Source: Flavobacterium luteum
GTDB taxonomy: Bacteria; Bacteroidota; Bacteroidia; Flavobacteriales; Flavobacteriaceae
Length of the DNA stretch: 64,000 nt
Assembly (NCBI RefSeq): GCF_008806775.1
Contig: NZ_WAEM01000005.1
Location: forward strand, 124,001 to 188,000
Direction: 5' to 3'
The first letter of the stretch is position 1, and every line of letters begins with the position of its first letter. The notes beneath the pieces are model-generated. The model ran no database searches. It had not been told where the DNA came from and worked only from the letters and a program-made list of their open reading frames with translations. Below, piece after piece: positions 1 through 64,000 of the stretch. The translations under genes and the position numbers were made by a program.

Positions 1-2
1 AT

Positions 3-698
3 TTAGCCATGAAATGGGAGAAATCTGTTGCCGAAAAAATGGATAACTTTCATATTTTAAGATTTACTGGAAATGAAAACGATTTTGCCACAAACACGCC
101 AGTTTCGGAATTTAAATCTAAATTTAAAACTGCACCAGGCGACAAGGATGCAAGTGTTTATAAAGGTAAAAAGTTTTTAATTGAAAACTTTTTAGTAACT
201 AATTCAAATGAATTTTTAGTAGCAGGGCAAATCTGTTCCACCGTTATGATGGGATTAGAAAATAAAGAGACTTCCTATGAAGACATTGTTTGTTTTCATT
301 TTGATAAAAGTGGTAACCTCAAAGCACAATATGGAATAGGAAAATTAAATGACGATAAAAAAAGTATGATTTTTCAAATGTATCAGAACTTTTATCCTTC
401 TTCTGATGGTAAAAGTATCTATTTAGAACTTATGGAAGTTAAAGGAATGAAAGGATATGCCTCATTTATTGATGCTTATGAGGGAACTGCAACCTATTCA
501 GCTCATTATTTTCCTAGGATTACAAAAATTGATTTAGAAAATACTTCTTTAAGCCCAATCAAGGTTTTAGGAAATGGTAAATATTTTATCAATGATATTT
601 ATTCCAGTCAATATGACGGAAAAGAAAATAGTATTTTGTATGTGGGTATGGACAAAGATTATGAAAACTTGTGGTTGGGTAAAGTAGTTTTGAAGTAA
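3..698 (+). CDS. C-terminal part of an unrecognised protein (5' end outside window)
   Basis: The frame is open to the left window edge, so the first ATG at base 9 is probably internal and the gene begins upstream. The visible 229+ residues have no signal peptide, membrane segment or motif I recognise. The sequence is rich in aromatic and charged residues with alternating beta-like stretches (for example FPRITKIDLEN and NSILYVGMDKDYENLWLGKV near the end), which would fit a beta-propeller or sheet-rich protein, but that is only an impression. It is followed by a strong hairpin terminator, so it ends its own transcription unit. No function is proposed. Confidence 0.6.
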   Translation, partial: LAMKWEKSVAEKMDNFHILRFTGNENDFATNTPVSEFKSKFKTAPGDKDASVYKGKKFLIENFLVTNSNEFLVAGQICSTVMMGLENKETSYEDIVCFHFDKSGNLKAQYGIGKLNDDKKSMIFQMYQNFYPSSDGKSIYLELMEVKGMKGYASFIDAYEGTATYSAHYFPRITKIDLENTSLSPIKVLGNGKYFINDIYSSQYDGKENSILYVGMDKDYENLWLGKVVLK

Positions 699-718
699 AA
701 TAATATTTAGAGGAACCA

Positions 719-747
719 AAAAAACCTTTCATTTCGAGAGGTTTTTT
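719..747 (+). terminator. Rho-independent terminator after the first gene
   Basis: A 9-bp stem (AAAAAACCT / AGGTTTTTT) with an 11-nt loop sits about 20 bp past the stop codon, and its right arm ends in a T run. Confidence 0.7.
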
Positions 748-835
748 GTATATACTATTTTCACTTTCTTTTTGTAGTAAAACACTGAAAATCATTATTA
801 TTTTGTAACTTCCACGTGAATTTTATTATAGTAAT

Positions 836-2617
836 ATGAAAAAAAACTATATTTTTTTACTCTTAATACTCAACACTTTTTTTGTTTTTTCACAAATTAA
901 AACGGCTGCAGAAAACTTCTTGAATCAAGGTGAAACTCTATATTCAAAGGGCAACTACCAAGAAGCGATTTTAAAATTTAATAAATGTGTACCCATTTTT
1001 ATAAAATCGGGAAATAATCAATTATTGGGAAAAGCCTACAATAATATTGGGAGAACTTTATCCCAAATGGGTAATTCAGAAGAAGCACTTAAAAACTATT
1101 TCTTGTCAATGGCCATTTCAAAGCAAAGAAAAGATACTTTGAGTACGGCTAAAACATATAAAAACATAGGGACTTTATATGAAGAGCAAAATGATTTTTT
1201 GAATGCAATGCAGTATTATGACACCTCTTTTGAACTTGCAAAAAAAAGCAAAAATTTTTTGCTTATGGCTGATTGTCAAAATAATATGGGTGTAGTTTAT
1301 GAGCAAGAAGCAAAATATCAAAAAGCTCTGAAAATGTATTCCAATGCTTTAGAAATTTATAAATCTAAAGGCGATGAACAGAAAATTTCGATGGTGCTGA
1401 ATAATTTAGCAATCGTTCAAAAATACCTTAAAAATTACCCCGAAGCGATTAAAAATTATGAAGCAGCATTAATTCTATCTGAAAAATTGGGCGATAAATT
1501 TATGGTTGCGGCTAATCAAAACAATCTTGGAAATGTGTATGCCTTGACTGGAAATTATACAAAATCATTGGAATTATGCAAGTTGGCAAATGAAAATGCC
1601 AAAGCAATTGATGCCAAAGAAGTGATTATAGAATCCTATGATGGTATTTCTACAGCTTTTGAAAAACTAAACCAGTTTAATGATGCTATCAAATATAGAA
1701 AGTTATATGAACTTGAAAAAGACAACTTCATAAATATAGAGCGTTCAGGTCAACTTGCCGAAATGCAGGTTAAATATGAAACTCAGAAAAAAGTAGATGA
1801 AATAAAATTATTGAGTCAAGAAAGTAAAATCAGATTGCTTAAAATTAGAGATCAAGAGTTTCAAATAGAAAGAAATAATTATCTTATTCTTGCTTTTTTA
1901 GTTTTGTTAACCAGTATTTTTATTGTTTGGTATTTTTGGAAAAGCAAACAAAAATTAAGAATAAAATTGATAGAGGAGCGAATAATCCAGAAAACAGAAG
2001 AACATGAAAGACTTCGAATTGCTAAAGATATTCACGATGATTTAGGCTCAGGATTAACCAAAATTAATTTTTTGAGTGAAATCATACTTCAAAAGACAGA
2101 ACATTTACCAGAAATTCGAATTAATAGCGAAGCTGTAAAAGAAACTGCCAAAAAAATGATTGAAAATATGCGTGATTTAATCTGGGCTTTAAATCCCGAT
2201 AACACTACAATAGCCAATTTATTAGCTCGAATGAGGGAATATTCTACAGATTACCTAGAAGATTATCCTATAGAAATACAAAATTATTTTCAAGAGAGTC
2301 TTCCCAAAACAGCTATTACTAAAGAAGCACATCGTGAATTATTTATGGTTGTAAAAGAATCTTTTAACAATGTTGCAAAACACTCCAAAGCCACAAAAGT
2401 TTCTTTTTCGGCAAAAATCGAATTAGATTATTTAAAACTCTCGATTAAAGACAACGGTGTAGGTTTTAATGTTGAAACCGATAAAAAAGGTAATGGGCTG
2501 AGAAATATGCAAAGCAGATTGGAATCAATTGGCGGGATTTTTACAATTATATCTAACCATGCAAATGGTACAGAAATTAATGTTGCCGTACCGCTTCAAA
2601 AAATAATTAAAAAATAA
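836..2617 (+). CDS. TPR-containing sensor histidine kinase (HisKA_3 type)
   Basis: Two-component sensor kinase of 593 residues. An N-terminal signal sequence (residues 1-19) is followed by about seven tetratricopeptide repeats (roughly 25-310), a coiled segment, one membrane helix (about 348-369) and a kinase core. The H-box reads IHDDLGSG with the phosphoacceptor His near residue 400, which is the HisKA_3 form. The ATPase domain shows an N-box (NNVAKHSKA), a G1 box (DNGVGF) and a G2 box (GNGLRNM). The TPR domain should lie in the periplasm and the kinase in the cytoplasm. The LuxR-type regulator 52 bp downstream is almost certainly its partner. The stimulus is unknown. Confidence 0.93.
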   Translation: MKKNYIFLLLILNTFFVFSQIKTAAENFLNQGETLYSKGNYQEAILKFNKCVPIFIKSGNNQLLGKAYNNIGRTLSQMGNSEEALKNYFLSMAISKQRKDTLSTAKTYKNIGTLYEEQNDFLNAMQYYDTSFELAKKSKNFLLMADCQNNMGVVYEQEAKYQKALKMYSNALEIYKSKGDEQKISMVLNNLAIVQKYLKNYPEAIKNYEAALILSEKLGDKFMVAANQNNLGNVYALTGNYTKSLELCKLANENAKAIDAKEVIIESYDGISTAFEKLNQFNDAIKYRKLYELEKDNFINIERSGQLAEMQVKYETQKKVDEIKLLSQESKIRLLKIRDQEFQIERNNYLILAFLVLLTSIFIVWYFWKSKQKLRIKLIEERIIQKTEEHERLRIAKDIHDDLGSGLTKINFLSEIILQKTEHLPEIRINSEAVKETAKKMIENMRDLIWALNPDNTTIANLLARMREYSTDYLEDYPIEIQNYFQESLPKTAITKEAHRELFMVVKESFNNVAKHSKATKVSFSAKIELDYLKLSIKDNGVGFNVETDKKGNGLRNMQSRLESIGGIFTIISNHANGTEINVAVPLQKIIKK

Positions 2618-2669
2618 ATACCACTTTCGTAGTAGTAATTTTAAGAAATGAAAAGCTAATTTAGCATAG

Positions 2670-3296
2670 ATGATGATAAATGTAGGAATCGTAGAAGACG
2701 AAAAACAAATTAGAGAAAGCCTCACTATTCTAATAAATGGTAGTGAAGGATTTGCCTGTGCCAATGCTTTTGAAACTGCAGAAGAGGCAATAATAGCTAT
2801 TCCAACATTAAATTTAGATGTGGTATTAATGGATATTCACCTTCCCGGAAAAGATGGTATTGAATGCATATTTGAGTTAAAACCAAAATGCCAATCTGTC
2901 CAGTTTTTGATGTGTACCTCATTTGAAGATACCGATTCTGTTTTCAAAGCGCTAAAATCTGGAGCATCAGGCTATATTACAAAAACAACGCAACCATCAA
3001 AAATTCTTGATGCCATCGTTGAAGTTTATAACGGTGGATCACCAATGAGCAGTAACATTGCCCGAAAAGTGGTAGATTCTTTCCGAAATTCGAATACAGG
3101 AAACACAGAAATGTTAAAACTATCCGAACGGGAAAAAGAAATTCTCAACTTACTTTCTCAAGGATTGCGATATAAAGAAATCGCAGATAAATTGTTCTTA
3201 AGCACAGAAACTGTAAGGACCCACATCCGAAATATCTACGAAAAATTACAAGTCAATTCTCGCACGGATGCACTAAATAAAGTGTTTCCAAAATAA
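2670..3296 (+). CDS. NarL/LuxR-family response regulator
   Basis: Response regulator of 208 residues. The receiver domain (about 3-120) has the acidic pair at E9/D10 and the phosphoacceptor D55 in VVLMDIHLPG. The C-terminal LuxR-type helix-turn-helix (about 147-205) contains LSEREKEILNLLSQG and the recognition segment STETVRTHIRNIYEKL. Start choice is between two adjacent ATGs (2670, 2673). It lies 52 bp after the TPR histidine kinase on the same strand, so the two form a two-component pair. Targets cannot be read from the sequence. Confidence 0.95.
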   Translation: MMINVGIVEDEKQIRESLTILINGSEGFACANAFETAEEAIIAIPTLNLDVVLMDIHLPGKDGIECIFELKPKCQSVQFLMCTSFEDTDSVFKALKSGASGYITKTTQPSKILDAIVEVYNGGSPMSSNIARKVVDSFRNSNTGNTEMLKLSEREKEILNLLSQGLRYKEIADKLFLSTETVRTHIRNIYEKLQVNSRTDALNKVFPK

Positions 3297-3427
3297 TTTT
3301 ATATTATTTTAATTCATAAAATTACTACTATTTGGTTATTGTCAGGTCTTGTTTTCCTATCTATATTTGGTAAAATATAAATGCTGTAATAGCGAACACC
3401 TTAATAACTAAATAAAAAACCAAAATT

Positions 3428-4168
3428 ATGAAAACTTTAAAAAACCGAATTGCATTACTAATTTTACCTGTTTTTTTTATTGGCATTTTAATTACTTCTT
3501 GTTCAAAAGATAATGAAACACCAGTTGCAAGTTATGCTTGTTTAACTTGTAAAACTACACCTGATGCTTTAGCTGCTAATGATGCTAGTATAAAAGGAAT
3601 TTATAAAGGAATTATTATAGGTTCTACTGGAACAATTTCTATCAATATACAAAATGGCAGTAATACCATTACCGCAACTATGGTTCTAGACGGAGTGAGT
3701 GTTGCATTAACTTCAAATGTAAGTTTGGTTGATGGTCAATCCTATGTGGCGCCTTTTACAGGAACATATAATGGAAACCCAATAACAATGACATTTTCCG
3801 TAGGGTTAGGAGGAGCTTCGCCTACTATGGTTTCTTCAAGTATTCCTGGTCATCCTAATGCTGTTTTTGAATTATCTAAAGAAACATCAACTTCATTAAT
3901 TGAGGGTTTTGAGGGAATTTATTCAGTTACAGGTGGTGAAAAAGGTGTATTTAATATAGTACTTTCAAGATCATTGGAAAAATTCGGATATAAAGTTAGG
4001 GAGGATGGTCAAGTTGATACCGATTCTGGTTCAGGGACTATTAATTCAAGTAGCCAATTAATCCTTGAAGGTAGAGTGATTGGAACAATTACCGGTGATG
4101 CATTGAACGGATCATTTAAGGATGACGAAAATAGAACTATTACTATAACTGGAAAACGAACACTTTAA
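3428..4168 (+). CDS. Hypothetical lipoprotein
   Basis: A 246-residue lipoprotein of unknown function. The N-terminus has a basic start, a hydrophobic core and a lipobox (ITSC, lipidated Cys25) followed by SKDNE, a charged stretch like the lipoprotein export signal of Bacteroidota, so surface exposure is plausible. A CxxC motif (CLTC) lies soon after. The remainder is Gly/Ser/Thr-rich with alternating hydrophobic residues, suggesting beta structure. Its position directly after the two-component pair makes it a possible target, but that is inference. A strong terminator follows. Confidence 0.75.
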   Translation: MKTLKNRIALLILPVFFIGILITSCSKDNETPVASYACLTCKTTPDALAANDASIKGIYKGIIIGSTGTISINIQNGSNTITATMVLDGVSVALTSNVSLVDGQSYVAPFTGTYNGNPITMTFSVGLGGASPTMVSSSIPGHPNAVFELSKETSTSLIEGFEGIYSVTGGEKGVFNIVLSRSLEKFGYKVREDGQVDTDSGSGTINSSSQLILEGRVIGTITGDALNGSFKDDENRTITITGKRTL

Positions 4169-4189
4169 AAACTAATTTTTTATTTAATG

Positions 4190-4219
4190 AAAATCCTGAA
4201 CGAGAGTTCAGGATTTTTT
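4190..4219 (+). terminator. Rho-independent terminator after the lipoprotein gene
   Basis: A perfect 12-bp stem (AAAATCCTGAAC / GTTCAGGATTTT) with a GAGA loop and a T run, 22 bp beyond the stop codon. Confidence 0.85.
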
Positions 4220-4301
4220 TCTTATGAGTCATTTAGAAACTAGTCTAATGACTTTAATTTTTACTATTTTTAGCCAATATTAAACCACTTATAAATTCTT
4301 A

Positions 4302-5666
4302 ATGCATAAAATGGATTTTTCGACTAAAAGAATTACTATAGCAATTGTGCTCATTTCATTTTTAATGATGCTCATTGTTTCGAATCTTCCATTTAAGGCA
4401 AAGCCTTTTGGTGACATTACTTTTCATGAAGAGTCAAAAAATATGGCTTTATTTATTAAGGGAGATATTCCTTTTGATAAAGTTGTTATTACTAAAGCTC
4501 CGGGTCCTATACTTTTTTATACCCCAGCTTATTTATTAGCGCCTTCTGATGCTAATGATGATGAACTTTGGGTTTACGGAGTAGTATTTACTTCTATTAT
4601 TATAACGATTAGTTTACTTCTTATTTTTAGGATTGCTACTTCTTTTTTTTCTAAAGAGGTTGGACTTTTAAGTCTTTTGCTTTTTTTTATTTTTCCAATA
4701 CATTGTTATTATTCTTTAGGGATAATAGGTGAAGCACCTGCCTTTTTTTCTTTGGCGTTAGCCATTTATGGATGGGCTATAGCCTTTCATGAACCAAATA
4801 GAAAGTTAGGTTGGATAGTCATGACACTAGGCTTGTGGTTTTTGATTTTAAATAGACCAAATGCAATGTTGATTTTAGGGATAGGCTTTTTGGTTATTTT
4901 TTATTCTTTTTTTAAAAACAAAATATTTTTCAATACGTATGGTAAAAAAATAGCAGTTACTTTTTTTAGTATTGGAGTCTTGGGTATCGGAGTTTTACAA
5001 TTAGCAAAGTATATAACTGGGAACAAATCGGGAATGAATCAAAGTTCTTATTTTTATTATGTAGCTCATCAAGGAAGATTTGAGTTTAGAGAAGAACCAA
5101 CTGATTTTCGCTTTTGGGACAATGATTTTAGGTCAGATAGTAAAGATTATCAAAATTGGTCTAAAAGTGGTGAGTATTTAACTAAAGTGATGGAGAAAAC
5201 AAATCGTTCTTATGAAGAGGTTTATAAAGAGTTCTTGATTAATGATGCCATTGAACATCCTTTTTGGTTCACGAGACAGTTTTTTGTAAAATGCATTTAT
5301 GGGCATCTGTATTTTATAAACAGTATTTCCCCAGAAAAATTTGTAATGGGTCCATTTAAAGGGTCAATGGGATATTGGATTTTTATTTTGATTATTAATT
5401 CTATTAATTTACTAATTATTGCAGGGGCATTTCTTTTCTTAATTAAACAAAGAAATTTAATTGATTATTGGATTTTTTGGAGCATCATCATAGCTTTGCT
5501 TATTTTTCATGGGTTAATTTATATGGAGCCACGATATTTATTTCCTTCAAGAGTTGCATTGTATATAATGAGTGCCGCTGGATTGTATCGTTTGAGATGG
5601 GTTAAAAATATAATAAATAGAATGGCTGTTTATCTATTTCCTATTTCTAAAAATGATAAATTTTAA
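4302..5666 (+). CDS. Polytopic membrane protein, probable GT-C type glycosyltransferase
   Basis: A 454-residue integral membrane protein with roughly ten hydrophobic helices and a larger hydrophilic segment around residues 245-345. The first external loop carries an acidic motif (FGDITFHEE, about 38-46), where GT39/ArnT-like enzymes place a catalytic Asp. The fold and loop pattern fit dolichyl/undecaprenyl-phosphate sugar transferases. Two in-frame ATGs (4302 and 4311) are possible starts. The next gene is a SAM methyltransferase that could act in the same glycan or lipid pathway. The family call rests on topology and the acidic loop, so it is moderate. Confidence 0.6.
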   Translation: MHKMDFSTKRITIAIVLISFLMMLIVSNLPFKAKPFGDITFHEESKNMALFIKGDIPFDKVVITKAPGPILFYTPAYLLAPSDANDDELWVYGVVFTSIIITISLLLIFRIATSFFSKEVGLLSLLLFFIFPIHCYYSLGIIGEAPAFFSLALAIYGWAIAFHEPNRKLGWIVMTLGLWFLILNRPNAMLILGIGFLVIFYSFFKNKIFFNTYGKKIAVTFFSIGVLGIGVLQLAKYITGNKSGMNQSSYFYYVAHQGRFEFREEPTDFRFWDNDFRSDSKDYQNWSKSGEYLTKVMEKTNRSYEEVYKEFLINDAIEHPFWFTRQFFVKCIYGHLYFINSISPEKFVMGPFKGSMGYWIFILIINSINLLIIAGAFLFLIKQRNLIDYWIFWSIIIALLIFHGLIYMEPRYLFPSRVALYIMSAAGLYRLRWVKNIINRMAVYLFPISKNDKF

Positions 5667-5848
5667 ACTATTGTATTTGTAACAAATATAATTGTAAGTT
5701 GTATTAAAATTGTTGATCCAATATAATTATGACTCTTACAAGTTAGAAATGGGAATTAATTAATTTGAGTTATGTTTGTATCTTAAGTTCTCTAATTCCT
5801 GAACTATTTAGAAACTTTATTTTCTTAAAAATTTATAAATCACAATTA

Positions 5849-6583
5849 ATGAATATTAATTACGAAAAAAAATACCATCAGGTAGAGACTGAAAATTGGT
5901 GGTTCATTTCTCGCCGAAAGTACTTACTCGACTTATTAAAAAATGCACCTAAAGATTCTAAAATTCTAGATATTGGATGTTCCTCTGGAATTTTTTTAAA
6001 AGATTTGGAACATTTAGGGTATAAAACCGAGCATCTTTTTGGAGTTGATATTAGTGAAAAAGCAATTGCAAATTGTAAAAAAAACGGTATTCAAAATGCC
6101 TATGTTATGGATGGTCAAAATATTACAATACCTGAAAAATTTGATATTATAGTTGCTTCTGATTGTTTGGAACATTTGCAAGATGACCGTAAAGCCATTA
6201 AGAATTGGAAAAATTTATTAGAAACAGGGGGGAAGATGTATGTTTTTGTACCTGCTTTTCAATCGCTGTGGAGCTATCACGATGTGGTAAATATGCATTT
6301 TAGAAGGTATACCAAACAAGAATTGAAAGACAAGTTAACTACTGAAAAATTGGAGGTGTTGAAATCGAGCTATTGGAATTTCTCTTTATTTCTACCGGTG
6401 TATGTTTATAGAAAAGCGACTGTTTTTTTTAGTAAAAACCAACCTCAAGAAGGTCAAATAGTAGAAAATAAAATAGCAAATTTCTTTCTGTTTCGATTAA
6501 TTTTAATTGAAAATAAATTACTAAAATTCATCAATTTTCCTTTTGGAATAAGTACTTTTTGTATTGTTAAAAAAACAGATTAG
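5849..6583 (+). CDS. Class I SAM-dependent methyltransferase
   Basis: A methyltransferase of 244 residues. Motif I is ILDIGCSSGIF (residues about 44-54), followed by an acidic residue after strand 2 (GVDIS) and the motif ASDCLEHL. This is the pattern of small-molecule or lipid/quinone-type class I enzymes. The frame is open upstream to a TTG at 5765, but I choose the ATG at 5849 because the extra 28 residues are unlike the family and the protein then starts directly at the conserved NYEKKYHQVE region. It ends 12 bp from the convergent oxidoreductase gene. The substrate is unknown. Confidence 0.85.
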   Translation: MNINYEKKYHQVETENWWFISRRKYLLDLLKNAPKDSKILDIGCSSGIFLKDLEHLGYKTEHLFGVDISEKAIANCKKNGIQNAYVMDGQNITIPEKFDIIVASDCLEHLQDDRKAIKNWKNLLETGGKMYVFVPAFQSLWSYHDVVNMHFRRYTKQELKDKLTTEKLEVLKSSYWNFSLFLPVYVYRKATVFFSKNQPQEGQIVENKIANFFLFRLILIENKLLKFINFPFGISTFCIVKKTD

Positions 6584-6595
6584 ATGCTAAAAAGC

Positions 6596-7261
6596 TCAGG
6601 ATTTATTATTTGCTATTTCTTGTATGCTGTCCGACTCTATAACATGAAATCCTTTTTTGTTTTGTTGAGCTATTTTAAATAGTGCCTTGGCGACTGTTTT
6701 ACTTTCTATTGGTTTGTATTTTTCTAAATTGCCAATAAGTAAAAATGAAAAAAGTTTCATAAAAAAGGCGCCTATTTTTTCCCCTAATCTAAATTCTGTT
6801 CGATTTCCTAAAAGAAGGGAAGGCTGAAATACAAAAACGCTTTCGAAATTGCAATCTTTTAGGAAATTTTGAATTTCTCCTTTAGTCTTCAAATAAAAAT
6901 TTGATGAAGTTGCATTGGCACCAAGAGAGGAAACAATCATAAATTGGTTGACTTTATTTTGCGAAGCTATAGTTGCAAACTGTTTTGGGTACTCAAAATC
7001 TACTTTTCTAAACGCCTCTTGGCTTCCAGCTTTTTTTATGGTTGTCCCTATGGTACAAAAGAAATCGTTGCCAATGACTAGGTTTTGATAGGTTTCTGGT
7101 TTATCAAAATCAATAATGTGTTGCTTTAATTTGCGATTTTGAATGCCAGAATCTCTTTTGACAAAAGTGATTACTTTTTCATATTCCTTACTTTCCAAAA
7201 GAAGTTCTAAAAGTTGGGAACCTATTAACCCCGTGCTGCCAATCATCAAAGCGGTTTTCAC
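6596..7261 (-). CDS. NAD(P)-binding oxidoreductase, HTATIP2-like
   Basis: A 221-residue Rossmann-fold protein of the atypical short-chain dehydrogenase (NAD-dependent epimerase-like) group. The glycine motif GSTGLIGS is at residues 8-15, and the later segments NDFFCTIGTT and VSSLGANATSSNFYLKTKGE match the active-site region of the HTATIP2/CC3 relatives (Ser and Tyr-x-x-x-Lys). The start codon lies 2 bp after the stop of the DUF1456 gene, so both are probably cotranscribed. The substrate is unknown. Confidence 0.82.
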   Translation of the reverse strand: MKTALMIGSTGLIGSQLLELLLESKEYEKVITFVKRDSGIQNRKLKQHIIDFDKPETYQNLVIGNDFFCTIGTTIKKAGSQEAFRKVDFEYPKQFATIASQNKVNQFMIVSSLGANATSSNFYLKTKGEIQNFLKDCNFESVFVFQPSLLLGNRTEFRLGEKIGAFFMKLFSFLLIGNLEKYKPIESKTVAKALFKIAQQNKKGFHVIESDSIQEIANNKS

Positions 7262-7263
7262 AA

Positions 7264-7710
7264 TTACGATTTTTTATTCTTTCCGTTATTGAATTTTACT
7301 TTCTCTACCACTTGAATTTTTGGAGCCTGCTTTTTTTCCCTTGATTTGGGATTAGTAGAAGGTTTCTTTTTAAAATCGGTTTTTGGTTTAAACTCGCTTT
7401 TAGGTTTCTCTGAAGCGGCAGTTTTTTTGAATTCCTTTGGCTGCGCTTCACCCTTATGAATGGAAATCACATCAATTGGATTTTTAGGATTTTCTTTAGT
7501 TCCTCTTAAATGTATTACTAAACCGTTCAAAAAATTACGCAAGACTTGGTCTCCGCACTCCATAAAATTGGGGTGATCTTCATTGCGAAAAAAGTTGCCT
7601 ATTTCCCCTTTTGACATTCTAAAATCAACTAATTCCAGAATTTCTATTATTTGGTCGTCGCGCAACATTAAGGCTACACGTAGTTTTTTGAAAATATCGT
7701 TGTTGTTCAT
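7264..7710 (-). CDS. DUF1456 family protein (YehS-like)
   Basis: A 148-residue protein. The first 70 residues match the DUF1456 domain (MNNNDIFKKLRVAL followed by LRDDQIIEILEL and a second similar half around FMECGDQVLRNFLNGL). The C-terminal half is low-complexity and strongly basic (repeated KPKSEFKPKTDFKKKP type segments), which suggests nucleic acid contact, though that is inference. It is the promoter-proximal gene of a pair with the downstream oxidoreductase. Confidence 0.85.
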   Translation of the reverse strand: MNNNDIFKKLRVALMLRDDQIIEILELVDFRMSKGEIGNFFRNEDHPNFMECGDQVLRNFLNGLVIHLRGTKENPKNPIDVISIHKGEAQPKEFKKTAASEKPKSEFKPKTDFKKKPSTNPKSREKKQAPKIQVVEKVKFNNGKNKKS

Positions 7711-7764
7711 TTTTAAAAAGGTTAGAAAGGTTATTTGTATAGAAGGTTTAGTTTCTAAACTGTT

Positions 7765-8571
7765 TTACAAAAGCCAAAGGTACGCTTTTACAAAACCATC
7801 TCGCCATAATTTTTCGTTATGTTGGCCTCCTTTTACCACTCTTTTTTTATTGAGTTGCAGGCAGTCACACCTTTTTGAATTTACCAAATATTCTATTTTG
7901 TTGAGGTCGGGAATCATATCAGCATCGCCTTCGTTGTCGCCACATAGAAAATAAATTTTGGTTTTTAGTTTTTTTGTATGCTCCGTTAACTCAAAAATTT
8001 CTTTTCTGTTAAACCAAAACGCAGGCGAAAAAACACCAACTTTTCCAAAAACTTCTGGATATTTTAAAATGGCATAAAATGAAGTTAGTCCAGCTAATGA
8101 ACTTCCCATGATAACTGTGTTTTTAGCATTGGTTTTAGTTCTATAATTTTTATCTATTTCAGGTTTTACTTTTTTAACAATAAAATTGAGATAATTATTG
8201 GCTTTACCGCCACCGTATTTATCATTTTTATATGGAGTCAGTTCTTCTAATCGTTTTTCGTTTCCGTTTTCTATTCCCACAACAATTACCTGTGCATTTA
8301 AACTGTCTAATTTTTCATCAATATTCCATTCTCCGGCATAAGATGTTTTGGCATCAAATAAATTTTGCGCATCATGCATATATATAACAGGATATTTTTT
8401 TGTTGAACCTAAATAATCTTTTGGTAAATACAACCAAATCTTCTTTGTGTTTTGCAATTGAGGTGCTTCAATCGTGAAAGTTGTTACTTGTTTTGAAGCG
8501 GTACTTTCTTGAGCAACCAATAGTAAAGTTGAAGAAATAAATAGAAGAATCAGCAAAGTCTTTGCATTCAT
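7765..8571 (-). CDS. Secreted alpha/beta-hydrolase esterase (Fes/EsteraseD-like)
   Basis: A 268-residue hydrolase with an N-terminal signal peptide ending near VAQES (about residue 22). Features of the esterase D/ferric-enterobactin-esterase-like group are the oxyanion region YMHDAQNLFD, the nucleophile elbow GSSLAG (G-x-S-x-G) and the C-terminal His in GGQHNEKLW. An acidic residue of the triad is probably in GDNEGDAD. The product should be periplasmic or exported. The natural ester is not evident. The gene stands alone, divergent from the TerB-like gene. Confidence 0.82.
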   Translation of the reverse strand: MNAKTLLILLFISSTLLLVAQESTASKQVTTFTIEAPQLQNTKKIWLYLPKDYLGSTKKYPVIYMHDAQNLFDAKTSYAGEWNIDEKLDSLNAQVIVVGIENGNEKRLEELTPYKNDKYGGGKANNYLNFIVKKVKPEIDKNYRTKTNAKNTVIMGSSLAGLTSFYAILKYPEVFGKVGVFSPAFWFNRKEIFELTEHTKKLKTKIYFLCGDNEGDADMIPDLNKIEYLVNSKRCDCLQLNKKRVVKGGQHNEKLWRDGFVKAYLWLL

Positions 8572-8628
8572 GATTAGAATTTTGTGTATTAATTATAAAT
8601 TGATAAATTAGCTAAAAATAACAATTTG

Positions 8629-9030
8629 ATGAACACTCATGTAGAAAAAATAAGTTTATTAACAGAAATGATTTCATTCTCTATTGTTGACGGTCGTTTG
8701 CACCAAAGAGAATACGATTTTTTATCAATTGTGGCTTCTGAATTAAAAATTACCAAGTCCGATTTTGATGATTTGTTTCATCAGGAATTGCCAAAAGAAG
8801 TTATTAAGTCTGAATTTGAACGCATTCAACAATTTTATCGTTTGGCTTTGCTCATGCATTGTGATGGTGTTTTGCACGAAAAAGAAGAAAACGCCATTAG
8901 ACAAATTGCCATTATGATGGCTCTAAATCCACATGCGACTAAACGCATTCTTGAAATGATGAAGGCTTCTCCAAATTCCATGATTTCAGCCGAACTATTG
9001 TTAGAAGTTTTTCAAGAGCAGTACAATTAA
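8629..9030 (+). CDS. TerB-like small helical protein
   Basis: A 133-residue all-helical protein resembling the TerB/DjlA-N fold. It has two similar halves with the acidic D-G-x-x-x-x-x-E pattern seen in this fold (IVDGRLHQRE and HCDGVLHEKEE), which in TerB bind metal. I start at the ATG 8629 instead of the preceding TTG (8626). Its 3' end overlaps the uvrB stop by 4 bp in convergent orientation. Role unknown; TerB domains are often linked to stress responses. Confidence 0.72.
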   Translation: MNTHVEKISLLTEMISFSIVDGRLHQREYDFLSIVASELKITKSDFDDLFHQELPKEVIKSEFERIQQFYRLALLMHCDGVLHEKEENAIRQIAIMMALNPHATKRILEMMKASPNSMISAELLLEVFQEQYN

Positions 9031-11021
9031 GGTAATTGTCCTTGTAGTGATTTTATTTCATCTCTTAATTTCGCAGCTTGTATAAAATCTAAACCCTTTG
9101 CTGCTTTTTCCATGGCTTTTCGTTTTTCACGAATGCGTTTTTCAATTTCAGGTTTGCTTAAATATTCCGTTTCGGGTTCTGCGGCTAAATTTCCAGAAGT
9201 GTATCCCAATTCAAAATCAACTAATTTATTTTTAGTAAAAGCACTTTCAATTTTTTTATTCAATGCCATTGGAATGACATTATTTGCAGTATTGAAGTTA
9301 ATTTGTTTGGTTCTTCTATAATTCGTTTCATCAATCGTTTTTTGCATACTCGCCGTAATTTTGTCGGCATACATAATGGCTTTACCGTTCAGGTTTCTTG
9401 CAGCACGACCGATAGTTTGGGTTAGCGAACGATGACTTCGTAAAAAACCTTCCTTATCCGCATCTAAAATAGCAACTAGTGAAACTTCAGGCAAGTCTAA
9501 TCCTTCACGCAGTAAATTAACACCAATCAAAACATCAAACAATCCTTTTCGTAAATCCTGCATGATTTCAATTCGTTCTAAGGTGTCCACTTCTGAGTGA
9601 ATGTAGCGACAACGAACACCAACCTTCGCCAAATATTTCGTCAGTTCTTCCGCCATTCTTTTAGTTAATGTGGTCACTAAAACACGTTCATCTATTTCAG
9701 CACGAACTTGAATTTCTTCAATCAAATCATCAATTTGATTCAAACTCGGACGAATTTCTATGATAGGATCTAATAATCCTGTTGGTCGAATGACTTGCTC
9801 AATTACAACACCATCTGTTTTTTGCAATTCATAATCAGCTGGTGTAGCCGAAACATAAATCACTTGATTTTGCATGGATTCAAATTCTTCAAATTTTAGG
9901 GGACGATTGTCCATTGCAGCGGGTAATCGGAAACCGTATTCTACTAAATTCTCTTTTCTGCTTCTATCACCACCATACATAGCATGCACTTGCGAAAGGG
10001 TTACGTGACTTTCATCAACAACCATTAAATAATCTTTCGGAAAATAATCAATCAAACAAAAAGGGCGAGTTCCAGCCAATCTACCATCCAAATAACGAGA
10101 ATAATTTTCTATTCCAGAGCAATAACCCAATTCGCGAATCATTTCTAAATCGAAATTCGTACGTTCTTCTAATCGTTTGGCTTCAAGATGCTTTCCTATT
10201 TCTTTAAAATAATCGACTTGTTTTACCAAATCCTGTTGAATTTCCCAAATCGCATTTTGCAACACATCGGGCGAAGTCACAAACATATTGGCGGGATAAA
10301 TGGTCAGCTTCTCAAAGGTTTCAATAACAGTAGTATTCTTAACATCAAAACGTTCTATTTCCTCAATTTCATCTCCAAAAAAGTGAATGCGATAGGCATC
10401 ATCGGCATAGCTTGGATACACATCAACAGTATCGCCTTTTATTCTAAAACTTCCTGGAGTAAAGTCGGCTTCAGTTCTAGAATACAAACTTTGCACCAAT
10501 TGATGCAATAATTTGGTTCGAGAAATGATTTGTCCTTTCTCGATTGGAATTACATTTTTCTGAAATTCAATAGGATTTCCTATTCCGTATAAACAAGAAA
10601 CAGAAGAGATTACAATAATATCGCGTCGTCCCGAAAGTAAGGAGGATACGGTAGACATTCGCATCTTCTCTAATTCCTCATTAATAGATAAATCCTTTTC
10701 GATGAAAACGCCAGTTACGGGCATAAATGCTTCGGGTTGGTAATAATCGTAATAGGAAACGAAATATTCTACGGCATTATTCGGGAAAAACTGTTTGAAC
10801 TCTGAATACAATTGGGCTGCCAACGTTTTGTTATGCGCTAAAACCAATGTTGGTCGTTGCACTTCCTCAATGACATTGGCAACAGTAAATGTTTTTCCTG
10901 AGCCCGTAACGCCCAATAAAGTTTGGAATTTTTCATCGTCAAGAATTCCTTTAGCTAATTTTTCAATAGCCTGAGGTTGATCGCCTTTTGGTTTGTAATC
11001 GGATACGACTTGGAAGTTCAT
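9027..11021 (-). CDS. uvrB: Excinuclease ABC subunit B
   Basis: Nucleotide excision repair helicase-like subunit, which verifies lesions handed over by UvrA and recruits UvrC. The 664-residue length is normal. Walker A is GVTGSGKT (residues 37-44), the beta-hairpin region follows around SYYDYYQPEAF, the DExx box is VVDESH, motif VI is QTIGRAARN, and the C-terminal UVR domain (EKAAKGLDFIQAAKLRDEI) binds UvrC. A TACCTTTG -7 element lies 27 bp upstream. It is a single-gene unit convergent with the TerB-like gene. Confidence 0.98.
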   Translation of the reverse strand: MNFQVVSDYKPKGDQPQAIEKLAKGILDDEKFQTLLGVTGSGKTFTVANVIEEVQRPTLVLAHNKTLAAQLYSEFKQFFPNNAVEYFVSYYDYYQPEAFMPVTGVFIEKDLSINEELEKMRMSTVSSLLSGRRDIIVISSVSCLYGIGNPIEFQKNVIPIEKGQIISRTKLLHQLVQSLYSRTEADFTPGSFRIKGDTVDVYPSYADDAYRIHFFGDEIEEIERFDVKNTTVIETFEKLTIYPANMFVTSPDVLQNAIWEIQQDLVKQVDYFKEIGKHLEAKRLEERTNFDLEMIRELGYCSGIENYSRYLDGRLAGTRPFCLIDYFPKDYLMVVDESHVTLSQVHAMYGGDRSRKENLVEYGFRLPAAMDNRPLKFEEFESMQNQVIYVSATPADYELQKTDGVVIEQVIRPTGLLDPIIEIRPSLNQIDDLIEEIQVRAEIDERVLVTTLTKRMAEELTKYLAKVGVRCRYIHSEVDTLERIEIMQDLRKGLFDVLIGVNLLREGLDLPEVSLVAILDADKEGFLRSHRSLTQTIGRAARNLNGKAIMYADKITASMQKTIDETNYRRTKQINFNTANNVIPMALNKKIESAFTKNKLVDFELGYTSGNLAAEPETEYLSKPEIEKRIREKRKAMEKAAKGLDFIQAAKLRDEIKSLQGQLP

Positions 11022-11047
11022 TTATTAGGGACAAAGATTCAGAAGTA

Positions 11048-11055
11048 CAAAGGTA
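11048..11055 (-). promoter_or_regulatory. -7 element upstream of uvrB
   Basis: TACCTTTG on the minus strand matches the Bacteroidota -7 consensus TAnnTTTG and is placed 27 bp before the uvrB start codon. I do not see a convincing -33 TTG. Confidence 0.5.
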
Positions 11056-11161
11056 CAAAGGAATTTAATAAAATGAAGTTGTAGCTTTTTTTATTAAATC
11101 GAAATTTTTGGCATAGGCGTTAAGACCTTTTTAGTATTAAAAAGCCCAGATTAAAAAAATA

Positions 11162-12118
11162 TCACTCAAATTTCCACGCTTTCTGTTGGGCCTCGCTTAA
11201 AAAAGTCCAAGCCACAATTCGGCTTTTCTTTTGACCTTGAGCCATTTCAAAGGTTTTTATGGCAACTACATCTACTTTATTTAAGGTTTTATAAATGCTT
11301 TTTAGGTTGTCTTTTTTAGAAACTAATGTGGTGAACCAGAGCACTTGCAAGGGATATTTGGCACTTTCGTAAATCATTTGGGTAATGAAACCAATTTCAC
11401 CACCTTCGCACCATAATTCGGCATTTTGACCGCCAAAATTCAAAATAGGTTTATCGATTCTAGTGTTTTGAAGATTACTTATTTTCCTGATGTTGCTTAT
11501 TGTAGCTTCTTCTTTCGAGGAGTGAAAAGGAGGATTGCACATTGTAAAGGCAAATCTATCTTCTGGTAAAATGATATTTTTAAAAATATGTCGCGAGTTT
11601 ATTTGCAATTGCAAACTAATTGCATCTATTAATTTTGAATTTCCCTCAATTATTTTTTTGCAGTTTTGAATGGCTTTTTCATCACTATCCGTCCCAACAA
11701 ATGACCATCCAAATACAGCATTTCCGATTATTGGATAAACGCAATTGGCTCCAATTCCAATATCTAAACCTTGTACATTTTCACCTTCAGGAACAATTCC
11801 AGCATTGCTTAAAGCTAATAAATCGCCTATATTATAAATGTAATCAGCTCTTCCCGGAATAGGAGGGCATAAATTATTTTCAGGAATGTCCCAATATTCA
11901 ATTTCATAATAAGCAATTAACAAAGACTTGTTAAGCAGCTTAATAGCATTTGGATTGCTAAAATCAAAGACTTGAACATTGTACTCATTGAAAGAAAAAA
12001 AGTCTTTTAGTTCAGGTGAAATTTTTATTAACTGTTCAAAGTTATATCCAAAACGGTTTGGGTTTTTTGGATGTAATTTGATTTTTTCGACAACAATTTC
12101 TGGCTTTTCATTTTCCAT
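11162..12118 (-). CDS. rlmF: 23S rRNA (adenine(1618)-N(6))-methyltransferase
   Basis: The product methylates A1618 of 23S rRNA at N6 with SAM. The protein has 318 residues, in the family range. The start region HPKNPNRFGYNFEQL is typical, the SAM-binding region reads GLDIGIGANCVYPI, and the N6-adenine motif is NPPF (in FTMCNPPFHSS). A possible -7 element TATCTTTG lies only 8 bp before the ATG, so the mRNA may have a very short leader. The gene precedes no obvious operon partner; the NUDIX gene is 35 bp upstream on the same strand. Confidence 0.93.
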   Translation of the reverse strand: MENEKPEIVVEKIKLHPKNPNRFGYNFEQLIKISPELKDFFSFNEYNVQVFDFSNPNAIKLLNKSLLIAYYEIEYWDIPENNLCPPIPGRADYIYNIGDLLALSNAGIVPEGENVQGLDIGIGANCVYPIIGNAVFGWSFVGTDSDEKAIQNCKKIIEGNSKLIDAISLQLQINSRHIFKNIILPEDRFAFTMCNPPFHSSKEEATISNIRKISNLQNTRIDKPILNFGGQNAELWCEGGEIGFITQMIYESAKYPLQVLWFTTLVSKKDNLKSIYKTLNKVDVVAIKTFEMAQGQKKSRIVAWTFLSEAQQKAWKFE

Positions 12119-12153
12119 AGTGTAACAAAGATAAGAAAACGTTTAGAAAAAAA

Positions 12154-12738
12154 TTACGTTAGCAATGTGTTGATTTTGGCATATTGTAAAAGCATGATGG
12201 TTTTTGCATCTTTTATTTCGCCATTTGCTACCATTTGCATTGCTTTTTCGAATGGCATTTCTAAAACTTCTATATTTTCTTGCTCTTCGTCTAGTCCGCC
12301 ACCTTCATTCACTTTCATTTCTTTTGAATATTCTCCCACAAAAAAATGAATAATTTCGGTTACTGAACCTGGCGACATATAGACTTCAAAAATTTTACAA
12401 ACTTCGTTTATTTGATAACCCGTTTCTTCTTCGGTCTCCCGTTTGATGCAATCTTCGGCATTATCCGTATCTAGAAGTCCGGCACAAGCTTCAATCATCA
12501 TTCCCGTTTCATTTCCGTTTAAATAAGTTGGAATTCGCAATTGTCGGGTCAAGATTACTGTTTGATTGGGTTTGTTGTACAGTAAAATAGTAGCGCCGTT
12601 GCCTCTATCATAGGCTTCTCGATAGTGTGTTTCCCAATCGCCTTCTTTTTTTTGATACTCGTAGGTAATTTTTCTTAGCGTATACCAATTATCAGAAAGG
12701 ATTTCGTTTTTTGTAATTTTTATTTTTGGATTTGTCAT
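12154..12738 (-). CDS. nudK: NUDIX hydrolase, NudK-like (GDP-mannose pyrophosphatase)
   Basis: A 194-residue NUDIX protein. The Nudix box is present as G-x5-E-x7-R-E-x-x-E-E-x-x-G around AGLLDTDNAEDCIKRETEEE. The N-terminal segment (DNWYTLRKITYEYQ) and the P-G-S-V-T-E segment after the box match NudK enzymes, which cleave GDP-mannose and similar nucleotide sugars. It is upstream of rlmF in the same orientation. Symbol by homology; substrate not proven from the sequence. Confidence 0.85.
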   Translation of the reverse strand: MTNPKIKITKNEILSDNWYTLRKITYEYQKKEGDWETHYREAYDRGNGATILLYNKPNQTVILTRQLRIPTYLNGNETGMMIEACAGLLDTDNAEDCIKRETEEETGYQINEVCKIFEVYMSPGSVTEIIHFFVGEYSKEMKVNEGGGLDEEQENIEVLEMPFEKAMQMVANGEIKDAKTIMLLQYAKINTLLT

Positions 12739-12889
12739 TAATGAGTAATTAATTTTAGTGCTAATATAACGAATAGTAATTGTGAATAGTACTTCCTTTT
12801 ATTATCTCATATTATAAAAAAATGATAAAATTGGTTGGTTAATATTTAAAAGCATTAATTTTATAAATTATTATTTTATAAATATTTTC

Positions 12890-13528
12890 ATGAAGCAAAT
12901 TGCTGTCATTGCATTTATATTTTTATTTTCGTTGCATTGTTTGTCTCAATCTGAGTTTCAAAACAAGTCTAATTCTTTTAAGCCAGTTGGGCCTAATACT
13001 GTTAATCCATCTCCAATTCCAGTTGCTCCATCTGTTTTTAAATTACATACTAAGCCAGAACCTTATACTTCTAAATTCATAGAAGAAAAAAATAAAATTC
13101 AGTTTACAAATACTAATGATTTTAAAAATCCTGGGGATATTTATAAAGAAAAACTCAATAAAAAAAGTGGAGAAGATGAATCTAAAATGTTTAGAAGCAA
13201 TCAGTTTTTAGGTGATTTTAAAAGTCAGTCCCAGTTTGTGAATATTAGCTATCGTGATTTTGGAGAAGTAGATGGTGACCTTATTCGAGTTTTAGTAAAT
13301 GGTAAAGAAATTCAATCTCGGGTCTATCTCGAAGGAAATTTTAAAGGGTTTAAACTGGACCTTCAAAATGGTTTTAATAAAATAGATTTTGAAGCGTTGA
13401 ATCAAGGATATTCAGGACCAAATACAGCCGAATTGGTTGTATATGATGATAAAGGTGCATTGGTTTCTTCTAATCAATGGAATTTAGCAACAGGTTTTAA
13501 AGCTACTATAATCGTAGTGAAGGAATAA
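12890..13528 (+). CDS. Secreted hypothetical protein
   Basis: A 212-residue protein with a clear signal peptide (residues 1-20, cleavage near LSQS). A Pro/Asn-rich, probably disordered stretch follows (about 25-75), then a C-terminal domain (about 105-212) of alternating hydrophobic residues such as DLIRVLVNGKEI and FKLDLQNGFNKIDFEALNQG, which looks like a beta-sandwich. I do not recognise the family. The gene is isolated between divergent nudK and convergent thiamine pyrophosphokinase. Confidence 0.7.
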   Translation: MKQIAVIAFIFLFSLHCLSQSEFQNKSNSFKPVGPNTVNPSPIPVAPSVFKLHTKPEPYTSKFIEEKNKIQFTNTNDFKNPGDIYKEKLNKKSGEDESKMFRSNQFLGDFKSQSQFVNISYRDFGEVDGDLIRVLVNGKEIQSRVYLEGNFKGFKLDLQNGFNKIDFEALNQGYSGPNTAELVVYDDKGALVSSNQWNLATGFKATIIVVKE

Positions 13529-13537
13529 TTTTTTAAG

Positions 13538-14200
13538 CTAATCCATACACTCCATTAATAATAAATCGCCCTCTTCATGCAAAATAGTTACTATACCATC
13601 TTTAGTGACATGATTGCTACTTCCAGTTTTATAACCAATGGTGAGATTATCGTTTTTTAAGGGATAGAATAAATTTTCAGAATGAATTCCAGAAACTTTC
13701 CCCACAGGAATTAAAGAAATTGGAGTATTTGCTGTATACCATTTTTCGAATTTTTTGGGTAATAAAAACACTTTTGAATGGTCATCAAGAATAACTATTT
13801 TCAATGAATCTCGGTATTGAATAATGGTTGTTAAATTGGTAATTGTATGGTCAGCCCTTTTTCCGGTTGCCCAAACTACATTTACTGCTGGGATTTTTCT
13901 TTCTATCAAATAATCAAAGGCTTTTTCTAAATCGGTTTTGTTTTGATCAGGTGTATGAATAATTTCTATAGGATATTGTGATTGTAACAACTCATGAGGA
14001 TTAAAACCTCTGTCAAAATCTCCTAATACAACATCTACCTTAATGTTTAAATTAATTACTCTTTCTATGGCTGAATCTAAAACAATAACCAATGGCGACC
14101 ACTCTAATAATTGTCCTAATAATTCTTCGTTGCAGGATGCTCCGTTAGCAATTATCAGTGCTGGCTCTTGATCGTCACGAACAATATGGTGAGAAGACAT
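13538..14200 (-). CDS. Thiamine pyrophosphokinase
   Basis: The product converts thiamine and ATP to thiamine pyrophosphate and AMP, the salvage route to the cofactor. The protein has 220 residues. The family motifs are GDFDRG (metal/pyrophosphate site), HTPDQNKTDLEKAF and the thiamine-side motif GKRADHTITNL. These match bacterial thiN/TPK enzymes. I see no TPP riboswitch upstream. The gene is alone and convergent with the secreted hypothetical protein gene, 9 bp apart. Confidence 0.9.
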   Translation of the reverse strand: MSSHHIVRDDQEPALIIANGASCNEELLGQLLEWSPLVIVLDSAIERVINLNIKVDVVLGDFDRGFNPHELLQSQYPIEIIHTPDQNKTDLEKAFDYLIERKIPAVNVVWATGKRADHTITNLTTIIQYRDSLKIVILDDHSKVFLLPKKFEKWYTANTPISLIPVGKVSGIHSENLFYPLKNDNLTIGYKTGSSNHVTKDGIVTILHEEGDLLLMECMD

Positions 14201-14267
14201 AATGAATTTTTGAATTGAGAATTACGGTACAAATATAAGCATTCATATCTTTAACATTAACTAGGAA

Positions 14268-15089
14268 TTACTGAACCGTATACTTTTTAAAATCAGTTTC
14301 CGATACATTAAAATAACCATAGGCAAAGTTTTTGGCATCGGTAGTATTTATGATATTGCCACGAACAGAAGCTGGAGCGGTTGCAAATGGACCTCCGCTA
14401 GCACTACCTGCAACCGCAGTTAGTTTTCTCATGTATTCAAAATAGCGTTTTGAAATTCCATACAGTGTCATGTCTAAAACATCTCCTTTTTTCAGATCTT
14501 CATTGATATACAACCCGAAATTTTCATTTCCTTGTGTAAAGGCATCATCAAAAACATCAAAGGAAGGGATGGCTAAAATACTTGATTTGAATTTAAACAT
14601 ATAATAATTATCTGCATTATCTGGGTCATTAAAAAACGATTTTATTTCAATCTCTTTACCAGTAAAACCACCTTCATTATTTTGTGATATACTGGTAATT
14701 GAAGAGACTCCTTTTAGGGTTTCAGTAGCTGTATAGGTTTGACCATTTAAAATTATTGTCAAAACATATGCCTCATCAAGTACTGGAATAAATGTATCGC
14801 AGGTATAGTCACCTGTATTGGGTATTTCTATAAAATTAAAAATCACATTATTCGAATTGGTTATAAAAACTGTAGCACCAGAAACCGTTGGAATTGTGGT
14901 GTTAAAATAACCAGTTGTTGTAGTTAGTTTTATCATTTGTTCATTCCCTAAAGTTCCTTTTCTCCATTGAATAGAAGCCGTAACCACCAGTTGTGGAGGT
15001 GCGGTTTCTAAATCAACATCTACAACATCCTCGCAACTTATAGTAAATAAGCTAATTAATAGAATTATTACAATTTTATATAGTTTCAT
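14268..15089 (-). CDS. DUF4249 outer-membrane lipoprotein, partner of the TonB receptor
   Basis: A 273-residue lipoprotein (lipobox TISC, Cys19, followed by the acidic EDVVDVDLE). The sequence after it (QLVVTASIQW, then repeated beta segments) matches DUF4249. The gene starts 5 bp after the stop of the upstream TonB-dependent receptor gene, and such receptor/DUF4249 pairs are common in Bacteroidota, where the lipoprotein is thought to form the extracellular lid of the receptor. Cargo is unknown. Confidence 0.85.
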   Translation of the reverse strand: MKLYKIVIILLISLFTISCEDVVDVDLETAPPQLVVTASIQWRKGTLGNEQMIKLTTTTGYFNTTIPTVSGATVFITNSNNVIFNFIEIPNTGDYTCDTFIPVLDEAYVLTIILNGQTYTATETLKGVSSITSISQNNEGGFTGKEIEIKSFFNDPDNADNYYMFKFKSSILAIPSFDVFDDAFTQGNENFGLYINEDLKKGDVLDMTLYGISKRYFEYMRKLTAVAGSASGGPFATAPASVRGNIINTTDAKNFAYGYFNVSETDFKKYTVQ

Positions 15090-15094
15090 TGGAT

Positions 15095-17518
15095 TTAAAA
15101 TTTAAAGTTATATGTAATTCCAGGAACTATTCCAAAAATGGACAAACGAATAGCCTCGTTTAAACCTGAAGTTTCATTTTGTCTAAAAGATAGAGAAGCC
15201 GTATTTTTACGTCCGTAAAGATTATAAATACTAAAAACCCATTCGCCTTGCCATTTTTTAAGTTTATTCGATTTCGGAATATAAGTAGCTGAAACATCTA
15301 AATGATGATAGGCTGGAAGCGAACTCTCATTTCGCAAACCATAACTAGGTATAGTTATCCCTGGCACTCCTTGCTCAGCTGCATATTCATATTGTCCATT
15401 CGGAAGCGTAACAGGTTGTCCAGTTTGATATACAAAATTAGCGCCAAAAATCCATTTTTTGCTGTATTCATAAGTGCTGGTGAGTGAAAAATTATGTAGC
15501 TTGTCATAGCCAGAGCGGTACCAATTTCCGTTATTTATTCCTGTTTCTGTGGCGTTTCTCCCCGGAGTTTGTTGTTCGGATCTTGATAATGTATAGGCAA
15601 TCCAACCATTAAATTTTCCCGTGTTTTTTCGTAATAACACTTCTAATCCATAGGCTCGCATTTGGCCATTTAAAATAATTTGTTCTATCGCTTCGTTTGC
15701 AATTAAATCGGCACCATCAATATAATCAATGCGGTTTTTGGTTTTTTTGTAATAGGATTCAACTTCTAAGGAATAATTATCATTATTAAAATTTTTAAAG
15801 AAACCTAATGCTACTTGGTCTAAAATTTGTGGCTTGATATATTGATCACTTGGAGTCCAAACGTCTAATGGAGTGGGAGATGCCGTATTAGTAATAAGCT
15901 GTAAATATTGAGTCATTCGATTGTAACTCGCTTTGATAGATTGATTTTCGTTCAATTGGTAAGAAGCAGCAAATCTAGGTTCTAAATTATTATAACTTTC
16001 AATGACCTTATTGCTTCCGTAATATTTAGTATCTATAGGTTTTCCTTTTTCATAAACTTGGGTGTTAATATCAAAAACAACAGCTTGATTGTTTTCATAT
16101 AAATTAACAGTGGAGCTTCCTAATCGATAAAACATACTGTAACGCAAACCATAGGTTAGGGATAAATTCTTGGATATTTTTTGCTCAGCATCAATATATA
16201 TAGAGGGTTCAAAAGCAAATTTTTTATCTAACTCTCTGTAATTTATTCCTGATGTAGTATTTGAGGGTTCAATGATTCCTGGATTAAAATCATAATAAAT
16301 GCTATTAATTCCATAATTTAATTTCAGTTTATCGTTGACATAATTTTTAAAATCGTATTTTAAATTATAATTTTTAATTCCTGAATTCCATATAAAACCA
16401 ATTAAATCTAAATCCAAACCATAATAATAATCACTGTAAATTAGGGATAGATTGGAAAATAATTTTTCTGAATAAAGGTGATTCCAACGCAGGTTTAAGG
16501 TTGAATTTCCATAAGTATTAACAAAACTATCGTTCAAACTAAATACATCTCGACCAAAATATCCTGAAAGAAATATATTATTATTATCGTTAATTCTGTA
16601 ATTCATTTTGGTATTCAAATCATAAAAATAGGCCGAATTAGGATTGTCAGCTAATTTTAAAAATAAATGAGCGTAAGAACTGCGACCCGCTAAAACGAAA
16701 GAGCTTTTGTCTTTTATGATAGGGCCTTCTACTAATAATCTGCTAGATATTAAACCAATTCCGCCGCTTACACCAAATTTATTACTGTTTCCATCTTTTT
16801 GATAAATGTCTAAAACAGATGAAGCTCTTCCTCCAAAACGTGCTGGAATTCCTCCTTTATAAAGCTTTAAATCCTTGACTACATCGGGGTTGAAAACAGA
16901 GAAAAAACCAAACACATGAGAGGAATTAAAAATTGTTGCTTCGTCAAGAAGAATTAAATTTTGATCGGCACCTCCACCTCGAACATTAAATCCTGACTGC
17001 CCTTCTCCAGCATTGGTAACACCAGGCAAAGTGAGTAGTGCTTTCAAAACATCTACTTCGCCTAAAACAACAGGTATTTTTTTTATTGCATTTCCTGAAA
17101 GTTTATTAACGCTCATTTCTGCTTTACGAATATTGGTAGCTTTTCTGCTATCAGTTACTATTACTTCTTGTAGTTGCTCCTCATTAGCGGAAAGTTTAAA
17201 ATTGAGTTTTGAGTTTTTTTCTAAACTGATTGTTTGTTCAAGCGTTTGAAAACCAATATAACTAATTTGTATTGTATAACTTCCTTTAGGAATTGTTATA
17301 GAATAAAATCCATATTCATTAGTAGTTACTCCTGTTTTTAATATGGGAATATAGACATTTACCCCAATTAGGGATTCATTGTTATTTGTATCAGAAATAT
17401 TTCCAGAAAGGGTAAATTTTTGTTTATTCTGCTCTGTTTCTTTTTTTTCTTGGGAAAGAGAAATATTACAAAGAAATAATAATAGTATCGAAGCAAGAAA
17501 TTTTAATGTCAAATTCAT
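15095..17518 (-). CDS. TonB-dependent receptor with carboxypeptidase-like N-domain
   Basis: An outer-membrane active transporter of 807 residues. A signal peptide (1-22) is followed by a carboxypeptidase-regulatory-like beta-sandwich (about 34-117, with SGNISDTNNNESLIGVNVY and GSYTIQISYIGFQ), a plug domain (about 130-235, with VLKALLTLPGV and the FNVRGGGADQNLILLD segment) and a 22-strand barrel ending in Phe (TYNFKF). The plug resembles the FecA-type fold. The DUF4249 lipoprotein gene follows 5 bp later. There is no substrate-specific neighbour such as a siderophore gene or sulfatase, so the ligand is open. Confidence 0.92.
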   Translation of the reverse strand: MNLTLKFLASILLLFLCNISLSQEKKETEQNKQKFTLSGNISDTNNNESLIGVNVYIPILKTGVTTNEYGFYSITIPKGSYTIQISYIGFQTLEQTISLEKNSKLNFKLSANEEQLQEVIVTDSRKATNIRKAEMSVNKLSGNAIKKIPVVLGEVDVLKALLTLPGVTNAGEGQSGFNVRGGGADQNLILLDEATIFNSSHVFGFFSVFNPDVVKDLKLYKGGIPARFGGRASSVLDIYQKDGNSNKFGVSGGIGLISSRLLVEGPIIKDKSSFVLAGRSSYAHLFLKLADNPNSAYFYDLNTKMNYRINDNNNIFLSGYFGRDVFSLNDSFVNTYGNSTLNLRWNHLYSEKLFSNLSLIYSDYYYGLDLDLIGFIWNSGIKNYNLKYDFKNYVNDKLKLNYGINSIYYDFNPGIIEPSNTTSGINYRELDKKFAFEPSIYIDAEQKISKNLSLTYGLRYSMFYRLGSSTVNLYENNQAVVFDINTQVYEKGKPIDTKYYGSNKVIESYNNLEPRFAASYQLNENQSIKASYNRMTQYLQLITNTASPTPLDVWTPSDQYIKPQILDQVALGFFKNFNNDNYSLEVESYYKKTKNRIDYIDGADLIANEAIEQIILNGQMRAYGLEVLLRKNTGKFNGWIAYTLSRSEQQTPGRNATETGINNGNWYRSGYDKLHNFSLTSTYEYSKKWIFGANFVYQTGQPVTLPNGQYEYAAEQGVPGITIPSYGLRNESSLPAYHHLDVSATYIPKSNKLKKWQGEWVFSIYNLYGRKNTASLSFRQNETSGLNEAIRLSIFGIVPGITYNFKF

Positions 17519-17602
17519 ATCTTTTTTTATGTGGTACTAAGTAGACGAATTTTGAATTGTTTTGTTACAAAACAAATGTTAATTAATCTAAAATTCTTAT
17601 TT

Positions 17603-17635
17603 AAATAAAAAAGACAACTGTTTAAAGTTGTCTTT
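17603..17635 (-). terminator. Terminator of the isocitrate dehydrogenase gene
   Basis: On the minus strand a 10-bp stem (AAAGACAACT / AGTTGTCTTT) with a 6-nt loop is followed by a T run, 24 bp past the icd stop codon. Confidence 0.8.
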
Positions 17636-17658
17636 GTATAAATATAAATAAAATTTGA

Positions 17659-19908
<2,250 letters not shown>

Positions 19909-20121
19909 TTATGGGTCACAAATGTAAGAAAATCGTTTTCGTAAAAGTCAGTATGCCTTAATTAAGTTTGATTTTATGGAAAAAATTACGGAATTATGAT
20001 TTTTTAATTTATTAAAAACGAAAAGTTAAAAATTGGGTGCTTTTTTTATCGAAATGGAAATACAGGATTTTTCTACCAAAAAGGCTGAAAAAATAATTAT
20101 TAATAATAAGGATGATTTTTT

Positions 20122-20155
20122 CAAAAAAAAAACTCCCAAATGAGTTGGGAGTTTT
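20122..20155 (-). terminator. Terminator after rplS
   Basis: An 11-bp stem (AAAACTCCCAA / TTGGGAGTTTT) with a short loop and a long T run on the minus strand, 20 bp after the rplS stop. Confidence 0.9.
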
Positions 20156-20174
20156 ATAATAAAGTGACAGTTGA

Positions 20175-20525
20175 CTATCTTCTTTTATCTCTAATTTTTG
20201 CTTTTTTACCAGTAAGTTCTCTAAAGTAGAAAATTCTTGCTCTACGAACGTGACCTTTTTTATTGATTTCAATTTTTTGTAAAGCAGGCAAGTTTACTGG
20301 GAAGATACGTTCTACACCAACTGCACCTGACATTTTACGAATAGTAAAAGTTTCTGTATTTCCAGAACCTCTTCTTTGTATAACAACTCCTTTAAAAAAC
20401 TGAGTTCTTGTTTTTTCACCCTCTTTAATTTCGTAGTACACAGTGATTGTGTCACCAGCACCGAATACAGGGAAATCTTTTCTTGTTACGAATTCGTCTT
20501 GAACGAATTTCATTAAATCTGCCAT
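20175..20525 (-). CDS. rplS: 50S ribosomal protein L19
   Basis: Ribosomal protein at the interface of the 30S and 50S subunits. The 116-residue length is normal. Recognisable L19 segments are FGAGDTITVYYEI, KEGEKTRTQFFKGVVI, RRGSGNTETFTIRK and the C-terminal KKGHVRRARIFYFREL. trmD lies 164 bp upstream on the same strand, the usual trmD-rplS order, but the gap holds a separate strong promoter for rplS and the gene has its own terminator. Confidence 0.98.
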   Translation of the reverse strand: MADLMKFVQDEFVTRKDFPVFGAGDTITVYYEIKEGEKTRTQFFKGVVIQRRGSGNTETFTIRKMSGAVGVERIFPVNLPALQKIEINKKGHVRRARIFYFRELTGKKAKIRDKRR

Positions 20526-20598
20526 GATATTTTTTTAATTATGGTTTTAAATTAGAGCAACATTCGCGGATTTCGCCAGAGGTTGGTCAAATGTGGGT

Positions 20599-20629
20599 GC
20601 AAATATAAAAATTAATTAATAATTGACAA
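20599..20629 (-). promoter_or_regulatory. Consensus Flavobacterium-type promoter of rplS
   Basis: On the minus strand TTG is separated by exactly 19 nt from TATATTTGC, an ideal match to the Bacteroidota sigma-A consensus TTG-N19-TAnnTTTG. The -7 box lies 74 bp before the rplS start. Confidence 0.75.
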
Positions 20630-20689
20630 TGTATAATTGATTAATTATTTTTACATGTAATAGGTTCATTATCAATTGTTAATTATTCG

Positions 20690-21370
20690 TTATTCATTGT
20701 TAAGTAAATCTGGCCGTCTATTCTTAGTATGTTCATAAGCCATATCTTCATTCCATTTGTCTATTTTAGCAAAATTTCCACTAGTTAAAACGTCTGGAAC
20801 TTTCCAACCTTTGTAATCAGCCGGTCTAGTATAAATAGGGCCTGATAATAAATTGTCTTGAAAACTATCTGTTAAAGCCGAAGTTTCGTCGCTTAAAACT
20901 CCAGGAATTAATCGGATTATAGCATCAGATAAAACTAAAGCACCTAATTCTCCACCACTCAAAACATAATCACCAATAGAAATTTCTCTAGTTATAAAAT
21001 GGTCACGAACCCGTTGATCTACTCCCTTATAATGACCACAAAGAATAATGATATTTTCATACATCGATAGGGTATTGGCCATTTTCTGATTTAAAGTTTC
21101 TCCGTCTGGAGTCATGTAGATTATTTCGTCGTAGGTTCTTTCGCTTTTTAAATGTGTAATGCATGCATCAATGGGCTGAACGGTCATCACCATTCCAGCG
21201 CCACCGCCAAAAGGATAATCGTCAACACTTTTTTGTTTGTTGGTTGTATAATCACGTAAATTATGAAAATAAACTTGAACTAAACCTTTATCTATTGAAC
21301 GTTTCATTATTGAAGCCTCAAATGGGCTTCGTAATAGGTCAGGTAATATGGTTATGATGTCTATTCGCAT
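20690..21370 (-). CDS. trmD: tRNA (guanine(37)-N1)-methyltransferase
   Basis: SPOUT-class enzyme that makes m1G37 next to the anticodon and prevents frameshifting. The protein has 226 residues. Motifs include the N-terminal [29 protein letters not shown] (SAM site), [10 protein letters not shown] and the trefoil-knot segment [13 protein letters not shown]. The order trmD then rplS is the conserved bacterial arrangement. A -7 element TACCTTTGC is 19 bp upstream of the ATG. Confidence 0.98.
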
Positions 21371-21388
21371 GTTTTAGTTTTGAAAGAA

Positions 21389-21397
21389 GCAAAGGTA
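21389..21397 (-). promoter_or_regulatory. -7 element of trmD
   Basis: TACCTTTGC on the minus strand, 19 bp before the trmD start codon, fits TAnnTTTG; no clear -33 box is visible. Confidence 0.5.
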
Positions 21398-21465
21398 CAA
21401 AGTTTAAAAGTTTTCAAATAATATAATCAGTGTTTAAGCAAATATTCATTTTGAAATTAATTTTG

Positions 21466-21474
21466 TAAATTTGC
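21466..21474 (+). promoter_or_regulatory. -7 element of the PPIase gene
   Basis: TAAATTTGC, 23 bp upstream of the ATG, matches the TAnnTTTG consensus. A TTTG 12 nt upstream is too close to be a good -33 box. Confidence 0.5.
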
Positions 21475-21496
21475 ACTTCAATAAAAAACAATAAAA

Positions 21497-22429
21497 ATGG
21501 AAAACGGAATATATGCTAAATTCAACACCACCAAAGGTTCGATTTTAGTAAAATTAGAACATGATTTAACGCCAGGAACAGTCGGTAACTTTGTAGCATT
21601 GGCAGAAGGAAACTTGGAAAATAAAGTAAAACCACAAGGGACGAAATTCTATGATGGATTAAAATTTCATAGAGTAATTCCTGATTTTATGATTCAAGGA
21701 GGTTGTCCACAAGGAACAGGAACTGGAGATCCAGGCTATAAATTTGACGATGAGTTTCACCCAAGTCTTAAACACGACAGACCTGGTATTTTGGCTATGG
21801 CCAATTCTGGACCTGGAAGCAATGGTTCTCAGTTTTATATTACACATGTCCCAACTTCATGGTTAGATGGTAAGCATACTGTTTTTGGTCATGTAGTTGA
21901 AGGTCAAGACGTTGTTGATGCTGTAGCTCAAGGTGATATTTTAGAAACTTTAGAAATTATTAGAGTAGGTGAGGAAGCTCAAAAATGGAATGCAGTTGAA
22001 GCCTTCAGGACTTTTGAAGGTTCTCGAGCCAAACGTGAAGCTGCTGAAAGAGAAGCAGCTGATGCAAAAATGGAAAAATTAGCAGCTGGTTTCGAAAAAA
22101 CAGAAAGTGGTTTGCGTTACCAGTTCATTCAAAGAGGAAACGGTAAAAAAGCAGAAAACGGAAAAACGGTTTCAGTACATTATACAGGACAACTTGAAGA
22201 CGGAAAAGTATTTGACAGTTCCTATCCAAGAAAAAAACCAATCGAATTTCCATTAGGTAGAGGAAACGTAATAGAAGGTTGGGATGAAGGAATTGCCTTA
22301 TTACAAGTTGGTGATAAAGCTCGCTTTGTTATTCCTTCTCATTTAGGTTATGGCTCTCGTGGTGCAGGAGGAGCAATTCCGCCAAACGCAACTCTGATTT
22401 TTGATGTTGAATTAATGGATGTTAAATAG
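21497..22429 (+). CDS. Cyclophilin-FKBP fusion peptidyl-prolyl isomerase
   Basis: A 310-residue protein that joins two unrelated prolyl isomerase folds. Residues 1-165 are a cyclophilin (FHRVIPDFMIQGG with the catalytic Arg, and GSNGSQFYITH). A charged helical linker (about 166-200, Ala/Glu/Lys-rich) leads to an FKBP domain (about 200-310: VSVHYTGQL, VFDSSY, VIEGWDEGI, GYGSRGAGGAIPPNATLIF). There is no signal peptide, so it should be a cytoplasmic folding factor. The downstream cytochrome c gene is on the same strand 73 bp later. Confidence 0.93.
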   Translation: MENGIYAKFNTTKGSILVKLEHDLTPGTVGNFVALAEGNLENKVKPQGTKFYDGLKFHRVIPDFMIQGGCPQGTGTGDPGYKFDDEFHPSLKHDRPGILAMANSGPGSNGSQFYITHVPTSWLDGKHTVFGHVVEGQDVVDAVAQGDILETLEIIRVGEEAQKWNAVEAFRTFEGSRAKREAAEREAADAKMEKLAAGFEKTESGLRYQFIQRGNGKKAENGKTVSVHYTGQLEDGKVFDSSYPRKKPIEFPLGRGNVIEGWDEGIALLQVGDKARFVIPSHLGYGSRGAGGAIPPNATLIFDVELMDVK

Positions 22430-22502
22430 GTTATAATAAAAACCTTAAGAATTTAATCAATAAGTTAAATCTTTAAAACAGTAAAAATATAAATCCAATT
22501 TT

Positions 22503-22799
22503 ATGAAATTTAAAAATATAGTTGCCCCAATTTTACTGTTTATGATTTATTCTTGTGCGTCAAAATCAACTTTCCCAGTGCCAGTAGTCGCTGGAGTCAA
22601 AAAAGAAGTAGTAATAAGTAGTATTGCGGAAGGCAAAAATTTGTATGAAAATAATTGTGCTAATTGTCACAAACTTTATGTTGCAAAAGAATTTTCTGCT
22701 GAAGAGTGGAAGCCAATTTTGCATAGTATGCAAAAAAAAGCACATTTAAATGATGCAGAAATAAGTAGTATTTCTAGTTATATCAATTCCCAGTTGTAA
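22503..22799 (+). CDS. Small c-type cytochrome lipoprotein
   Basis: A 98-residue protein with a lipobox (IYSC, Cys18) and one haem-binding motif, CANCH (about residues 52-56). An axial Met is likely in the segment HSMQKKAHL. Size and layout fit a monohaem class I cytochrome anchored to a membrane on its periplasmic face. No oxidase or dehydrogenase gene is adjacent, so its redox partner is unknown. Confidence 0.85.
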   Translation: MKFKNIVAPILLFMIYSCASKSTFPVPVVAGVKKEVVISSIAEGKNLYENNCANCHKLYVAKEFSAEEWKPILHSMQKKAHLNDAEISSISSYINSQL

Positions 22800-22820
22800 T
22801 TATAAATATTGGTAATATAT

Positions 22821-22855
22821 AAAACACATCTCTTAAAAAGGAGATGTGTTTTTTT
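22821..22855. terminator. Bidirectional terminator between the cytochrome gene and glgC
   Basis: A 12-bp stem (AAAACACATCTC / GAGATGTGTTTT) with an 8-nt loop and a T run on the plus strand; the A run on the left gives T residues on the minus strand, serving the convergent glgC. Confidence 0.85.
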
Positions 22856-22874
22856 ATATGTTTACGAATTCGTA

Positions 22875-24146
22875 TTAAATGGTGAATCCATCAGGAATAG
22901 TAACTCCTTTTTTAACAACAATAATTCCATCTTTAATAGTGTAAAGATTAGTGTTTGTGTTTTCTAAATGTTTTCCTCCATTTAATGTTACATCATTTCC
23001 TATTCTACAGTTTTTATCGACAATAGTATTGTTTATCACACAACGATCACCAATTCCGATATTTATGATTCCTTTCTCAATATTTGTTCTAATTTCATCA
23101 ATATTTTGGTAGAAATCATTTCCCATTAAATAAGAATTTGATATTGAAGAACCAAAACCAATTCTACTTCTAATTCCAATTACAGAATGCTTAATAGTGG
23201 TACCATTAATGATACAACCTTCTGTAACAATAGATTTATCAAAGGTAGAAGCTCCAGTTATTTTTGATGGGGGTAAAACCCTTGCTCGAGTATAAATTTT
23301 ACTTGAATTATCAAATAAGTTAAATTTAGGGATGTCATCGGTTAAACCCAAATTAGCCTCAAAGAAAGAGTCAATATTTCCGATATCTGTCCAATAGCCT
23401 TCATATTGATAGCTTAATATTTTATGTTTTCCAATAGCTTGAGGAATTATTTCTTTTCCAAAATCTTTCGTATCTGGATTAGACATCAACTCTACTAATA
23501 ATTCGCGGTTAAAAATATAAATACCCATAGAAGCCAAATAAATTTTTCCTTCTTGCTTCATTTCGTCACTTACTTCAGATGTCCAATCAGGTAATAGTTC
23601 CGCAGCTGGTTTTTCTATAAATGACGATATAAAACTATCGGAATCAGTTTTCAGAATACCAAACTCTGAGGCTTCTTTTGCATTTACTGGCAATGTTGCA
23701 ATAGAAATGGCTGCACCACTTTTTTCGTGAGCGTTTATCATTTCATTAAAGTTCATCTGATACAGTTGATCTCCTGATAAAATAAGAGCATAGTCGAATT
23801 CATGATTCATAAAATGTTGCATACACTGTCTAACGGCATCTGCTGTTCCTTGAAACCAAGTAGGGTTATCTGGAGTTTGTTCAGCTGCTAAAATATCAAC
23901 AAAAGCAGTACTAAAGTGACTAAAATGATAAGTGTTTTTGATATGCTGATTTAAAGAAGCGGAGTTAAATTGTGTTAAAACAAACATTCGTTTGATATCA
24001 GAATTGATACAATTTGAAATAGGAATATCTACTAGTCTGTATTTCCCTGCAATTGGAACTGCTGGTTTGGAGCGACTTTCAGTTAGCGGCGCTAATCTGG
24101 ATCCTTGTCCGCCTCCTAAAATAATGGCGAGGGTGCTTTTTTTCAT
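22875..24146 (-). CDS. glgC: Glucose-1-phosphate adenylyltransferase
   Basis: First committed step of glycogen synthesis: glucose-1-phosphate + ATP to ADP-glucose. The protein has 423 residues. The nucleotidyltransferase domain shows the pyrophosphorylase signature GGGQGSRLAPLTESRSKPAVP, the substrate region YEGYWTDIG, and a C-terminal left-handed beta-helix of hexapeptide repeats (about 290-423). It starts 2 bp after the glgA stop, so glgA-glgC form an operon. Confidence 0.96.
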   Translation of the reverse strand: MKKSTLAIILGGGQGSRLAPLTESRSKPAVPIAGKYRLVDIPISNCINSDIKRMFVLTQFNSASLNQHIKNTYHFSHFSTAFVDILAAEQTPDNPTWFQGTADAVRQCMQHFMNHEFDYALILSGDQLYQMNFNEMINAHEKSGAAISIATLPVNAKEASEFGILKTDSDSFISSFIEKPAAELLPDWTSEVSDEMKQEGKIYLASMGIYIFNRELLVELMSNPDTKDFGKEIIPQAIGKHKILSYQYEGYWTDIGNIDSFFEANLGLTDDIPKFNLFDNSSKIYTRARVLPPSKITGASTFDKSIVTEGCIINGTTIKHSVIGIRSRIGFGSSISNSYLMGNDFYQNIDEIRTNIEKGIINIGIGDRCVINNTIVDKNCRIGNDVTLNGGKHLENTNTNLYTIKDGIIVVKKGVTIPDGFTI

Positions 24147-24148
24147 AA

Positions 24149-25564
24149 TTATGTGGTTAAAGATTCGTAAATTTTTATATATTTTTTAGTTACATTTTCC
24201 CAAGAATGATCTTTTTTCATTCCAATTTTTCTAATGGTATCCAATTCTGGAGCGTCATGATATAGTTTAATGGCCCTTTTTATCGAATGATTTACATCAA
24301 AGATACTCGTTTGGTCATGACATATTCCAAAACCACCATCCCCCACGTCTAAAACGGAGTCTTTTAATCCTCCAGTTCTCCTCACTATAGGAATTGTTCC
24401 ATAAAGCAAAGCTATCATTTGGTTTGTTCCACAAGGTTCAATTCTTGATGGCATCAACAAAAAATCGGCTGCAGCAAATACTAGATGCTCTAATTCTTCA
24501 TTATAGCCCATAGTTGAATTATAGTATCCCGTATAGAAATTTTTTAAACTTTGCAAACTTTTTTCAAGAACCGCATTTCCTTTTCCTAGAATTAAAATGT
24601 TTATTTCTTTGGAATGTTCATTTAATAAAACACTGCAAATTTCGGGTAATATGTCGGCACCTTTTTCAGGAGTTAAGTCTCCAATAAATACAAATAAAGG
24701 TTTAGAAACGTCTAAATTAAACTGCTCACAAATGTATTCTTTATTAATTTGTTTGCCTTCTTTAAAATTCTCTGATGAATAATTCTCAACAAGTAATGAA
24801 TCAATTTTTGGATTCCAAATATTAGTATCTATTCCGTTTAGAATTCCTGTAGCTTTTTGCTTTTCATAATGCAATAAATTTTCTAAACCGCTTATATTAC
24901 TACAAATATCATCCAAATAACTCGGTGAGATTGTGGTAATTTTCCATACACATCGTATGGCTGAAGCTAATGGATTTATCATTCCATTCCATTCTAAAAG
25001 ACCAATTTTAGATTGGTCGAAAGTAGGTAGATAATTCAGTTTATCAGAACTAAAAGCTCCTTGATGTTTTGTATTATAAATGCTTAATACTGTGGGAGTA
25101 TCTTTTAAATCAAAAAAGCTAAAACAATGTTTTACCATAAAAGGGATTAAACCTGTATGGTGTTCGTGGCAATGAATAATATCAGGCTTTTGATAGGTTT
25201 TTGAAATCCAATCCAGAAAAGCAATCTGAAAAGACACAAAACGTTCGGTGTCATCTTCGTAGGAATAAATATTTGGTCGATCAAACAATTCAGGAATGGC
25301 AATTTGAAACAACTCGAATCCCAGTGTGTTTGTTTTTGCTTTTAGGATAGTGTATGTAAAGTGGAACCAACCGAGATGAAGCTCACCTGAATAAATTTCT
25401 TCATAAATATTTTCTTTTGCAAATTCATTGTCATAAAAAGGAATGATGACTTTTATTTGATGTCCTAAAAGTCTTTGATTTTTACAAAGTGAACCAATAC
25501 CATCCGCTAAATCTCCTAGTTTAGCAACGGGATAACATTCGGCACTTATGTGAAAAATTTCCAT
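24149..25564 (-). CDS. glgA: Glycogen synthase (ADP-glucose type)
   Basis: GT5 glucosyltransferase that extends glycogen from ADP-glucose. The protein has 471 residues from the ATG at 25564; a TTG nine bases upstream is less likely. The N-terminal site usually reading K-x-G-G-L-A-D is KLGDLADGIG here (Lys15), with Asp replacing the second Gly. The C-terminal domain keeps GDLTPEKGADIL and SRIEPCGTNQMIALLYGTIPIVRRTGGL, which are typical of bacterial GlgA. It is the first gene of the glgA-glgC operon. Confidence 0.93.
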   Translation of the reverse strand: MEIFHISAECYPVAKLGDLADGIGSLCKNQRLLGHQIKVIIPFYDNEFAKENIYEEIYSGELHLGWFHFTYTILKAKTNTLGFELFQIAIPELFDRPNIYSYEDDTERFVSFQIAFLDWISKTYQKPDIIHCHEHHTGLIPFMVKHCFSFFDLKDTPTVLSIYNTKHQGAFSSDKLNYLPTFDQSKIGLLEWNGMINPLASAIRCVWKITTISPSYLDDICSNISGLENLLHYEKQKATGILNGIDTNIWNPKIDSLLVENYSSENFKEGKQINKEYICEQFNLDVSKPLFVFIGDLTPEKGADILPEICSVLLNEHSKEINILILGKGNAVLEKSLQSLKNFYTGYYNSTMGYNEELEHLVFAAADFLLMPSRIEPCGTNQMIALLYGTIPIVRRTGGLKDSVLDVGDGGFGICHDQTSIFDVNHSIKRAIKLYHDAPELDTIRKIGMKKDHSWENVTKKYIKIYESLTT

Positions 25565-25860
25565 AAAAAACAATTTCGAAACTTAGATAATTTAATTTAC
25601 ATTTTTAGAATGGTAAGATACTCATTTTGTATTAATTTTTCATTTAAAAAGCATAAATAAATCAATAAAGTAATTTAATGCATAAATAATTTGAAAGGAA
25701 GTATTTTTATTAGCATTTGTTTTAAAAACAACCTTAAAAATATTTTTTTATTGCCATATTCGTTCATGTCAAAGTTTTATTATATAATGTTTTTTTAAAG
25801 AAAATTAAGATAATTTTTTCTTGTATGATTTTAGTTTTACTTACGATCAATAATTTTATT

Positions 25861-26691
25861 TTATACGTGTAATACTAGAATTGGAATCTCACTTTTATAA
25901 GACATTTTTTTCGTTAAACTTGAGTTGAATAACGATTCAAAGAAATTTCGTTTGTATGTAATCATCGTTAAAACATCTATTTCTTGGCTCGTAATAAAAT
26001 CAATAATTGTTTCTTTTACATTGTCACCTGGAATGATGTAAAAGCGAACAGGGTCGTTTTTGAATTGATTTTTCCAATCTTTAATTGTGACATTGATATT
26101 GTCATTTTCTTGCGTTTTTACATACAGGCATTTTATTTTGGCATTGGTTTTTTTGGCTATATCAATTGCTTGTTCTAAAGCGACTTTATCTTTTTCTCTA
26201 AATCTAGTAGTAAAACCAATTGTTTCAATTTTTTCAAATTTAGCTTTAACAGGAACACTTAAAACAGGAATAGGTACTGCTGAAATTACGTCACCAGTGT
26301 TTGTGCTGATAAACAGTTCTTTGCACCCTTTAGTTCCTGCAGTACCCATTACTACAAAATTTATTTTTTCGTTTTCAATACATTCCTTTATGTTAGGAAT
26401 TAATAAACCTTCCATTAATCGATGCGACATGCTGATATGTCCTAAATTTCGTTCTTCTGCTATAGCTCTTAGTTTTGGCAGTTCTTCTCTAAATTGTTCA
26501 AATTTTGATAATTCTACAGTATCAAAAGTTTCTTTATAATTTATAGGATAAAAGACATTGTCTGCTAGAGGTAATTCGAAAGTATGCAATAAAATAAGCT
26601 CGCCCTTAACAATTTTTGCAAGTTCTAAAGCATATATAAAAGCATTTGTTGCTGCTTCAGAAAAGTCTGTTGGAAAAAGAATTTTTTTCAT
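25861..26691 (-). CDS. Universal stress protein with two Usp domains
   Basis: A 276-residue protein made of tandem Usp domains. The first starts KKILFPTDFSEAATNAF and ends with the nucleotide-binding region VVMGTAGTKG followed by ISAVPIPVLSVP. The second half (about 155-276) repeats the fold (TIGFTTRFREKDKVALEQAIDIA and IPILVLHV) but lacks the G-x2-G-x9-G(S/T) signature, so probably only one half binds ATP. Tandem Usp proteins are common in Bacteroidota stress responses. It is a single gene. Confidence 0.9.
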   Translation of the reverse strand: MKKILFPTDFSEAATNAFIYALELAKIVKGELILLHTFELPLADNVFYPINYKETFDTVELSKFEQFREELPKLRAIAEERNLGHISMSHRLMEGLLIPNIKECIENEKINFVVMGTAGTKGCKELFISTNTGDVISAVPIPVLSVPVKAKFEKIETIGFTTRFREKDKVALEQAIDIAKKTNAKIKCLYVKTQENDNINVTIKDWKNQFKNDPVRFYIIPGDNVKETIIDFITSQEIDVLTMITYKRNFFESLFNSSLTKKMSYKSEIPILVLHV

Positions 26692-26873
26692 GCTATTAAA
26701 GTTTTATGATTAGTACTGTAAAGTTACTTTTCAATACACTTCAGAGCTATGATAATTATCACATTATTAACAATATAATGCCAAATAAACTTTTATAAGT
26801 GTTTAAATTAAGAAAAGAAATAAGCTACAGTTACCTAATAAAATTCGAGTCTGGCTATTGAGGGAAAACTATA

Positions 26874-27641
26874 TTAGTGGTAGTTTTTTTTCAATTTTTT
26901 CGTTACTTGTCCAGCAAAAATTACAATTATAAAAACGGCAACTAAAACTAAACTTGCTTTTATGTTTCCTAAATTAAATCCTTCTGGTTTTGTTAAATAG
27001 TCGCCCATTGTCGCCCCAATTGGGTGTGTTAAAATTATAGCACACCAATATAAAAATTCTCTTGATATTTTTGTCCAAAAGTAAAATGCAACTACAACTA
27101 CAAGAAGACCTAATAAAAGTAACGTTCCTCCATCAAAGCCTAAAGGTGTATTATGAGCAAGTAAATCTCCAAAAGCAGTTCCTAATGTACTTGAAGTTAA
27201 TATGGCTATCCAATATAAAAATTCTGTTTGCTTGTTCAGTCCGTTTTCTATTGTGTCTGTGTTTGAATGATATTTCCAAATACTAAATGTCAAAGTCAAA
27301 GCAACGATTAATATAATAGTTCCGAATGTATAGCCTTGATTTTCTGTAAAACCTAATTGCAAATGAAAAAACGACCTGCTTATGAAATCTGATATTGTTG
27401 TTCCTAATATACTCGCCAAAGTAATTACTGTCCAATACAAAAGTGGTTTCTGACTTTTTGAGTAAACAGAAATTGTCAAAGCAATTAGGAAAAGGCCAAG
27501 TAAAGCAATTGATCCAACACCATAACCTAAATTAAAAGTTTGAGAAATTAAATCTCCTCCAGTTTCTCCCATTGTGTTTGCACTAATTATTAATGCCCAA
27601 TAAAAGTGATTTATTCTGGGTAAGTGTTTCATTTCTGCCAA
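26874..27641 (-). CDS. Multipass membrane protein with four internal repeats (COG4705-like)
   Basis: A 255-residue integral membrane protein of about eight helices. It contains four copies of a unit with the core x-Y-W-x-x-I then G-x-T-x-G/S-D: FYWALIISANTMGETGGD, LYWTVITLASILGTTISD, LYWIAILTSSTLGTAFGD and LYWCAIILTHPIGATMGD, each followed by a second helix. This matches predicted membrane proteins of the COG4705 type with unknown substrate. The start overlaps the upstream small membrane protein gene by 13 bp, so they are translationally coupled. Confidence 0.8.
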   Translation of the reverse strand: MAEMKHLPRINHFYWALIISANTMGETGGDLISQTFNLGYGVGSIALLGLFLIALTISVYSKSQKPLLYWTVITLASILGTTISDFISRSFFHLQLGFTENQGYTFGTIILIVALTLTFSIWKYHSNTDTIENGLNKQTEFLYWIAILTSSTLGTAFGDLLAHNTPLGFDGGTLLLLGLLVVVVAFYFWTKISREFLYWCAIILTHPIGATMGDYLTKPEGFNLGNIKASLVLVAVFIIVIFAGQVTKKLKKNYH

Positions 27642-27931
27642 TAGTTAATGATTACAAAAGCGATTATTCCAAAAATTCCAATAAGCGAAACAAAAAATAA
27701 GTAGTCTGCAATTTGTTCAAGTTTATATTTTCGATTTTCATTCTCTGTTCTAATGGATACAAAAGAGAACACGCAAGAAATTGTTAATAGCAAAGCGACA
27801 ACTGAAGTAAATTCATCTATTAAAGTATTTTCTGTTTTGTTTGTCAAATGAAGTGAAGTAATTATGAAGAGGCAAAACCCCAATAAATTTGCAGAAGTTC
27901 CTAAAATGTGTTGAGAAGTTTTATTTGCCAT
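27629..27931 (-). CDS. Small membrane protein
   Basis: A 100-residue protein with three hydrophobic helices (about 10-28, 40-62 and 75-96). I do not recognise the family. It overlaps the next gene (four-repeat membrane protein) by 13 bp, which points to a shared function at the membrane. No charged catalytic motif is visible. Confidence 0.65.
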   Translation of the reverse strand: MANKTSQHILGTSANLLGFCLFIITSLHLTNKTENTLIDEFTSVVALLLTISCVFSFVSIRTENENRKYKLEQIADYLFFVSLIGIFGIIAFVIINYWQK

Positions 27932-27979
27932 TTTTTGTTTTCAAAGGTATCTAATTTCTGTCTGTTGATACAATCATGT

Positions 27980-28475
27980 CATATCCTAAAATATGTTGAC
28001 CTTTTTTAGAGTTAATAATTGCATCCCACATACAAACCAACTTTCAAATAAGCCAATTGCCCAAATTCGTTTAGTAGCTGTTGGCCTTTCTTATTATATT
28101 TTTCATCATATTCGTATCTTCTCCTTTATGGGTGTAGTGAAAATTATTGTGTATCCTAATATTATTTTGTTTAATTTTACGTAAGTTAGTATGAATCTTT
28201 ATTATAAATATTTGTAACGATATTGGCAGTTTCATCTATCCAATGAATTTCGTCCAATGATATTTCCTTAAATTTTTTTTTCTGAGCAGTTAAAAGTTTT
28301 ATTGAGTCTTTTTTTTCTTTAAAATTGATATTTTTGGTTGCTCACAATTTCGTTCGGCTAAACTGCTACTAACTTGTATTATGCTATACAAAGCATCGCT
28401 TATCTCGCCAATTACAGCTAGACAGAGGCTACTCGCTGCGTATTATTTTCAAATATACTGTTTTTTTAGGATATG
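27980..28475. mobile_element. Candidate 496-bp inserted element (MITE or IS relic)
   Basis: The segment is bounded by a perfect 12-bp inverted repeat (CATATCCTAAAA at 27980-27991 and its complement at 28464-28475) and by the same trinucleotide TGT outside each end, as expected for a target duplication. It lies in a 710-bp gene-free gap. Inside are decayed minus-strand reading frames and a segment (about 28340-28440) of higher GC than the flanks. The ends fit a miniature or decayed insertion sequence, but a 12-bp repeat with a 3-bp duplication could also be coincidence. Confidence 0.35.
28012..28341 (-). pseudogene. Frameshifted gene relic in the 27.9-28.6 kb gap
   Basis: On the minus strand 28341 to 28186 is open for 51 codons after a stop and has protein-like composition (KEISLDEIHWIDETANI near its end). 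A second open piece (28125-28012) begins RRRYEYDEKYNKKGQQLL. Between them, another frame stays open across the junction (with FHYTHKGEDTN). Changes of frame and in-frame stops argue for a decayed gene. The family is unknown. Confidence 0.35.
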
Positions 28476-28583
28476 TGTTTGTGATAATTTTTAGTAAAAT
28501 GGTTTTTTATCACAAAAATTATGACACTTTTTTTAAATGAAAATTTTATCACAAGTTTAAAATAATTAGAAGCTATTCCATAA

Positions 28584-28618
28584 AAAAAGGTCTGAAAATC
28601 ATTTGATTTTCAGACCTT
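28584..28618 (-). terminator. Terminator of the PUR-like gene
   Basis: An almost loop-free palindrome (GGTCTGAAAATCA / TGATTTTCAGACC) followed on the minus strand by seven T residues, about 24 bp after the DUF3276 gene stop. Confidence 0.88.
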
Positions 28619-28641
28619 AGTGGTCTTAATTTTTTTGATGA

Positions 28642-29022
28642 TTAAATGTCATCAAACTCTATGTCAGTAAAGCTTTTATCTAATTTTGGGTTTTCTTCTT
28701 CCGCCAAGTCATTGGTATATTCTTTCTTGAAATCTTTTTGGTGTCTTTCAGAAATTACTTCCTCACCTTTATGGTTTAATACATAAGCCGTCATGTCTTC
28801 CAGAATTTCAGAGAAAGCCGTGAAATCCTCTTTATACAAGTAAATTTTGTGTTTTTTGAAATGAAAGGAACCGTCTTCCTCAGTAAATTTTTTACTTTCA
28901 GTAATAGTTATGTAATAATCATCTGCTTTAGTGGCTCTAACATCAAAAAAATAGGTTCGTCTACCGGCTCTTAAAACTTTAGAAAAAATCTCTTCTTTTT
29001 CTAACATATCATTTTCTCTCAT
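28642..29022 (-). CDS. PUR-family single-stranded nucleic acid binding protein (DUF3276)
   Basis: A 126-residue protein. The core (about 7-85) matches the bacterial PUR-repeat family DUF3276: EIFSKVLRAGRRTYFFDVRATKADDYYITITESKK followed, after an acidic turn, by HKIYLYKEDF. The PUR fold binds single-stranded DNA or RNA in other lineages. The C-terminal tail is acidic. It has its own terminator. The ABC transporter gene lies 82 bp upstream on the same strand. Confidence 0.85.
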   Translation of the reverse strand: MRENDMLEKEEIFSKVLRAGRRTYFFDVRATKADDYYITITESKKFTEEDGSFHFKKHKIYLYKEDFTAFSEILEDMTAYVLNHKGEEVISERHQKDFKKEYTNDLAEEENPKLDKSFTDIEFDDI

Positions 29023-29104
29023 AATCCTTCTATCAATTTATTTACGTTTTGTTTACATTTAATTCCTTTTCAAAAATGATAAAAAAACATTTACAAAACA
29101 ACAT

Positions 29105-30865
29105 TTAGGTCAATTCTTTTTCTGAAAGTTGTTTTAAATACAAAGCGGCGTAGTACCCTTCTTGGTTTATTAATTGATTATGAGTACCTTGTTCGATGAT
29201 TGTTCCTTCATCAAGAATAATAATTTTATCAGCATTTTTTGCTGATGATACTCGATGACTGACAATAATTGTGGTTTTGTTTTTGCAAAATTCCAGTAAA
29301 TTATTTAGAATGATTTCTTCGGTTTCGGTATCTACTGCTGAAAGACAATCGTCTAACAATAAAATAGGCGCGTCCTTAATAATGGCTCTTGCAATAGAAA
29401 CGCGTTGCTTTTGTCCGCCAGAAAGGGTTATGCCACGTTCGCCTAAAATGGTTTCGTATTGCAAATTAAAATTGATAATATTGTCATGAACTGCCGCTTT
29501 CTTGGCGGCATCTATAACTTCACTATCTAGAGCACTTTCTTTACCAAACTTGATGTTGTTTTTTATAGTATCCGAAAACAAAAAGGCATCCTGCGGAACT
29601 ATCCCTATACTGTTTCTTAAATCGAATAAATTTACTTGATGAATTGGAATTCCATCTATTAAAATCTCCCCTTTGGTAGTATCATACAATCGACTTATTA
29701 GTGAAATAATACTCGATTTTCCGGAACCTGTTTTGCCTAAAATGGCTAAAGTATCGCCTTTATTTACAGTAAAAGTAATGTTTTTAAGTGCCTGTATTTG
29801 GGTGTCATCATACGTAAAAGATACGTTTTTAAACTCGATTGTCCCTTTAATAATCGACTTTTCAGGATGATTGTTTTGAATATCAGGTTGTATTTTTAAA
29901 AATTCATTAATACGTTTTTGGGAAGCTTCGGCCTCTTGAACTAATGACGAAACCCAACCTAATGAGGCTACTGGCCATGTAAGCATGTTTACATACAAAA
30001 TAAATTCGGCAATGGTACCAATGCTTTTTATACTTCCGTTAATGTACATCATACCGCCAAAATAAATCACCACTAAGTTGCTTACGCCAATTAAAGCGAG
30101 CATTAAAGGACCAAACAATGATTGCACTTTTGCCAAATTCATACTCTTTGCTTTGCTCTCTTTTGATAATTCCTCTAAATTCTTTTGATGCTGATTTTCT
30201 AACGAATAGGCTTTTATCACACGAATTCCAGAAAAAATCTCTTGAGTAAAACTTGAAATTTTAGAAAGGTATTGCTGAAAAATAGTACTTCGAATATTTA
30301 TTTCGGAGCTTAATTTAAAAATAGCATATGATAAAATGGGCAATGGCAACAACGTATATAAAGTTAATCTTGGCGAGACGTTATACATATATACAATAAC
30401 AATGGCAAATCGAATAAAGGTATTTATGGTATACATAACCGCTGGACCAACATACATACGCACTTTTCCGACATCTTCACTAATGCGATTCATCAAATCG
30501 CCTGTTCGGTTTTGCTTATAGAAATTTTGGGAGAGATTTTCATACTGACGAAAAACTTCATTTTTTAAATCGAATTCAATATGACGTGACATCACAATTA
30601 AGGTTTGTCGCATCAAAAAAGTGAGAAAACCTGCAATTATTGTCGTAGCAATTATTAGAAGAATGTTATGGATCAGTTCTTTTTGAATAAGAGCCGAATC
30701 GACAACCGATTGTTTTACATGACTTTCAATGGCTTGAAACGATTTACTGATTAATTTGGGAGTAAATAGTGAAAAAATTTGAGCTGCAATTGTGGTTACA
30801 ATGCCAATTAAAAAGCTGTATTTGTATTTGACAAAGTATTTATTTAAATAGTTTAATTCTTTCAT
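29105..30865 (-). CDS. ABC exporter, fused membrane and ATPase half-transporter
   Basis: A 586-residue type IV ABC exporter half (MdlA/MdlB-like): a six-helix membrane domain (about 1-300) and an ATPase domain with Walker A GKTGSGKSS, Q-loop, signature LSGGQKQR, Walker B ILLLDD and H-loop VSHRVSS. The catalytic Glu after Walker B is Asp (LLLDDCLSAVD), as in degenerate sites of heterodimeric exporters. The frame extends to an ATG at 30931, but a -7 box (30892-30900) lies inside that extension, so I choose the ATG at 30865. Divergent from nusB. Substrate unknown. Confidence 0.9.
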   Translation of the reverse strand: MKELNYLNKYFVKYKYSFLIGIVTTIAAQIFSLFTPKLISKSFQAIESHVKQSVVDSALIQKELIHNILLIIATTIIAGFLTFLMRQTLIVMSRHIEFDLKNEVFRQYENLSQNFYKQNRTGDLMNRISEDVGKVRMYVGPAVMYTINTFIRFAIVIVYMYNVSPRLTLYTLLPLPILSYAIFKLSSEINIRSTIFQQYLSKISSFTQEIFSGIRVIKAYSLENQHQKNLEELSKESKAKSMNLAKVQSLFGPLMLALIGVSNLVVIYFGGMMYINGSIKSIGTIAEFILYVNMLTWPVASLGWVSSLVQEAEASQKRINEFLKIQPDIQNNHPEKSIIKGTIEFKNVSFTYDDTQIQALKNITFTVNKGDTLAILGKTGSGKSSIISLISRLYDTTKGEILIDGIPIHQVNLFDLRNSIGIVPQDAFLFSDTIKNNIKFGKESALDSEVIDAAKKAAVHDNIINFNLQYETILGERGITLSGGQKQRVSIARAIIKDAPILLLDDCLSAVDTETEEIILNNLLEFCKNKTTIIVSHRVSSAKNADKIIILDEGTIIEQGTHNQLINQEGYYAALYLKQLSEKELT

Positions 30866-30891
30866 GCTACGATTCCTGCCAATTTTCAATA

Positions 30892-30900
30892 GCAAATATA
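30892..30900 (-). promoter_or_regulatory. -7 element of the ABC exporter gene
   Basis: TATATTTGC on the minus strand, 26 bp before the ATG at 30865. It decides the start, since the longer frame (ATG 30931) would begin upstream of the transcription start. Confidence 0.55.
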
Positions 30901-31010
30901 GGAGTTTAAAAGCAATAATGAGAAGGACCATATTAACTTTGGCGCATTTTTAAGACGATATTAACGCTAAAAAGAAAGGGCTAAATAATTTCGGGTTTCA
31001 ATATTATTGT

Positions 31011-31019
31011 TATTTTTGC
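31011..31019 (+). promoter_or_regulatory. -7 element of nusB
   Basis: TATTTTTGC, 51 bp before the nusB GTG start, fits TAnnTTTG. It lies back to back with the ABC exporter promoter. Confidence 0.5.
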
Positions 31020-31070
31020 ACTGCGAAAGTTTTTATTTCGATTTCTAATTTTTATAAAAGTTCTTACCTA

Positions 31071-32012
31071 GTGTTAAATAGAAGACATATCCGAGTTAAA
31101 GTGATGCAAACCATATATGCGATGCATCAAAATGGTTCTGACAGTTTAGAAAAAGAAGAAAAATTCTTGCTGTTCAGTATCGAAAATATTCAAGATTTAT
31201 ATTTGGTTATGCTTTCTTCTTTGATTGAAATTGCTAAAAAAGAACTTGTTTTTTTAGAAAAATCATCAGAAAAGCATCTTGCCACTGCAGAAGAACGAAA
31301 TCCCAATAAAAAATTTGTAAATAACGCTATTTTCAAGATTCTTGCTGAAAATAATTCATTAAGCATTGCTTTAGAAGACCGAAAAATTAACAATTGGTCG
31401 TTGAATGACGATTATATTTTGTTGCTTTTGGCGGCTATTAAAGAAAGTGATTTGTACAAAAAATACATGTCTTCCAAAACTACATCGTTCTTAGAAGACA
31501 AGGAATTTGTTCTAGCCGTTTTTACCGATGTTATTGCCACTAACGATAAATTATATGATTATTTAGAGGACAATAAGCTAACATGGGTTGATGACATTCC
31601 GTTAGTAAATACTCAAATAATAAAACAATTGGGTGCTCTAAAATCGCCTAATGACAGTTTTAAAGTGCCTAAATTATATAAAGACACAGAAGATAAGGAG
31701 TTTGTGACTAATTTGTTTAGAAAAACCGTTTTAAACGAAGTAGCTTTAGCCAATGAATATATTGACAAAACCCCTAATTGGGATATCGAGCGTATTGCCG
31801 AAATAGATACTATTATTTTGAAAATGGCAATATGCGAGTTGTTAAAATTTCCTTCAATTCCTATTAAAGTAACCATTAACGAATATTTAGAAGTGGCTAA
31901 AGAATATTCTACTCCTAAAAGTAGTATTTTTATCAACGGAATTCTAGACAATTTAGTTAAGGAATTTCAAGCCAGTAATAAAATTCAAAAAACTGGAAGA
32001 GGTTTAATGTAG
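31071..32012 (+). CDS. nusB: Transcription antitermination factor NusB (long form)
   Basis: RNA-binding factor for rRNA antitermination with NusE (S10). The start is a GTG followed by LNRRHIRVKVMQTIYAMHQ, the N-terminal helix of the family. At 313 residues it is more than twice the E. coli length (139); the canonical NusB domain ends at the C-terminus (RKTVLNEVALANEYID, WDIERIAEIDTIILKMAICEL, PIKVTINEYLEVAKEYS, FINGILDNLVKEF), and an extra helical region (about 30-180) is inserted. This long form is usual in Bacteroidota. First gene of a likely operon with the DUF1573 gene and yajC. Confidence 0.93.
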   Translation: MLNRRHIRVKVMQTIYAMHQNGSDSLEKEEKFLLFSIENIQDLYLVMLSSLIEIAKKELVFLEKSSEKHLATAEERNPNKKFVNNAIFKILAENNSLSIALEDRKINNWSLNDDYILLLLAAIKESDLYKKYMSSKTTSFLEDKEFVLAVFTDVIATNDKLYDYLEDNKLTWVDDIPLVNTQIIKQLGALKSPNDSFKVPKLYKDTEDKEFVTNLFRKTVLNEVALANEYIDKTPNWDIERIAEIDTIILKMAICELLKFPSIPIKVTINEYLEVAKEYSTPKSSIFINGILDNLVKEFQASNKIQKTGRGLM

Positions 32013-32029
32013 TGTAAACAAATTGCCCG

Positions 32030-32548
32030 ATGATGAAAAAAATTGTATTTTCCTTTTTTCTATTCTTTATCCTCATAATTTTTTCTTGTAAAAAAGAAGA
32101 AGCTACACCCACTCATTTTGGAACGGCAATAGCACTTAAAGCGAAAGAAAAAGAAGCTCAGAAAGCCAAAGAAAATCAAACAGTAGAAGCAATAACTTCT
32201 AAAATTGTTCCATTAGACGGGAAATATCCAGTAATGACTTTTAAAACAAAAGAACATGATTTTGGAAATGTTGTACAAGGAGAAAAAGTAGAAACTGTTT
32301 TCGATTTTAAAAATACTGGCGAATCAAATTTGATTATTTCTAAGGCTGTTGGGTCATGTGGCTGTACGGTTCCTGAATATCCTAAGGAGGCGATACCTCC
32401 AGGAAAATCGGCTAAAATTGTAGTTTCATTTAATTCGGCTGGGAAAAACGGAAAACAAATGAAAACGGTATCGCTTACTACCAACACTTTAGAAGGAAAT
32501 GAAATTTTAACAATTAAATCTTTAATTCAATCAAAACCCAGAAAATAA
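32030..32548 (+). CDS. DUF1573 lipoprotein
   Basis: A 172-residue lipoprotein (lipobox IFSC near Cys20, followed by KKEEA). The C-terminal 110 residues are a DUF1573 immunoglobulin-like domain: FKTKEHDFGNVVQGEKVETVF, the SCGCTVPEYPKEAIPPGKSA segment with its C-x-C motif, and VVSFNSAGKNGKQ. Role unknown, probably periplasmic or surface. It lies 17 bp after nusB and 27 bp before yajC. Confidence 0.9.
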   Translation: MMKKIVFSFFLFFILIIFSCKKEEATPTHFGTAIALKAKEKEAQKAKENQTVEAITSKIVPLDGKYPVMTFKTKEHDFGNVVQGEKVETVFDFKNTGESNLIISKAVGSCGCTVPEYPKEAIPPGKSAKIVVSFNSAGKNGKQMKTVSLTTNTLEGNEILTIKSLIQSKPRK

Positions 32549-32575
32549 TCTGGATTAACTTCACATTAAAAACGT

Positions 32576-32848
32576 ATGGAACAAATTCAACAATTCGCAC
32601 CCTTTATCCTGATGTTCGTAGTCATTTATTTTTTTATGATTAGACCGCAACAAAAAAAGGCAAAACAAGAAAAACAATTCGAAGCTGATTTAAAAGTAGG
32701 CGATAGAATCATTACAAAAAGTGGTTTTCATGGTAAAATTTCAGAACTAGCTGCTACAAGCGTAGTCATAGAAACGATGTCGGGAAAATTAAAAATAGAG
32801 CGTTCAGCAATTTCAATGGAAATGAGCGCAGAACTAAACAAAAAATAG
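32576..32848 (+). CDS. yajC: Preprotein translocase subunit YajC
   Basis: A 90-residue single-span membrane protein associated with the SecDF translocase. The helix (about 8-24) contains the usual IYFFMIRPQQKKAKQ end, and the cytoplasmic domain has LKVGDRIITKSGFHGKI. It is the third gene of the nusB-DUF1573-yajC unit and is followed by a strong terminator. Confidence 0.96.
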   Translation: MEQIQQFAPFILMFVVIYFFMIRPQQKKAKQEKQFEADLKVGDRIITKSGFHGKISELAATSVVIETMSGKLKIERSAISMEMSAELNKK

Positions 32849-32871
32849 TCTCTATTTTCATTTCATAAAAG

Positions 32872-32898
32872 ATGCCTCTAAATTTAGAGGCATTTTTT
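32872..32898. terminator. Bidirectional terminator between yajC and pepT
   Basis: A near-perfect palindrome with an 11-bp arm (ATGCCTCTAAA / TTTAGAGGCAT), T run on the plus side and A run before it, between convergent genes. Confidence 0.88.
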
Positions 32899-32911
32899 AT
32901 TTAGGAAATCA

Positions 32912-34201
32912 TTATTTCTTCTTTTTTGATTTTTTATCCTTTGTATTTTCATTAGCAGAGAAATCAGTAGTTGCCGTTAACTCCGCTATTTTTATGATCA
33001 CATCAATGGCTTTTTGCATGCTTTCAACAGGTACATATTCGTATTTACCATGAAAATTATGTCCGCCAGCAAAAATGTTTGGGCAAGGCAATCCCATATA
33101 CGATAATCTACTACCATCAGTTCCTCCTCGAATGGGTTTTATGATAGGTTTGATGCCTAAATCTATCATTGCTTTTTCGGCTAAATCTACAATAAATAGT
33201 ACTGGTTCAACTTTTTCTTTCATGTTGTAATACTGGTCTTTTATTTCAGTAATAACAATATCTTCTCCAAATTGTTTAGCAAATTTTTTGTTTATTTTTT
33301 TGGTAATATCATGAATTAAATCTTTCCTTTTTTTGAACTTTTTTGCATTATGATCTCTTATAATCAATTCTAAAATGGTTTCTTCAATGCTTCCACTCAG
33401 ATGATTCACATGAAAAAAGCCTTCATAATTTTTGGTTTCTTGCGGAATTTCTTTTTTAGGAAGTTTATTAATGAAATCATTGGCAATCAGCATCGAATTA
33501 ATCATTTTGCCTTTAGCATAACCAGGATGCACACTTTTTCCTTTGAACGTTATTTTGGCTCCAGCTGCATTAAAATTTTCATATTCTAATTCACCTATTT
33601 GGCTTCCATCCATAGTATACCCCCAGTCTGCTCCAAACTTTTCTACATCAAACAAATCGGCTCCTCGACCAATTTCTTCATCGGGGGTAAAACCAACTCT
33701 TATTTTGCCGTGTTTGATATCTGGATTTTTAATCAAGTATTCCATAGCAGAAACTATCTCGGTCAATCCTGCTTTATCATCGGCACCAAGAAGTGTGGTT
33801 CCATCAGTAGTGATTAAAGTTTGCCCTTTGTATTGCAATAAATCCTTGAAATAGTTAGGGGATAAAATAATGTTGTGTTCAGCATTCAAAAGGATATCGC
33901 CACCATCATAATTTGCTATGACTTGTGGTTTTACGTTCGCACCTGTAAAATCAGGTGAAGTATCATAATGCGAAACAAAGCCAATGGTAGGTACTACATG
34001 CTCAATGTTACTAGGTAAAGTCGCCATGATGTAACCATTTTTATCTTTGGTTACTTCCGCCATTCCAATTGCTTTGAGCTCTTTTACTAATAAATTGGCT
34101 AAGACTAATTGTTTTTTTGTGCTAGGTGTAGTATTAGAATTGGAATCAGATTCGGTGTCAATTATAACGTAGCTTATAAATCGGTCTATTAGGTGTTGCA
34201 T
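32912..34201 (-). CDS. pepT: Peptidase T (tripeptide aminopeptidase)
   Basis: A di-zinc M20B aminopeptidase that removes the N-terminal residue of tripeptides in the cytoplasm. The protein has 429 residues. Metal and catalytic motifs are SHYDTSPD (His and Asp), [18 protein letters not shown] (catalytic Glu), [10 protein letters not shown] and the C-terminal [13 protein letters not shown]. The last 15 residues are a Lys-rich tail (DKKSKKKK) beyond the usual end. Single gene, convergent with yajC. Confidence 0.95.
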
Positions 34202-34361
34202 CTAATTTGATATAGTTTATTTCAAGCACAAATATATAATTTGTTATTGCTATAAACAATATGTATAAAACCTGAAGAACTACAAAAAGCATATTTAAAT
34301 TAGATTTCTATACTTTTTCAGAAAGCTATTTTCCATTTTTGTTAAATTAGCAATAAGCATA

Positions 34362-34769
34362 TTAGTTTTTATAAAATTCTTTTACGTTGGCTAGAATCTC
34401 AGAAGGAGTCATTTTATTCGTAGCCTGAACTGATTTGAGTTTTCTATAATCAATAAGATGCTCATCGTATATTTTTTGGTGCAATTTTGTTTTAGTTTCA
34501 GCGGGACCAAAAATAAAAAGTTCGTCTGATTCTTTAACTTGAGATATTACATTATCTAGAAAATGGTCTAGTTGATTATTATTCTGTTTTCCATATTTAT
34601 AGTGATGAGCTTCTTGACCGTACCTAGAAGAGGCTCCTTTATCAATTTCATCGTCATAGTAAATCCCAGATTTAATTTCGGTAACATTTTCGCCTCCATC
34701 AAAAAGAGTGATGATGACCGCTTCAGAGGAGTCAATCCAAACCCCTGTTTGTTTTTTCCAGTTTTTCAT
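34362..34769 (-). CDS. Small soluble protein resembling the eRF1-domain-3-like (baeRF) fold
   Basis: A 135-residue protein with no signal sequence. It opens KKQTGVWIDSSEAVIITL, like an actin/RF-like first strand, and later has FIFGPAETKTKLHQKI and a final segment ending MTPSEILANVKEFY. These resemble bacterial proteins related to eRF1 domain 3 thought to touch the translation machinery. I am not certain of the family. The gene is alone; a 195-bp AT-rich gap follows upstream. Confidence 0.55.
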   Translation of the reverse strand: MKNWKKQTGVWIDSSEAVIITLFDGGENVTEIKSGIYYDDEIDKGASSRYGQEAHHYKYGKQNNNQLDHFLDNVISQVKESDELFIFGPAETKTKLHQKIYDEHLIDYRKLKSVQATNKMTPSEILANVKEFYKN

Positions 34770-34964
34770 GTTTTCTAAAATTTAATTAAGATGCCATTTA
34801 CTACTATAAATTTACATATAAATAGTGAATTGTAGAATCGAAATTCATTTTACTTATTAACTAATTGTTAAATTTATAATTCTGATAATCAGTTGTATAA
34901 AGTTGTTTTAAATTTAAGAAAATAAATGATTGCTTTAGATTTTTTTAATCACAATTGGTTGTGA

Positions 34965-36416
34965 TTAAAACTGAAAGTAAATAAATGAACTGCCACTTTC
35001 CTGTGCCCATATTATCATCAAAACAAGTGTTGACCATACTAAACTTATCCAAAACCAAGATAGTTTATAAGCCACATTTAAAACCTTGGTATTTCGCATG
35101 AACCAATGAAATAAAACAATCAGAGGAACAATTATTGACACTTTGAGGATAGCCAAAGTAGTTAACAAAGCTTTTCCTTCTCCAACTAAACCAAACATAG
35201 ATTGCAACAATTGCCATGATTTTCCAAAAGTATCTGCTCGGAAAAATACCCAAGTAATGTTAATTAGCATGAAAGTGAGTAAGGCATAGAAAAAGCTTAT
35301 CCAAGGATGACGTCGAACTTCAATAGTATCTGAAGGTTCTTTGTGACTATGAGCAGCGTGACGTCTGTCTTTTAAATACCGTTCTATCCATAAATAAATT
35401 CCATGTAAACCTCCCCAAGCTACAAAGGTCCAATTGGCTCCATGCCAGAGCCCTCCCAGAAGCATGGTTGCCATTAAGGCAAAATAGGTTCTAATTTTTC
35501 CGTGACGATTCCCACCTAAAGGAATATATAGATAATCTCTTAACCATGTTGATAAGGTAATGTGCCATCTTTTCCAGAAATCAGAAAAACCTATTGCTGC
35601 ATATGGATAATTGAAATTCTGTGGTAAAACGAATCCCAAACATAGTGCAACTCCAATGGCACAAGTAGAATACCCTGCAAAATCTAAGAATATTTGTCCA
35701 GAGAAAGCGAATACTCCAATCCAAGCATCTAGAGTTGGTAATAGGTCTTTTGATTCAAAAACGCTGTTTGCAGTAGCCGACAACATACTATCGGCGAGTA
35801 CGACTTTCATAAACAATCCCAACGTTAATAATAGTAATCCATCGGTCATTTGTTTCAAAGAAGCTTTGCGCGGCCATTCAAACTGAGGAACTAATTGAGG
35901 TGGACGCACAATTGGACCGGCAACCAAATGGGGGAAAAAGGTAACAAAGAGAGAAAAGTCCAATAATGATTTTACAGGCTCACTTCTTTTTTGATACATA
36001 TCAATAGTATAACATAAGGTTGTAAACGTGTAAAATGAAATTCCGGCGGGAAGTATGATGTTGGGTTCGGCTGGATGATAATCAAAACCAATAGCATTGC
36101 ATAGTGCAACAAAATTTTCCAGTAAAAAGGTCCCATATTTAAAGAAAACTAGCATTCCAAGATTACCAATTAAGCTTACTATTAAGAGCATTTTCTTCTT
36201 ATAATGATTTTCTTGTGTATAGAGTGCTCTACCTACAAAAAAATCAATTACTGTCGACAACCATAACAATAAAATAAAAGGAGGATTCCATGCAGCGTAA
36301 AATATATAACTAGCCAGTAATAAGTTGATTTTTTTTGTTTTCCATGACAACGGAAGATTATGTAAAAAAAGAATGATAAGAAAAAAGGCTATAAAGGTGT
36401 AAGAGTTGAATACCAT
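34965..36416 (-). CDS. MBOAT family O-acyltransferase (AlgI-like)
   Basis: A 483-residue polytopic membrane protein. The MBOAT motif with the catalytic His is LLGGLWHGANWTFVAWGGLHG (about 320-341), and the segment FWKRWHITLSTWLRDYLYIPLGG is the second conserved block of AlgI/DltB-like enzymes. It transfers an acyl, usually acetyl, group across the membrane to an extracellular polymer. Its partner is the SGNH-like protein encoded 19 bp upstream. No alginate or teichoic-acid genes are nearby, so the acceptor is unknown. Confidence 0.92.
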   Translation of the reverse strand: MVFNSYTFIAFFLIILFLHNLPLSWKTKKINLLLASYIFYAAWNPPFILLLWLSTVIDFFVGRALYTQENHYKKKMLLIVSLIGNLGMLVFFKYGTFLLENFVALCNAIGFDYHPAEPNIILPAGISFYTFTTLCYTIDMYQKRSEPVKSLLDFSLFVTFFPHLVAGPIVRPPQLVPQFEWPRKASLKQMTDGLLLLTLGLFMKVVLADSMLSATANSVFESKDLLPTLDAWIGVFAFSGQIFLDFAGYSTCAIGVALCLGFVLPQNFNYPYAAIGFSDFWKRWHITLSTWLRDYLYIPLGGNRHGKIRTYFALMATMLLGGLWHGANWTFVAWGGLHGIYLWIERYLKDRRHAAHSHKEPSDTIEVRRHPWISFFYALLTFMLINITWVFFRADTFGKSWQLLQSMFGLVGEGKALLTTLAILKVSIIVPLIVLFHWFMRNTKVLNVAYKLSWFWISLVWSTLVLMIIWAQESGSSFIYFQF

Positions 36417-36435
36417 AATTAGACTATTTTGGTGA

Positions 36436-37485
36436 TTAATTTAATTTATTTGAGTTTGTCAATTTCCAATTTTTGTCTTTCTCCAATATATCAATAAAAT
36501 GTTTTGTAAATTCTATAGCGTCGGGTCGGCTTAAATGTGAGAGTTCAGGACAAACAAAATGATCTATAGCTGGATAATCAAGAAAATGTATTCCAGGACA
36601 ATTCGTATAAGTCAATAATTTATCCCAGTATTTTTCTCTAGGGAAACCTATTTTTTCACCTTGTAAATAAACACCACTTGATGGTGTTCGTACAAAAAGC
36701 ACTTCTCCGCCACGCGCTTTTATTTTGTCAGTTGCTACTTTTACAGATTTAAATATGGCATCTAATTCTGCTGTTGGCATTGGTGGCGCACCTTTTCCTA
36801 AGCTTGCAAAAAAAGCCCAATTGGCTTTGACTTTGTTTTGTAAAACAGTATCAACTACAAATTCTGGAGTCATAAACATTTGTCTTTCAAAGGTGTTATG
36901 ACTAAACTCAATGGGAAATAATGGCATCATAAAAACACCAGCACGTCTCGGAATTTCGAGTTCATCTAATTTTGCGTTAAGCGAAAAGTAATCTTTGTTT
37001 AGAAAAACAAATTGTGATTCTAATGGTTTATTTAAGAAGAAACTGATTTTTTGTGCTGGAGTTCTATCATGAAAGTATTTGATATTTTCGTTAAGGGTTT
37101 TATCAAGTGGTCCAGATTTCGAGAAAAATAGTCCTTCCGTGACGTCTACAATGAGTCGCCCTTTAAAATTAGGGTCATTGGCTAAATCTTCTAATGCAGG
37201 TCTTGGATTACTTCCTTCTACTGCTAATTGTACAGCATGAATATTAGTTTTGTTTTGCCAAGTTGGAATGTCTAAATCGTATTTTATTCTTGATGAACCA
37301 ATAAAGACTACTGCATCGTCAAGAGGCTCATAAACCATTGCTCTATTATTTGCCCACAAAGGCGGGCCATCATCATAACTAATAGGTATTCCTTTATTTC
37401 TAAGGTATATTTCCCAGCTACCAATTACAAAAATTACAATAACCAACGTTAATAGGGCTGATTTCAAAAGCGATTTTTTTTCCAT
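36436..37485 (-). CDS. Membrane-anchored SGNH/DltD-like acyltransferase partner
   Basis: A 349-residue protein with an N-terminal membrane anchor (about 8-25) and an extracytoplasmic domain. It has the block I motif VFIGSSRIKYDLD (nucleophilic Ser) and a C-terminal SHLSRPDAIEF segment with the Asp/His-type residues of SGNH-like transferases (DltD/AlgX family). It is upstream of and adjacent to the MBOAT gene, the usual pairing in which this protein completes the O-acylation of the polymer. Confidence 0.75.
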   Translation of the reverse strand: MEKKSLLKSALLTLVIVIFVIGSWEIYLRNKGIPISYDDGPPLWANNRAMVYEPLDDAVVFIGSSRIKYDLDIPTWQNKTNIHAVQLAVEGSNPRPALEDLANDPNFKGRLIVDVTEGLFFSKSGPLDKTLNENIKYFHDRTPAQKISFFLNKPLESQFVFLNKDYFSLNAKLDELEIPRRAGVFMMPLFPIEFSHNTFERQMFMTPEFVVDTVLQNKVKANWAFFASLGKGAPPMPTAELDAIFKSVKVATDKIKARGGEVLFVRTPSSGVYLQGEKIGFPREKYWDKLLTYTNCPGIHFLDYPAIDHFVCPELSHLSRPDAIEFTKHFIDILEKDKNWKLTNSNKLN

Positions 37486-37545
37486 AGTATGAAATTAATA
37501 GTTTGTTCGATGGTACTATTTGAATAACTCAATTAAAAACTAGAA

Positions 37546-38106
37546 TCAATCAATTTTGATGCGATAGCCTATCGAAAATCCTATGGGCAATAACTCGTTT
37601 TCAAATTCAATTCCTTCTTTGTTTTTTAAATCATCGATGTATTGGTTTACATCAGAACTTCTTATAGGTACCAATAAGGCTAATGACCAATACCCATTTC
37701 TATCTTTATTTTTTGGTTTGAAATCGACTCCAAATCCAAAAGTTGGGCCGTAAAATAGTTTGTTAAACTTTGAGGCATTTTTTACAGCTATTGCTGCATT
37801 ATAGCCATACATTCCTATAAGGTAAGGACCTATTTTTGGAGACTCTTTTTTTGCATTTAATCTAAATTTTGCACCTACATTGAATCCAGCACCTGCAAAA
37901 GCATATCCTACACCTCCAAAAAGTCCAATTTGATCTACAGGGTAATACAAAATATTGGCTCCAATTCCACCATAATCAAGTCCCAAGCCCAGTCCTATTG
38001 TAGTGTTTAATTTGTTTTGTTTGATAGTCGTCGGTGTATCTTGAGAATAGGTATTAAATGTGAAAAAGAGACAAACTACACTTAGAGATAATTTAATTGT
38101 TTTCAT
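37546..38106 (-). CDS. Outer-membrane beta-barrel protein, hypothetical
   Basis: A 186-residue protein with a signal peptide (1-21, cleavage near YSQD). The rest is Gly- and aromatic-rich with alternating residues (LGLGLDYGGIGANILYYP, FGGVGYAFAGAGFNVGAKFRL), ending in a C-terminal amphipathic strand (GYRIKID). This fits a small outer-membrane barrel. It lies 60 bp downstream of nothing related; function unknown. Confidence 0.7.
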   Translation of the reverse strand: MKTIKLSLSVVCLFFTFNTYSQDTPTTIKQNKLNTTIGLGLGLDYGGIGANILYYPVDQIGLFGGVGYAFAGAGFNVGAKFRLNAKKESPKIGPYLIGMYGYNAAIAVKNASKFNKLFYGPTFGFGVDFKPKNKDRNGYWSLALLVPIRSSDVNQYIDDLKNKEGIEFENELLPIGFSIGYRIKID

Positions 38107-38345
38107 GTTTTGAGCGTTTTAGGTGAATTATATTAGTAAAAATCTATTATTTGTTTCTAAGCAATAAGCTATTAATAGTAGCATTGATTTATGATAAAGT
38201 GTTTCAAAGATATTAAAAATTAACAAAAAATCAGAGATATTAATTTATTGAATTAAGCAAAAGTATTTCCTGTGTATAAAAGCATCTTAAAATTTAAATC
38301 TACTTTAAATTAGTTAGAATCATAATAAAATTAAAAGGATAATTC

Positions 38346-38354
38346 TATTTTTGC
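38346..38354 (+). promoter_or_regulatory. -7 element of pyrD
   Basis: TATTTTTGC, 19 bp before the pyrD start, fits TAnnTTTG. Confidence 0.5.
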
Positions 38355-38373
38355 ATTATACAACACAACTGCT

Positions 38374-39393
38374 ATGTACAAATTATTCATTCGTCCAATT
38401 CTTTTCAAGTTTGACCCTGAAAAAGTCCACTATTTTACTTTTTCATTAATACGTTTTTTATCAAGTATTCCTGGTTTTTCTTCATTATTCAAGGCAATGT
38501 ATCTTGTCAACGACAAACGATTAGAAACAGAAGTTTTCGGTTTAAAATTTAAAAACCCTGTAGGGCTTGCTGCCGGTTTTGATAAAGATGCAACCTTATA
38601 CAAAGAATTATCAAATTTTGGTTTCGGATTTATAGAAATTGGAACTCTAACCCCAAAAGGGCAAGAGGGAAATCCTAAAAAAAGATTATTTCGTCTTAAA
38701 GAAGATTCCGCTATCATCAATAGAATGGGGTTTAACAACGGCGGGGTGCAAAAGGCAGTCGAACGTTTAAAACAAAATAACGGTATTTTGATAGGAGGTA
38801 ATATCGGAAAAAATAAACTCACTCCAAACGAAGAAGCTACCTCCGATTATGAAATTTGTTTTGATGCCTTATACGACTATGTCGATTATTTTGTAGTGAA
38901 TGTGAGTTCACCCAACACTCCCAATCTGCGTGCCTTACAGGACAAAGAACCGTTGACACAATTGCTGCAAACATTGCAAAATAAGAATGTAAAAAAACTA
39001 AAGCAAAAACCCATCCTATTAAAAATTGCTCCCGATTTGACAGACGATCAGTTGTTGGACATCATTGATATTGTAAAGCAAACCAAAATTGCAGGAGTAA
39101 TTGCTACAAATACTACGATTTCTCGTGAAGGGTTGCAATCTGAAAATAGAACTGAAACAGGTGGTTTGTCAGGAAAGCCATTAGCCAAACGGTCTACTGA
39201 AGTCATCCGATTTTTATCCGAAAAAAGCAATAAAGCCTTCCCTATTATTGGAGTAGGAGGCATTCATTCTCCAGAAGATGCCATTGAAAAATTAGATGCT
39301 GGAGCGAGCCTAATTCAATTGTATACCGGTTTTATTTATGAAGGGCCTGCTTTAGTAAAAGCCATAAACAAAAAAATAGTAGAAAGAGTATAA
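38374..39393 (+). CDS. pyrD: Dihydroorotate dehydrogenase (quinone), class 2
   Basis: Fourth step of pyrimidine synthesis, oxidising dihydroorotate to orotate with quinone at the inner membrane. The protein has 339 residues and shows the class 2 N-terminal amphipathic region ([20 protein letters not shown]), [32 protein letters not shown] and [16 protein letters not shown] with the catalytic Ser. The C-terminal IIGVGGIHS and YTGFIYEGP bind FMN. It is followed 30 bp later by the HMG-CoA-lyase homologue. Confidence 0.97.
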
Positions 39394-39423
39394 AAACTAA
39401 TTCTTTGCTATCTTTGACTTGTT

Positions 39424-40287
39424 ATGAAACCAATAAAAATCATTGAATGTCCACGTGATGCCATGCAAGGTATAAAAGCCTTTATTCCTACTCAAAGGAA
39501 AGTAGCCTACATTCAATCATTACTAGACGTTGGTTTCGATACAATAGATTTCGGAAGCTTTGTGTCTCCTAAAGCCATTCCTCAAATGCAAGATACTAGA
39601 GAGGTTTTATCTCAATTAGATGTATCACAAACCACTAGTAAATTATTGGCAATTATAGCCAATACTCAAGGGGCAAAATTAGCTTCAGAGCATGCAGCAA
39701 TTCAATATTTAGGATTTCCTTTTTCTATTTCTGAGAATTTTCAAATGCGAAATACCCATAAAACCATTGCTCAATCTACAATTGCTTTAATGGAGATTCT
39801 TGAAATTGCCTATAAAAACAATAAAGAGGTTGTAGCATATTTGTCCATGGGTTTTGGAAATCCGTATGGTGATCCTTGGAATGTTGATATAGTAGGGGAG
39901 TGGACAGAAAATTTAGCAAATATGGGCGTAAAAATACTCTCCCTTTCGGATACAGTTGGAAGTTCGACACCAGAAGTGATTACCTATTTATTTTCACATT
40001 TAATTACGAAATATCCAACTGTAGAATTTGGAGCACATTTACACACGACTCCTGATAAATGGCTCGAAAAAGTAGAAGCCGCTTATACATCGGGTTGCCG
40101 TCGATTTGATGGAGCCATACAAGGTTTTGGTGGCTGTCCTATGGCTACCAATAAATTGACAGGAAACATGCCTACCGAGAAGTTATTATCCTATTTTACT
40201 ACTATTAATGAGCAAACCAATACAAGTCCAACGCATTTCGAAAAGGCATATATACAGGCAACAAAATTATTTAGTGAGTTTCATTAG
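39424..40287 (+). CDS. Hydroxymethylglutaryl-CoA lyase family protein
   Basis: A 287-residue DRE-TIM barrel of the HMGL-like family, which normally splits HMG-CoA into acetoacetate and acetyl-CoA in leucine degradation. It begins IIECPRDAMQGI, where the usual motif is R-D-G-L-Q. The metal-site HxH is present as HLHTTPDK, whereas known lyases have H-x-H-D. The Cys loop is GFGGCPMATN. The signature Cys and the barrel architecture remain, but the changes leave substrate specificity less certain. Confidence 0.75.
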   Translation: MKPIKIIECPRDAMQGIKAFIPTQRKVAYIQSLLDVGFDTIDFGSFVSPKAIPQMQDTREVLSQLDVSQTTSKLLAIIANTQGAKLASEHAAIQYLGFPFSISENFQMRNTHKTIAQSTIALMEILEIAYKNNKEVVAYLSMGFGNPYGDPWNVDIVGEWTENLANMGVKILSLSDTVGSSTPEVITYLFSHLITKYPTVEFGAHLHTTPDKWLEKVEAAYTSGCRRFDGAIQGFGGCPMATNKLTGNMPTEKLLSYFTTINEQTNTSPTHFEKAYIQATKLFSEFH

Positions 40288-40475
40288 GAGCAATCTCCAG
40301 CTGTCCATTCCAAATATTTTATCAAAAACTCTTTTTTTGTAAGTACTAAAAAGAGCTTCCCTTGGTCGCTTTTTTAGCCCAACAAAAAATAGGGTTTTTC
40401 AATAAAATGATTTTCATTTCCATCTGGGCTAATTAAAATAGCATCTAGTATTAAATTTTCAAAATCGAACGCCAA
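40284..40475 (-). pseudogene. Gene relic with an in-frame stop, between the HMG-CoA-lyase homologue and guaB
   Basis: On the minus strand a single reading frame of 64 codons carries one internal TAA, separating LAFDFENLILDAILI and ISPDGNENHFIEKPYF on one side from KSDQGKLFLVLTKKEF and LIKYLEWTAGDCS on the other. Composition is protein-like throughout. It could be a decayed C-terminal half of a lost gene. I do not recognise the family. Confidence 0.4.
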
Positions 40476-40501
40476 TTACTATTTAATAACTACATTTTCA
40501 C

Positions 40502-40510
40502 TATATTTGC
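40502..40510 (+). promoter_or_regulatory. -7 element of guaB
   Basis: TATATTTGC, 29 bp before the guaB start, matches TAnnTTTG perfectly; no clear TTG at -33. Confidence 0.55.
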
Positions 40511-40539
40511 ACGCAATTTAACTACAACTACAAATTGCA

Positions 40540-42012
40540 ATGATCGCACACAATACTAAAATAGTCGGAGAAGGTTTAACCTATGACGATGTACTATTAG
40601 TTCCTAATTACTCGAATGTACTTCCACGAGAAGTGAGTATCCAATCTAAATTCTCCAGAAACATCACCCTTAACGTTCCCATCGTATCCGCCGCTATGGA
40701 TACCGTAACCGAAAGCTCGATGGCAATTGCTATGGCGCAAGAAGGAGGTATTGGTGTTTTGCATAAAAATATGACTATCGAGCAACAAGCTGCTAAAGTA
40801 CGTAAAGTAAAACGGGCCGAATCGGGAATGATTATCGATCCTGTTACTTTACCGCTAACATCAACAGTAGCCGATGCTAAAAATGCCATGAAAGAATATG
40901 GTATTGGCGGTATTCCAATTGTCGATGAAAATCAAATATTAAAAGGAATTGTGACCAATAGAGATTTGCGTTTCGAAAAAAACAATGCTAGACCTATTGT
41001 TGAGGTAATGACCAGCGAAAACTTGGTTACCGTTGCCGAAGGTACTTCCTTAGAGCAAGCTGAAGTGGTTCTGCAAGGCAACAAAATAGAAAAACTTCCT
41101 GTCGTGAATGCCGATTATAAATTAGTAGGTCTAATTACCTTTAGAGACATTACGAAGCTTACTCAAAAACCCATTGCTAACAAAGATGTTTACGGACGTT
41201 TGAGAGTTGCTGCTGCAATTGGTGTCACTGCTGATGCGGTTGATAGAGCTGCAGCATTAGTAAAATCGGGAGTCGATGCTATTATTATTGATACAGCACA
41301 TGGACATACACAAGGCGTTGTCAATGTTTTGAAAGAAGTGAAAGCAAAATTTCCTCAAATAGACGTAATAGTAGGAAATATAGCTACTCCAGAAGCAGCT
41401 AAATTCCTAGTAGAAAATGGTGCCGATGGGGTAAAGGTAGGAATCGGACCTGGTTCTATTTGTACCACTCGTATTGTTGCGGGAGTTGGTTTTCCACAAT
41501 TTTCTGCGGTATTAGAAGTGGCTGCTGCCATCAAAGGCACAGGGGTTCCCGTTATTGCAGATGGTGGAATTCGTTATACTGGTGATATTCCTAAAGCTAT
41601 CGCTGCCGGAGCAGATTGTGTGATGCTCGGTTCTCTTTTAGCCGGAACTATGGAATCACCTGGAGAAACTATCATTTTTGAAGGAAGAAAATTCAAATCT
41701 TATCGCGGAATGGGTTCAATTGAGGCGATGGAAGACGGATCTAAAGACCGCTATTTTCAAGATGTAGAAGACGATGTCAAGAAACTGGTTCCTGAGGGCA
41801 TTGTAGGTCGTGTGCCTTATAAAGGAGAACTAAACGAAAGCATGCAGCAATTCATCGGTGGTCTTCGTGCAGGAATGGGTTATTGCGGCTCTAAAGACAT
41901 TCCTACTTTACAAGAAACAGGTCGTTTTGTGCGTATTACTGCTAGTGGTATCAACGAGAGCCATCCGCATAATGTGACCATTACTAAAGAAGCGCCAAAT
42001 TATTCAAGATAA
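40540..42012 (+). CDS. guaB: IMP dehydrogenase
   Basis: Rate-limiting step of guanine nucleotide synthesis: IMP to XMP with NAD+. The protein has 490 residues. The TIM barrel is interrupted by two CBS domains (about 95-205: [18 protein letters not shown] and [19 protein letters not shown]). The catalytic Cys is in [13 protein letters not shown], the IMP site in [10 protein letters not shown] and [10 protein letters not shown], and the flap around [13 protein letters not shown]. Single gene. Confidence 0.98.
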
Positions 42013-42111
42013 CTTGTTAAAACCATTCTGGTCCTAAAAAAACCTCTAAAAAAATAATACCAATAACATTTGTAAAATAATCTAAAAGTTTATGGTGTAA
42101 TGCCGATATAG

Positions 42112-42213
42112 TATGAATATAGTCCATCTATTATTGACTATATTGACCCGATCGCTAGTGAACAGCCGAAGCAATACATAATCGGTATAAAAAATACCAT
42201 AGCCAATCTGTAA
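42112..42213 (+). pseudogene. Possible short gene relic downstream of guaB
   Basis: After an in-frame TAG, 33 codons are open with balanced composition (YEYSPSIIDYIDPI then SEQPKQYIIGIKNT) up to a TAA. The 296-bp gap otherwise holds an imperfect 9-bp hairpin at 42116-42144 and a terminator. A chance open stretch is quite possible. Confidence 0.25.
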
Positions 42214-42214
42214 A

Positions 42215-42245
42215 CAGCCCTAAACTTCAGTTTAGGGCTGATTTT
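42215..42245. terminator. Terminator between guaB and psuG
   Basis: An 11-bp perfect stem (CAGCCCTAAAC / GTTTAGGGCTG) with a TTCA loop and following T run. It is placed for guaB readthrough and, on the other strand, for the convergent psuG. Confidence 0.8.
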
Positions 42246-42308
42246 TGTATAGAAAAGGCATCCAATTGTTTTAGCGACAGAGTTCTAGAAGCAAAAATCC
42301 AAACGCTG

Positions 42309-43223
42309 TTACTTACAATGCGCAACCGCAATTTGAGCCGCTAACCTCGCATTGTTTTTAATTAAGGCAATATTGGTCTCTAAGCTTTCGCCTTTGGTAT
42401 GATCAGCAATATATTTCAGTATAAATGGTGTTACTTCTTTGCCTTTTACCTTTTGTTGATTGGCGGCTTCCAATGCGTTTAGGATGTACTGTTCTATGGC
42501 ATCTTGACCCATCTCAAACTCAGTTGGTACAGGATTCGCAATCAACACGGCGCCATCCAATTGCATCCCCCATTTGGCTTTCAATAAATCGGAAATCGCA
42601 GTTGCAGAATCCAATCTCAAAGGGGAATCAAACCCACTTTTAGACGAATAAAAACTAGGAAACTCGTCCTGACCATAGGTAACCACAGGAATACCAAGCG
42701 TTTCCATATATTCTAAGGTCAAGCCAATATCCAAAATAGATTTGACACCTGCAGCTACAATCGCTACATTGGTTTGCCCCATTTCAGTTAAATCAGCTGA
42801 GATGTCCATCGTTGCTGTAGCACCACGATGTACCCCTCCAATACCTCCGGTTGCAAATATTTTGACACCTGCGATGGCAGCAATTCGCATAGTGGCCGCA
42901 ACGGTTGTTGCACCAGGGAGTTTTTGAGCAATAACATAAGGCATGTCTCTCAAACTCACTTTCCAAACGTTTTGTGCCTGAGCAAAATAATCAATAGCTT
43001 CTGACGATAATCCCACCAAGCATTTTCCCTCTTTAATGGCAATGGTAGCCGGTACAGCACCTTGTTTACGCACTTCATCCTCTACTGACTTTGCTGTGAT
43101 GGCATTTTGTGGCCAAGGCATTCCGTGGGAGATAATAGTAGATTCAAGGGCCACAACGGGTAAATTGTTGTCTAAAGCATGTTGCACTTCTGGACTTAGG
43201 ACTATAAAATTAGAGGTGTTCAT
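42309..43223 (-). CDS. psuG: Pseudouridine-5'-phosphate glycosidase
   Basis: Splits pseudouridine 5'-phosphate into uracil and ribose 5-phosphate. The protein has 304 residues from the ATG at 43223; an upstream ATG (43259) would overlap psuK by 50 bp instead of 14. Family segments are VALESTIISHGMPWPQN, VPATIAIKEGKCLVGL, TTVAATMRIAAIAG, FATGGIGGVHRGA, and DIGLTLEYMETLGIPVVTYG. It is coupled to psuK upstream. Confidence 0.93.
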   Translation of the reverse strand: MNTSNFIVLSPEVQHALDNNLPVVALESTIISHGMPWPQNAITAKSVEDEVRKQGAVPATIAIKEGKCLVGLSSEAIDYFAQAQNVWKVSLRDMPYVIAQKLPGATTVAATMRIAAIAGVKIFATGGIGGVHRGATATMDISADLTEMGQTNVAIVAAGVKSILDIGLTLEYMETLGIPVVTYGQDEFPSFYSSKSGFDSPLRLDSATAISDLLKAKWGMQLDGAVLIANPVPTEFEMGQDAIEQYILNALEAANQQKVKGKEVTPFILKYIADHTKGESLETNIALIKNNARLAAQIAVAHCK

Positions 43224-44142
43224 TATAATAGGTGTTTTTAATTTGGTATAAATATTCACTGTTTAGGTGCTGCAGTACTGCTCCTTTAATTTGTAATACT
43301 TCTATCGCTAAGGCATGTGCCAATTGCAGGCAAGTTTCTTCGTTTTCGTGATTAAGAAAGCCAAAAACCCATCCCGCTAAGGCTGCATCACCAGCACCGG
43401 TGCTGTCGCTAATGCTAATTTCAGGAACTTGCAATGCCAACGATTGAGTGGCGGTGTAAATAATCGATCCTTGTTTTCCTTTTCTAATCCAGACCTGTTG
43501 CACGCCTCTAAGGAATAAGCTTTGCACAAGAGCCAACTCATCGGTCGTGTCTCCAGTAGCCATGGCTCTAAGCTCGTCTTCATTAGGTGTAATCATAAAA
43601 ACGCCTTCTAAATCCAATGCCGCCAGCTTGGAGGCTTTAGCCACCGAAACAGGTTCAATAATTAGTTTTTGTCGGTGCGTTTTAGCAAAATCAATCAACC
43701 ACTGTATGCTTGCTATAGGGATATTGGTGTCGAGGATCACCAAGTCAAAGGCTTTAATAAAGTGCGATTTAGACTCCAAGAAATCGGGGGTGAGGTATGT
43801 GCTACTAATGTCTTGACAAACCGCTACCACCAGATTTCCGTCAGGATTCATAATGGAAATGTATTTTCCAGTACAGTCATTAGCATAAACAGAATGGGCT
43901 AGCACAATGCCTTTTTGGTTTAAACTTTTGGTAATATACGCCGCATCAGCATCTGCCCCTAGTGCGGTTATTAGTGAAGGATGAAGTTGTAACAATCCTA
44001 AATGCTGTGCAATATTGCTAATAACACCACCTATACTCGAGGTTTTAGTCGCAGGATTAGAGGTGCTGGGAATGCAATGCTGTTCACAAAAATACAACTC
44101 ATCCACTAGCGTTGCTCCAATACACAAAACCGATTTCTTCAT
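43210..44142 (-). CDS. psuK: Pseudouridine kinase (PfkB family)
   Basis: A 310-residue PfkB sugar kinase. The N-terminal Gly-rich region (SIGGVISNIAQHLG), ALGADADAAYI, and the C-terminal signature DSTGAGDAALAGWVFG with the catalytic Asp are present. The overlap with psuG identifies its substrate as pseudouridine by context: it makes the 5'-phosphate that PsuG cleaves. A TATATTTG -7-like box is only 5 bp before the ATG (44147-44154). Confidence 0.88.
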   Translation of the reverse strand: MKKSVLCIGATLVDELYFCEQHCIPSTSNPATKTSSIGGVISNIAQHLGLLQLHPSLITALGADADAAYITKSLNQKGIVLAHSVYANDCTGKYISIMNPDGNLVVAVCQDISSTYLTPDFLESKSHFIKAFDLVILDTNIPIASIQWLIDFAKTHRQKLIIEPVSVAKASKLAALDLEGVFMITPNEDELRAMATGDTTDELALVQSLFLRGVQQVWIRKGKQGSIIYTATQSLALQVPEISISDSTGAGDAALAGWVFGFLNHENEETCLQLAHALAIEVLQIKGAVLQHLNSEYLYQIKNTYYNEHL

Positions 44143-44191
44143 AAAACAAATATAGAAAATTTATTCGAAATGGTTTTATTCCTGTAAACAC

Positions 44192-44225
44192 AAAAGGCGC
44201 AAGATTCAATTCTTGCGCCTTTTTT
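44192..44225. terminator. Strong terminator-like hairpin upstream of psuK
   Basis: An 11-bp or longer stem (AAGGCGCAAGA with a TCTTGCGCC right arm) followed by six T residues on the plus strand. It could shield psuK from transcription entering from the accessory region. Confidence 0.75.
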
Positions 44226-44294
44226 ATTGATAAAGAAAAGAGTCTAGTTTTTTTAATTTTTTGGTTGAAATCTATTGTTTACGTTATATAAAGG

Positions 44295-44393
44295 TTATTT
44301 ATCAGAATAATGACCCATTGCCGAAACAACTTCTACTAATACTAAAGTATCACTTACCGAATAAATCATTCGGTCTTTAAGATTTATTGGTCC
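44295..44393 (-). pseudogene. C-terminal relic of a YoeB/Txe-family toxin
   Basis: Thirty-two minus-strand codons ending in TAA read GPINLKDRMIYSV, then SDTLVLVEVVSAMGHYSDK. The K-D-R-x-x-Y-x-V and G-H-Y-x-D-K pattern is the C-terminal half of RelE/YoeB-type mRNA interferases. Upstream the frame hits a TAA, and the rest of the toxin and its antitoxin are missing. The break coincides with the left end of the structured repeat at 44386. Confidence 0.6.
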
Positions 44394-44597
44394 CAAAAAT
44401 AGTTAAAACTATGCACTTTAGTGCATTTCCCTTTCAGGTTCTGAAAATGTTTTTTCACCGCAGATTCACAGATTTTTAAATCATTTTTAAAATCTGTGAA
44501 TCTGCGGTGAAATTTTACGAATTTAATTATAAAGTTCAGCCTGGCAGCCTGTCAGTCTGCAAAACCAAATCTATGGAATTTTACTCCATAGAGGTTT
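44386..44597. repeat. Structured repeat, copy A (four hairpins)
   Basis: About 210 bp, sharing with copy B (47929-48132) the order: start ATTGGTC, a hairpin (ATGCAC/GTGCAT, 44411-44426), a conserved CTTTCAG..TTCT stretch, a 24-bp perfect hairpin (44453-44476 with 44489-44512), a small hairpin (GCAGCCT/AGTCTGC, 44544-44560, one mismatch), the block TGCAAAACCAAATCTAT, and a closing hairpin CTATGGA/TCCATAG inside AAACC/GGTTT. The stems differ between copies but remain paired. It may be mobile or an RNA. It sits 124 bp past the HU-like gene stop. Confidence 0.7.
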
Positions 44598-44721
44598 AAT
44601 TATATATTATGGATTATTAAAATACAGTGGTATTAAAACTTGGTATTTTAGCGCATCAACCTTTCAAATTTTAAAAGATGTTTATGCAGCGCAAGAAAGC
44701 ATTTTATCTTTACCTCAAATA

Positions 44722-45108
44722 CTATTTTCCTTTTCTAATAAAACGCAAATCTTTAAGCATGGCCTTAAACTTCTTGCCCGGTCTAAAAATAACCGAAGCA
44801 CTACGTACATTTTTTGGAGACACGGCTTCGGGAGTTTCACTAGCGGTTCCTTTGACACTAATTTGAAAAGCACCTAATTGCCCAAGTCGTACAATTTTCC
44901 CCGCCTCTAATTCTTTAGAAACCATTGCAACCAAGCTAATAACAACCGCATAACAATCGGCTTGAGTTAAGGAAGAGCCATAGGCAATTTGTTCCGAAAG
45001 TTCTTCTAAATCTACTTCTCCCGTTTTGGTAACTTTGGGATAATACAGCATAGAAGCACTAGGATTTACGGGATTGGTTTTCCCAATAGGGGTAATAGTA
45101 ATAGCCAT
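44722..45108 (-). CDS. HU-like DNA-binding protein (Bacteroidota HU-CCR type)
   Basis: A 128-residue protein of the HU/DNABII-like family typical of Bacteroidota: N-terminal ITITPIGKTNPVNPSASMLYYP, helix region LEELSEQIAYGSSLTQADCYAV, the beta segment IVRLGQLGAFQISV and the arm ending in RSASVIFRPGKKF. The C-terminus is basic. I choose the ATG at 45108; a longer frame upstream is ruled out by the promoter at 45149-45178. It sits beside a palindrome array and an AraC-type gene. Target unknown. Confidence 0.85.
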   Translation of the reverse strand: MAITITPIGKTNPVNPSASMLYYPKVTKTGEVDLEELSEQIAYGSSLTQADCYAVVISLVAMVSKELEAGKIVRLGQLGAFQISVKGTASETPEAVSPKNVRSASVIFRPGKKFKAMLKDLRFIRKGK

Positions 45109-45148
45109 AATTCTAGGAGGTGAAGAAGTTATTTTTTGCTCGTTCCGA

Positions 45149-45178
45149 CAAAGATACGCATTCATACGGACCAAGCAA
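45149..45178 (-). promoter_or_regulatory. Consensus promoter of the HU-like gene
   Basis: On the minus strand TTG, 19 nt, then TATCTTTG: a full match to TTG-N19-TAnnTTTG. Transcription would start near 45142, consistent with the ATG at 45108. The palindrome array begins 6 bp upstream of the TTG. Confidence 0.8.
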
Positions 45179-45183
45179 AAAAA

Positions 45184-45261
45184 TTACCGCGGTAAATTGC
45201 ATAAGTTACCGTGGTAAATCATTTAATTTAACGCGGTAAGTTACTTGATTAACCGTGGTAA
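45184..45261. promoter_or_regulatory. Four 12-bp palindromes with exact 22-bp period (operator or iteron array)
   Basis: Four copies of TTACCGYGGTAA-like palindromes start at 45184, 45206, 45228 and 45250: TTACCGCGGTAA, TTACCGTGGTAA, TTAACGCGGTAA and TAACCGTGGTAA. Every interval is exactly 22 bp, about two helical turns, so all lie on one face of the DNA. The array abuts the -33 box of the HU-like gene, so a DNA-binding regulator, possibly the HU-like protein or the neighbouring AraC-type protein, may bind here. Confidence 0.85.
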
Positions 45262-45332
45262 AATAATAGTCGCGTCTTGATGAAGTGATGAACTGCTCTT
45301 GTCAAGTAAAAATAGTATTACGTATAACACAA

Positions 45333-46487
45333 TTAAAACCGCTTCACGTACTCCTGAGTCGTTACTCCCGTAATGTTTTTAAAAGCAATACTAAAGGTAT
45401 TGTAGGACGTAAACCCCACTGTGGTAGCAAGCGATTCTATTTTATGGTCGTTGAGGTAGCCGTGTTCGAGTAATTTGGTAGCATCGTGAATGCGTACAAT
45501 CTTTTTATAATCGGTGAAACTCTCGTTGCAATGAAATTTTAAAATAAAGTAGATATGGCTGATAGGAATTTTTAACGCAACAGCAATGTCCTCTGGACTC
45601 AAATCGGGATTTCGAAAAGCATTTGTATGAAAAGAAAACTCTTCCATTTGATGCAAATATTCTAGGAGCAAGGGTTTTATTTTTTCATCTAGTTTTCTAT
45701 CCTTCTCACTAGTAATAGGCAGCACCCTACTTTCCAAATTCCATACACTGCTGAGAGCTAACCTTTCAGTGGCTGCATCAATGGTTTTATTTAATACGTT
45801 ATATCCGTAAAGGATTTCAGGGCTAAGGATGATTTTTACAAAAATAACCATCCAAACCAATGCCGTTATCCAAAGGTAATTGTCTCTGGATGTACCTTGA
45901 TTATAGTTTATAATGATGATAGTCAAGCGAATTAAAAAAATTAATACAAAAGAAACATACAGAAAGATGCTCCATTTTTTTATCAACTTATTTTGTTTTT
46001 GAATAGCGTTGATATAGGTTTTTCGTCGCCATACGTGTTTATAGAGTATCATAAATCCGAAAATAGTATAGAGGCTGTAGAATAAAATGATTACAAAGAA
46101 AAACAGTTTTTTAACCCCATCGGCTTTGTTAGGATTTATATAAAGAAACGTGAGAAATAAGCTGACCAACAAAAAAGGCACTATAAAATGCAACAAATTA
46201 CCAAGCTCGAACTTGCTTTCGTATATAATATTCGTAAAATAGAGATAAAAGGAGGGCATCAGCATGATAACGCCTACATCGAGCACGGTTACAAATTTAC
46301 TTATATCCAGTTCTGGGTAGGCTTGTGCAATACCATGAAACAAGAATCGTATTGCATTGCTTGTGGTAATTGCAATCAGGTATTTATTGATGAGCGAATG
46401 TTCCTGATATTTATTTTTACCAAAGATTAAGGCAGTGGACAAAAATCCTAGTACGGCGGTAACAAATAATATTATGTTGCTGAGCAT
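45333..46487 (-). CDS. Membrane-anchored AraC-family regulator, copy 1
   Basis: A 384-residue protein with a multi-helix membrane domain (about seven helices within 1-225) joined to a cytoplasmic linker and a C-terminal AraC-type DNA-binding domain (about 285-384). The domain has two helix-turn-helices: SPEDIAVALKIPISHIYFILK and KIESLATTVGFTSYNTFSIAFKNITGVTTQEY. Its own gene is preceded by two 21-bp-spaced half-site pairs, suggesting autoregulation. It is a paralogue of the protein encoded at 48131-49288. A one-component membrane sensor is the likely role. Confidence 0.85.
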   Translation of the reverse strand: MLSNIILFVTAVLGFLSTALIFGKNKYQEHSLINKYLIAITTSNAIRFLFHGIAQAYPELDISKFVTVLDVGVIMLMPSFYLYFTNIIYESKFELGNLLHFIVPFLLVSLFLTFLYINPNKADGVKKLFFFVIILFYSLYTIFGFMILYKHVWRRKTYINAIQKQNKLIKKWSIFLYVSFVLIFLIRLTIIIINYNQGTSRDNYLWITALVWMVIFVKIILSPEILYGYNVLNKTIDAATERLALSSVWNLESRVLPITSEKDRKLDEKIKPLLLEYLHQMEEFSFHTNAFRNPDLSPEDIAVALKIPISHIYFILKFHCNESFTDYKKIVRIHDATKLLEHGYLNDHKIESLATTVGFTSYNTFSIAFKNITGVTTQEYVKRF

Positions 46488-46594
46488 AAGCCGAAATATT
46501 TTAAAAAGGAAGACCTACAATTACTTCTCTTACTTAAATTAAAAAACCGACTGCAAAGTACCACAATAATTGCAACCGTTTCAGAAAAAATACA

Positions 46595-46635
46595 TCTCAA
46601 AAGCTGGAAATCACCTCTCAAAAGCTGGAAATCCT
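46595..46635. promoter_or_regulatory. AraC-type half-site pair proximal to copy 1
   Basis: Two nearly identical 17-bp motifs, TCTCAAAAGCTGGAAAT, at 46595 and 46616 are offset by exactly 21 bp, the spacing of tandem AraC half-sites. They lie 108 bp upstream of the regulator ATG and about 35 bp behind a possible -7 box (TACTTTG, 46554-46560). Confidence 0.75.
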
Positions 46636-46756
46636 CTATTAAACTCCAAAAAATCCGAATATAAGACTGCAATCAAAGCTTATTTTTGATGAATATGCCC
46701 TGCTAGGCATTATCTGTAAAGAGTTTCATACCTACGCTCTCCTTTTTGAGGAACTG

Positions 46757-46784
46757 TTTGTTTGTTTGTTTGTTTCTTTGTTTG
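46757..46784. repeat. (TTTG)n tetranucleotide repeat between operator pairs
   Basis: Seven tetranucleotide units: four TTTG, one TTTC, two TTTG. Four-base repeats can change copy number by slippage. It lies between the two half-site pairs, so length changes would alter their helical phasing. The plus-strand frame around 46641-46812 also stays open for about 57 codons (FDEYALLGIICKEF within it), possibly a relic. Confidence 0.6.
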
Positions 46785-46831
46785 TTTTCTATTTTTACGA
46801 GCCCATTCATTAGGAAATTTAAGAAATCATA

Positions 46832-46870
46832 TCTCAAAAACAGGGAATCGTATCTCGAAACATGGGAAAT
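46832..46870. promoter_or_regulatory. AraC-type half-site pair distal to copy 1
   Basis: TCTCAAAAACAGGGAAT at 46832 and TCTCGAAACATGGGAAA at 46853 match the proximal pair and are again exactly 21 bp apart. All four copies face the same way. The 554-bp gap 46488-47041 between regulator and next gene otherwise contains only the TTTG repeat. Confidence 0.75.
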
Positions 46871-47041
46871 AAAAAGACGCTATTTCAGGAGTAATTTTAA
46901 AAGTAGTATTTCGCAGAATGAATCTATTCGATATAAAAACACGCCTAGTTTTACAATGAGAGAGTGCAGCATAATAATTTACGGCATTGCTTTCTGGCGG
47001 GACTTTTGAAAACGAATTTGTCAAGTTGATATCAATTGTAT

Positions 47042-47347
47042 ATGGAAACAAAAACCACAATAAAACAAGAAAAACCGACTTTGGTAAAGTCATTAGTAGG
47101 CGATGTGCCTTTCATGGATGCTGACGGTAAATCTATTTTTTTAGGGAACATCATTGAACAAACCAACTACAACGGTGAGCAATATTTAGCACGATATAAA
47201 GTTGTACGTGACCCCGCAGATAATGAAATTTGTCTTTGTATGATTTCAGGAAACGAAAAAGCAATGAGTTATCAAGGGTATTCTTCTTTCGGAAAAATAT
47301 TCAATGGCAAATTACTTAAAGGTCGGGTTGTAGGGCATAACGACTAA
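47042..47347 (+). CDS. Hypothetical protein
   Basis: A 101-residue soluble protein with no signal peptide; ATG at 47042 (a TTG six bases earlier is less likely). It begins with a Lys/Glu/Thr-rich stretch, and the core (MDADGKSIFLGNIIEQ, YLARYKVVRDP, ISGNEKAMSYQG) looks like a small beta-rich fold. I do not recognise the family. It is divergent from AraC copy 1, 171 bp past the distal half-site pair, so it may be a target of that regulator. Confidence 0.5.
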   Translation: METKTTIKQEKPTLVKSLVGDVPFMDADGKSIFLGNIIEQTNYNGEQYLARYKVVRDPADNEICLCMISGNEKAMSYQGYSSFGKIFNGKLLKGRVVGHND

Positions 47348-47488
47348 CGATAATACTAAGAAAAGTACTGGATTTTAAGGCTATAACTTATCAAACGAGA
47401 TGAATTAATTATAGTAAACCACAGCTAACGTACATTACCACTTTTTTTATAGCATAAGCTATACGTTTACAGGTTATTAAAAACTAAA

Positions 47489-47738
47489 ATGATGATGATG
47501 TTTAATTCAAGTTCTGAAAACAAAGCAGATACTATTGAATACGTCTTAACAAATGCTTAAGAATGGTTAGAAAGTTTAATAAAAGAATACCCATAATTAA
47601 GAATGAATCTCCATGAGAATAGATTAGGCGATGGTGATTGGAATTTTAGGTTTTACGCTGGGAATTACGGGTAAACAAATTGATTTACAAATTCACGGTT
47701 TTACTAAAGAACAATCTCAAATTTTTACAAAAGGTTAA
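47489..47738 (+). pseudogene. Decayed gene of unknown family
   Basis: An ATG run at 47489 starts a frame reading MMMMFNSSSENKAD then several in-frame stops, still with protein-like segments (EWLESLIKEYP, NLHENRLGDGDWNFRFYAG). A frameshift then continues the similarity as GKQIDLQIHGFTKEQSQIFTKG to a TAA. At least three stops and one frameshift mark it as dead. It fills part of the 783-bp gap 47348-48130, whose remainder contains structured repeat B and no gene. Confidence 0.6.
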
Positions 47739-47928
47739 ACGAAAGTATAACCTAGTCGTCCATAGATATAAAGCACTACCCAAAAGGAGCGGTTTTTTGG
47801 CAAAAACCAAATAGGACAAGACTTTTCGTTTAAGAATCGATTTTAGAATTGTTTTTAGTCCTTAACAATTTTAATCCCTTTTTAGATAACGTCTTAAATT
47901 TTGACAATTACTACCCACAGTTTATTTC

Positions 47929-48132
47929 ATTGGTCTCAAAAATAGTTGAAACGATACACTTTTAGTGTATTTTCCTTTCAGATTCTAAAAACATGTACAC
48001 TAATTCGCAAATTAGTTCTTCTGCTTTTAAGTCTTTAAATTTGCGAATTAGCGATTTGATTTTTTGTTTTCAACCTTGGTAGACTTTCAGTCTGCAAAAC
48101 CAAATCTATTGACTTCGGGTAGATAGTGGTTT
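47929..48132. repeat. Structured repeat, copy B (four hairpins)
   Basis: Homologue of the 44386-44597 repeat. Hairpin 1 is ATACAC/GTGTAT (47954-47970), hairpin 2 is a 14-bp stem (48000-48013 with 48038-48051), hairpin 3 is GTAGACT/AGTCTGC (48079-48095), then the shared TGCAAAACCAAATCTAT block and an AAACC..GGTTT closing pair. The right end runs into the stop codon of AraC copy 2. Compared with A, base pairs change on both sides of the stems. Confidence 0.7.
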
Positions 48133-49288
48133 AGTTTAAATTTTTGTAATACTCTTGTGGAGTTGTTCCAGTGATGGATTTAAAACTGTTAAAAAAAGGC
48201 TTATAAGATGAAAAGCCTACTTCCATGGCAAGCGATTCCATGGTGCTGGATTTCAAAAAACCAGTTTCCAGCAGTTTGGTTGCATCATGGATACGAACCA
48301 TTTTTTTATAGTCGACAAAGGTAATGGCGCAGTGGTATTTAAAAACATACAGCAAATGTACTTTAGGAAGGTTTAGTTTTTGGGCAAAATCTTCTACCGT
48401 TATCTCAGGATTTCTAAAAGTATTGGTATGAAAAGACAGGCTTTCTATTTGGTGGATATAGTTGTTTAGATTGGTTGTCACGCTTCTAGTAATCTTGAGG
48501 TCTTTTTGGTTGGTTATCTCTGGTTTTGTGTCTAAAATCCAGATAGCATTTAAAACGACATCCGCTTTTTTGTAGGCCTCTATTTTTATTTTCATGAAAT
48601 CATATCCATACAAAAGTTCAGGTGTTGCCAGCAGTTTAATGAAAAAAGCCAACCAAAAAAGGGCTGCAATGCTTATTTGATAACTATTTCCATTGCTGTT
48701 GTAATTAAAACCATTGGTTATGAAGACTAGGATAATCATCCATCCAAGCATTACTATGGCAGCATAAAGGTATAAAGTCCAGTTCTTGATTGCTTTGGTT
48801 TGCTTGGCAAGCAAAGGAGCCTCACTTTTTTTTGACCAAATGGTATTGCGCAACAATCGGTAGCTAAGAAAATTATAAGTTGCGACACACACTATCAATA
48901 AGGCCACATAGACCATTCGGATGGTGGAAGCGTTCTCATACTGTTGTTGGACATTCAATACATGGAGCAGTACTACTACGAAAGGCACTATGAGGTAGAT
49001 GGCATCTTTACTACGCCATTTTTTACTATAAACCAAATCCCTAAAGTATAAATGCGTACAAGCGCCCATCAATATCACCATAAATACATTGGTACTGGTA
49101 AGTATTTCGACTGGAATTTTATGGAGATACACCGAAAAGCCGCGAAGCAGAAATCGAACGGAAAGGACGCTAAGGAGCACAATCAGATACTTGTTGATAA
49201 GCGGGTTGGCTTTGTATCTGAATACGGCAATGGCTGTGGTGATTAAACCCAGAATACCTGTTATTAAAGTCAAAAAATTAATCAGCAT
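48131..49288 (-). CDS. Membrane-anchored AraC-family regulator, copy 2
   Basis: A 385-residue paralogue of the 45333-46487 protein with the same layout: about seven hydrophobic helices (1-240) and a C-terminal AraC domain (VEDFAQKLNLPKVHLLYVFKYHC and MESLAMEVGFSSYKPFFNSFKSITGTTPQEYY). The ATG at 49288 is chosen over an upstream TTG because it gives the same length as copy 1. The gene is divergent from the T9SS cargo gene, with two half-site pairs in between. Likely role: regulation of that cargo and of itself. Confidence 0.85.
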   Translation of the reverse strand: MLINFLTLITGILGLITTAIAVFRYKANPLINKYLIVLLSVLSVRFLLRGFSVYLHKIPVEILTSTNVFMVILMGACTHLYFRDLVYSKKWRSKDAIYLIVPFVVVLLHVLNVQQQYENASTIRMVYVALLIVCVATYNFLSYRLLRNTIWSKKSEAPLLAKQTKAIKNWTLYLYAAIVMLGWMIILVFITNGFNYNSNGNSYQISIAALFWLAFFIKLLATPELLYGYDFMKIKIEAYKKADVVLNAIWILDTKPEITNQKDLKITRSVTTNLNNYIHQIESLSFHTNTFRNPEITVEDFAQKLNLPKVHLLYVFKYHCAITFVDYKKMVRIHDATKLLETGFLKSSTMESLAMEVGFSSYKPFFNSFKSITGTTPQEYYKNLN

Positions 49289-49387
49289 GTTCTCTTGAAT
49301 TAGATATTCAACTGCAAGGAGTTGCAAAAGGAGTTCTTGCTTGACAAAGAAACAACATTTCCTGATTCGTAATACCCATTCCTTGTA

Positions 49388-49427
49388 GTTAAAATAACGG
49401 CATGACTTGTCAAAACGGTGGCATGCC
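49388..49427. promoter_or_regulatory. AraC-type half-site pair proximal to copy 2
   Basis: GTTAAAATAACGGCATGAC at 49388 and GTCAAAACGGTGGCATGCC at 49409, offset exactly 21 bp, 100 bp upstream of the regulator ATG, the same distance class as in copy 1. Confidence 0.72.
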
Positions 49428-49480
49428 TACAATAATCTTGCGATGTGTTTTATTTTTCACTTTGAAAGCTATAACTTTTT

Positions 49481-49520
49481 GTCAAAAAGACGGCATTCTA
49501 ATCTATTTTAATGGCATTAA
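49481..49520. promoter_or_regulatory. AraC-type half-site pair at the T9SS cargo promoter
   Basis: GTCAAAAAGACGGCATTCT at 49481 and a weaker copy ending GGCATTAA at 49502, offset 21 bp. The downstream site ends 33 bp before the -7 box TAACTTTG (49554), where an activator would sit. Confidence 0.7.
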
Positions 49521-49553
49521 CTATCCTTCAAAATCCCTTATAGTTTGGTCACG

Positions 49554-49561
49554 TAACTTTG
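49554..49561 (+). promoter_or_regulatory. -7 element of the T9SS cargo gene
   Basis: TAACTTTG, 44 bp before the chosen ATG (49606). No TTG at -33, so an activator would be expected to help. Confidence 0.45.
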
Positions 49562-49605
49562 TTGCTGATTTTTTAAAAAAGATACAAATGATTGTAAAAT
49601 TACAA

Positions 49606-52206
49606 ATGTACACTAAAATTAATTTAATGGTAGTGTTCATGTCTTTCTCTGCTGCTCAGGCACAAGTTCCAAATGAACCCACTAATTTAGTGGTAACACC
49701 CATAAATACAGGTGGTATGATACAGTTCTCTGAACCGTCAAGCATTGGTTACTCTACAATTACCAATTATGAGTATTCAATTGATAATGGAATCAATTGG
49801 GTTACTCCCACTACGGTAATAAAGGAGAGTCCAATAATTATAAATAGTGGCATAACTAATTGTACTTCCTATCAAGTAAAAATCAGAGCAGTTAACGATT
49901 TAGGTAAAGGAACACCTTCGGCTACAGTTACTCTAAAGCCTTCGAATTCTAATCATCCAGGTATGGATTGGACATCAAGAACTAACCCAGTAGATAATTC
50001 ATGGAATGGTATTATTTATGCCAATGGGCTCTTTGTGGCGGTGGGTGGCAGTTCTTCTGGAAATGGAGTAATGACTAGCTCTGATGGGAATATCTGGACG
50101 GCAAGAACTACTCCGGCGGATAACGAATGGTTTGGCATTACCTATGGTAATGGACTTTTTGTGGCTGTTGCAATTAGTGGAGTGGGTAACCGTGTAATGA
50201 CAAGCACAGATGGCATCAATTGGACGGCAAGAGCCTCTGCAGCGGATAATAATTGGTTGAGCGTCACTTACGGTAATGGTCTCTTTGTGGCTGTGGCTTT
50301 CAGTGGTGTAGGTAACCGCGTTATGACAAGCCCTGATGGTATCAACTGGACGACAAGATCCTCTCCGGTGGACAACGACTGGTTTGGGATTACTTATGGC
50401 AATGGACTCTTTGTAGCAATCGGACAAACTGGTTTTGGTAATCGAGTAATGACCAGCCCAGATGGAATTAACTGGACAGTAAGAACCTCTGCGGTTGATC
50501 TTAAATGGCGAAGTATTACCTATGGTAAAGGACTCTTTGTAGCAGTGGCTTATACTCGATCGACTTCGAGTGTCATGACAAGTCCTGATGGAATTATCTG
50601 GACAGCAAGACTTTCTGCAGCAAATAATAACTGGAACAGTGTTTCTTATGGAAATGGGCTTTTTGCGGCGGTGTCTAGTAGTGGTTCAGGTAATCGTGTA
50701 ATGACAAGTTTTGACGGCTTTACTTGGACAATAAGAGCCTCTGCGGAGAATAATTACTGGAATAGTATCACTTATGGCAACGGTCATTTTGTGGCGGTGG
50801 CTGCAACTGGTACAAGTAACCGTGTAATGACAAGTAGTTTTTCTCTGGTGGCCGATGCACCCCTAATTACTGAGGCATCTTTTAGTGGTACAACTACTAC
50901 TATTCAATTCACGCAATCAGGATCCTTATTGGCTCCAGCAATAACCAATTATGAATATTTTACTAATGATAGTACTACTTGGACGGCTTTGTCTCCAGCA
51001 GATACTACGAGTCCTTTAACCATAAACGGTTTGGCAAATGTGCCAAGTTTAATTATGATACGAGCTGTAAATAGTGTAGGTAATTCTTGTCCTTCCACAA
51101 ATTATCTCAATAATTACAATGTTACTTTCGATGCCAATGGAGGTTCAGGAAGCATGGCAGTACAAACCATTGATTATAATGTTTCGGCAAATTTAAGGAC
51201 CAATGCCTTTACCCGCACCGGTTATACCTTTTCCGGCTGGGCAACTACCAGCGTTGGCACAGTAGCCTATGCTAATAGTGCCAGTTATACCATGGGTGCT
51301 ACTGATGTTACCTTGTTTGCCAAGTGGACGGCGACTAGTGGCTCGAATGGAGCCATTACGCAGGTACGTCCTATACAATGTGGAAAAACATTGAGTTATT
51401 TAACATCTGCTATTCAGGCTAGCCCTCTAGTAGGAGCTACTGAATATACATTTGAAGTAACAAGAGTAGACAACAGCGTTGTTAATACAATAGTTACTTC
51501 AAACTATTACTTTTTTCCAGCAACTTTAATAACTGGAGGATTAGTTTATGGAAAATCGTATTCAGTAAAAGTGAAAGCTAAAATTGGGGGAATTTATCAA
51601 GCTTTTGGTAATGCCTGTATTGTTACAGCACCTTCTGAACCACTAGTTACAACCACTAAAATTAGACCAATGCAGTGTGGTAAAACATTGAATTATATCA
51701 CAGATGCCATTCAGGCAAGTCCTGTATACTTAGCAACTCAATATGAGTTTAACGTTACTGATGGTGTTACCACTGTTGTTATACCTTCTAGCGCTTCTTG
51801 GTTTAGACTAAGTCAATTTCCAGGAGGAGGTGTTTTTAATACAGCATATACAATAACTGTAAGATCAAAAGGACTTGCTACTGCATTTACAGCTTACAGA
51901 GATTCTTGTATTGTTACCACTCCAATTTCAAGAATGTCTGATTCACTAGAAAAAGAAAGTATTTTTAACGTAAAAGCATTCCCGAATCCATTTGCCTCAC
52001 ACTTTAGTTTAGACATCGAGAGTTCAAGCGATGATTTGGTTCAGCTGAAAGTATATGATATGATAGGACGACAACTAGAAGTTCGTAAGGCGACAGTAAC
52101 GGAATTAAGCACTAAAGAGATAGGCGCTAATTATCCATCAGGCGTATACAATGTTGTTGTATCACAAGGGGATAATGTAAAATCTTTACGAATAATAAAA
52201 AGATAA
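49606..52206 (+). CDS. T9SS-secreted protein with FN3-like, seven-repeat and InlB-like domains
   Basis: An 866-residue secreted protein. The signal peptide is MYTKINLMVVFMSFSAAQA (ATG 49606; the frame is open to an earlier ATG at 49402, but this holds the operator). Domains in order: FN3-like (about 20-110), seven ~42-residue repeats of W-T-x-R...ITYGNGLFVAVA...VMTSPDG type, an FN3-like linker, a Listeria-Bacteroides repeat (VTFDANGGSGSM to TLFAKW), two Q-C-G...C repeats, and a type A sorting domain (VKAFPNPFASHF to SLRIIKR). Probably a surface adhesin or binding protein. Confidence 0.88.
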   Translation: MYTKINLMVVFMSFSAAQAQVPNEPTNLVVTPINTGGMIQFSEPSSIGYSTITNYEYSIDNGINWVTPTTVIKESPIIINSGITNCTSYQVKIRAVNDLGKGTPSATVTLKPSNSNHPGMDWTSRTNPVDNSWNGIIYANGLFVAVGGSSSGNGVMTSSDGNIWTARTTPADNEWFGITYGNGLFVAVAISGVGNRVMTSTDGINWTARASAADNNWLSVTYGNGLFVAVAFSGVGNRVMTSPDGINWTTRSSPVDNDWFGITYGNGLFVAIGQTGFGNRVMTSPDGINWTVRTSAVDLKWRSITYGKGLFVAVAYTRSTSSVMTSPDGIIWTARLSAANNNWNSVSYGNGLFAAVSSSGSGNRVMTSFDGFTWTIRASAENNYWNSITYGNGHFVAVAATGTSNRVMTSSFSLVADAPLITEASFSGTTTTIQFTQSGSLLAPAITNYEYFTNDSTTWTALSPADTTSPLTINGLANVPSLIMIRAVNSVGNSCPSTNYLNNYNVTFDANGGSGSMAVQTIDYNVSANLRTNAFTRTGYTFSGWATTSVGTVAYANSASYTMGATDVTLFAKWTATSGSNGAITQVRPIQCGKTLSYLTSAIQASPLVGATEYTFEVTRVDNSVVNTIVTSNYYFFPATLITGGLVYGKSYSVKVKAKIGGIYQAFGNACIVTAPSEPLVTTTKIRPMQCGKTLNYITDAIQASPVYLATQYEFNVTDGVTTVVIPSSASWFRLSQFPGGGVFNTAYTITVRSKGLATAFTAYRDSCIVTTPISRMSDSLEKESIFNVKAFPNPFASHFSLDIESSSDDLVQLKVYDMIGRQLEVRKATVTELSTKEIGANYPSGVYNVVVSQGDNVKSLRIIKR
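49963..50841 (+). repeat. Seven tandem coding repeats of ~126 bp
   Basis: Seven consecutive units of about 42 codons within the cargo gene, each with the pattern WTxR...DNxW...ITYGNGLFVAVA...NRVMTSPDG. Seven copies of a W-x-S-x-D-G-type unit fit a seven-bladed beta-propeller. Confidence 0.85.
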
Positions 52207-52231
52207 GATTTAAATTCGTTCTTTGGGAAAG

Positions 52232-52263
52232 AAAGGGTAAGATTTAATTCTCGCCCTTTTTTT
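52232..52263 (+). terminator. Terminator of the T9SS cargo gene
   Basis: Hairpin with arms AAAGGG/CCCTTT (extended by further pairs with one mismatch) and a T run, 26 bp past the stop. Confidence 0.75.
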
Positions 52264-52267
52264 ATGT

Positions 52268-54499
52268 CTAATTATGAACCAATTCTGCTAGTAATTTTTT
52301 CTCTCCCACAATCCATAAAACGTCATCTTTTTCTAAAACTATATCCGATTCAGGATTCAAAATCCGATTGCCTCTTTTTTCAATACCTACCACTAGACCA
52401 TGGGTTTTCTCTCTCACTTTAGACTCTCTAATGGTTTTTCCGATATAGCTTTCGTTTTTTAATTCTATTTGTCGCAATACTATTTCGGGTTCTAGAGTTG
52501 ATGTTGGAACTTCAATCTCATGTTGTTCTAAATACTTTTTAAATTCGTTCACTTGAATATCGTTTCCTATGACACAAATTTCATCACTAGGAAATAATCG
52601 ATCGTTTCTTTTAGGAATATTAATCATAATATCCCCTCTTTTTATTGAAGCTATATTGATTCCTAGCTGTTCTCTGATCTTTAATTCTTTTAATGTTTTT
52701 CCAATGATATTCGATTCTTTAGCGATTTCAAAATAAGCCATGTGACCATCCCAAGGCGATAAATCACTCCTGCTTCTTTTCGCTTTTGTAATTTCTCTGT
52801 CATTCAAGTTGGATAAAAAATGATTTTCTATTTTATGATATTGAGCGTTTAATTTTTTACGGAATAGAAAATAAGTTACAGCCGCTCCAATTAATGTAAA
52901 AATGGCGGCTATTGGTGAGAAAAATATGTTTAACAAAAAGCCAATAAAAAACAGTGTTAGTAGGAATCGAAATAGAATCATCATGACAATGGGCCCACGG
53001 TATTTGCGCTCTTCCATTAGGAGATTTACTTCTGCAATAGCTACTCTTCGGAGGGATAGTGCCCATAAAAAAGGGGAGAGTACCGCTAAAGTTATTAAGG
53101 CACCTATAGCATTCCCAAATTTAAAACCAGCCACAAGCGGTAATATATATTGTGAGGACAGTAAAATAATTGCAACTATAATTACGGATACAAAAATGAC
53201 TTGAAAAAGAAAGGCATTTAATACTTTTTGCCAGGTACTAACCGATTTGATAGATTGGGTATTTGCACTATACCGTTCGATATTTTTGATCCATTTTCGA
53301 GGTAATTTTTTGGATAATATTTCTGAAAAAGGAGTTGCTATTTTAATCATAAACGGAGTTGTAAAGGCTGTAATTGCTGAAACAGCAACCACAATTGGAT
53401 ACAGATAGGAACTTGTAGCTTGTAAAGTTATTCCTAATGAAGCAATGATAAAGGAAAACTCACCAATTTGCGATAAACTCATTCCAGTTTGTACCGATTC
53501 TTTGAGGGGTTGTCCAGAAAGTAAGGCTCCAATAGTTGAACTAAAAGATTGTCCGAAAATGGTAATTACCGATAAAACAAAAATTGGAATCATGTGATTG
53601 TACACTACGCTTGGGTCTATTAACATGCCTACTGACACAAAAAAGACAGCAGCAAATAAATCTTTAACGGGTTTTACCAAATGTTCAATGTGTTCTGCTT
53701 GAGTAGTTTCGGCAATGATAGATCCCATAATAAAGGCACCCAGAGCTGGAGAAAATCCTACGTTTGAAGCGAGCATAACCATCGACAAACAAAGTGCTAT
53801 AGAAATAATGAGAAGCATTTCATCGGTTAACAAATGTTTCGCTTTTTTAAGTAGCGTAGGAATAAAGAAGATACCTCCTATAAACCAGAGTATTAAGAAA
53901 AAAACCAACTTAAAAATTGATTGTAGTAATGCTCCACCCGAAAAATGTTCGCTAACCGCTATGGTAGATAATAAAACCATCATTAATATAGCCACGATAT
54001 CCTGAACAATAAGTGAACCAATAACAATACCAGCAAATTTTTGAGCCTTTACCCCCAGTTCGTCAAATGATTTTAAGATAATCGTTGTAGATGATACTGA
54101 CAAAATAACCCCCAAAAAAATACTATCCATTGTAGGCCAATTCATCCATCGTCCCACGGCGTAGCCTAATAGTAACATAAAAGTGATTTGAGTAATAGCG
54201 GTAATAGATGCTGTTCCGCCCACTTTCATTAGTTTTTTAAAACTAAATTCTAAACCAAGACTAAACAATAGAAAAATCACTCCAATTTCAGCCCAAACTT
54301 CAACACTTTCAATATCTTTTACCGATGGAAAAAAATCAAAATGATTCCCTGCTAAAAAACCCGCAATCAAGTAGCCTAAAACTAGCGGTTGCTTCAATCT
54401 TTTAAAGAGTAAAACCGCAATACCAGCGGTCATTAGAATTAATCCTAAATCACTAATTAGAGGTTTTAAATGATTGGATATTTCTGCAACTGCGCTCAT
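52268..54499 (-). CDS. Cation:proton antiporter with RCK C-terminal domains
   Basis: A 743-residue membrane protein from the ATG at 54499 (an upstream TTG at 54562 is less likely). About twelve helices form the CPA2-type exchanger (GYLIAGFLAGN, VFFVSVGMLIDPS, SLSQIGEFSFIIASLG). The C-terminus carries two TrkA-C/RCK-C domains (about 610-670 and 680-743, each with IGKT..R then DDVLWIVG-like strand) and no RCK-N Rossmann domain. Likely K+ or Na+ efflux with ligand gating. It converges with the T9SS cargo gene. Confidence 0.9.
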   Translation of the reverse strand: MSAVAEISNHLKPLISDLGLILMTAGIAVLLFKRLKQPLVLGYLIAGFLAGNHFDFFPSVKDIESVEVWAEIGVIFLLFSLGLEFSFKKLMKVGGTASITAITQITFMLLLGYAVGRWMNWPTMDSIFLGVILSVSSTTIILKSFDELGVKAQKFAGIVIGSLIVQDIVAILMMVLLSTIAVSEHFSGGALLQSIFKLVFFLILWFIGGIFFIPTLLKKAKHLLTDEMLLIISIALCLSMVMLASNVGFSPALGAFIMGSIIAETTQAEHIEHLVKPVKDLFAAVFFVSVGMLIDPSVVYNHMIPIFVLSVITIFGQSFSSTIGALLSGQPLKESVQTGMSLSQIGEFSFIIASLGITLQATSSYLYPIVVAVSAITAFTTPFMIKIATPFSEILSKKLPRKWIKNIERYSANTQSIKSVSTWQKVLNAFLFQVIFVSVIIVAIILLSSQYILPLVAGFKFGNAIGALITLAVLSPFLWALSLRRVAIAEVNLLMEERKYRGPIVMMILFRFLLTLFFIGFLLNIFFSPIAAIFTLIGAAVTYFLFRKKLNAQYHKIENHFLSNLNDREITKAKRSRSDLSPWDGHMAYFEIAKESNIIGKTLKELKIREQLGINIASIKRGDIMINIPKRNDRLFPSDEICVIGNDIQVNEFKKYLEQHEIEVPTSTLEPEIVLRQIELKNESYIGKTIRESKVREKTHGLVVGIEKRGNRILNPESDIVLEKDDVLWIVGEKKLLAELVHN

Positions 54500-54560
54500 A
54501 ATTTTGTATATAGGAAAGACTAATTTTATGTTTCTCAAAGCATTAAGGCTAATATAAAAC

Positions 54561-54584
54561 AAAAAAACGGTATTAAAACCGTTT
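54561..54584 (-). terminator. Terminator of purB
   Basis: On the minus strand a 7-bp stem (AAACGGT / ACCGTTT) followed by a T run, 23 bp after the purB stop. Confidence 0.75.
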
Positions 54585-54606
54585 ATAATAGGATATTTAT
54601 AATAGC

Positions 54607-55953
54607 TTAAATCCCCAAGAAATTACTCGGTGTGATTTGTAACAATTCTGCTTTAATTTTATCCGAAACTTCTAAAGTGGCAATAAAATCATGAATCGCT
54701 TTTTTATCAATTGCTTCATTGGTTCTAGTCAAACCTTTCAAAGCTTCATACGGATTTGGATAGCCTTCGCGACGTAAAATGGTTTGAATCGCTTCAGCAA
54801 CTACCGCCCAGTTCTTTTCTAAATCTTCATGGAATTTAGGTTCATTTAAAAGCAGTTTGTTCAATCCTTTTAAAGTAGCTTCGAAAGCAATAATAGTATG
54901 TCCCATAGGCACACCAATATTTCTTAAAACGGTACTATCAGTCAAATCCCGTTGCAATCTCGATAAAGGCAATTTAGCCGATAAATGTTCGAAAATAGCA
55001 TTGGCAATACCTAAATTCCCTTCAGAGTTTTCAAAATCAATAGGATTTACTTTGTGAGGCATGGCAGACGAACCAATTTCTCCCGCTTTTATTTTTTGTT
55101 TGAAATAGTCCATTGAAACATAGGTCCAAATGTCTCTGTCTAAATCAATAATAATAGTGTTGATTCTTTTTAGTGCGTCGAAAAAGGCAGCAAAATGATC
55201 ATAATGTTCGATTTGAGTGGTAGGGAAGGAGTGATGCAAGTTAAGGGTTTCCTCAACAAAATTACTTCCAAATTTTCTCCAATCTATTTGAGGATAAGCC
55301 ACATGATGTGCATTGTAATTTCCAGTAGCACCTCCAAATTTGGCTGCAAACGGAATGTTAAATAACAATCGCATTTGTTCCTCTAATCGTTCTACAAAAA
55401 CCCCAATCTCTTTACCCAGACGAGTAGGAGAGGCAGGTTGACCGTGCGTTCTCGCCAGCATCGGAATATCGCACCATTCCATACTTAACTCTTTTAATTT
55501 TGAGGTTAAAGTGATAAGCGATGGCATGTATACTTTCTCAAAAGCTTCTTTGGTCGAAAGCGGAATAGCGGTATTATTAATGTCTTGCGAAGTCAAACCA
55601 AAATGAATAAATTCTTTGTGTTTTGACAAATCTAGTTTTTCAAAAGCTTCTTTGATAAAATATTCTACTGCTTTTACATCGTGGTTGGTTACTTTTTCAG
55701 TTTCTTTTATCCATAAAGCATCTTCAGTAGAGAAATTTTTGTAAATGGAACGTAAACCATCAAAAAGGTTTGGATTTACAGTGGCAAGTTGCGGTAGCGG
55801 CACTTCACATAAAGCAATGAAATATTCAATTTCAACCAATACGCGGTATCTGATTAAAGCTTCTTCAGAAAAAAAAGGAGAAAGTGCAATAGTTTTACTT
55901 CTGTATCGTCCATCAATAGGTGATACAGCATTTAATTCATTTAAGGTAGTCAT
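54607..55953 (-). CDS. purB: Adenylosuccinate lyase
   Basis: Catalyses two fumarate-releasing steps of purine synthesis (SAICAR to AICAR, adenylosuccinate to AMP). The protein has 448 residues. It starts LNAVSPIDGRYRSK, has the substrate region GLTSQDINNT, the second TRTHGQPASPT block, and the superfamily signature with catalytic Ser in GSSAMPHKVNPIDFENSEGN. A TATCTTTG -7-like box is 25 bp upstream of the ATG (55978-55985). Single gene with its own terminator. Confidence 0.97.
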   Translation of the reverse strand: MTTLNELNAVSPIDGRYRSKTIALSPFFSEEALIRYRVLVEIEYFIALCEVPLPQLATVNPNLFDGLRSIYKNFSTEDALWIKETEKVTNHDVKAVEYFIKEAFEKLDLSKHKEFIHFGLTSQDINNTAIPLSTKEAFEKVYMPSLITLTSKLKELSMEWCDIPMLARTHGQPASPTRLGKEIGVFVERLEEQMRLLFNIPFAAKFGGATGNYNAHHVAYPQIDWRKFGSNFVEETLNLHHSFPTTQIEHYDHFAAFFDALKRINTIIIDLDRDIWTYVSMDYFKQKIKAGEIGSSAMPHKVNPIDFENSEGNLGIANAIFEHLSAKLPLSRLQRDLTDSTVLRNIGVPMGHTIIAFEATLKGLNKLLLNEPKFHEDLEKNWAVVAEAIQTILRREGYPNPYEALKGLTRTNEAIDKKAIHDFIATLEVSDKIKAELLQITPSNFLGI

Positions 55954-56029
55954 TGTTGTGTTGTTGGTTCAAAAGAACAAAGATAATAGATTTCAGCCTT
56001 AAAATTGAAGTTGAAATTGACTTTTGTCA

Positions 56030-56719
56030 TTACCCTTTTTTGAGTTCTTTTTGAACGATTTTCATTCCTTCTGATCCAGATGTAGCAATAATTTTAATGT
56101 CATTTGGAACATCGTAGATAGTTGCAGGTTTTGGATCGATGTAATAAATTGGGATTGAAGTATGAGCAAAATGTATCAAACTTGCAGCAGGATAAACTTG
56201 TAAAGAAGTACCAATTATGATAAGAATGTCCGCTTTTTCAACAATAGCAACGGCCTCTTCCAACGCAGGAACTTCTTCTCCAAACCAAACGATATGCGGG
56301 CGTAAGGTATTGCCCTTGTCATCCAAATCACTAAAGTTTAAATCGTCCTGCCAATCTAGAATGTAATTCGTGTTTGTTGCGCTACGAACTTTTAACAACT
56401 CACCATGCAAATGCAACACACGAGTGCTTCCTGCTTTTTCGTGCAAGTTATCTACGTTTTGAGTGATGATATCGACATCAAAGTGCTGTTCTAAGTCCGC
56501 TAAGATTTGATGTCCTAAATTGGGTTCAACCTCCTTAAGTTGGCTACGCCTTTGGTTATAAAAATCAAGTACAAGTGCTGGGTTTTTAAGCCAACCTTCT
56601 GGTGTTGCTACATCCATTACATTGTGACCTTCCCAAAGTCCGTCACTATCCCGAAAAGTTTTTATACCACTTTCGGCACTTATTCCCGCTCCCGTCAAAA
56701 CTACAAGTTTCTTTTTCAT
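56030..56719 (-). CDS. NAD-dependent protein deacylase (sirtuin) without zinc cysteines
   Basis: A 229-residue sirtuin that would remove acyl groups from lysines using NAD+. NAD-binding motifs GAGISAESGIKTFRDSDGLW and TQNVDNLHEKAGS and the catalytic HLHGE are present, as is YNQRR, typical of class III (CobB-like) desuccinylase sirtuins. The four Cys residues that normally hold zinc (C-x-x-C pairs) are absent from the region after HLHGE. The ATG at 56719 is followed by KKKLVVLTGAGIS. Divergent from the TrmH-type gene. Confidence 0.9.
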   Translation of the reverse strand: MKKKLVVLTGAGISAESGIKTFRDSDGLWEGHNVMDVATPEGWLKNPALVLDFYNQRRSQLKEVEPNLGHQILADLEQHFDVDIITQNVDNLHEKAGSTRVLHLHGELLKVRSATNTNYILDWQDDLNFSDLDDKGNTLRPHIVWFGEEVPALEEAVAIVEKADILIIIGTSLQVYPAASLIHFAHTSIPIYYIDPKPATIYDVPNDIKIIATSGSEGMKIVQKELKKG

Positions 56720-56785
56720 AGCTAAAATACTTTAGGAGCTAAAGCTACTCTTTTTTAGTATTTTTACCAAAAATAATTCCGCAAC

Positions 56786-57448
56786 ATGATTGACCTCGAT
56801 TACCTTCATTTCTTAGAAAACATCCTAACAGAAAACAGAAAAGAACGATTTCAGAAAGTGCTACAAAACCGAACCAAGCATTTTACAATTGTTGTTGAAG
56901 ATATTTTTCAGATGCACAATACCAGTGCAGTGATGCGCAGTTGTGAGGTCTTTGGGATACAAGAGCTAAATGTGATTGAGCAACGGTATGGAAAAAGCAT
57001 CGATAAGGAAATTGCCATGGGTGCCCAAAAATGGGTCGATATCAATACGTTCGACAATGTATCAAGTTGCGTGGATACGCTGAAAGCGAAAGGCTACCAA
57101 ATTATTGCTGCAACACCACATGAGAACGATTGCTTACTAGATGATTTTGATATTTTGAAACCAAGTGCTATATTCTTTGGAACGGAACGTGACGGATTAT
57201 CCGAAGAAATTTTGAAACGGGCGGATGGGTTTCTCAAAATTCCTATGGTAGGCTTTACAGAGAGTTTAAATATATCCGTTTCGGCTGCGATTATTATTCA
57301 GAATCTGACCAACCGATTGCGAAATTCTACAATTGATTGGCATTTATCTGAAATAGAAATTTTAGAAAAACGTTTGGATTGGGCTAGTAATTCTATTAAA
57401 GATATTAAACGAATTGAGGCAAGATATTATGAAGATAAAATCAAATAG
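56786..57448 (+). CDS. TrmH-family RNA 2'-O-methyltransferase
   Basis: A 220-residue SPOUT methyltransferase, probably tRNA (Gm18) methyltransferase. It contains the family N-terminus (NRTKHFTIVVEDIFQMHNTSAVMRSC with the catalytic Arg) and the knot motifs IFFGTERDGLSEE and IPMVGFTESLNISVSAAI. The exact tRNA position is by homology. It is divergent from the sirtuin gene. Confidence 0.9.
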   Translation: MIDLDYLHFLENILTENRKERFQKVLQNRTKHFTIVVEDIFQMHNTSAVMRSCEVFGIQELNVIEQRYGKSIDKEIAMGAQKWVDINTFDNVSSCVDTLKAKGYQIIAATPHENDCLLDDFDILKPSAIFFGTERDGLSEEILKRADGFLKIPMVGFTESLNISVSAAIIIQNLTNRLRNSTIDWHLSEIEILEKRLDWASNSIKDIKRIEARYYEDKIK

Positions 57449-57460
57449 GAATTAGAAAAT

Positions 57461-58225
57461 CTAGTTTTTCTTCAACACTTTATATTGCTCATAACATTCA
57501 CTAATGGCATCCATGATTTGTAAATCATTGGCCGCCTTTACAAAAGCTTCCGAATAATTACAACGTTCCATAATTTCTGCTATTTCGTTTTTGTCTATTC
57601 CAAGAAGTACCGCTACCATTTCTCTGTCGTATTTAGATTCTAGTAAGGTTCTTACATTGTTGTCTTTTTTCATTTCTTTAAGACGCTTGAGCTCTTTTGG
57701 TTTTTTTCCAAAAAAGTTATACAACATATCAGCAGGGTTAAAAATAGAACCCATCACTCTGTTAAAAGCATTTGGAGAATATTCGCCAGCTTCATATCCT
57801 TGTTGCAATCCTGAAATACTATATCTGAAGTTATCTCGAGATGGAATTAATTTCGAATCGACTTCTAAATAACCAGTTAAATTATAAGGCATAATAATCA
57901 CTTCTTCAAGTGCGATGGCTTTTTCGGTCATCTTAATTTTTGTAGTCTTGTTTTTTATCCAATCGTTTGTAACTCTAATTTTTATAGATTGAAATCCGAT
58001 ATAGGAAATGTGTAGGGTGTCGTTTACTGTAGCTTCAATTTCAAAAAATCCCTTTTCGTTCGTATTGCTTCCTCTCGATTTGTTAAGGTTAATGATATTA
58101 ACATTAGATATAGGAAGCAATGTTTGGTCATTTTGTATGATTCCAGAAATTTTTTGGGGAGGTGTTGCTTGAGAAAAGCAGTTTAAAGAAAGGAATGTAA
58201 AAAAGAAGACTATTAAATATCTCAT
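57461..58225 (-). CDS. Exported protein with carboxypeptidase-like regulatory domain
   Basis: A 254-residue exported protein: signal peptide (1-19, LNCFSQ) and a carboxypeptidase-regulatory-like beta-sandwich (about 23-100: KISGIIQNDQTLLPISNVNI, ATVNDTLHISYIGFQS). The C-terminal part (about 110-254) is mostly helical and has no TonB-receptor plug or barrel. It is a stand-alone member of this domain group, of unknown function. Confidence 0.78.
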   Translation of the reverse strand: MRYLIVFFFTFLSLNCFSQATPPQKISGIIQNDQTLLPISNVNIINLNKSRGSNTNEKGFFEIEATVNDTLHISYIGFQSIKIRVTNDWIKNKTTKIKMTEKAIALEEVIIMPYNLTGYLEVDSKLIPSRDNFRYSISGLQQGYEAGEYSPNAFNRVMGSIFNPADMLYNFFGKKPKELKRLKEMKKDNNVRTLLESKYDREMVAVLLGIDKNEIAEIMERCNYSEAFVKAANDLQIMDAISECYEQYKVLKKN

Positions 58226-58312
58226 GTTGTGTTTAAAAAGTTTAAAAGTAATAAAACACGATAAGATATTGAATAGTCTTCTTTATAATTATAAGAAAAT
58301 TAACAAAAGGGA

Positions 58313-60283
58313 TTAGCTTTTTCTTGGTCTTCTTTCTCTAGGGGTATCTGATGTACCTTCTGAACGTCTAGGAGCTCTATCTGAAAAACCTTCTGGTCTA
58401 GGAGCATCTGATCTTCTTGGTGTTCTGTCTGATGAAAAACCGCCTTCACGTTTTGGTGCTGATGAACCTCTAGATTCGCTTCTTCCTCCAAAACCACCTT
58501 CACGAGGTGCTCTTTCTGAAAAACCGCCTTCTTTTCTTGGTCCAAAACCACCACTTCTAGGAGCTGAATTTCTATCGCTTCTAAAACCGCCACCGCCAGA
58601 ACTTCTTCCGCCACCAAAACCACCAGAGCTTCTACCATTATGGTCGCGTCTTCCGCCACCATCATTTTTAGAAATCTCAACGTTAATTCTGCGTCCTTCT
58701 AACTGAACGTTATTCAATACATCCATTACTTTATCAGTAAATTCAGGATCAGTGTTAAAGAAAGAGAACCCTTCTTTTACATCTACTTTAAATACATCAT
58801 CACGACCTAAGTCTAATGTTTCTTTTAGATAATCTTTTAAAGTCATCCAGTCAAAATTGTCTCTTGAACCAATGTTTACAAAATAACGAACTGCTCCGCC
58901 ATTGTTGTTTTCTCTTGGCTCACGGTCATCGCTTCTTTCGCGACGATCATTTCCTGAAGATTGAGATGACAAATCTCTTGTTTTCTTATAGTAATTGATA
59001 AAACGGTTGAATTCAACAGAAACCATTTTCTTAATTAACTCTTCTTTAGACAACCCTTCTAAAACGCTATTAATTGCTGGAAGATAGTTGTCAATTTCGT
59101 GATCTACTTCCGTATCTTTTATCTTGTTAGCTAAGTGCAACAATTGAATTTCACAGATTTCTATTCCAGAAGGAATCGTTTTTTCTTCAAACTTTTGTTT
59201 GATGATTCTTTCAATAGATGATATCTTACGAATTTCACTTTTAGTTACAATAACTATAGAAGTTCCTAATTTTCCAGCACGACCTGTTCGGCCTGAACGG
59301 TGATTATAGGTTTCTATTTCGTCTGGCAATTGATAGTTCACTACGTGAGTAATGTTATCAACGTCAATACCACGAGCAGCAACATCAGTAGCTACAAGCA
59401 TTTGTATTTGTCGGCCTCTAAAAGATTTCATAACAGAATCACGTTGTGCTTGCGATAAATCACCGTGTAAAGCGGCTGCATTGTACCCGTCTTCGATTAA
59501 TTTTTCAGCTACTTGTTGTGTATCTCTTTTAGTACGACAAAACACTACAGAAAAGATGTCTGGGTTTGCATCTGCTAAACGTTTCAAAGCTTCATAACGA
59601 TCTCTGGCATTTACTAAGTAAAATTCGTGAGAAACGGTAGCCGAACCAGAATTCTTAGCTCCAACTGTAATTTCAATTGGATTGTGCATGAATTGTTTTG
59701 CAATTCGAGAAACTTCTGCAGGCATGGTTGCTGAAAACAACCACGTGCTTTTTTCGTCAGGTGTTGTTGAAAGGATGTTTACGATATCTTCGTAGAATCC
59801 CATATTCAACATTTCATCTGCTTCGTCAAGAATGCAGTAATTAATTTGAGAAATGTTAACCAATCCTCTGTTAATCATGTCTTGCATTCTCCCTGGAGTT
59901 GCCACAATAATTTGTGCCCCTCTCTTAATGTCTCTGGCTTGATCCGTAATACTTGCACCACCATAAACCGCCACTACGTTAATACCTTTTTCGTATTTAG
60001 AGTAGTTTTTAATCTCGTTTGTAATTTGCAAACATAGTTCGCGAGTAGGTGATAAAATTAACGCCTGTGTATTTCTATTGTCAGCATCAATCTTTTGAAT
60101 CACTGGAAAACCAAAAGCTGCCGTTTTCCCTGTCCCTGTCTGAGCCAACGCAACTAAATCTGTGTCTTGTTCCAATAATAGGGGAATCGCTTTCTCCTGC
60201 ACTTCGGTCGGATTCTCAAATCCTAGATCGATAATCGCACGCTGTAGCGATTCACTCAATCCTAATTGTTCAAATTTGTTCAT
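58313..60283 (-). CDS. DEAD-box RNA helicase with Gly/Arg-rich tail
   Basis: A 656-residue ATP-dependent RNA helicase from the ATG at 60283 (upstream frame extends to 60307). Motifs: Q motif (GFENPTEVQEKAIP), AQTGTGKT, PTRELCLQ, DEAD (ILDEADEML), SAT, VAARGIDVD and HRSGRTGRAG. After the core come a helical region, a DbpA-type RNA-binding domain (about 460-550, RYFVNIGSRDNFDWMTLKDYL) and a low-complexity tail rich in Gly, Arg and Ser (560-656). It resembles CshA/DeaD-type helicases in ribosome assembly and mRNA decay. Cold and stress roles are typical. Confidence 0.95.
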   Translation of the reverse strand: MNKFEQLGLSESLQRAIIDLGFENPTEVQEKAIPLLLEQDTDLVALAQTGTGKTAAFGFPVIQKIDADNRNTQALILSPTRELCLQITNEIKNYSKYEKGINVVAVYGGASITDQARDIKRGAQIIVATPGRMQDMINRGLVNISQINYCILDEADEMLNMGFYEDIVNILSTTPDEKSTWLFSATMPAEVSRIAKQFMHNPIEITVGAKNSGSATVSHEFYLVNARDRYEALKRLADANPDIFSVVFCRTKRDTQQVAEKLIEDGYNAAALHGDLSQAQRDSVMKSFRGRQIQMLVATDVAARGIDVDNITHVVNYQLPDEIETYNHRSGRTGRAGKLGTSIVIVTKSEIRKISSIERIIKQKFEEKTIPSGIEICEIQLLHLANKIKDTEVDHEIDNYLPAINSVLEGLSKEELIKKMVSVEFNRFINYYKKTRDLSSQSSGNDRRERSDDREPRENNNGGAVRYFVNIGSRDNFDWMTLKDYLKETLDLGRDDVFKVDVKEGFSFFNTDPEFTDKVMDVLNNVQLEGRRINVEISKNDGGGRRDHNGRSSGGFGGGRSSGGGGFRSDRNSAPRSGGFGPRKEGGFSERAPREGGFGGRSESRGSSAPKREGGFSSDRTPRRSDAPRPEGFSDRAPRRSEGTSDTPRERRPRKS

Positions 60284-60303
60284 ATGTATTTTTAAAATTT
60301 GGT

Positions 60304-60312
60304 GCAAAAGTA
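60304..60312 (-). promoter_or_regulatory. -7 element of the RNA helicase gene
   Basis: TACTTTTGC on the minus strand, 20 bp before the ATG, fits TAnnTTTG. Confidence 0.45.
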
Positions 60313-60383
60313 CACTTTAAAAACCATATAATCTAACAGAAAACCCAGATTTAATAATTTAATACTATTTGACAATCAGCAAG

Positions 60384-60956
60384 TTAGTTTTTTAAGTAGT
60401 CTATGAGTTGCTGAGTAGCCTTTCCGCGATGGCTGACTTTGCCTTTTTCTTCAAGAGAAAATTGCGCAAATGTCTTTTTAAAACCATCGGGTTGAAAAAT
60501 AGGATCGTAGCCAAATCCTTGATTTCCAGTTTTTTCAAAAGTGATTGTGCCTTTTGCAATTCCAGTAAAAAGATGCTGCTTTCCATTAATATTTAATGCA
60601 ATTACTGTTTTAAATTGGGCATTTCGGTTGGGTTTGTCTATTAAGTTTTGTAGCAATTTAGCCATGTTATCATCGTCACTTTTTTGTTCGCCAGCATAAC
60701 GAGCCGAATAAACTCCGGGCCCCCCATCTAATGCTTCCACTTCTAAACCAGTATCATCAGCAAAGCAATTGTAACCGTACTTTTGAGTAACATAGTTGGC
60801 TTTTAAGATAGCATTGCCTTCAATGGTGTCTGATGTTTCAGGGATTTCTTCCAAACAACCTATATCTGGTAAACTTAAAAGTGCTATGGATTTAGGCAGC
60901 ATACTCTGTACTTCAATAATTTTATTCTTATTATTCGTTGCAAATACAATTTTCAT
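60384..60956 (-). CDS. rdgB: XTP/dITP diphosphatase (RdgB/HAM1)
   Basis: A 190-residue house-cleaning enzyme that hydrolyses non-canonical purine NTPs (dITP, XTP). It starts KIVFATNNKNKIIEVQSMLP, then ADDTGLEVEALDGGPGVYSARYAGE, the signature FGYDPIFQPDG, and SHRGKATQQLIDYL at the end. All match HAM1 proteins. Single gene. The 479-bp gap before the next ATG shows only AT-rich sequence. Confidence 0.95.
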   Translation of the reverse strand: MKIVFATNNKNKIIEVQSMLPKSIALLSLPDIGCLEEIPETSDTIEGNAILKANYVTQKYGYNCFADDTGLEVEALDGGPGVYSARYAGEQKSDDDNMAKLLQNLIDKPNRNAQFKTVIALNINGKQHLFTGIAKGTITFEKTGNQGFGYDPIFQPDGFKKTFAQFSLEEKGKVSHRGKATQQLIDYLKN

Positions 60957-61435
60957 AGTTGTAAAATGTAGGGTTTAGTTAAAATAAGGTTGATTGTCTT
61001 TTTATTTTCAGCATTTTTTCAAACGGTTTGTTACTAGCACTTTTTCGTTTATAAGCTAACGTCTCAATTTTTGTTCAAATATAATTGAATTTTCTATTTA
61101 TTTATTGAGGTTTTTTTACAGTGTAGCTCTAATTATTTCAATTTTTTTATATTCGTTTAAGTTTAAATCATCAACTATTTCATATTTATTTTTTAAGAAG
61201 AAACTAATGTATTTTGCAATAAAAATTTTACAAAAAAAAGAAAGAAATTTACATTTAATCGAATATTTAGGTTAGTTGTCTGATTTTTTTTTTATTCTGA
61301 AATTCAAATATTACTTTACACTCCATAATTATAAAATGCAAACATCTTAAACACAAATTTTAGGAATATTAACACTTTATAATAAAGAAAAATTATAAAT
61401 TGAAATTCAATACTAACCCCAACAAAAATTATTTT
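60957..61435. other. 479-bp AT-rich gap without a gene
   Basis: No coding frame, tRNA or clear promoter. A weak TATTTTG motif occurs near 61200. No 21-bp half-site pair like those near the AraC genes was seen, so the following T9SS cargo appears to be controlled differently from the one at 49606. Confidence 0.5.
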
Positions 61436-63520
61436 ATGAAAAATTTTTTACTTATCGGTTTGTTTTTTGTAAGTACTCTAAGTAGTAATGCAAACAATAA
61501 CAATTATTCGGCTTTAAGCCATTCAAATGAATCTACAGAAGCGTCAACTCTTGCATGTACGACGTGTACTAAATTGATAGTTTCACAATGTGGTGCTACA
61601 TTAGCATCAGTTAGTACTTCCATTTTGGCATCACCAGTAACTTCTGCTACAAATTATAGATTTGAAATTACTAAAGGCGCGAGTGTTACTGTACTTGAGT
61701 CAGGAACTAACAGATCATTTACTTTAACGCAATCAGCTGGTTTAGCAGCATACAATACAACTTACAGTGTTCGAGTAGCGGTTAAAATAAGTGGAGTTTG
61801 GGATGATTATGGAATTGCTTGTTCTGTAACTACTCCGGCGTTACCAGGTCTTACTAAAGTAGTAGCCAGTCAGTGTGGTATAACCTTAGCAAATGCAACA
61901 ACTCCAGTTTTAGCCGATGAGGTATTTGGAGCAACAACCTATCGTTTTGAAGTATCTAATGGAGAGACTGTTATTGGGACTGTAAATGCTGCAACTAGAA
62001 CTTTTCAAATGACTCAAGTTACAGGATTAGCTTACAGCACACAATATAGCGTGCGTGTAGCAACAAATAACAATGGATTTACCTATGGTACTCCTTGTAA
62101 TATTACCATACCAGCAAGTAACACGCAAACTAAGGTTGTTTCAGGGCAATGTGGTGTGACTGTTCCTTTGGCTACTACTCAAATAAATGCAGATCAAGTT
62201 TTTCAAGCTACAGCTTACAGATTTGAAGTTACCAATGGTGCAACTGTTCGATTTGTTCAAAATGTAAATCGATTTTTCAACCTTAGCCAGTTGTCAGGAG
62301 GTGCTGCCTATGGAACAACTTATTCTATTCGTGTTGCAGTAGTATTTCAAGGAACTCTACAATTGTATGGACCTCCTTGTACCGTTACTTTGCCACCACT
62401 TACAAAGTTAATTCCTTCTCAATGTAATGCCAATTTATCAGCAGTGGCTTCGCCAATCTGGGCGTCTTTAGTGCCTTCTGCTAGTGCTTACCGTTTTCAA
62501 GTTACTAAAGGAGCTTCTGTAAGTGTTTTTGAAACTACCAACAGATACTTTCAATTAACCTTATTGCCTTCAGGAGTTGCTGCATACAACACTACTTATA
62601 GTATTAAAGCAGCTTATAAATTCAATGGAACATGGTTGCCATACGGCGATGCGTGTACATTAACAACTCCAGTAACGGTAACTGCAACTAAACTTATAGA
62701 TTCTCAATGCAATAGCGCAATAGCTTCATTTAGTACACCAATCTTAGCGAATGAAGTCTTCGGAGCTAGTTCATATAGTTTTGAAGTTACACAAGGAGCT
62801 AATGTAAATGTTGGACAATCCAATACAAGATCGTTTCTATTGTCTAAATTACCAGGTTTAATATACGGTGTACCATGCAGTGTTAGAGTTGCTGTTACTT
62901 TTAATTCAGTGTTACAACCTTACGGCACTGCTTGTGTTGTAACACCGCCAAGTACTGTCGGGACTACTCAACTTATTGCTTCACAATGTGGTGCTACATT
63001 AGCAACAATAAATACACCTATTTTAGTAAATGAAGTATATTTAGCCACTGATTATCGTTTTGAAGTTACTGAAGGAGCAAACGTAAGAACCTATGAAACA
63101 ACATTAAGATATTTCTTATTGTCTCAGTTAGTGGGTGGAGGTGCTCCTAGCACGACTTATGCTGTAAGAGCTGCTGTAAAATTCAACGGAGTATGGCAAG
63201 ATTTCGGACCATCTTGTAACGTAACAACACCAGCGGCATCAATTAGTAGAATGAACAATAGTTTAGTAAATACAAACTTTGCTGTAAAAGCATTTCCAAA
63301 TCCTTTTGCTTCACAATTTAAATTAGATATTGAAAGTGCTAGTGATAGTGTTGTAGAAGTTAAAGTTTACGATATGATTGGTCGTCAATTAGAAATTCGT
63401 AAAGGAACCGTATCTGAATTGTCTTCGCAAGAAGTTGGTGCTAATTACCCACGAGGTGTTTACAACGTATTGGTTTCTCAAGGAGAAAATGTAAAATCTA
63501 TCCGAATGATTAAAAGATAA
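61436..63520 (+). CDS. T9SS-secreted protein of six Cys-containing repeats
   Basis: A 694-residue secreted protein from the ATG at 61436 (signal peptide MKNFLLIGLFFVSTLSSNAN; a TTG at 61400 is less likely). Six tandem repeats of about 95 residues follow, each starting T-K-x-x-x-x-Q-C-(G/N) and ending C-x-(V/L/I)-T-x-P with R-F-E-(V/I)-T in the middle, so each holds a Cys pair and looks like an FN3-type sandwich. The C-terminus (VKAFPNPFASQFKLDIES to SIRMIKR) is a type A sorting domain. The repeats and sorting domain match those of the 49606 protein. A surface adhesin or gliding-associated cargo is plausible. Confidence 0.88.
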   Translation: MKNFLLIGLFFVSTLSSNANNNNYSALSHSNESTEASTLACTTCTKLIVSQCGATLASVSTSILASPVTSATNYRFEITKGASVTVLESGTNRSFTLTQSAGLAAYNTTYSVRVAVKISGVWDDYGIACSVTTPALPGLTKVVASQCGITLANATTPVLADEVFGATTYRFEVSNGETVIGTVNAATRTFQMTQVTGLAYSTQYSVRVATNNNGFTYGTPCNITIPASNTQTKVVSGQCGVTVPLATTQINADQVFQATAYRFEVTNGATVRFVQNVNRFFNLSQLSGGAAYGTTYSIRVAVVFQGTLQLYGPPCTVTLPPLTKLIPSQCNANLSAVASPIWASLVPSASAYRFQVTKGASVSVFETTNRYFQLTLLPSGVAAYNTTYSIKAAYKFNGTWLPYGDACTLTTPVTVTATKLIDSQCNSAIASFSTPILANEVFGASSYSFEVTQGANVNVGQSNTRSFLLSKLPGLIYGVPCSVRVAVTFNSVLQPYGTACVVTPPSTVGTTQLIASQCGATLATINTPILVNEVYLATDYRFEVTEGANVRTYETTLRYFLLSQLVGGGAPSTTYAVRAAVKFNGVWQDFGPSCNVTTPAASISRMNNSLVNTNFAVKAFPNPFASQFKLDIESASDSVVEVKVYDMIGRQLEIRKGTVSELSSQEVGANYPRGVYNVLVSQGENVKSIRMIKR

Positions 63521-63546
63521 TTGATTTTGAATAAAATGAATTTGAT

Positions 63547-63577
63547 AAAAAACCTTCACTTGTTGAAGGTTTTTTTA
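63547..63577 (+). terminator. Terminator of the second T9SS cargo gene
   Basis: A 12-bp perfect stem (AAAAAACCTTCA / TGAAGGTTTTTT) with a 5-nt loop and a T run, 26 bp past the stop. Confidence 0.85.
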
Positions 63578-63703
63578 TGCCTTTTTTTGAAATAGGACGT
63601 ATGATAAAAGTACTTTGGATTTATAAAGTATCTAATGTTATTAAGTGAGTCTTGTAATTTAAATGGCTTTTAAACCGAAGTGTTTTCTTATGATACGATA
63701 GCA

Positions 63704-63784
63704 TTAAAAATGTGTGTCTACAACATTCAGGTATTTATTTTTATAAAGGGTTTCCGATACAACTCCTTCAATTGTAAAGCTGAA
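63704..63784 (-). pseudogene. Relic resembling a GNAT acetyltransferase C-terminus
   Basis: Twenty-six minus-strand codons between stops read FSFTIEGVVSETLYKNK then YLNVVDTHF. The pattern G-F-x-x-E-G-V-x-x-x-x-L-Y-K-N-x-x-Y-x-(D/N)-V resembles the last strands of GNAT acetyltransferases. The N-terminal acetyl-CoA site is absent. Short match, so low confidence. Confidence 0.35.
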
Positions 63785-63788
63785 TTAA

Positions 63789-63899
63789 CATGAGCATTTA
63801 GAACGGAGTTAAAAAGAAGTTTATGCTGAACAGATTGATTTAAAAATAGTAGATTTTCAAAAGTATTGGAAGAAGTATCTAGAAATGCAAGACAAGTAA
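63789..63899 (+). pseudogene. Relic of an unknown gene near the right edge
   Basis: In one plus-strand frame, HEHLERS then a TAA, then KEVYAEQIDLKIVDFQKYW and KKYLEMQDK to a final TAA. Composition is typical of a helical protein end. One in-frame stop suggests decay. The 480-bp segment after the second T9SS cargo gene thus holds only relics, the terminator and the start of a gene. Confidence 0.35.
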
Positions 63900-63952
63900 G
63901 ACGTATATATGATGATTGTTATAACTAAAATAAACAACTCAGTTTAGTTGTG

Positions 63953-64000
63953 ATGAATAGCATAAAAGAGCAAATAGAAAACATAAAAAAAGGAGTCTTG
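63953..64000 (+). CDS. Start of a gene cut by the window edge
   Basis: An ATG opens a frame of 16 codons (MNSIKEQIENIKKGVL) to the end of the window. The pattern I-x-x-(Q/R)-I-x-x-I-K-K-G-x-L resembles the start of DUF6088/AbiEi-type antitoxin proteins, which would fit the relic-rich neighbourhood, but too little is visible for a firm call. Confidence 0.4.
   Translation, partial: MNSIKEQIENIKKGVL

Follow-up and report, generated by a model that had tools for sequence, protein, structure and literature searches.

An AraC-type regulator predicted to be embedded in the membrane (regulator 2) probably forms an autoactivating one-component switch that drives both its own promoter and that of a divergent surface-protein gene, the two genes lying back to back in the window, the 64-kb stretch of DNA analysed here. 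Their start codons are separated by 299 bp, which contain four half-sites that make up two pairs (Table 1). As the sequence-only reading of this DNA had noted, the half-site copies at 49388/49409 and 49481/49502 are exactly 21 bp apart within each pair; all share one orientation. Judged by sequence, this regulatory layout of paired half-sites is real and conserved: the sites, their spacing and orientation, their distances to the promoters and their conservation can be read off the DNA itself. The ATG start of regulator 2 is in register with the starts of its relatives in an alignment, and an alternative, longer ORF for the divergent (cargo) gene, from 49402, would begin ahead of the -7 box.

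Table 1. Genes and regulatory features around regulators 1 and 2, in window coordinates.
Feature	Position	Strand	Remarks
Regulator 2	48131..49288	-	385 aa; seven predicted N-terminal helices and AraC-type HTH; HTH_18 3.9e-12
Regulator 2 -7 box TTTCTTTG	49345..49352	-	34 bp from regulator-side pair; identical in orthologues L196 and L200
Regulator-side pair, half-site 2, ATGCCGTTATTTTAACT	49387..49403	-	
Regulator-side pair, half-site 1, ATGCCACCGTTTTGACA	49408..49424	-	
Inter-pair block	49425..49479	none	38/55 positions identical in three orthologous loci
Cargo-side pair, half-site 2, ATGCCGTCTTTTTGACA	49480..49496	-	
Cargo-side pair, half-site 1, ATGCCATTAAAATAGAT, weakest copy	49501..49517	-	ATGCCGTTAAAA in both orthologues
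Cargo gene -7 box TAACTTTG	49554..49561	+	36 bp from cargo-side pair
Divergent surface-protein (cargo) gene	49588..52206	+	872 aa; T9SS type A sorting domain; TIGR04183 2.2e-10, Flg_new 5.5e-15
Regulator 1, paralogue of regulator 2 (36% identity)	45333..46487	-	AraC-type HTH
Regulator 1, regulator-side pair	46594..46631	-	TTTCC...TTTTGAG type, 21 bp
Regulator 1, second pair	46831..46868	-	21 bp, same orientation, 237 bp from first

The pairs stand out clearly from the rest of the window. We built a half-site matrix from the eight half-sites of the orthologous loci L196 and L200 only, whose regulators are 89-90% identical to regulator 2, and scanned the whole window on either strand for 21-bp same-orientation pairs. 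The two regulator 2 pairs took ranks 1 and 2 (scores 32.1 and 28.7), with rank 3 at 7.6, and the best score in 100 dinucleotide shuffles averaged 9.2 and never exceeded 21.1. The exact pattern GCCN4TTTTN10GCCN4TTTT has a single match in the 3.41-Mb source genome, the pair at 49387-49424; the cargo-side pair fails this exact pattern. Taken alone, CAAAAN4GGCAT was not significant in number, with 11 matches at up to one mismatch against 9.25 expected and 34 of 100 shuffles reaching 11. The weight of the half-site evidence is in pairing and conservation, not in the bare pattern. The (T)CAAAA core given in the sequence-only reading holds as TCAAAA for two of the four copies (49409 and 49481), the others being TTAAAA (49388) and TATTTTAATGGCAT (49502); both orthologues retain this atypical outer copy, the - strand reading ATGCCGTTAAAA. 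An opposite orientation for this weak outer half-site was dropped, as no first box fits. With up to two mismatches, the GCC/TTTT pair pattern has 77 sites in the genome compared with 86 for the reversed control, so that no wider regulon is visible in the regulator's own genome with this pattern. The block between the pairs is as conserved as the operators, and a GCTTTCAAAGC palindrome is present in two of the three orthologous loci.

Relatives of the regulator were found in 27 of 150 genus genomes by a single-protein search (E 1e-30) and in 59 of 398 by a profile search (E 1e-40), in 17 of 397 family-drawn genomes and in 4 of 296 phylum-drawn genomes, all four Flavobacteriaceae; these samples overlap, the source genome is inside each count and the profile searches scored the best 4-6 candidates per genome. 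A search of 120 relatives of genome G854 gave no additional locus. The collected set comprises 93 seven-helix AraC regulators with their surroundings from the family Flavobacteriaceae, with the duplicate records L034 (L200) and L035 (L196, from Flavobacterium lacus) each counted once. The orthologue in F. lacus CGMCC 1.12504 is 89% identical to regulator 2. In the open-access literature we found no paper on such a seven-helix AraC family; one may still exist in print. In a quick tree (SH-aLRT, midpoint root, 27 of 90 inner branches open), a large group II is separated from 22 rows, termed group I, among which are both window regulators; group I as a single clade is unsettled in this tree, and the branch of L194 is very long. 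Two such regulators stand in tandem at L219 and L221, like regulators 1 and 2 in the window. One subclade (L118, L120, L121, L124, L224 and L225) has an operon-like setting without a divergent gene, flanked, as seen by eye, by genes for a LysE-like protein (211 aa) and an Mrp-like protein (375 aa).

The 21-bp spacing recurs upstream of these genes. In 31 family upstream regions (L030 excluded), lag 21 was the strongest of lags 12-45 in 17, with a mean z of 2.25 against 0.04 +- 0.28 at other lags. Among 88 non-redundant upstream regions (5 of the 93 being excluded as near copies), lag 21 was top in 26 and lag 20 in 17 (mean z 1.46 and 1.18, respectively); in 176 control regions upstream of neighbouring genes, lag 21 had a mean z of 0.43 and was top in 16, lag 12 was top in 19, and the slight lag-21 excess stood alongside other multiples of three. 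AGTAA pairs in group II (71 loci) are spaced by 21 bp in 21 cases, by 20 bp in 9 and by the next spacing in 4. The 20-bp repeats are largely a group II feature and were not used as support for the main claim. Several group II loci (L209, L195, L197, L107, L216 and others) also have a second direct repeat, of TCGAT/ACGA type, between the AGTAA pair and the cargo start, 20 bp apart in seven counted pairs. Half-site letters differ between regulators 1 and 2, as the sequence-only reading had held, and by clade across the family. Its further proposal that sites and proteins diverged together is consistent with the covariation of site and HTH letters, but this runs along clades; because each site type marks one clade, co-divergence is confounded by phylogeny.

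Across group I, two operators face two promoters. Tests used 17 of the 22 rows, leaving out L126, L218, L220 and L194 (no regulator-side pair visible) and L110 (contig end near). Regulator-side pairs were chosen by eye from the upstream regions, so that the tests proper are those of the second pairs and of the -7 distances. Taking each regulator-side pair as a matrix, we compared 116 layouts (29 spacings x 4 orientations) in the 300 bp beyond it. Of 14 loci, 11 had the layout '21 bp, same orientation' at rank 1 and the remaining three (L200, L098 and L115) at rank 2; this layout ranked 67, 116 and 67 in L113, L111 and L116, sister loci of one lineage with no divergent gene. At 12 of the 14 loci with a second pair, the divergent gene starts like that of a secreted protein (by eye); the two exceptions, regulator 1 and L115 (which has only an 83-aa ORF), make the link between second pair and secreted gene strong, not strict. 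L126 apparently has a cargo-side pair only (by eye). Beside the second pair of regulator 1, the stretch 46831-47350 has no secreted gene, only a 103-aa ORF (47036-47347) with no Pfam or NCBIfam match. The former target of regulator 1 may have been lost; tblastn of other loci's ORFs against 46488-48130 (E 1e-3) found no remnants of a lost cargo gene.

The distances to the promoters are equally regular. In 17 loci the regulator-side pair has a TAnnTTTG-like box at 32-34 bp, and in 14 loci the second pair has another, facing the opposite way, at 36-38 bp (circular-shift p 2e-4 for each, the floor of 5000 permutations). Matches are poor for the regulator-side boxes of L115 and L097 (two and three of six fixed letters, respectively) and for the cargo-side box of regulator 1 (three of six). 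From the cargo-side pair there is no -7 box at a fixed distance in the regulator direction (p 0.67). In the window, the sequence-only reading had tied a pair to the promoter on the cargo side, as we do, but with a 33-bp gap where the actual one to TAACTTTG is 36 bp, and it had missed that the other pair stands in the same way before the regulator's TTTCTTTG box. Both pairs share one DNA orientation, so the TTTTGAC end points towards the regulator promoter and the TGCC end towards the cargo promoter. Group I also has a weak -7-like signal (mean 4.0 of 6 letters, p 0.0013) in the cargo direction, at 47-49 bp from the regulator-side pair; this signal may be a further cargo promoter or an effect of base composition.

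The distances between pairs (93, 237, 219, 196/195, 207/206, 175, 144, 144 and 144 bp) have a common helical phase, with a best period of 10.35-10.4 among the 5-30 bp scanned. Against a null of uniform distances between 90 and 240, the nine values give p 0.0003-0.0006; the p value is 0.0065 when 144 is taken once (seven lineage values) and 0.02 when L098 is also removed (six lineage values). This shared phase suggests that both pairs act together.

The architecture of the regulator agrees with the earlier proposal of a membrane-embedded one-component protein, with seven predicted helices fused to an AraC-type HTH. The AF2 model of regulator 2 has seven N-terminal helices (residues 2-24, 33-52, 60-87, 93-114, 120-151, 158-192 and 202-221) at a mean pLDDT of 88.1. 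The fraction of K+R is 0.202 in the predicted inner loops and 0.065 in the outer ones, and is higher inside in all 76 members, giving a predicted 7TM topology with N-out/C-in. Residues 1-228 align with solved GPCRs (VIA-align) at Z 14.5-16.6 and rmsd 3.5-4.4 among the matches listed, high Z being common for helical bundles; with the membrane part alone, Foldseek returned GPCRs as nearly all of the best 50 of 616 matches, none at E < 0.001 (best 0.023). In the model, the seven-helix arrangement of regulator 2 looks like that of GPCRs, which may or may not mean kinship. A Pfam scan of regulator 2 for histidine kinase or receiver domains found neither, returning HTH families and one NrsF match below the cut-off, and among the 76 members no non-HTH Pfam family occurs in more than three. 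Membership of the AraC/XylS family is indicated by HTH_18, above the cut-off in both window regulators and matched in 76 of 76 members (E up to 0.5), by sequence matches of the HTH to solved YesN, HTCS, ToxT and AraC domains, and by direct-repeat half-sites ~21 bp apart, a spacing usual in this family, HTCS included.

The divergent gene encodes a predicted T9SS type A cargo, as had been proposed, with a Por_Secre_tail sorting domain (TIGR04183, 40.4 bits against a cut-off of 23). The comparison of gene pairs that the sequence-only reading had suggested finds such regulators paired with T9SS cargo across Flavobacteriaceae. Among 91 regulators with an upstream ORF, that ORF is divergent in 73 (16 of 21 in group I, 57 of 70 elsewhere), and a sorting domain is found in the first divergent ORF at 44 of the 91 loci (4 in group I, 40 elsewhere) compared with 2 of 334 more distant ORFs at the same loci; in these counts, all rows outside group I are group II, outliers included, several group I cargo genes are truncated by the end of a contig, and some of the small ORFs may be spurious. 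The cargo proteins tested from group I differ in their domains: LamG/PKD at L097, BspA-type LRR at L122, collagen-like and YadA head repeats with no sorting domain called at L098, and Fn3/EPTP at L035 (the record of L196). Against the window cargo, that of L196 aligns over 504 residues at 60%; for the L200 cargo, which a contig end truncates, the best match covers 177 residues at 38%. Because the divergent genes encode unlike surface proteins, the cargo looks exchangeable. A recurrent divergent operon in group II (L096, L101-L107, L195, L197-L199 and others) encodes a sorting-domain protein of ~160 aa, a protein of ~205 aa and a large repeat protein; at L105, the sole operon tested, the first is a CTD protein, the second weakly matches an OMP barrel and the third is collagen-like. 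This operon may build a surface fibre.

We considered three other explanations. That the pairs are chance repeats in AT-rich DNA is next to impossible: the bare half-site pattern is indeed no commoner than chance, and lag 21 is slightly in excess in the control upstream regions, but the orthologue-matrix scan and the 116-layout test contradict this explanation, lag 21 leads in the family's upstream regions, and the -7 distances would hardly arise in this way (p 2e-4). It is also quite improbable that another AraC-type protein of the cell binds the pairs while the neighbouring regulator acts elsewhere. The genome does encode further AraC-type HTH proteins, with three more distant matches; against this, many loci have the sites next to a regulator of this family, the site letters shift with the regulator clade and the exact pair pattern is found once genome-wide.

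A third arrangement, which we consider rather unlikely, has the regulator-side pair repressing the regulator, with the DNA between the pairs looped in the off state and the cargo activated in the on state. AraC itself combines DNA looping with negative autoregulation, and the shared helical phase of the pair-to-pair distances (period 10.35-10.4) fits a loop. However, with its constant spacing of 32-34 bp, the regulator-side pair sits ahead of the core promoter, where an activator would be expected and not a repressor that covers the promoter. Moreover, three relatives have the regulator-side pair and no second pair, so that pair is useful without a loop partner.

In the autoactivating switch that we favour, regulator 2 would be a membrane-embedded one-component AraC-type activator, and the seven helices of each protein would anchor its DNA-binding domain at the inner membrane. 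Two DNA-binding domains would occupy two 17-bp half-sites 21 bp, or two helical turns, apart. The operator ahead of the regulator's own -7 box (34 bp) would give autoactivation, and the second, in the same DNA orientation 36 bp ahead of the -7 box of the T9SS gene, would place the cargo under the same receptor, so that a single receptor drives both promoters. Because the two pairs face two promoters, autoregulation together with cargo control is likelier than cargo control alone. We infer the neighbouring regulator as the binder, its activating effect, the outside signal, the joint action of the pairs and any looping. The -7 box is reported at -12 to -5 (PMC9723704); if it is so placed here, the nearest half-sites centre near -55 (forward, regulator) and -57 (reverse, cargo).

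Control of a neighbouring surface protein by an AraC-type one-component regulator is of a known kind; notable here are the sensor of seven helices, the two operators, each at a fixed distance from its promoter, and a cargo that looks exchangeable. ToxR, TcpP and CadC work alike, by a membrane-tied DNA-binding domain without phosphotransfer, but they have a winged OmpR-type HTH and a single membrane helix, in contrast to the AraC HTH and seven helices here. MarA is soluble and binds single boxes, unlike the membrane protein and 21-bp pairs described here. In MarA, SoxS and Rob (class I/II), the HTH is related, and the reported site ranges resemble the inferred -55/-57 centres: MarA is described as an activator both at forward sites, within -36 to -55, and at reverse sites, within -56 to -85 (PMC12052159). 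By this analogy, activation of both promoters is geometrically plausible. The HTCS of Bacteroides share with our system the phylum Bacteroidota, a single protein that combines a membrane sensor with an AraC HTH, and, for those with AraC output, predicted direct-repeat sites ~21 bp apart (PMC3878776). As described, HTCS have a periplasmic sensor, histidine kinase and receiver, whereas here seven helices lead directly to the HTH, and the HTCS targets reported there are polysaccharide genes (PMC3878776). In Streptococcus pyogenes, the AraC-type Spy1337 is divergent from the gene for the surface protein R28 (Spy1336) and is reported to regulate both genes positively (PMC7098570). Spy1337/R28 and the 'YSIRK-adjacent' regulators (TIGR04094) resemble the present case in that an AraC-type regulator and a surface-protein gene are divergent; the window regulators, at 34.5 (regulator 2) and 22.4 bits, are below the TIGR04094 cut-off of 200. 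The Spy1337/R28 cargo is of Gram-positive YSIRK/LPXTG type, unlike here, and the part of the Spy1337 account drawn on makes no mention of a seven-helix sensor such as that of regulator 2 (PMC7098570).

Taken together, the back-to-back regulators and surface-protein genes with twin sites suggest, from their sequences, a self-contained surface-protein switch. A broader version of this idea is possible but doubtful: a surface-display cassette in which a GPCR-like receptor fused to an AraC domain toggles both promoters through two phased 21-bp operators, the adhesin gene is exchanged between lineages and the receptor may sense the state of the surface assembled under its control. If the phasing reflects joint action, how a membrane-fixed protein bridges two operators becomes the question. 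The operator rule, 21-bp half-sites at a fixed distance from the -7 box, would make each regulator's target predictable from sequence and would provide a testable logic for membrane regulators whose sensor matches no recurrent Pfam family. T9SS sorting-domain matches number 100 in the source genome, and one answer to how a choice is made among so many such proteins would be local switches whose cargo can be exchanged.
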